From: Eubacteriales bacterium
Lineage (GTDB): Bacteria > Bacillota > Clostridia > Christensenellales > CAG-138
Direction of reading: 5' to 3'
Length of the DNA: 10,623 nucleotides
Assembly: GCA_030695285.1 (NCBI GenBank)
Contig: JAUYTF010000176.1
Coordinates: 1-10,623 of the forward strand
This document shows positions 1 through 10,623 of the stretch, one piece after another. The notes beneath the pieces were generated by a model, which searched no databases, was not told the DNA's origin, and worked only from the letters and a program-made list of their open reading frames with translations. The number at the start of each line of letters is the position of its first letter. Within the stretch, counting starts at the first letter, position 1. Both the position numbers and the translations under genes were made by a program.

Positions 1-909
1 GGCGTGCAGTTTCACGACGACGACGCGGTGCCGGATATGAACAACATGTCCGACAAGGCGATCATCGACTACGCCAAGGACGTCAAGGCCATGCTGGACA
101 AATACGGCCTGTTTGCGGAGTTTGTGGCGCCCCGGCTCTGGTTTGACGCGCGCTGCAACGACGGCGCGTATACCGCGAGCCTGAAGGAGAACTACGATTT
201 TGCCATCTGGCGCTCCAAGCGCAGCTGCGACATCGCAAAGGCGCTGGGCACCAACAAGATCCAGCTCTGGCTGGCGCGCGAAGGCACGCTCTGCGCCGAG
301 GGCAAGAACCCGGTGGAGAAGATTTTGCAGCTGCGGGACGCGATGAATACAATTCTCGAGTACGATCGTGACGCGCTGATTCTTGTGGAACCCAAGCCCA
401 ACGAGCCGATTGATCGCAGCTATTGCGGCACCGTCGGGCACGCGCTGGGTCTTGGCGCATATACCGTTGACCCAAGCCGCGTTGGCGTATGCATCGAGAG
501 CGCACATTCGATCCTTGCGGGTCTCGACCCCGCCAACGACATGGCGTACGCCATCGCACTGGGCAAACTCTGGGGCGTGCACCTCAACGACCAGAACGGC
601 ATGAAGTACGATCAGGACAAGGCGTTCGGCGTGGACAACCTCAGGCAGGCGTTCAATCAGGTCAAGGTGCTCTATGAGAATAACTTCGGCGACAACGGCA
701 AGATGGAATGCGTCGGCCTCGACGTCAAAGCCATGCGCTCCCAGCCCGCCGAGGACTGCTACGCGCACATCGTGAAGTCAAAGAGAATCTTCGAGCTGCT
801 GCTGGAGAAGGTCAAGCGTTTTGACTACAAGTTCCAGGCAGAGTGCGTAAGAGAGCAGAACTTCGAGAAACTCGAAATGTATGTCATGGAGCTATTGATG
901 CTCGGCTAA
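1..909 (+). CDS. Xylose-isomerase-like TIM-barrel sugar isomerase, 5' end cut off
   Basis: Probable aldose-ketose isomerase of the Streptomyces-type (class I) xylose isomerase family. The frame is open from base 1 (Gly-Val-Gln-Phe-His-Asp-Asp-Asp), so the GTG at 4 is not a real start; about 50 N-terminal residues lie outside the window. Numbering from the first codon, the fragment keeps the His/Asp pair at H5 and D8, W90 in the pocket, E130 and K132 in EPKPNEP, the E166-x2-H169 metal site, D204 and D206 in KYDQD, and D241. Spacing fits the family closely. The metal ligand equivalent to Asp245 is His194 (VHLND), and the Thr-Asn-Leu-Phe pocket segment is replaced around residues 43-47. The class is therefore clear but the substrate may not be xylose. 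It precedes a sugar kinase on the same strand and probably supplies it with a ketose. Confidence 0.85.
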   Translation, partial: GVQFHDDDAVPDMNNMSDKAIIDYAKDVKAMLDKYGLFAEFVAPRLWFDARCNDGAYTASLKENYDFAIWRSKRSCDIAKALGTNKIQLWLAREGTLCAEGKNPVEKILQLRDAMNTILEYDRDALILVEPKPNEPIDRSYCGTVGHALGLGAYTVDPSRVGVCIESAHSILAGLDPANDMAYAIALGKLWGVHLNDQNGMKYDQDKAFGVDNLRQAFNQVKVLYENNFGDNGKMECVGLDVKAMRSQPAEDCYAHIVKSKRIFELLLEKVKRFDYKFQAECVREQNFEKLEMYVMELLMLG

Positions 910-910
910 C

Positions 911-925
911 TCGAATAGTATTCGA
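911..925. repeat. Perfect inverted repeat, 6-bp arms, possible operator
   Basis: The arms TCGAAT and ATTCGA flank a 3-base spacer, two bases after the isomerase stop codon. The right arm overlaps the -35 of a candidate promoter, which would suit a repressor site. A second dyad of the same shape (TTCGAG-AAA-CTCGAA, 862-876) lies 35 bases upstream inside the isomerase gene. A short dyad like this can occur by chance, so the operator role is a guess. Confidence 0.3.
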
Positions 926-950
926 CAAAATCGTTGATCTGGCGTACTAT
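922..950 (+). promoter_or_regulatory. Candidate sigma-A promoter for the kinase operon
   Basis: TCGACA (922-927, five of six to TTGACA) is followed after 17 bases by TACTAT (945-950, four of six to TATAAT). It would start transcription near 957, giving an 80-base leader before the kinase. The -10 is mediocre and read-through from the isomerase gene is an alternative. Confidence 0.35.
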
Positions 951-982
951 TTCATTGGAAGATCAATAGAAGAAACCATAGC

Positions 983-1020
983 CGGACGGGCGCGTGTTTG
1001 GAAAAGACGCGCGTCCGTTT
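983..1020 (+). terminator. GC-rich hairpin before the kinase gene
   Basis: CGGACG plus CGCGT (983-988 and 991-995, with a GG bulge) pair with ACGCG and CGTCCG (1007-1017). The loop is about 11 bases and only three T follow. It sits between the candidate promoter and the kinase Shine-Dalgarno site. It may partly terminate the isomerase transcript, act as an attenuator or stabilise the downstream mRNA. The short T-run makes a full terminator unlikely. Confidence 0.35.
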
Positions 1021-1040
1021 GGTATACTGGAGGCGGCAAT

Positions 1041-2048
1041 ATGAACCAAAACGGCATCGCAGTTGCGGGCAATATGATTGTAGACGTGCTCTATCCCATC
1101 CTCGGGCATCCGAAGCCGGGGGAGCTCACGACCATTACGGAAGGAGTCTCGCGTTCATCCGGCGGCGCGCTGTGCAACGTGATCGTCGATCTGGCAAAGC
1201 TCGATCCCGATCTGCCGCTCACCGCGCTGGGTCGCGTCGGCACCGACCCCGAGGGGGATTATGTGCTCGACAAACTGCGCGCGCACGACAACATAGACAC
1301 TTCCCGCGTGCTGCGCGAGGGGCTGACGTCGTTTACGGCGGTCATGGCGGACACCATCGGGAAGCAGCGCACGTTTTACCACTACCGCGGCGCGAACGCC
1401 CGCTTTTGTGAAAGCGACATCGATTGGGACAATCTCAAGGCGGACATCCTGCACATCGGATACATACTTTTGCTGGACGCACTGGACGAGCCGGATGATG
1501 CATTCGGCACCAAGATGGCAAGGCTGCTGCACACGGCGCAGCAGCGGGGGATATTGACCTCCATCGACGTGGTCAGCGAAACGGGCGATCGATTCGGGCG
1601 GATCGTCCCGCCTGCGCTCAAGTATACGGACTACTGCGTGATCAACGAGCTGGAGGCCGAGGCCTCGACGGGCGTGCTCCTGCGCGGCGAGAACAATGCG
1701 CTTTTGCGCGAAAACCTGCCCGCCGCGCTGAACCGGCTCAAGGCGCTGGGCGTCTCGCGCTGGGCGGTGATCCACGCGCCGGAAGGCGCATACGGCGTGG
1801 ACGAACACGGCAACTATCTTGAAACCGACAGTGCGCCGCTGCCGCGCGCGATGATCAAGGGCACGGTCGGTGCGGGGGACGCGTTCTGCTCCGGCGTGCT
1901 GTATGGCGCTTATCGCAATCTGCCGCTCGTCGAGGCGCTGGAGATGGGCAACGCTGCTGCTGCCTGCTCGCTCACGGAAAGCGGCGCGACAGAGGGTATG
2001 CGAAGGGCGGACGATGCTTTGATGCTTTGTCGGGAACTGCGAAAATGA
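1041..2048 (+). CDS. PfkB-family carbohydrate kinase
   Basis: ATP-dependent sugar kinase of the ribokinase/PfkB family, 335 residues, cytosolic. Visible motifs are the N-terminal GNMIVDV strand, the GG-x3-N sugar-binding segment (41-46), GRVGTDPEGD (64-73), NELEAE (202-207) and the C-terminal GAGDAF signature (277-282), with D280 as the likely catalytic base. The Asp that normally starts the DTxGAGD motif is Gly274 here. The frame is open upstream to 843, but the start is set at 1041 because GGAGG (1029-1033) lies seven bases before this ATG and homology begins here. It ends in an ATGA overlap with the next gene. Placed between an isomerase and a ketose-1-phosphate reductase homologue, it most likely makes a ketose 1-phosphate; the substrate cannot be read from sequence. 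Confidence 0.9.
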   Translation: MNQNGIAVAGNMIVDVLYPILGHPKPGELTTITEGVSRSSGGALCNVIVDLAKLDPDLPLTALGRVGTDPEGDYVLDKLRAHDNIDTSRVLREGLTSFTAVMADTIGKQRTFYHYRGANARFCESDIDWDNLKADILHIGYILLLDALDEPDDAFGTKMARLLHTAQQRGILTSIDVVSETGDRFGRIVPPALKYTDYCVINELEAEASTGVLLRGENNALLRENLPAALNRLKALGVSRWAVIHAPEGAYGVDEHGNYLETDSAPLPRAMIKGTVGAGDAFCSGVLYGAYRNLPLVEALEMGNAAAACSLTESGATEGMRRADDALMLCRELRK

Positions 2049-2914
2049 AGACGCAGATACGAAACTATAAGCACTTTGGTGAATGTCTCTGGCTTGAAAA
2101 CGGGATGTGGGAACTGGGAATTCCGACCTCGTTTGGCCCGCGTGTGCTGTATTTTGCTCAAAAAGGGCTGGAGAATGTTTTCTACGAGCAGCCGGCAGAC
2201 GCGGACTATCTTTGCACGCCGGAGGGCTGGCGCATATATGGCGGAACACGGTTGTGGCTCGCACCGGAAAGCGCGCATGCGCTCTACGCACCGGAACAAA
2301 ACCCGGTGTCTACGCAATGGCACGACGACACACTGGTCGTGACGCAGGTGGAAGACAAAAATCTTCACGTGATGAAGCAGATTGAAATTTCCGAGGGGGA
2401 AGATCCACTGAGCGTGGACATCGTCTATCGGATCACGAACACGGGGAAGCAAACACTCACCGGTGCGCCGTGGGCGGTGAGTGTCATGCGCGCGGGTGGT
2501 GTGCTAACGGTTCCGTTTGAAGCGAAAACCCGAGAGATTACGGCAAAGCCGGATCGGATTTTGTCGCTCTGGAATACGACTTCGCTGAACGATCCGCGGC
2601 TGAGCTTCACAAATAGCGCGGTGGAGATTGCGCAGAGGACGCAGGATGATTACTTTAAAGTTGGGCTCTGTTGCGCGGCGGGTACGGCGAGTTATGCACT
2701 AGAGGATCAAATATTGACGAAGACATTTCCGGTGAATCAAAACTCCGTGTATCCGGACGGGGGCGTGAATCTGGAAGTCTACGCGTGCCGCTGGATGCTT
2801 GAGTTTGAAACACTCGCGCCGCTTGGAACGATTCTACCCGACGAGTCGGTGGAGCATGCCGAGCGATGGACGATTTGTAGCAGGGAAGGCGAGGGCGTAA
2901 TTCATGCAGTTTAA
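2045..2914 (+). CDS. Galactose-mutarotase-like (aldose-epimerase-fold) protein of unknown function
   Basis: A 289-residue protein that looks like a member of the galactose-mutarotase-like beta-sandwich superfamily. The most telling segment is GGTRLWLAPE with a following YAPEQNPV (roughly residues 66-90), recalling the GGHRLW-type motif of uncharacterised sugar-binding relatives of aldose 1-epimerase. No signal peptide or membrane segment is present, so it should be cytosolic. Its ATG overlaps the kinase stop (ATGA), implying translational coupling; an in-frame TTG at 2027 is less attractive. The gene ends 11 bases inside the next one. In this operon it may speed anomer interconversion of the sugar or sugar phosphate, or only bind it. 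The catalytic His/Glu set of true mutarotases could not be assigned, so no reaction is claimed. Confidence 0.65.
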   Translation: MKTQIRNYKHFGECLWLENGMWELGIPTSFGPRVLYFAQKGLENVFYEQPADADYLCTPEGWRIYGGTRLWLAPESAHALYAPEQNPVSTQWHDDTLVVTQVEDKNLHVMKQIEISEGEDPLSVDIVYRITNTGKQTLTGAPWAVSVMRAGGVLTVPFEAKTREITAKPDRILSLWNTTSLNDPRLSFTNSAVEIAQRTQDDYFKVGLCCAAGTASYALEDQILTKTFPVNQNSVYPDGGVNLEVYACRWMLEFETLAPLGTILPDESVEHAERWTICSREGEGVIHAV

Positions 2915-4127
2915 AACGATACATGCGGTGATGTATGGCGCGGGAAATATCGGGCGCGGGTTCATCGGCATGCTGTTTGCCCAGAGCGGATATCGCATTA
3001 CGTTTATCGACGTGGCAAAGCCGCTCGTAGACGCGCTGCACACGAAAAAAAGCTATCCTGTGCGCGTGCTCGACGGGGACACGCACGAGGATATTCTGGT
3101 GGAGCACGTGGATGCCATCGACGGCACGGATTCGGAAGCGGTTGCGCAGGCGATTGCGGGCGCGGACGTCATGGCAACGGCGGTGGGCGCGAACATCCTC
3201 AAGTTCATTGCGCCAAACATCGCGGCGGGACTGAAGCTGCGCTACGCAAAAGGCGGAAAACCGCTGAACACCATCATCTGCGAGAATCTGATCGATGCAA
3301 ATATTGTGCTCAAAGAACTGATTCTAGCGCACCTGAATGAGGAAGAACAGGTCTGGTTTGCCGAGAATGTCGGGCTTGTGGAGGCGTCTATCGGGCGCAT
3401 GGTGCCCGTGCAGACGCCCGAGATGCAGGACGGCGATCCGCTTCGCGTCTGCGTGGAGCGCTACGGCTACCTGCCAGTGGACCGGGACGCGTTTCGCGGC
3501 GAGCTGCCGCAGATAAGAAACATGGTGCCGTTCTCTCCGTTTGATTTCTACATCCGCAGAAAGCTGTATGTGCATAACTTAGGCCACGCAACCACGGCGT
3601 ATCTGGGGCTGTATACGGGCAGAGAATTCATCTACGAATCCATCGACGACGCGGACGCCTATGCCATCGCGCTCAACGCGATGCTTGAGAGCGCGGAGGC
3701 GTTGTCGATCAAATACGGCGTTTCTCTTGCGGATATCCTGCGACACATTCAGGATTTGCTGATGCGCTTTACCAATCGCGCGCTCAAGGACACCTGCGCG
3801 CGGGTCGGCGCGGATCTCGTGCGGAAACTTGCCCCGCAGGATCGGTTGATCGGAGCCGCGCAACTCTGCCGAGAGCAGGGGATCGTGCCGGCGTATATTT
3901 GCGTTGGCGCGGCGGGGGCGGTCTATGCATATCAAAAAGAAAACGGACGGGAACAGACGCAAGAGAACGCCAAAGAAGCGCTTGCGGCGCTTTCCGGGCT
4001 GACGGACGGGAGTGTACACGCGCTGATCCTGCGCTATTACGCTCTCTTTGCCGCGGGGGCATCCCTCGCCGAGATTCGCCGCATGGCACAGCGGCTCAAA
4101 TCCGCAAATAGTCACGACGTGGTGTGA
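2904..4127 (+). CDS. mtlD: Mannitol-1-phosphate 5-dehydrogenase-like polyol-phosphate dehydrogenase
   Basis: NAD-linked oxidoreductase of the polyol-specific long-chain dehydrogenase family, 407 residues (MtlD of E. coli has 382). The Rossmann GAGNIGRGFIG lies at 12-22, with D36 ending strand 2, which favours NAD over NADP. The catalytic signature K220-x4-N225-x2-H228 sits in KLYVHNLGHATTAYLG, close to the MtlD counterpart. Family members oxidise mannitol 1-phosphate at C5 to fructose 6-phosphate. The start at 2904 overlaps the upstream gene by 11 bases and leaves a normal first strand before the GAG motif; ATG 2932 would remove it. There is no mannitol PTS gene nearby and the next gene is SorE-like, so the substrate may be glucitol 6-phosphate or another hexitol phosphate. 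The gene symbol denotes the closest family, not proven specificity. Confidence 0.85.
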   Translation: MQFKTIHAVMYGAGNIGRGFIGMLFAQSGYRITFIDVAKPLVDALHTKKSYPVRVLDGDTHEDILVEHVDAIDGTDSEAVAQAIAGADVMATAVGANILKFIAPNIAAGLKLRYAKGGKPLNTIICENLIDANIVLKELILAHLNEEEQVWFAENVGLVEASIGRMVPVQTPEMQDGDPLRVCVERYGYLPVDRDAFRGELPQIRNMVPFSPFDFYIRRKLYVHNLGHATTAYLGLYTGREFIYESIDDADAYAIALNAMLESAEALSIKYGVSLADILRHIQDLLMRFTNRALKDTCARVGADLVRKLAPQDRLIGAAQLCREQGIVPAYICVGAAGAVYAYQKENGREQTQENAKEALAALSGLTDGSVHALILRYYALFAAGASLAEIRRMAQRLKSANSHDVV

Positions 4128-4139
4128 GGAGAAACAACA

Positions 4140-5426
4140 ATGAAAACAACTGCTGTGCGCCTCTATGGCGCAATGGATTTACGAATGGAGACGTTTGAGT
4201 TGCCGGAGATCGGCCACGACGGCGTCCGCGTCGAGGTGGTCTCCGACAGCATCTGCATGTCCAGCTACAAGGCGGCGGTGCAGGGAACGGCGCACAAGCG
4301 CGTGCCAAAGGACGCAGCGGAACACCCCGTGATCATCGGGCACGAGTTCTGTGGCAAGATCATCGAGGTCGGCAAAAACTGGCAAGCAAAATATCGCGCG
4401 GGAGAGCACGTGGCAATCCAACCGGCGCATTTTTATCAAGGCTCGTTACTTGCGCCGGGCTATTCCTACCAATTCTGCGGCGGGGCTGCAACGGTGGTCA
4501 ATATCCCCATCGAAATCCTCAAGATGGATTGTCTGCTGCCCTATGCGAGCGATACATTCTTCTACGGCTCGCTGGCGGAACCCATGAGTTGCATCATTGG
4601 AACATTCCATGGCATGTATCACACCTCGCTGGGCAGCTATGAGCATCGCATGGGCATCGTTGAGGGCGGCAAGCTCGCGTTGCTTGCGTCGGTAGGGCCC
4701 ATGGGACTCGGTGCGATTGACTACGCGCTGCATGGTGAACGCAAGCCGGGATTGCTCGTGGTGACGGATATCGACGATCAAAGGCTCGCGCGCGCAAAGA
4801 GCATCTATACCGTAGAGCACGCAAAATCGCTCGGTGTCGAGCTTGTGTACGTCAACACAGCGAAACTTGAAGACCCAGTAGCTGCGCTCAAAGCGTTGAC
4901 GGGTGGCACAGGCTTTGACGATGCAATCTGCTTTGCGCCAGTCAAGCCGGTGGTTGAGCAGGCGGACAGTATCCTCGGCTTTGACGGCTGCCTGAGCTTC
5001 TTTGCGGGGCCGACCAACACCGCGTTCAAGGCCGAAGTGAATTTTTACGACGTACACTATTCGTCACACCACATTCTCGGTACAACCGGCGGCAACACAG
5101 ACGACATGCGCGAGGCGATTTCGCTCATGACCGCGGGCAAGATCAACCCCGCCGCGATGATCACGCACATCGGCGGCCACAACAGCGCGGCAGAAACCAC
5201 GCTGAACCTGCCGAACATCCCCGGCGGCAAGAAGCTGATCTATACGCATCTTGACATGCCACTGACCGCGATTGCGGATTTTGCGGAGCGCGGCAAGACC
5301 GAACCGATGTTTGCGGAGCTCGACCGCATTGTGAAAGGCTATAACGGCCTATGGTGCGGCGAGGCGGAAGCGTTTTTATTGCAGTTTGCGAAGAGAATTG
5401 ATAGAACAAGATCACAGGAGAAATAG
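4140..5426 (+). CDS. sorE: SorE-like zinc-dependent L-sorbose-1-phosphate reductase
   Basis: Medium-chain zinc dehydrogenase, 428 residues, most like SorE, which reduces L-sorbose 1-phosphate to D-glucitol 6-phosphate in sorbose-using bacteria. Hallmarks are CMSSYKAAVQGTAHKRVP (39-56), PVIIGHEFCG (63-72), YASDTFFYGSLAEPMSC (135-151) and KLALLASVGPMGLGAIDYALHG in the Rossmann domain (from 178). Probable catalytic zinc ligands are C39, H68 and E147, with E69 nearby. The four-cysteine structural-zinc lobe of classic alcohol dehydrogenases is absent from about 90-130. AGGAG (4127-4131) overlaps the upstream stop and lies eight bases before the ATG. The protein is basic and lysine/arginine-rich at the very end, where the coding tail carries the next gene's Shine-Dalgarno site. 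It should feed hexitol phosphate to the preceding dehydrogenase. Recognition rests on memory of the family. Confidence 0.8.
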   Translation: MKTTAVRLYGAMDLRMETFELPEIGHDGVRVEVVSDSICMSSYKAAVQGTAHKRVPKDAAEHPVIIGHEFCGKIIEVGKNWQAKYRAGEHVAIQPAHFYQGSLLAPGYSYQFCGGAATVVNIPIEILKMDCLLPYASDTFFYGSLAEPMSCIIGTFHGMYHTSLGSYEHRMGIVEGGKLALLASVGPMGLGAIDYALHGERKPGLLVVTDIDDQRLARAKSIYTVEHAKSLGVELVYVNTAKLEDPVAALKALTGGTGFDDAICFAPVKPVVEQADSILGFDGCLSFFAGPTNTAFKAEVNFYDVHYSSHHILGTTGGNTDDMREAISLMTAGKINPAAMITHIGGHNSAAETTLNLPNIPGGKKLIYTHLDMPLTAIADFAERGKTEPMFAELDRIVKGYNGLWCGEAEAFLLQFAKRIDRTRSQEK

Positions 5427-5430
5427 AAAT

Positions 5431-6777
5431 ATGAATGCATATATCGAGCGCGTATTACGCGAGATTCAAAAGAAGAACGCAAACGAACCGGAGTTTTTGC
5501 AGACGGTGGAGGAAGTGTATACATCTCTCGAGCCGATCGTGAGCAAGCATCCGGAATATGAGAAGCTCTCGCTGCTAGAGCGCATGTCCGAGCCGGAGCG
5601 CGCGATTTCGTTTCGCGTGACTTGGGTGGACGACGCGGGAAGAGTGCATGCAAACCGTGGCTACCGCGTGCAGTTCAACGGCGCGATCGGCCCGTTTAAG
5701 GGCGGACTAAGGTTCCATCCGTCGGTCAATCTGTCCATCATGAAGTTCTTAGGCTTTGAGCAGACGTTTAAAAACAGCCTGACCAGCCTGCCCATCGGCG
5801 GCGGCAAGGGCGGCAGCGACTTTGACCCGCGCGGTAAGAGCGACGGCGAAGTCATGCGCTTTTGCCAGGCGTTTATGACAGAGCTCTACCGCCACATAGG
5901 GCCCGATATCGACGTGCCCGCGGGCGACATCGGTGTGGGTGCGCGCGAGATCGGCTATCTTTACGGGCAGTATCGCAGGATCCGTGGCGCGTTTGAAAAC
6001 GGCGTGCTCACGGGCAAGGGCATGAGCTACGGCGGCAGCCTGATTCGCCCGGAAGCGACGGGGTTCGGCGCGGTGTACTACGTCAACGAAGTATTCAAGC
6101 ACGAGGGCGACAAGATGGAGGGCAAAACCTTCGCGCTCAGCGGCTTTGGCAATGTCTCATGGGGCGTGGCAAAGAAGCTCGAAGAGCTGGGAGCCATGGC
6201 AATCACACTCTCCGGCCCGGACGGCTACATCTACGATCCCAAGGGCGTGACGGGCAAGAAGATCGATTATCTGGTCGAAATGCGCAACAGCGGCAGAGAC
6301 AAGGTGAAGGACTATGCCGATCGCTACGGCTGCGCGTTTTATCCCGGCGAAAAGCCGTGGGGTGTGCAGGCAGATGTCTACATGCCGTGCGCCACGCAAA
6401 ACGACGTGAACATCAACAGCGTAAAGAAGATTGCAGCCTCCGGTTCGAAGTACTACATCGAGGTCGCGAATATGCCGACCACCAACGATGCGCTGGCGTT
6501 CTTGCTGGAGCAAAAGCATATGATCGTGGCGCCCAGCAAGGCGGTCAACGCAGGCGGCGTTGCCACCAGCGCCTTGGAGATGAGCCAGAACAGCATGCGC
6601 TATAGCTGGAGCGCGGAAGAGGTCGACGAAAAGCTGCACACCATCATGAAAAACATCCACGACAACTCGGCAAAGGCCGCCGAGGCGAACGGGCTAGGCT
6701 ACAATCTCGTCGCGGGCGCGAACATCGCAGGATTTGCCAAAGTCGCGGATGCGATGATTGCGCAGGGGATTATTTGA
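5431..6777 (+). CDS. gdhA: Glutamate dehydrogenase, hexameric, probably NAD-specific
   Basis: Catalyses reversible oxidative deamination of glutamate to 2-oxoglutarate and ammonia; 448 residues, the normal size of the bacterial hexameric enzyme. Substrate-site residues are present: K90 (GPFKGG), K114, catalytic K126 (GGGKGG) and D166 (PAGDIGVG). RPEATGFG (206-213) leads into the nucleotide domain with GFGN (238-241). F239 and the SGPDG turn (261-265) match the positions that go with NAD use in Clostridium symbiosum GDH (Phe238, Ser260, Pro262), and the two proteins appear similar throughout. The start is ATG 5431, not the in-frame codon at 5386, because AGGAG (5416-5420) precedes it and the N-terminus then matches the family. 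Only four bases separate it from the sorE-like stop, so it is the last gene of the sugar operon, before a strong hairpin. Confidence 0.96.
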   Translation: MNAYIERVLREIQKKNANEPEFLQTVEEVYTSLEPIVSKHPEYEKLSLLERMSEPERAISFRVTWVDDAGRVHANRGYRVQFNGAIGPFKGGLRFHPSVNLSIMKFLGFEQTFKNSLTSLPIGGGKGGSDFDPRGKSDGEVMRFCQAFMTELYRHIGPDIDVPAGDIGVGAREIGYLYGQYRRIRGAFENGVLTGKGMSYGGSLIRPEATGFGAVYYVNEVFKHEGDKMEGKTFALSGFGNVSWGVAKKLEELGAMAITLSGPDGYIYDPKGVTGKKIDYLVEMRNSGRDKVKDYADRYGCAFYPGEKPWGVQADVYMPCATQNDVNINSVKKIAASGSKYYIEVANMPTTNDALAFLLEQKHMIVAPSKAVNAGGVATSALEMSQNSMRYSWSAEEVDEKLHTIMKNIHDNSAKAAEANGLGYNLVAGANIAGFAKVADAMIAQGII

Positions 6778-6857
6778 GGGGCTGAAAATAAGAAACGATT
6801 CTCCCAAACTGAATCTGGTGCATGTTTGAAGTAACATCCGGAACATGCGAGTGGAAA

Positions 6858-6907
6858 AGCGCTGTGCGAAGGAACTCGACAAAGTCCCTTCGCCAGCGCT
6901 CTGTTTT
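6858..6907 (+). terminator. gdhA: Strong hairpin terminator after gdhA
   Basis: AGCGCTG, GCGAAGG and ACT (6858-6876) pair with AGT, CCTTCGC and CAGCGCT (6883-6900) around the loop CGACAA. This makes 17 pairs, with one bulged T and one A-C mismatch. TTTT follows at 6904-6907 and AAAA lies just before the stem at 6855-6858, so it could work in both directions. It closes the kinase-to-gdhA operon. The T-run is short and starts three bases after the stem. Confidence 0.7.
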
Positions 6908-6939
6908 GTCTCGGGTATCCTTAGAAGCTGGGAATCAGT

Positions 6940-6981
6940 GCTTGCTCAGACTTTGGCAAGTGTTTTAACGCAAGCTTTTTT
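6940..6981 (+). terminator. Second, weaker hairpin with T6 tract
   Basis: GCTTGC (6940-6945) can pair with GCAAGC (6970-6975), directly followed by six T (6976-6981). An alternative inner pairing is CTTGC/GCAAG (6941-6945 and 6956-6960) ahead of TTTT at 6963-6966. The 24-base loop weakens it. It may back up the stronger terminator or be a remnant. Confidence 0.35.
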
Positions 6982-7037
6982 CGCCTTTGGGCGGACTGAA
7001 TACTCTGGAAGGCAGGTCGGCACAGGCGCTTGGATTG

Positions 7038-7066
7038 TTGCGACACTTCCGTTGCTTTGATATAAT
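7038..7066 (+). promoter_or_regulatory. Sigma-A promoter of the UbiA-family gene
   Basis: TTGCGA (7038-7043, four of six) and a perfect TATAAT (7061-7066) are 17 bases apart, and TG at 7058-7059 gives an extended -10. Transcription would begin near 7073, leaving a leader of about 20 bases, so the upstream hairpins are not part of this mRNA. Confidence 0.75.
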
Positions 7067-7092
7067 CTACTAAATCATTATGGCAGGTGCGT

Positions 7093-8064
7093 ATGAAAAT
7101 CAAAGCTTTTTTTAAACTGGTTGAAATGCAAACCAAAGTTGCAAGCGTAATCCCGTACACAACCGCGCTGCTCTACGTTCTATACAGCACAAAGCGGATA
7201 AACGCGGTCAACATGGTGGTCATGTTTTTTTCGATGCTGATTTTTGACATGACGGTCACCGCGCTGAACAACTATTTTGACTACAAGAGAGCAGAAAAAA
7301 AGCACGGTTACAATTATGAGATTCATAATTCGATCGTGCAGTATCAACTGAAGATTTCTACGGTCAGAGCGGTGATCATCGTCATGATCGTCTTCTCCGC
7401 CGCGCTGGGACTCCTGCTGGTTTATTTGACAAACATCGTTACGCTGATTCTGGGCGCCGCGTGCTTCGCTATCGGAATCGTGTACTCCTATGGCCCTATG
7501 CCGATATCACGCACGCCTTTTGGCGAGATTTTTTCTGGCCTGACGATGGGGCTTGGCATTCCGTTTATCGCGTATTACATCAACGTGTTTGATCAAAATA
7601 TTCTGAACGTTTCGCTTGCGAATCACATTTTTTTACTTTCGTTTGATGTATACCAGATCGCAGGTATTCTTCTGGTGTCGCTGCCGGCCGTCTTTGGCAT
7701 AGCCAATATCATGCTTGCCAACAACATCTGCGATATGGAGGACGATTTGCTGAACAAGCGGTACACGCTCCCCATCGTGATCGGCAAACAAAAAGCCATG
7801 ACGCTTTTAAAACTCCTGTTTGCGCTGGCATATGTCGCCATCATAATCGCGCTCGCGCTTGGTGTGCTGCCGCTGTATTCGCTGCTAACGCTCATCACGA
7901 TCATTCCGCTGATGAAGAATCTCAGACTCTTTGCGGCGAACCCGACGAAGAAAGACACCTTCGGCGCAATCGTCGGCAGCTTTGTTATGATCACGGTTTC
8001 GCTAATTATCACGATCGGGCTGGGAATCCTCGATTCGGCATTTCTGCAGCTGCTGGTATCATAG
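7093..8064 (+). CDS. UbiA-family polyprenyltransferase, MenA/DmkA-like
   Basis: Integral membrane prenyltransferase of the UbiA superfamily, 323 residues with about eight to nine hydrophobic segments. Family members such as MenA attach a polyprenyl chain to 1,4-dihydroxy-2-naphthoate, giving demethylmenaquinone. The first Asp-rich motif is NNYFDYKRAE (59-68); it keeps N59 and D63 but has Asn60 and Ala67 where Asp is usual. The second motif is intact: NNICDMEDD (210-218) with D214 and D218, followed by NKRYTLPIVIG, as in MenA. The start is uncertain between GTG 7087 and ATG 7093; the ATG was chosen because AGGTG (7085-7089) could serve as a ribosome site, although the spacing is short. It converges on the apbE-like gene with 13 bases between the stops. 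It may make a quinone dedicated to the flavin-linked system next door; a different aromatic acceptor is possible. Confidence 0.85.
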   Translation: MKIKAFFKLVEMQTKVASVIPYTTALLYVLYSTKRINAVNMVVMFFSMLIFDMTVTALNNYFDYKRAEKKHGYNYEIHNSIVQYQLKISTVRAVIIVMIVFSAALGLLLVYLTNIVTLILGAACFAIGIVYSYGPMPISRTPFGEIFSGLTMGLGIPFIAYYINVFDQNILNVSLANHIFLLSFDVYQIAGILLVSLPAVFGIANIMLANNICDMEDDLLNKRYTLPIVIGKQKAMTLLKLLFALAYVAIIIALALGVLPLYSLLTLITIIPLMKNLRLFAANPTKKDTFGAIVGSFVMITVSLIITIGLGILDSAFLQLLVS

Positions 8065-8077
8065 CGCGGGCGGATCG

Positions 8078-9133
8078 CTAATTCTTCAGATCGGTTGGCC
8101 GGTCTGTGATCGTATAGTTTTGAATCAGATCCTCCTGCGCATCAAATCGTCCGTGAAGACCCGAGGTGAAATAAATATAGTGATCCTTGGTGATGAAAAT
8201 CGCTTCTACGCCCTCGAGCGATTCGATCAGTTGGATTCCTTTCTGCACGCCCAACAACAGCACAGAGGTGGACAGTCCGTCGGCGGTTTGTGAGTTCGCC
8301 GTCACGATCGTCACCTGCTTGATGTTGGTCTGAGCGGGAAATCCGGTCTTGGGGTTGAGGATATGATGGTAGATGTTCCCTTCATATTCAAAATACCGTT
8401 CGTAATCGCCGGAAGACACGACGGACTCGTCTTCGATCTGGAGGCTCAGCAGATACACACCGCGCGGGCTGTCAGGGTCCTGAATCCCGATGACGAAGCT
8501 GCTGCCATCCGGTTTTAAACCGACGGCAAGAACGTTTCCGCCAAGGTTGATCAATGCGCTCGTTACGCCCCTGCTCAGCAAATAGGCCTTCATCTCGTCC
8601 GCTATGGTTCCTTTCGCGATTGCGCCGAGGCTGATGGCCATATCTTTGTCCTGAAGCGCGATTTGGTCGTCGCCCAGGAAGGCGATTTTTTGATAATCGA
8701 TCAAGGGTAGCACTGCGCCCAGCTCTTCTTTTGACGGATAGTGCCCGTCCGGCGGGTCAATCGCCCACAAATCGATCAACGGACCGGCGGTGACGTCAAA
8801 CAGCCCGCTTGTCAAGCGGCTGAAATAGAGGGAGTCATGGAGCACGCGGTAGGTCACATCGCTGACATTCACGGGCTGCATGCCGGCGTTTTTGTTGAGG
8901 TTGTCGATATCGCTCCCTGCAACGTGCTTACTTAGCAGGTTTTCGAGGGATTTGATCCGGTCGAAAGAATCCTGAATCAAACTGTCGCGACCCATATTGG
9001 GATACGCATAGATCTTAAGCTCGATGAGCGTGTCCAACGCAAAGGTGTGTCCGGTGAGTATCTTCTGTTCGCCGGAACAGGAAGCCAATAACAAACCCAG
9101 TATGAGAACTGGAAGCAAGAATATTTTTCGCAT
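8078..9133 (-). CDS. apbE: FAD:protein FMN transferase (ApbE), lipoprotein
   Basis: Splits FAD and links FMN covalently to Thr or Ser of target proteins outside the membrane; 351 residues. The N-terminus is a lipoprotein signal with lipobox LASC, so C19 should be lipidated and the enzyme should face the outside. Family motifs in order are SGLFDVTAGPLIDLW (109-123), SLGAIAKGTIAD (168-179), INLGGN (195-200), SSGDYERYF (240-248), YHHILNPKTG (255-264) and TADGLSTS (283-290), with D285 and T289 at the usual magnesium site. The start ATG is preceded by AAAGGA (minus strand, 9141-9146) at good spacing. It lies 61 bases after a response-regulator gene on the same strand and is probably cotranscribed with it. 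The candidate FMN acceptor is the repeat protein encoded at 10023-10623. Similar enzymes serve Rnf, Nqr and PplA-type electron transfer. Confidence 0.94.
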   Translation of the reverse strand: MRKIFLLPVLILGLLLASCSGEQKILTGHTFALDTLIELKIYAYPNMGRDSLIQDSFDRIKSLENLLSKHVAGSDIDNLNKNAGMQPVNVSDVTYRVLHDSLYFSRLTSGLFDVTAGPLIDLWAIDPPDGHYPSKEELGAVLPLIDYQKIAFLGDDQIALQDKDMAISLGAIAKGTIADEMKAYLLSRGVTSALINLGGNVLAVGLKPDGSSFVIGIQDPDSPRGVYLLSLQIEDESVVSSGDYERYFEYEGNIYHHILNPKTGFPAQTNIKQVTIVTANSQTADGLSTSVLLLGVQKGIQLIESLEGVEAIFITKDHYIYFTSGLHGRFDAQEDLIQNYTITDRPTDLKN

Positions 9134-9194
9134 GGATGTGTCCTTTTGATTTTTTAGTATTTATCGAAACGCTTGTGCGAACACAGAGGAATCG

Positions 9195-9881
9195 TCAAGC
9201 ATCCGGCTGCTTTTCTATATAGTAATATCTCTTTTGCGGGCGCCCGACCTCACCATATTCCAGTTCAGTTTTCAAAACGCCGTTTTCGCGCATGCGCTCT
9301 AAATACTTGCGGACGGTGATGCGGGACAACCCTGTCTCATTGGCGATATCTGCCGCCGTAAAGCCATCTTTTTTCTCAGAAACGACGCTTTTGATAAAAT
9401 AAAAGGTCTCGTTGCAGATGCCTTTTCCCTTGTCGTCATTCGGAGCGATGAAGACGTTTTGCGCGATGCACTGATCGATTTCTTCCTGAGTCATGGTCTG
9501 ATATTGCAGCAGGCACTCGCGCTTGGAGACGGACCGCATTGCGGCTTCACTGAAGCGCTTGCAGGAGCTAGGTTTAATGAGATAGTCGGAGACGCCATAA
9601 CTAAACGCCTCTGAAATATACTCGACACGGTTCTCCTCTGACATCATGATCACGCAGACGAAGATTTTCTCGGCGCGAATTTGTTTCAGCAGACGCATAT
9701 TCTCTTCTATGGACGGGCCTAAATCCAGTATGACGATGCCATAGGAATACTTCTTTAGTTTTACGATCGCCTGTTCAGCGGTCGATGCGCTGGCGACAGA
9801 AGAAAAGAGATTCAGCTCTCGGAGAAACTGAATTTTCTCATCTGCGGATGCTTCTATATCACATACGACCAGACATTTCAT
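9195..9881 (-). CDS. Response regulator, CitB/DcuR type
   Basis: DNA-binding two-component response regulator, 228 residues. The receiver domain (about 1-120) has the phospho-acceptor D53 in VILDLG, S81 as the switch Ser/Thr, K103 in LIKPSS, and D8 in the acidic pocket; the usual second acidic residue beside D8 is Cys7. The C-terminal half has a helix-turn-helix at about 174-200 (FTAADIANETGLSRITVRKY) and then the YGEVGRPQKRYYY segment (209-221) typical of CitB, DcuR and DctR. Such regulators often answer di- and tricarboxylate sensors. No sensor kinase is in the window. ATG 9881 was chosen over ATG 9908, because the latter falls at the predicted transcription start and lacks a ribosome site. 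It likely controls apbE and neighbouring electron-transfer genes; that is inference from position. Confidence 0.9.
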   Translation of the reverse strand: MKCLVVCDIEASADEKIQFLRELNLFSSVASASTAEQAIVKLKKYSYGIVILDLGPSIEENMRLLKQIRAEKIFVCVIMMSEENRVEYISEAFSYGVSDYLIKPSSCKRFSEAAMRSVSKRECLLQYQTMTQEEIDQCIAQNVFIAPNDDKGKGICNETFYFIKSVVSEKKDGFTAADIANETGLSRITVRKYLERMRENGVLKTELEYGEVGRPQKRYYYIEKQPDA

Positions 9882-9887
9882 GAGCAA

Positions 9888-9892
9888 CCCCC
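9888..9892 (-). promoter_or_regulatory. Ribosome binding site that fixes the regulator start
   Basis: GGGGG on the minus strand, six bases before ATG 9881. Together with the promoter just upstream it rules against the longer reading from 9908. Confidence 0.6.
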
Positions 9893-9915
9893 GCACGATA
9901 CGTTCCATTGATTAC

Positions 9916-9943
9916 ATTATATACGTCAGAAGTACCAATGCAA
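9916..9943 (-). promoter_or_regulatory. Sigma-A promoter of the response regulator-apbE pair
   Basis: On the minus strand a perfect TATAAT (9921-9916) lies 16 bases downstream of TTGCAT (9943-9938, weak -35). The predicted transcription start is near 9909, giving a 27-base leader. The weak -35 would suit control by an activator. Confidence 0.65.
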
Positions 9944-9967
9944 CAGTTTCTAAATAGCGCAGAACGA

Positions 9968-9999
9968 AGGAAGGCATAGCCGCTAAGCCATGCCTTCCT
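9968..9999 (-). terminator. Terminator of the repeat-protein gene
   Basis: A perfect 10-bp stem AGGAAGGCAT/ATGCCTTCCT (9968-9977 and 9990-9999), extendable by two pairs past an A-C mismatch, lies 23 bases after the stop of the minus-strand gene. On that strand the stem runs into TTCGTTCTG, a broken T-rich tract. It separates this gene from the regulator promoter. Confidence 0.7.
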
Positions 10000-10022
10000 G
10001 ATAAGCGTTGCTGCGTCAGTGG

Positions 10023-10623
10023 TTATTTGCCGAACGCTGCATTGAAGAGCTGATAGAAGCCGATCGCGTGGACGGAAACACCGGACACACCGTCGGGATA
10101 CCCTTCGGCATCGACGGCGAAGATCGACTGATTCTCAAGCACGTAGGTCTCAAGAAGCTGCGCCTGCTGATACCATTCCAGCGTGCTGCCCGCAGCAGTC
10201 ATGCCATACGCTTCCTTCAGCTGATCTTTCGACAGGGCGGTGGCCTTGTCGCCGTCAACCAGGAAGTACTTGGCGTTGGAATCTTCCCCCTCCGCCACGT
10301 ATTCTTTGGTGTAGAGCGCGTCAAAGTTGACCGCGACGATCGTTCCGTTCGCTACGATGAACTCGGCCAGCTCTTTCCAGCCGTTCTCGGACGGTTCGCC
10401 CATGGCGGTCACAACAGGGGTGCTGCCATAGCTGCCGGCCGGAATCGGCTCGGAAGCAAGCGCTTTTTCCACAAGCATGAAGAAATCGTTTACATGGATC
10501 GATACGCTGGCGCCGCTGTCCGTCGTCAGCGCGTTGGTGCGGCCTTCATCGTCGCTGTAGAGGCTCTCAAACTTTTTGGGATCCTGGTTCTTGACCAGCC
10601 AGGCTTCGGCGGCTAACGCCTGC
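10023..10623 (-). CDS. Tandem-repeat, PplA/FMN-bind-like surface protein, 5' end cut off
   Basis: C-terminal 199 residues of a larger minus-strand gene that stays open to the window edge; ATG 10478 is internal. The fragment carries the end of one repeat and a whole second one. The ends align without gaps: D35-x5-S41-I-H43-x3-F47-F48 and D177-x5-S183-V-H185-x3-F189-Y190, with AEAWLVKNQ (5-13) matching LETYVLENQ (157-165). The second repeat has a GWKELAEFIVANGTIVAVNFDALY stretch (81-104), similar in pattern to the beta-strands of FMN-binding lipoproteins of the PplA/COG4939 group. DGVSGVS (177-183) looks like the Dxx(S/T)GA(T/S) flavin attachment motif with Ser as acceptor. The closeness of an apbE gene supports covalent FMN. 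A signal peptide cannot be checked because the N-terminus is missing. Family placement is by pattern only and could be wrong. Confidence 0.6.
   Translation of the reverse strand, partial: QALAAEAWLVKNQDPKKFESLYSDDEGRTNALTTDSGASVSIHVNDFFMLVEKALASEPIPAGSYGSTPVVTAMGEPSENGWKELAEFIVANGTIVAVNFDALYTKEYVAEGEDSNAKYFLVDGDKATALSKDQLKEAYGMTAAGSTLEWYQQAQLLETYVLENQSIFAVDAEGYPDGVSGVSVHAIGFYQLFNAAFGK

What the first reader, a model, noticed from the sequence alone, without database searches (positions are those of the whole stretch)
7038..10623. Possible variant flavin-based extracellular electron transfer (EET) locus
Seen: a MenA-like prenyltransferase, a lipoprotein ApbE, a response regulator and a repeat protein with FMN-attachment-like motifs within 3.6 kb. 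Known: the Listeria-type EET locus pairs a dedicated demethylmenaquinone prenyltransferase (DmkA), an ApbE (FmnA) and a doubly flavinylated lipoprotein (PplA). Inferred: this window holds a rearranged version with its own CitB-type regulator. No Ndh2 or EetA/B homologue is visible, so the locus must continue past 10623 or use another membrane module such as Rnf.
Basis: partly seen in the sequence, partly recalled or inferred. Interest (0 to 1): 0.75.

Follow-up and report, generated by a model that had tools for sequence, protein, structure and literature searches.

The report
Flavin-based electron-export gene cluster
This stretch is the cut-off half of a gene cluster that probably lets a bacterium related to Christensenella push surplus electrons out of the cell through flavins, a variant of a system known from Listeria and lactic acid bacteria that has its own switch gene and seems to depend on a quinone building block made by other microbes.

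Summary
The finding holds up. The window is a whole contig of a fragmented Christensenella-type MAG and ends inside the EET locus. In the window's own genome DmkB opens another contig (83% identical to a relative's), so Ndh2-EetA-EetB most likely lie in a ~3.6 kb assembly gap; they were not seen there directly. The ApbE corresponds to Listeria FmnB (not FmnA) and keeps its catalytic residues. The lipoprotein has no Pfam FMN_bind hit and fails NCBIfam's PplA cut-off, but its confident model has two FMN-bind-like domains, each with an invariant serine (S135, S277) at the flavinylation position in a non-textbook V-S-[VI]-H setting. The CitB/DcuR-type regulator is found in 3 of 3 locus carriers and 0 of 8 other genomes tested, with no kinase in the locus. 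MenD (over cut-off), MenB and MqnC were not found in the carriers, so the dedicated DmkA probably works on imported DHNA. Best reading: a new variant of the known FLEET system, rare in its order. EET activity is untested.

The parts
7093..8064 (+). dmkA: MenA/UbiA-type DHNA polyprenyltransferase (GTG at 7087 also possible)
   Evidence: NF004752 328 bits over cut-off 289; 80-81% identical to the gene in the same place in G002 and G003; start by comparison with relatives
8078..9133 (-). fmnB-type apbE: lipoprotein FAD:protein FMN transferase
   Evidence: Pfam ApbE 276 bits; best PDB hit 7esa = Listeria FmnB, 250 bits against 155 for the next; S257/H273/D301 plus E261/R262 all kept
9195..9881 (-). 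CitB/DcuR-type response regulator (ORF open to 9908)
   Evidence: Response_reg and HTH hits, DcuR 105 bits and DpiA 79 bits; orthologues only in the 3 locus carriers among 11 genomes
10023..10622 (-). PplA-like lipoprotein with two FMN-bind-like domains, residues 95-293 of 293; the first 94 residues lie beyond the contig end
   Evidence: P0001; model of the full protein pLDDT 91; matches 2KZX and 3O6U
10500..10502 (-). codon of Ser135, proposed FMN attachment site of domain 1
   Evidence: invariant in 48 of 48 aligned rows, 47 of them distinct; coordinates
10074..10076 (-). codon of Ser277, proposed FMN attachment site of domain 2
   Evidence: 47 of 48 aligned rows, the exception being gapped there; coordinates

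Best explanation
The window holds one half of a FLEET-type locus (flavin-based extracellular electron transfer) in a Christensenella-type bacterium, cut by the contig end. Proposed working: DmkB makes a polyprenyl chain and DmkA joins it to DHNA to give demethylmenaquinone in the membrane; Ndh2 moves electrons from NADH to that quinone (or to a free naphthoquinone); EetB with an ECF module elsewhere in the genome exports FAD; the lipoprotein ApbE (FmnB type) puts FMN on Ser135 and Ser277 of the two-domain lipoprotein; this passes electrons to acceptors outside the cell such as ferric iron. A CitB/DcuR-type regulator in the pplA-RR-apbE gene run tunes the locus. Since no MenD over cut-off, MenB or MqnC was found in the carriers, DHNA is probably taken from neighbours, as in Lactiplantibacillus plantarum. 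Shown: gene content and order (complete in two relatives), conservation, folds, catalytic residues. Inferred: electron path, flavinylation, regulation, DHNA import, and the presence of Ndh2-EetA-EetB in this very genome.
For: Four genes confirmed by profiles. Full eight-gene locus in two same-genus genomes, G003 (L013) and G002 (L016). DmkB at the very start of own contig C330, 83% identical, with a predicted gap of 3.60-3.65 kb between C292 and C330. ApbE nearest to FmnB, catalytic residues kept. Lipoprotein model = two FMN-bind-like domains with invariant serines. Same Ndh2-EetA-EetB-DmkB | PplA-like-ApbE arrangement in Alkalibaculum and Alkalibacter (L024, L026). MenD over cut-off in 0 of 8 genomes, MenB match in 0 of 3, MqnC match in 0 of 3.
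Against: Ndh2 and a locus-type EetB were not found in the window's own genome; that is read as an assembly gap. The lipoprotein scores only 15.1 bits against the NCBIfam PplA model (cut-off 325) and nothing against Pfam FMN_bind. No FmnA (ECF-T) gene lies among the eight genes from dmkA to dmkB in G003. The strict [S/T]GA[S/T] motif occurs at the proposed domain 2 site in 0 of 47 rows with letters (V replaces A in 46, and S/T before G is kept in only 13), and S/T-G precedes the domain 1 site in only 5 of 48. The FmnB-like score is not exclusive: another ApbE of this genome (C391) also has FmnB as best hit, at 174 bits. No activity data.
Confidence: 0.82

Rival explanations
1. The ApbE and flavinylated lipoprotein serve another flavinylation system of the cell, such as Rnf, and stand beside a quinone prenyltransferase by chance.
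For: The genome has two further ApbE genes, one of them next to its own EetA/EetB-type pair on C276, and three FMN_bind hits elsewhere.
Against: Those two ApbE genes lie on other contigs and score lower against FmnB (128 and 174 bits; 250 for the window's). DmkA, ApbE, PplA-like, Ndh2, EetA, EetB and DmkB stay together in two same-genus genomes and, without this DmkA, in Alkalibaculum and Alkalibacter.
Confidence: 0.08
2. The locus is a demethylmenaquinone chain that feeds a dedicated extracytosolic reductase (for example a fumarate reductase-like enzyme) rather than iron or other outside acceptors.
For: Listeria FmnB also flavinylates an extracytosolic fumarate reductase encoded outside its cluster (PMC9973259, passages).
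Against: No such reductase lies among the genes from dmkA to dmkB in G003; a two-domain flavoprotein lipoprotein is the likely electron outlet there. Reductases elsewhere in the genome were not searched.
Confidence: 0.15
3. The window is a decaying fragment: the missing Ndh2-EetA-EetB are really deleted in this genome.
For: No Ndh2 orthologue and no locus-type EetB in a 94% complete assembly.
Against: Both breaks are contig ends; the DmkB match starts at base 5 of C330 in the right orientation; the four window genes are under purifying selection; a protein cluster that includes the window's lipoprotein is recorded on a 25.8 kb contig, though that contig could not be read.
Confidence: 0.05

Closest known systems
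FLEET locus of Listeria monocytogenes and Lactiplantibacillus plantarum (Ndh2, PplA, FmnA/FmnB, DmkA/DmkB, EetA/EetB)
   Same: Same enzyme set: Ndh2, ApbE/FmnB, DmkA, DmkB, EetA, EetB and a two-domain flavoprotein-like lipoprotein, seen complete in two relatives
   Different: PplA replaced by a distant two-domain lipoprotein family; no FmnA in the locus; divergent pplA-RR-apbE / ndh2-eetA-eetB-dmkB halves with dmkA convergent; own CitB-type regulator; no DHNA pathway found by the markers tested (the last shared with L. plantarum, PMC8837199 passages)
Alkalibaculum sporogenes and Alkalibacter mobilis loci (L024, L026; partial in Eubacteriaceae UBA12179, L025)
   Same: Divergent Ndh2-EetA-EetB-DmkB against PplA-like-ApbE; lipoprotein 41-48% and Ndh2 56-58% identical
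   Different: No response regulator next to the locus in the fetched stretches; Alkalibaculum has a UbiA/MqnP-like prenyltransferase beside DmkB
FMN-bind1 domain protein CPE2226 (PDB 3O6U) and A3DHT5 (PDB 2KZX)
   Different: Single-domain structures with a GAT motif at the aligned place; here two domains with V-S-[VI]-H

Membership tests
FLEET locus | ApbE-like FMN transferase (FmnB) | tested here: met
   Best PDB hit FmnB 7esa, catalytic residues kept
FLEET locus | Dedicated DHNA prenyltransferase DmkA | tested here: met
   NF004752 328 bits, cut-off 289
FLEET locus | Polyprenyl synthase DmkB in the locus | tested here: met
   In the locus in G003 and G002; at the start of C330 in the own genome
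FLEET locus | Type II NADH dehydrogenase Ndh2 | tested here: inconclusive
   Present in G002 and G003; not found in the own genome, where a contig gap falls at its place
FLEET locus | EetA and EetB | tested here: inconclusive
   PF07009 and PF07456 hits in G003, EetA 75% identical and EetB in G002; own genome has only another EetB copy, on C276. EetB = PF07456 from PMC9973259; EetA = NusG_II is recalled
FLEET locus | FmnA (ECF-T subunit) in the locus | tested here: not met
   The eight genes from dmkA to dmkB in G003 are all accounted for without it; ECF-T genes elsewhere in the genome were not searched
PplA (NCBIfam NF041941) | Score over the curated cut-off of 325 bits | tested here: not met
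   15.1 bits (P0001); 15.9 for the G003 protein
PplA (NCBIfam NF041941) | Lipoprotein with two FMN attachment sites | tested here: inconclusive
   Signal and lipobox-like start read by eye in P0001; two FMN-bind-like domains with invariant S135 and S277; flavinylation itself not testable
Pfam FMN_bind (PF04205) | Profile match over cut-off | tested here: not met
   No hit at E<=10, although the fold matches the FMN-bind1 structure 3O6U
CitB/DcuR-type response regulators | Receiver domain plus DpiA-like HTH | tested here: inconclusive
   Response_reg 47 bits over cut-off and HTH_11 over cut-off, but HTH_64 (DpiA-like) 26.1 bits just under its 27; DcuR and DpiA best NCBIfam hits, below their equivalog cut-offs; precomputed domains of most close homologues include PF20714

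The most novel reading that the evidence does not exclude
A laterally spread FLEET module in quinone-auxotrophic Christensenella-type bacteria: electron export depends on DHNA made by neighbours, is carried by a new two-domain PplA replacement whose FMN sites sit in a V-Ser-[VI]-His loop (with an insertion in domain 1), and is switched by an orphan CitB-type regulator that travels with the locus and may sense the shared quinone, the acceptor or an organic acid.
Probability: 0.4. Interest if true: 0.6.

Novelty: new variant of a known kind. Interest (0 to 1): 0.48.

Why it matters
It extends flavin-based EET to Christensenella-type bacteria (recalled to be anaerobic fermenters of guts and sediments), for which none of the listed rows shows such a locus, and gives a testable case of electron export that depends on a shared metabolite. 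It also defines a PplA replacement family that Pfam FMN_bind and NCBIfam PplA both miss in the members scanned, so EET surveys that rely on those profiles would undercount, and it points to a dedicated regulator for EET.
Full report
What the window is. The window is the whole of contig C292 in a 2.54 Mb, 515-contig assembly, 93.8% complete. The left two thirds encode sugar or polyol catabolism and a glutamate dehydrogenase. The locus in question begins at about 7090.

The four genes. The first is a UbiA/MenA protein over the cut-off of an NCBIfam DHNA polyprenyltransferase model (328 bits, cut-off 289). Convergent with it is a lipoprotein ApbE. Its best solved relative is 7esa at 250 bits, the next scoring 155; 7ESA belongs to the Listeria FmnB structures (PMC8906456, passages). 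FmnB's triad S257, H273, D301 and its E261 and R262 (same passages) are all kept in the window's protein. The two other ApbE proteins of this genome score 128 and 174 bits against FmnB, which is still the best hit of the second. Last is the repeat protein, cut to 199 residues by the contig end. All four show dN/dS of about 0.08-0.21 between the window and G002 or G003, with dS 0.76-1.83.

Flavinylation sites. ApbE modifies a [S/T]GA[S/T]-like motif (PMC11334425, passage); Listeria PplA carries FMN on T143 and T265 (PMC8906456, passage). Here domain 2 has [AST]-G-[VA]-S-[VI]-H in 47 of 47 rows with letters; S or T precedes G in 13 of them, A precedes the serine in 1, and none is the strict motif. 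Domain 1 keeps S135 in 48 of 48 and the histidine two residues on in 47 of 48, but has an insertion before it in 43 of 48 and S/T-G in only 5 of 48; a strict motif ending two residues earlier, at S133, is present in 21 of 48, the window's protein included. I therefore propose S135 and S277 as the sites, with S133 as an alternative in this species. This is inference; no flavinylation was measured.

The rest of the locus. In G003 the order is dmkA> <apbE <RR <pplA-like | Ndh2> NusG_II> Hpre_diP_synt_I> polyprenyl synthase>. G002 has the same eight in the same order: dmkA, apbE and RR, the lipoprotein, Ndh2, EetA at 75% identity (my ORF list had missed it), EetB and DmkB. PF07456 is EetB, the FAD-export ECF-S subunit (PMC9973259, passages and section 11); the NusG_II protein as EetA is recalled. 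Ndh2 is a type II NADH dehydrogenase over its first ~395 residues with a long C-terminal extension. FmnA, the ECF-T subunit, is not in the cluster.

The window's own genome. Ndh2 was searched for and not found in it, and its only PF07456 gene is a different copy on C276. But a DmkB 83% identical to that of G003 starts at base 5 of contig C330. From the relatives, the stretch between the broken lipoprotein and the start of C330 should be 3.60-3.65 kb, just what Ndh2-EetA-EetB need. I take it that this stretch was lost in assembly; that is an inference.

Spread. The lipoprotein is in 3 of 8 same-genus genomes (own included) and in 5 of the 61 genomes, two of these five being weak hits. Ndh2 of this type is in 3 of 396 sampled genomes of the order at E<=1e-60, one of them (G082) only 38% identical, and not seen in G000 itself. 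One scan of GTDB-species contigs gave six loci in all, with the caveat that it used two peptide patterns. Outside the order they include Alkalibaculum, Alkalibacter and a Eubacteriaceae MAG: divergent Ndh2-EetA-EetB-DmkB against PplA-like-ApbE in the first two, the third being cut at the lipoprotein; none of the three has the regulator next to the locus. A Spirochaetales MAG has the lipoprotein without the other genes in the fetched stretch. A rare locus with relatives in other families suggests lateral spread; no tree was made.

The regulator. Orthologues score 374-510 bits in the three carriers; in the other 8 of 11 genomes tested nothing exceeds 31 bits. It sits between pplA-like and apbE in one run of minus-strand genes, with no kinase among the genes from dmkA to dmkB. 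A link to the locus is therefore strong; what it senses is unknown. Two text searches aimed at regulators of FLEET (8 of 8 and 10 of 13 rows listed) showed no title or abstract about one.

Quinone supply. No genome among 8 has MenD over the cut-off, 6 having weak hits; MenB and MqnC have no match in G000, G002, G003, while 7, 7 and 2 of the 14 control genomes pass the respective cut-offs. So a dedicated DHNA prenyltransferase stands in genomes without a known route to DHNA by the markers tested. L. plantarum likewise lacks a complete DHNA pathway and does EET with exogenous DHNA (PMC8837199 and PMC9888254, passages). The simplest reading is DHNA scavenging. MAG incompleteness (92-94%) is the main caveat, though three genomes agree.

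Verdict. The locus works like FLEET. It is not a strict member: the PplA model and the in-locus FmnA are tested and not met, and Ndh2/EetA/EetB are unseen in this genome. I file it as a new variant of a known kind. Among the rows listed (5 of 5; 15 of 95; 10 of 1,156) I saw no paper that describes a FLEET locus in Christensenella-type bacteria; most rows of the last two were not listed, so this is a weak statement. PMC11748539 (passages) mentions Christensenellaceae as a correlating taxon, and PMC8238504 (passages) reports multi-flavinylated RnfG in Christensenellales, a different system.

Noticed in passing
L018 (G000:C276) 1164-3379: A second EetA/EetB-type pair with its own ApbE in the window's genome, in other surroundings (next to a protein with ODP and flavodoxin domains); probably serves Rnf or another flavinylation system.
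   Followed up: partly
L011 (G000:C391) 1335-2988: A third ApbE, closer to FmnB (174 bits) than the C276 one, beside a fumarase and followed by a 215 aa ORF without a Pfam match; the FMN_bind match at 2774-2875 lies in another frame over its 3' part.
   Followed up: partly
L019 (G000:C200) 54-2900: FMN_bind match in a ~184 aa ORF after two ORFs that read like RnfC and RnfD (names by eye, not scanned).
   Followed up: no
L053 (G000:C330) 1014-3268: Downstream of DmkB in this genome lies a HisKA kinase with an OmpR-type regulator; other genes follow DmkB in G002 and G003; possible but unproven link to the locus.
   Followed up: partly
L024 4657-5517: Alkalibaculum has a UbiA-type prenyltransferase (TIGR01475 over cut-off; MqnP models below theirs) beside DmkB, which suggests that different FLEET loci use different naphthoquinones.
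   Followed up: partly
L067 (G082:C293) 1486-5373: A distant MenA-like, Ndh2, DmkB-like trio in another family of the order, the Ndh2 match with one in-frame stop, next to a lipoprotein ORF cut by the contig end.
   Followed up: partly
L023 9881-11868: In a Spirochaetales MAG a PplA-like two-domain protein stands without other matching EET genes in the fetched stretch, next to an MsrB/MsrA fusion; may be a solitary flavoprotein.
   Followed up: partly
L006 1-3290: In G047 an RnfB-like end is followed by EetA, EetB, a lipoprotein with distant PplA similarity (24%, E 7e-5) and an ApbE: an Rnf-linked version with its own lipoprotein.
   Followed up: partly
window 1-6777: Polyol or inositol-type catabolic cluster (TIM-barrel isomerase, PfkB kinase, mutarotase, mannitol-1-phosphate dehydrogenase type, Zn-dehydrogenase) followed by glutamate dehydrogenase; gdhA also lies near the locus in G002 (94% identical), with PTS genes between.
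   Followed up: partly
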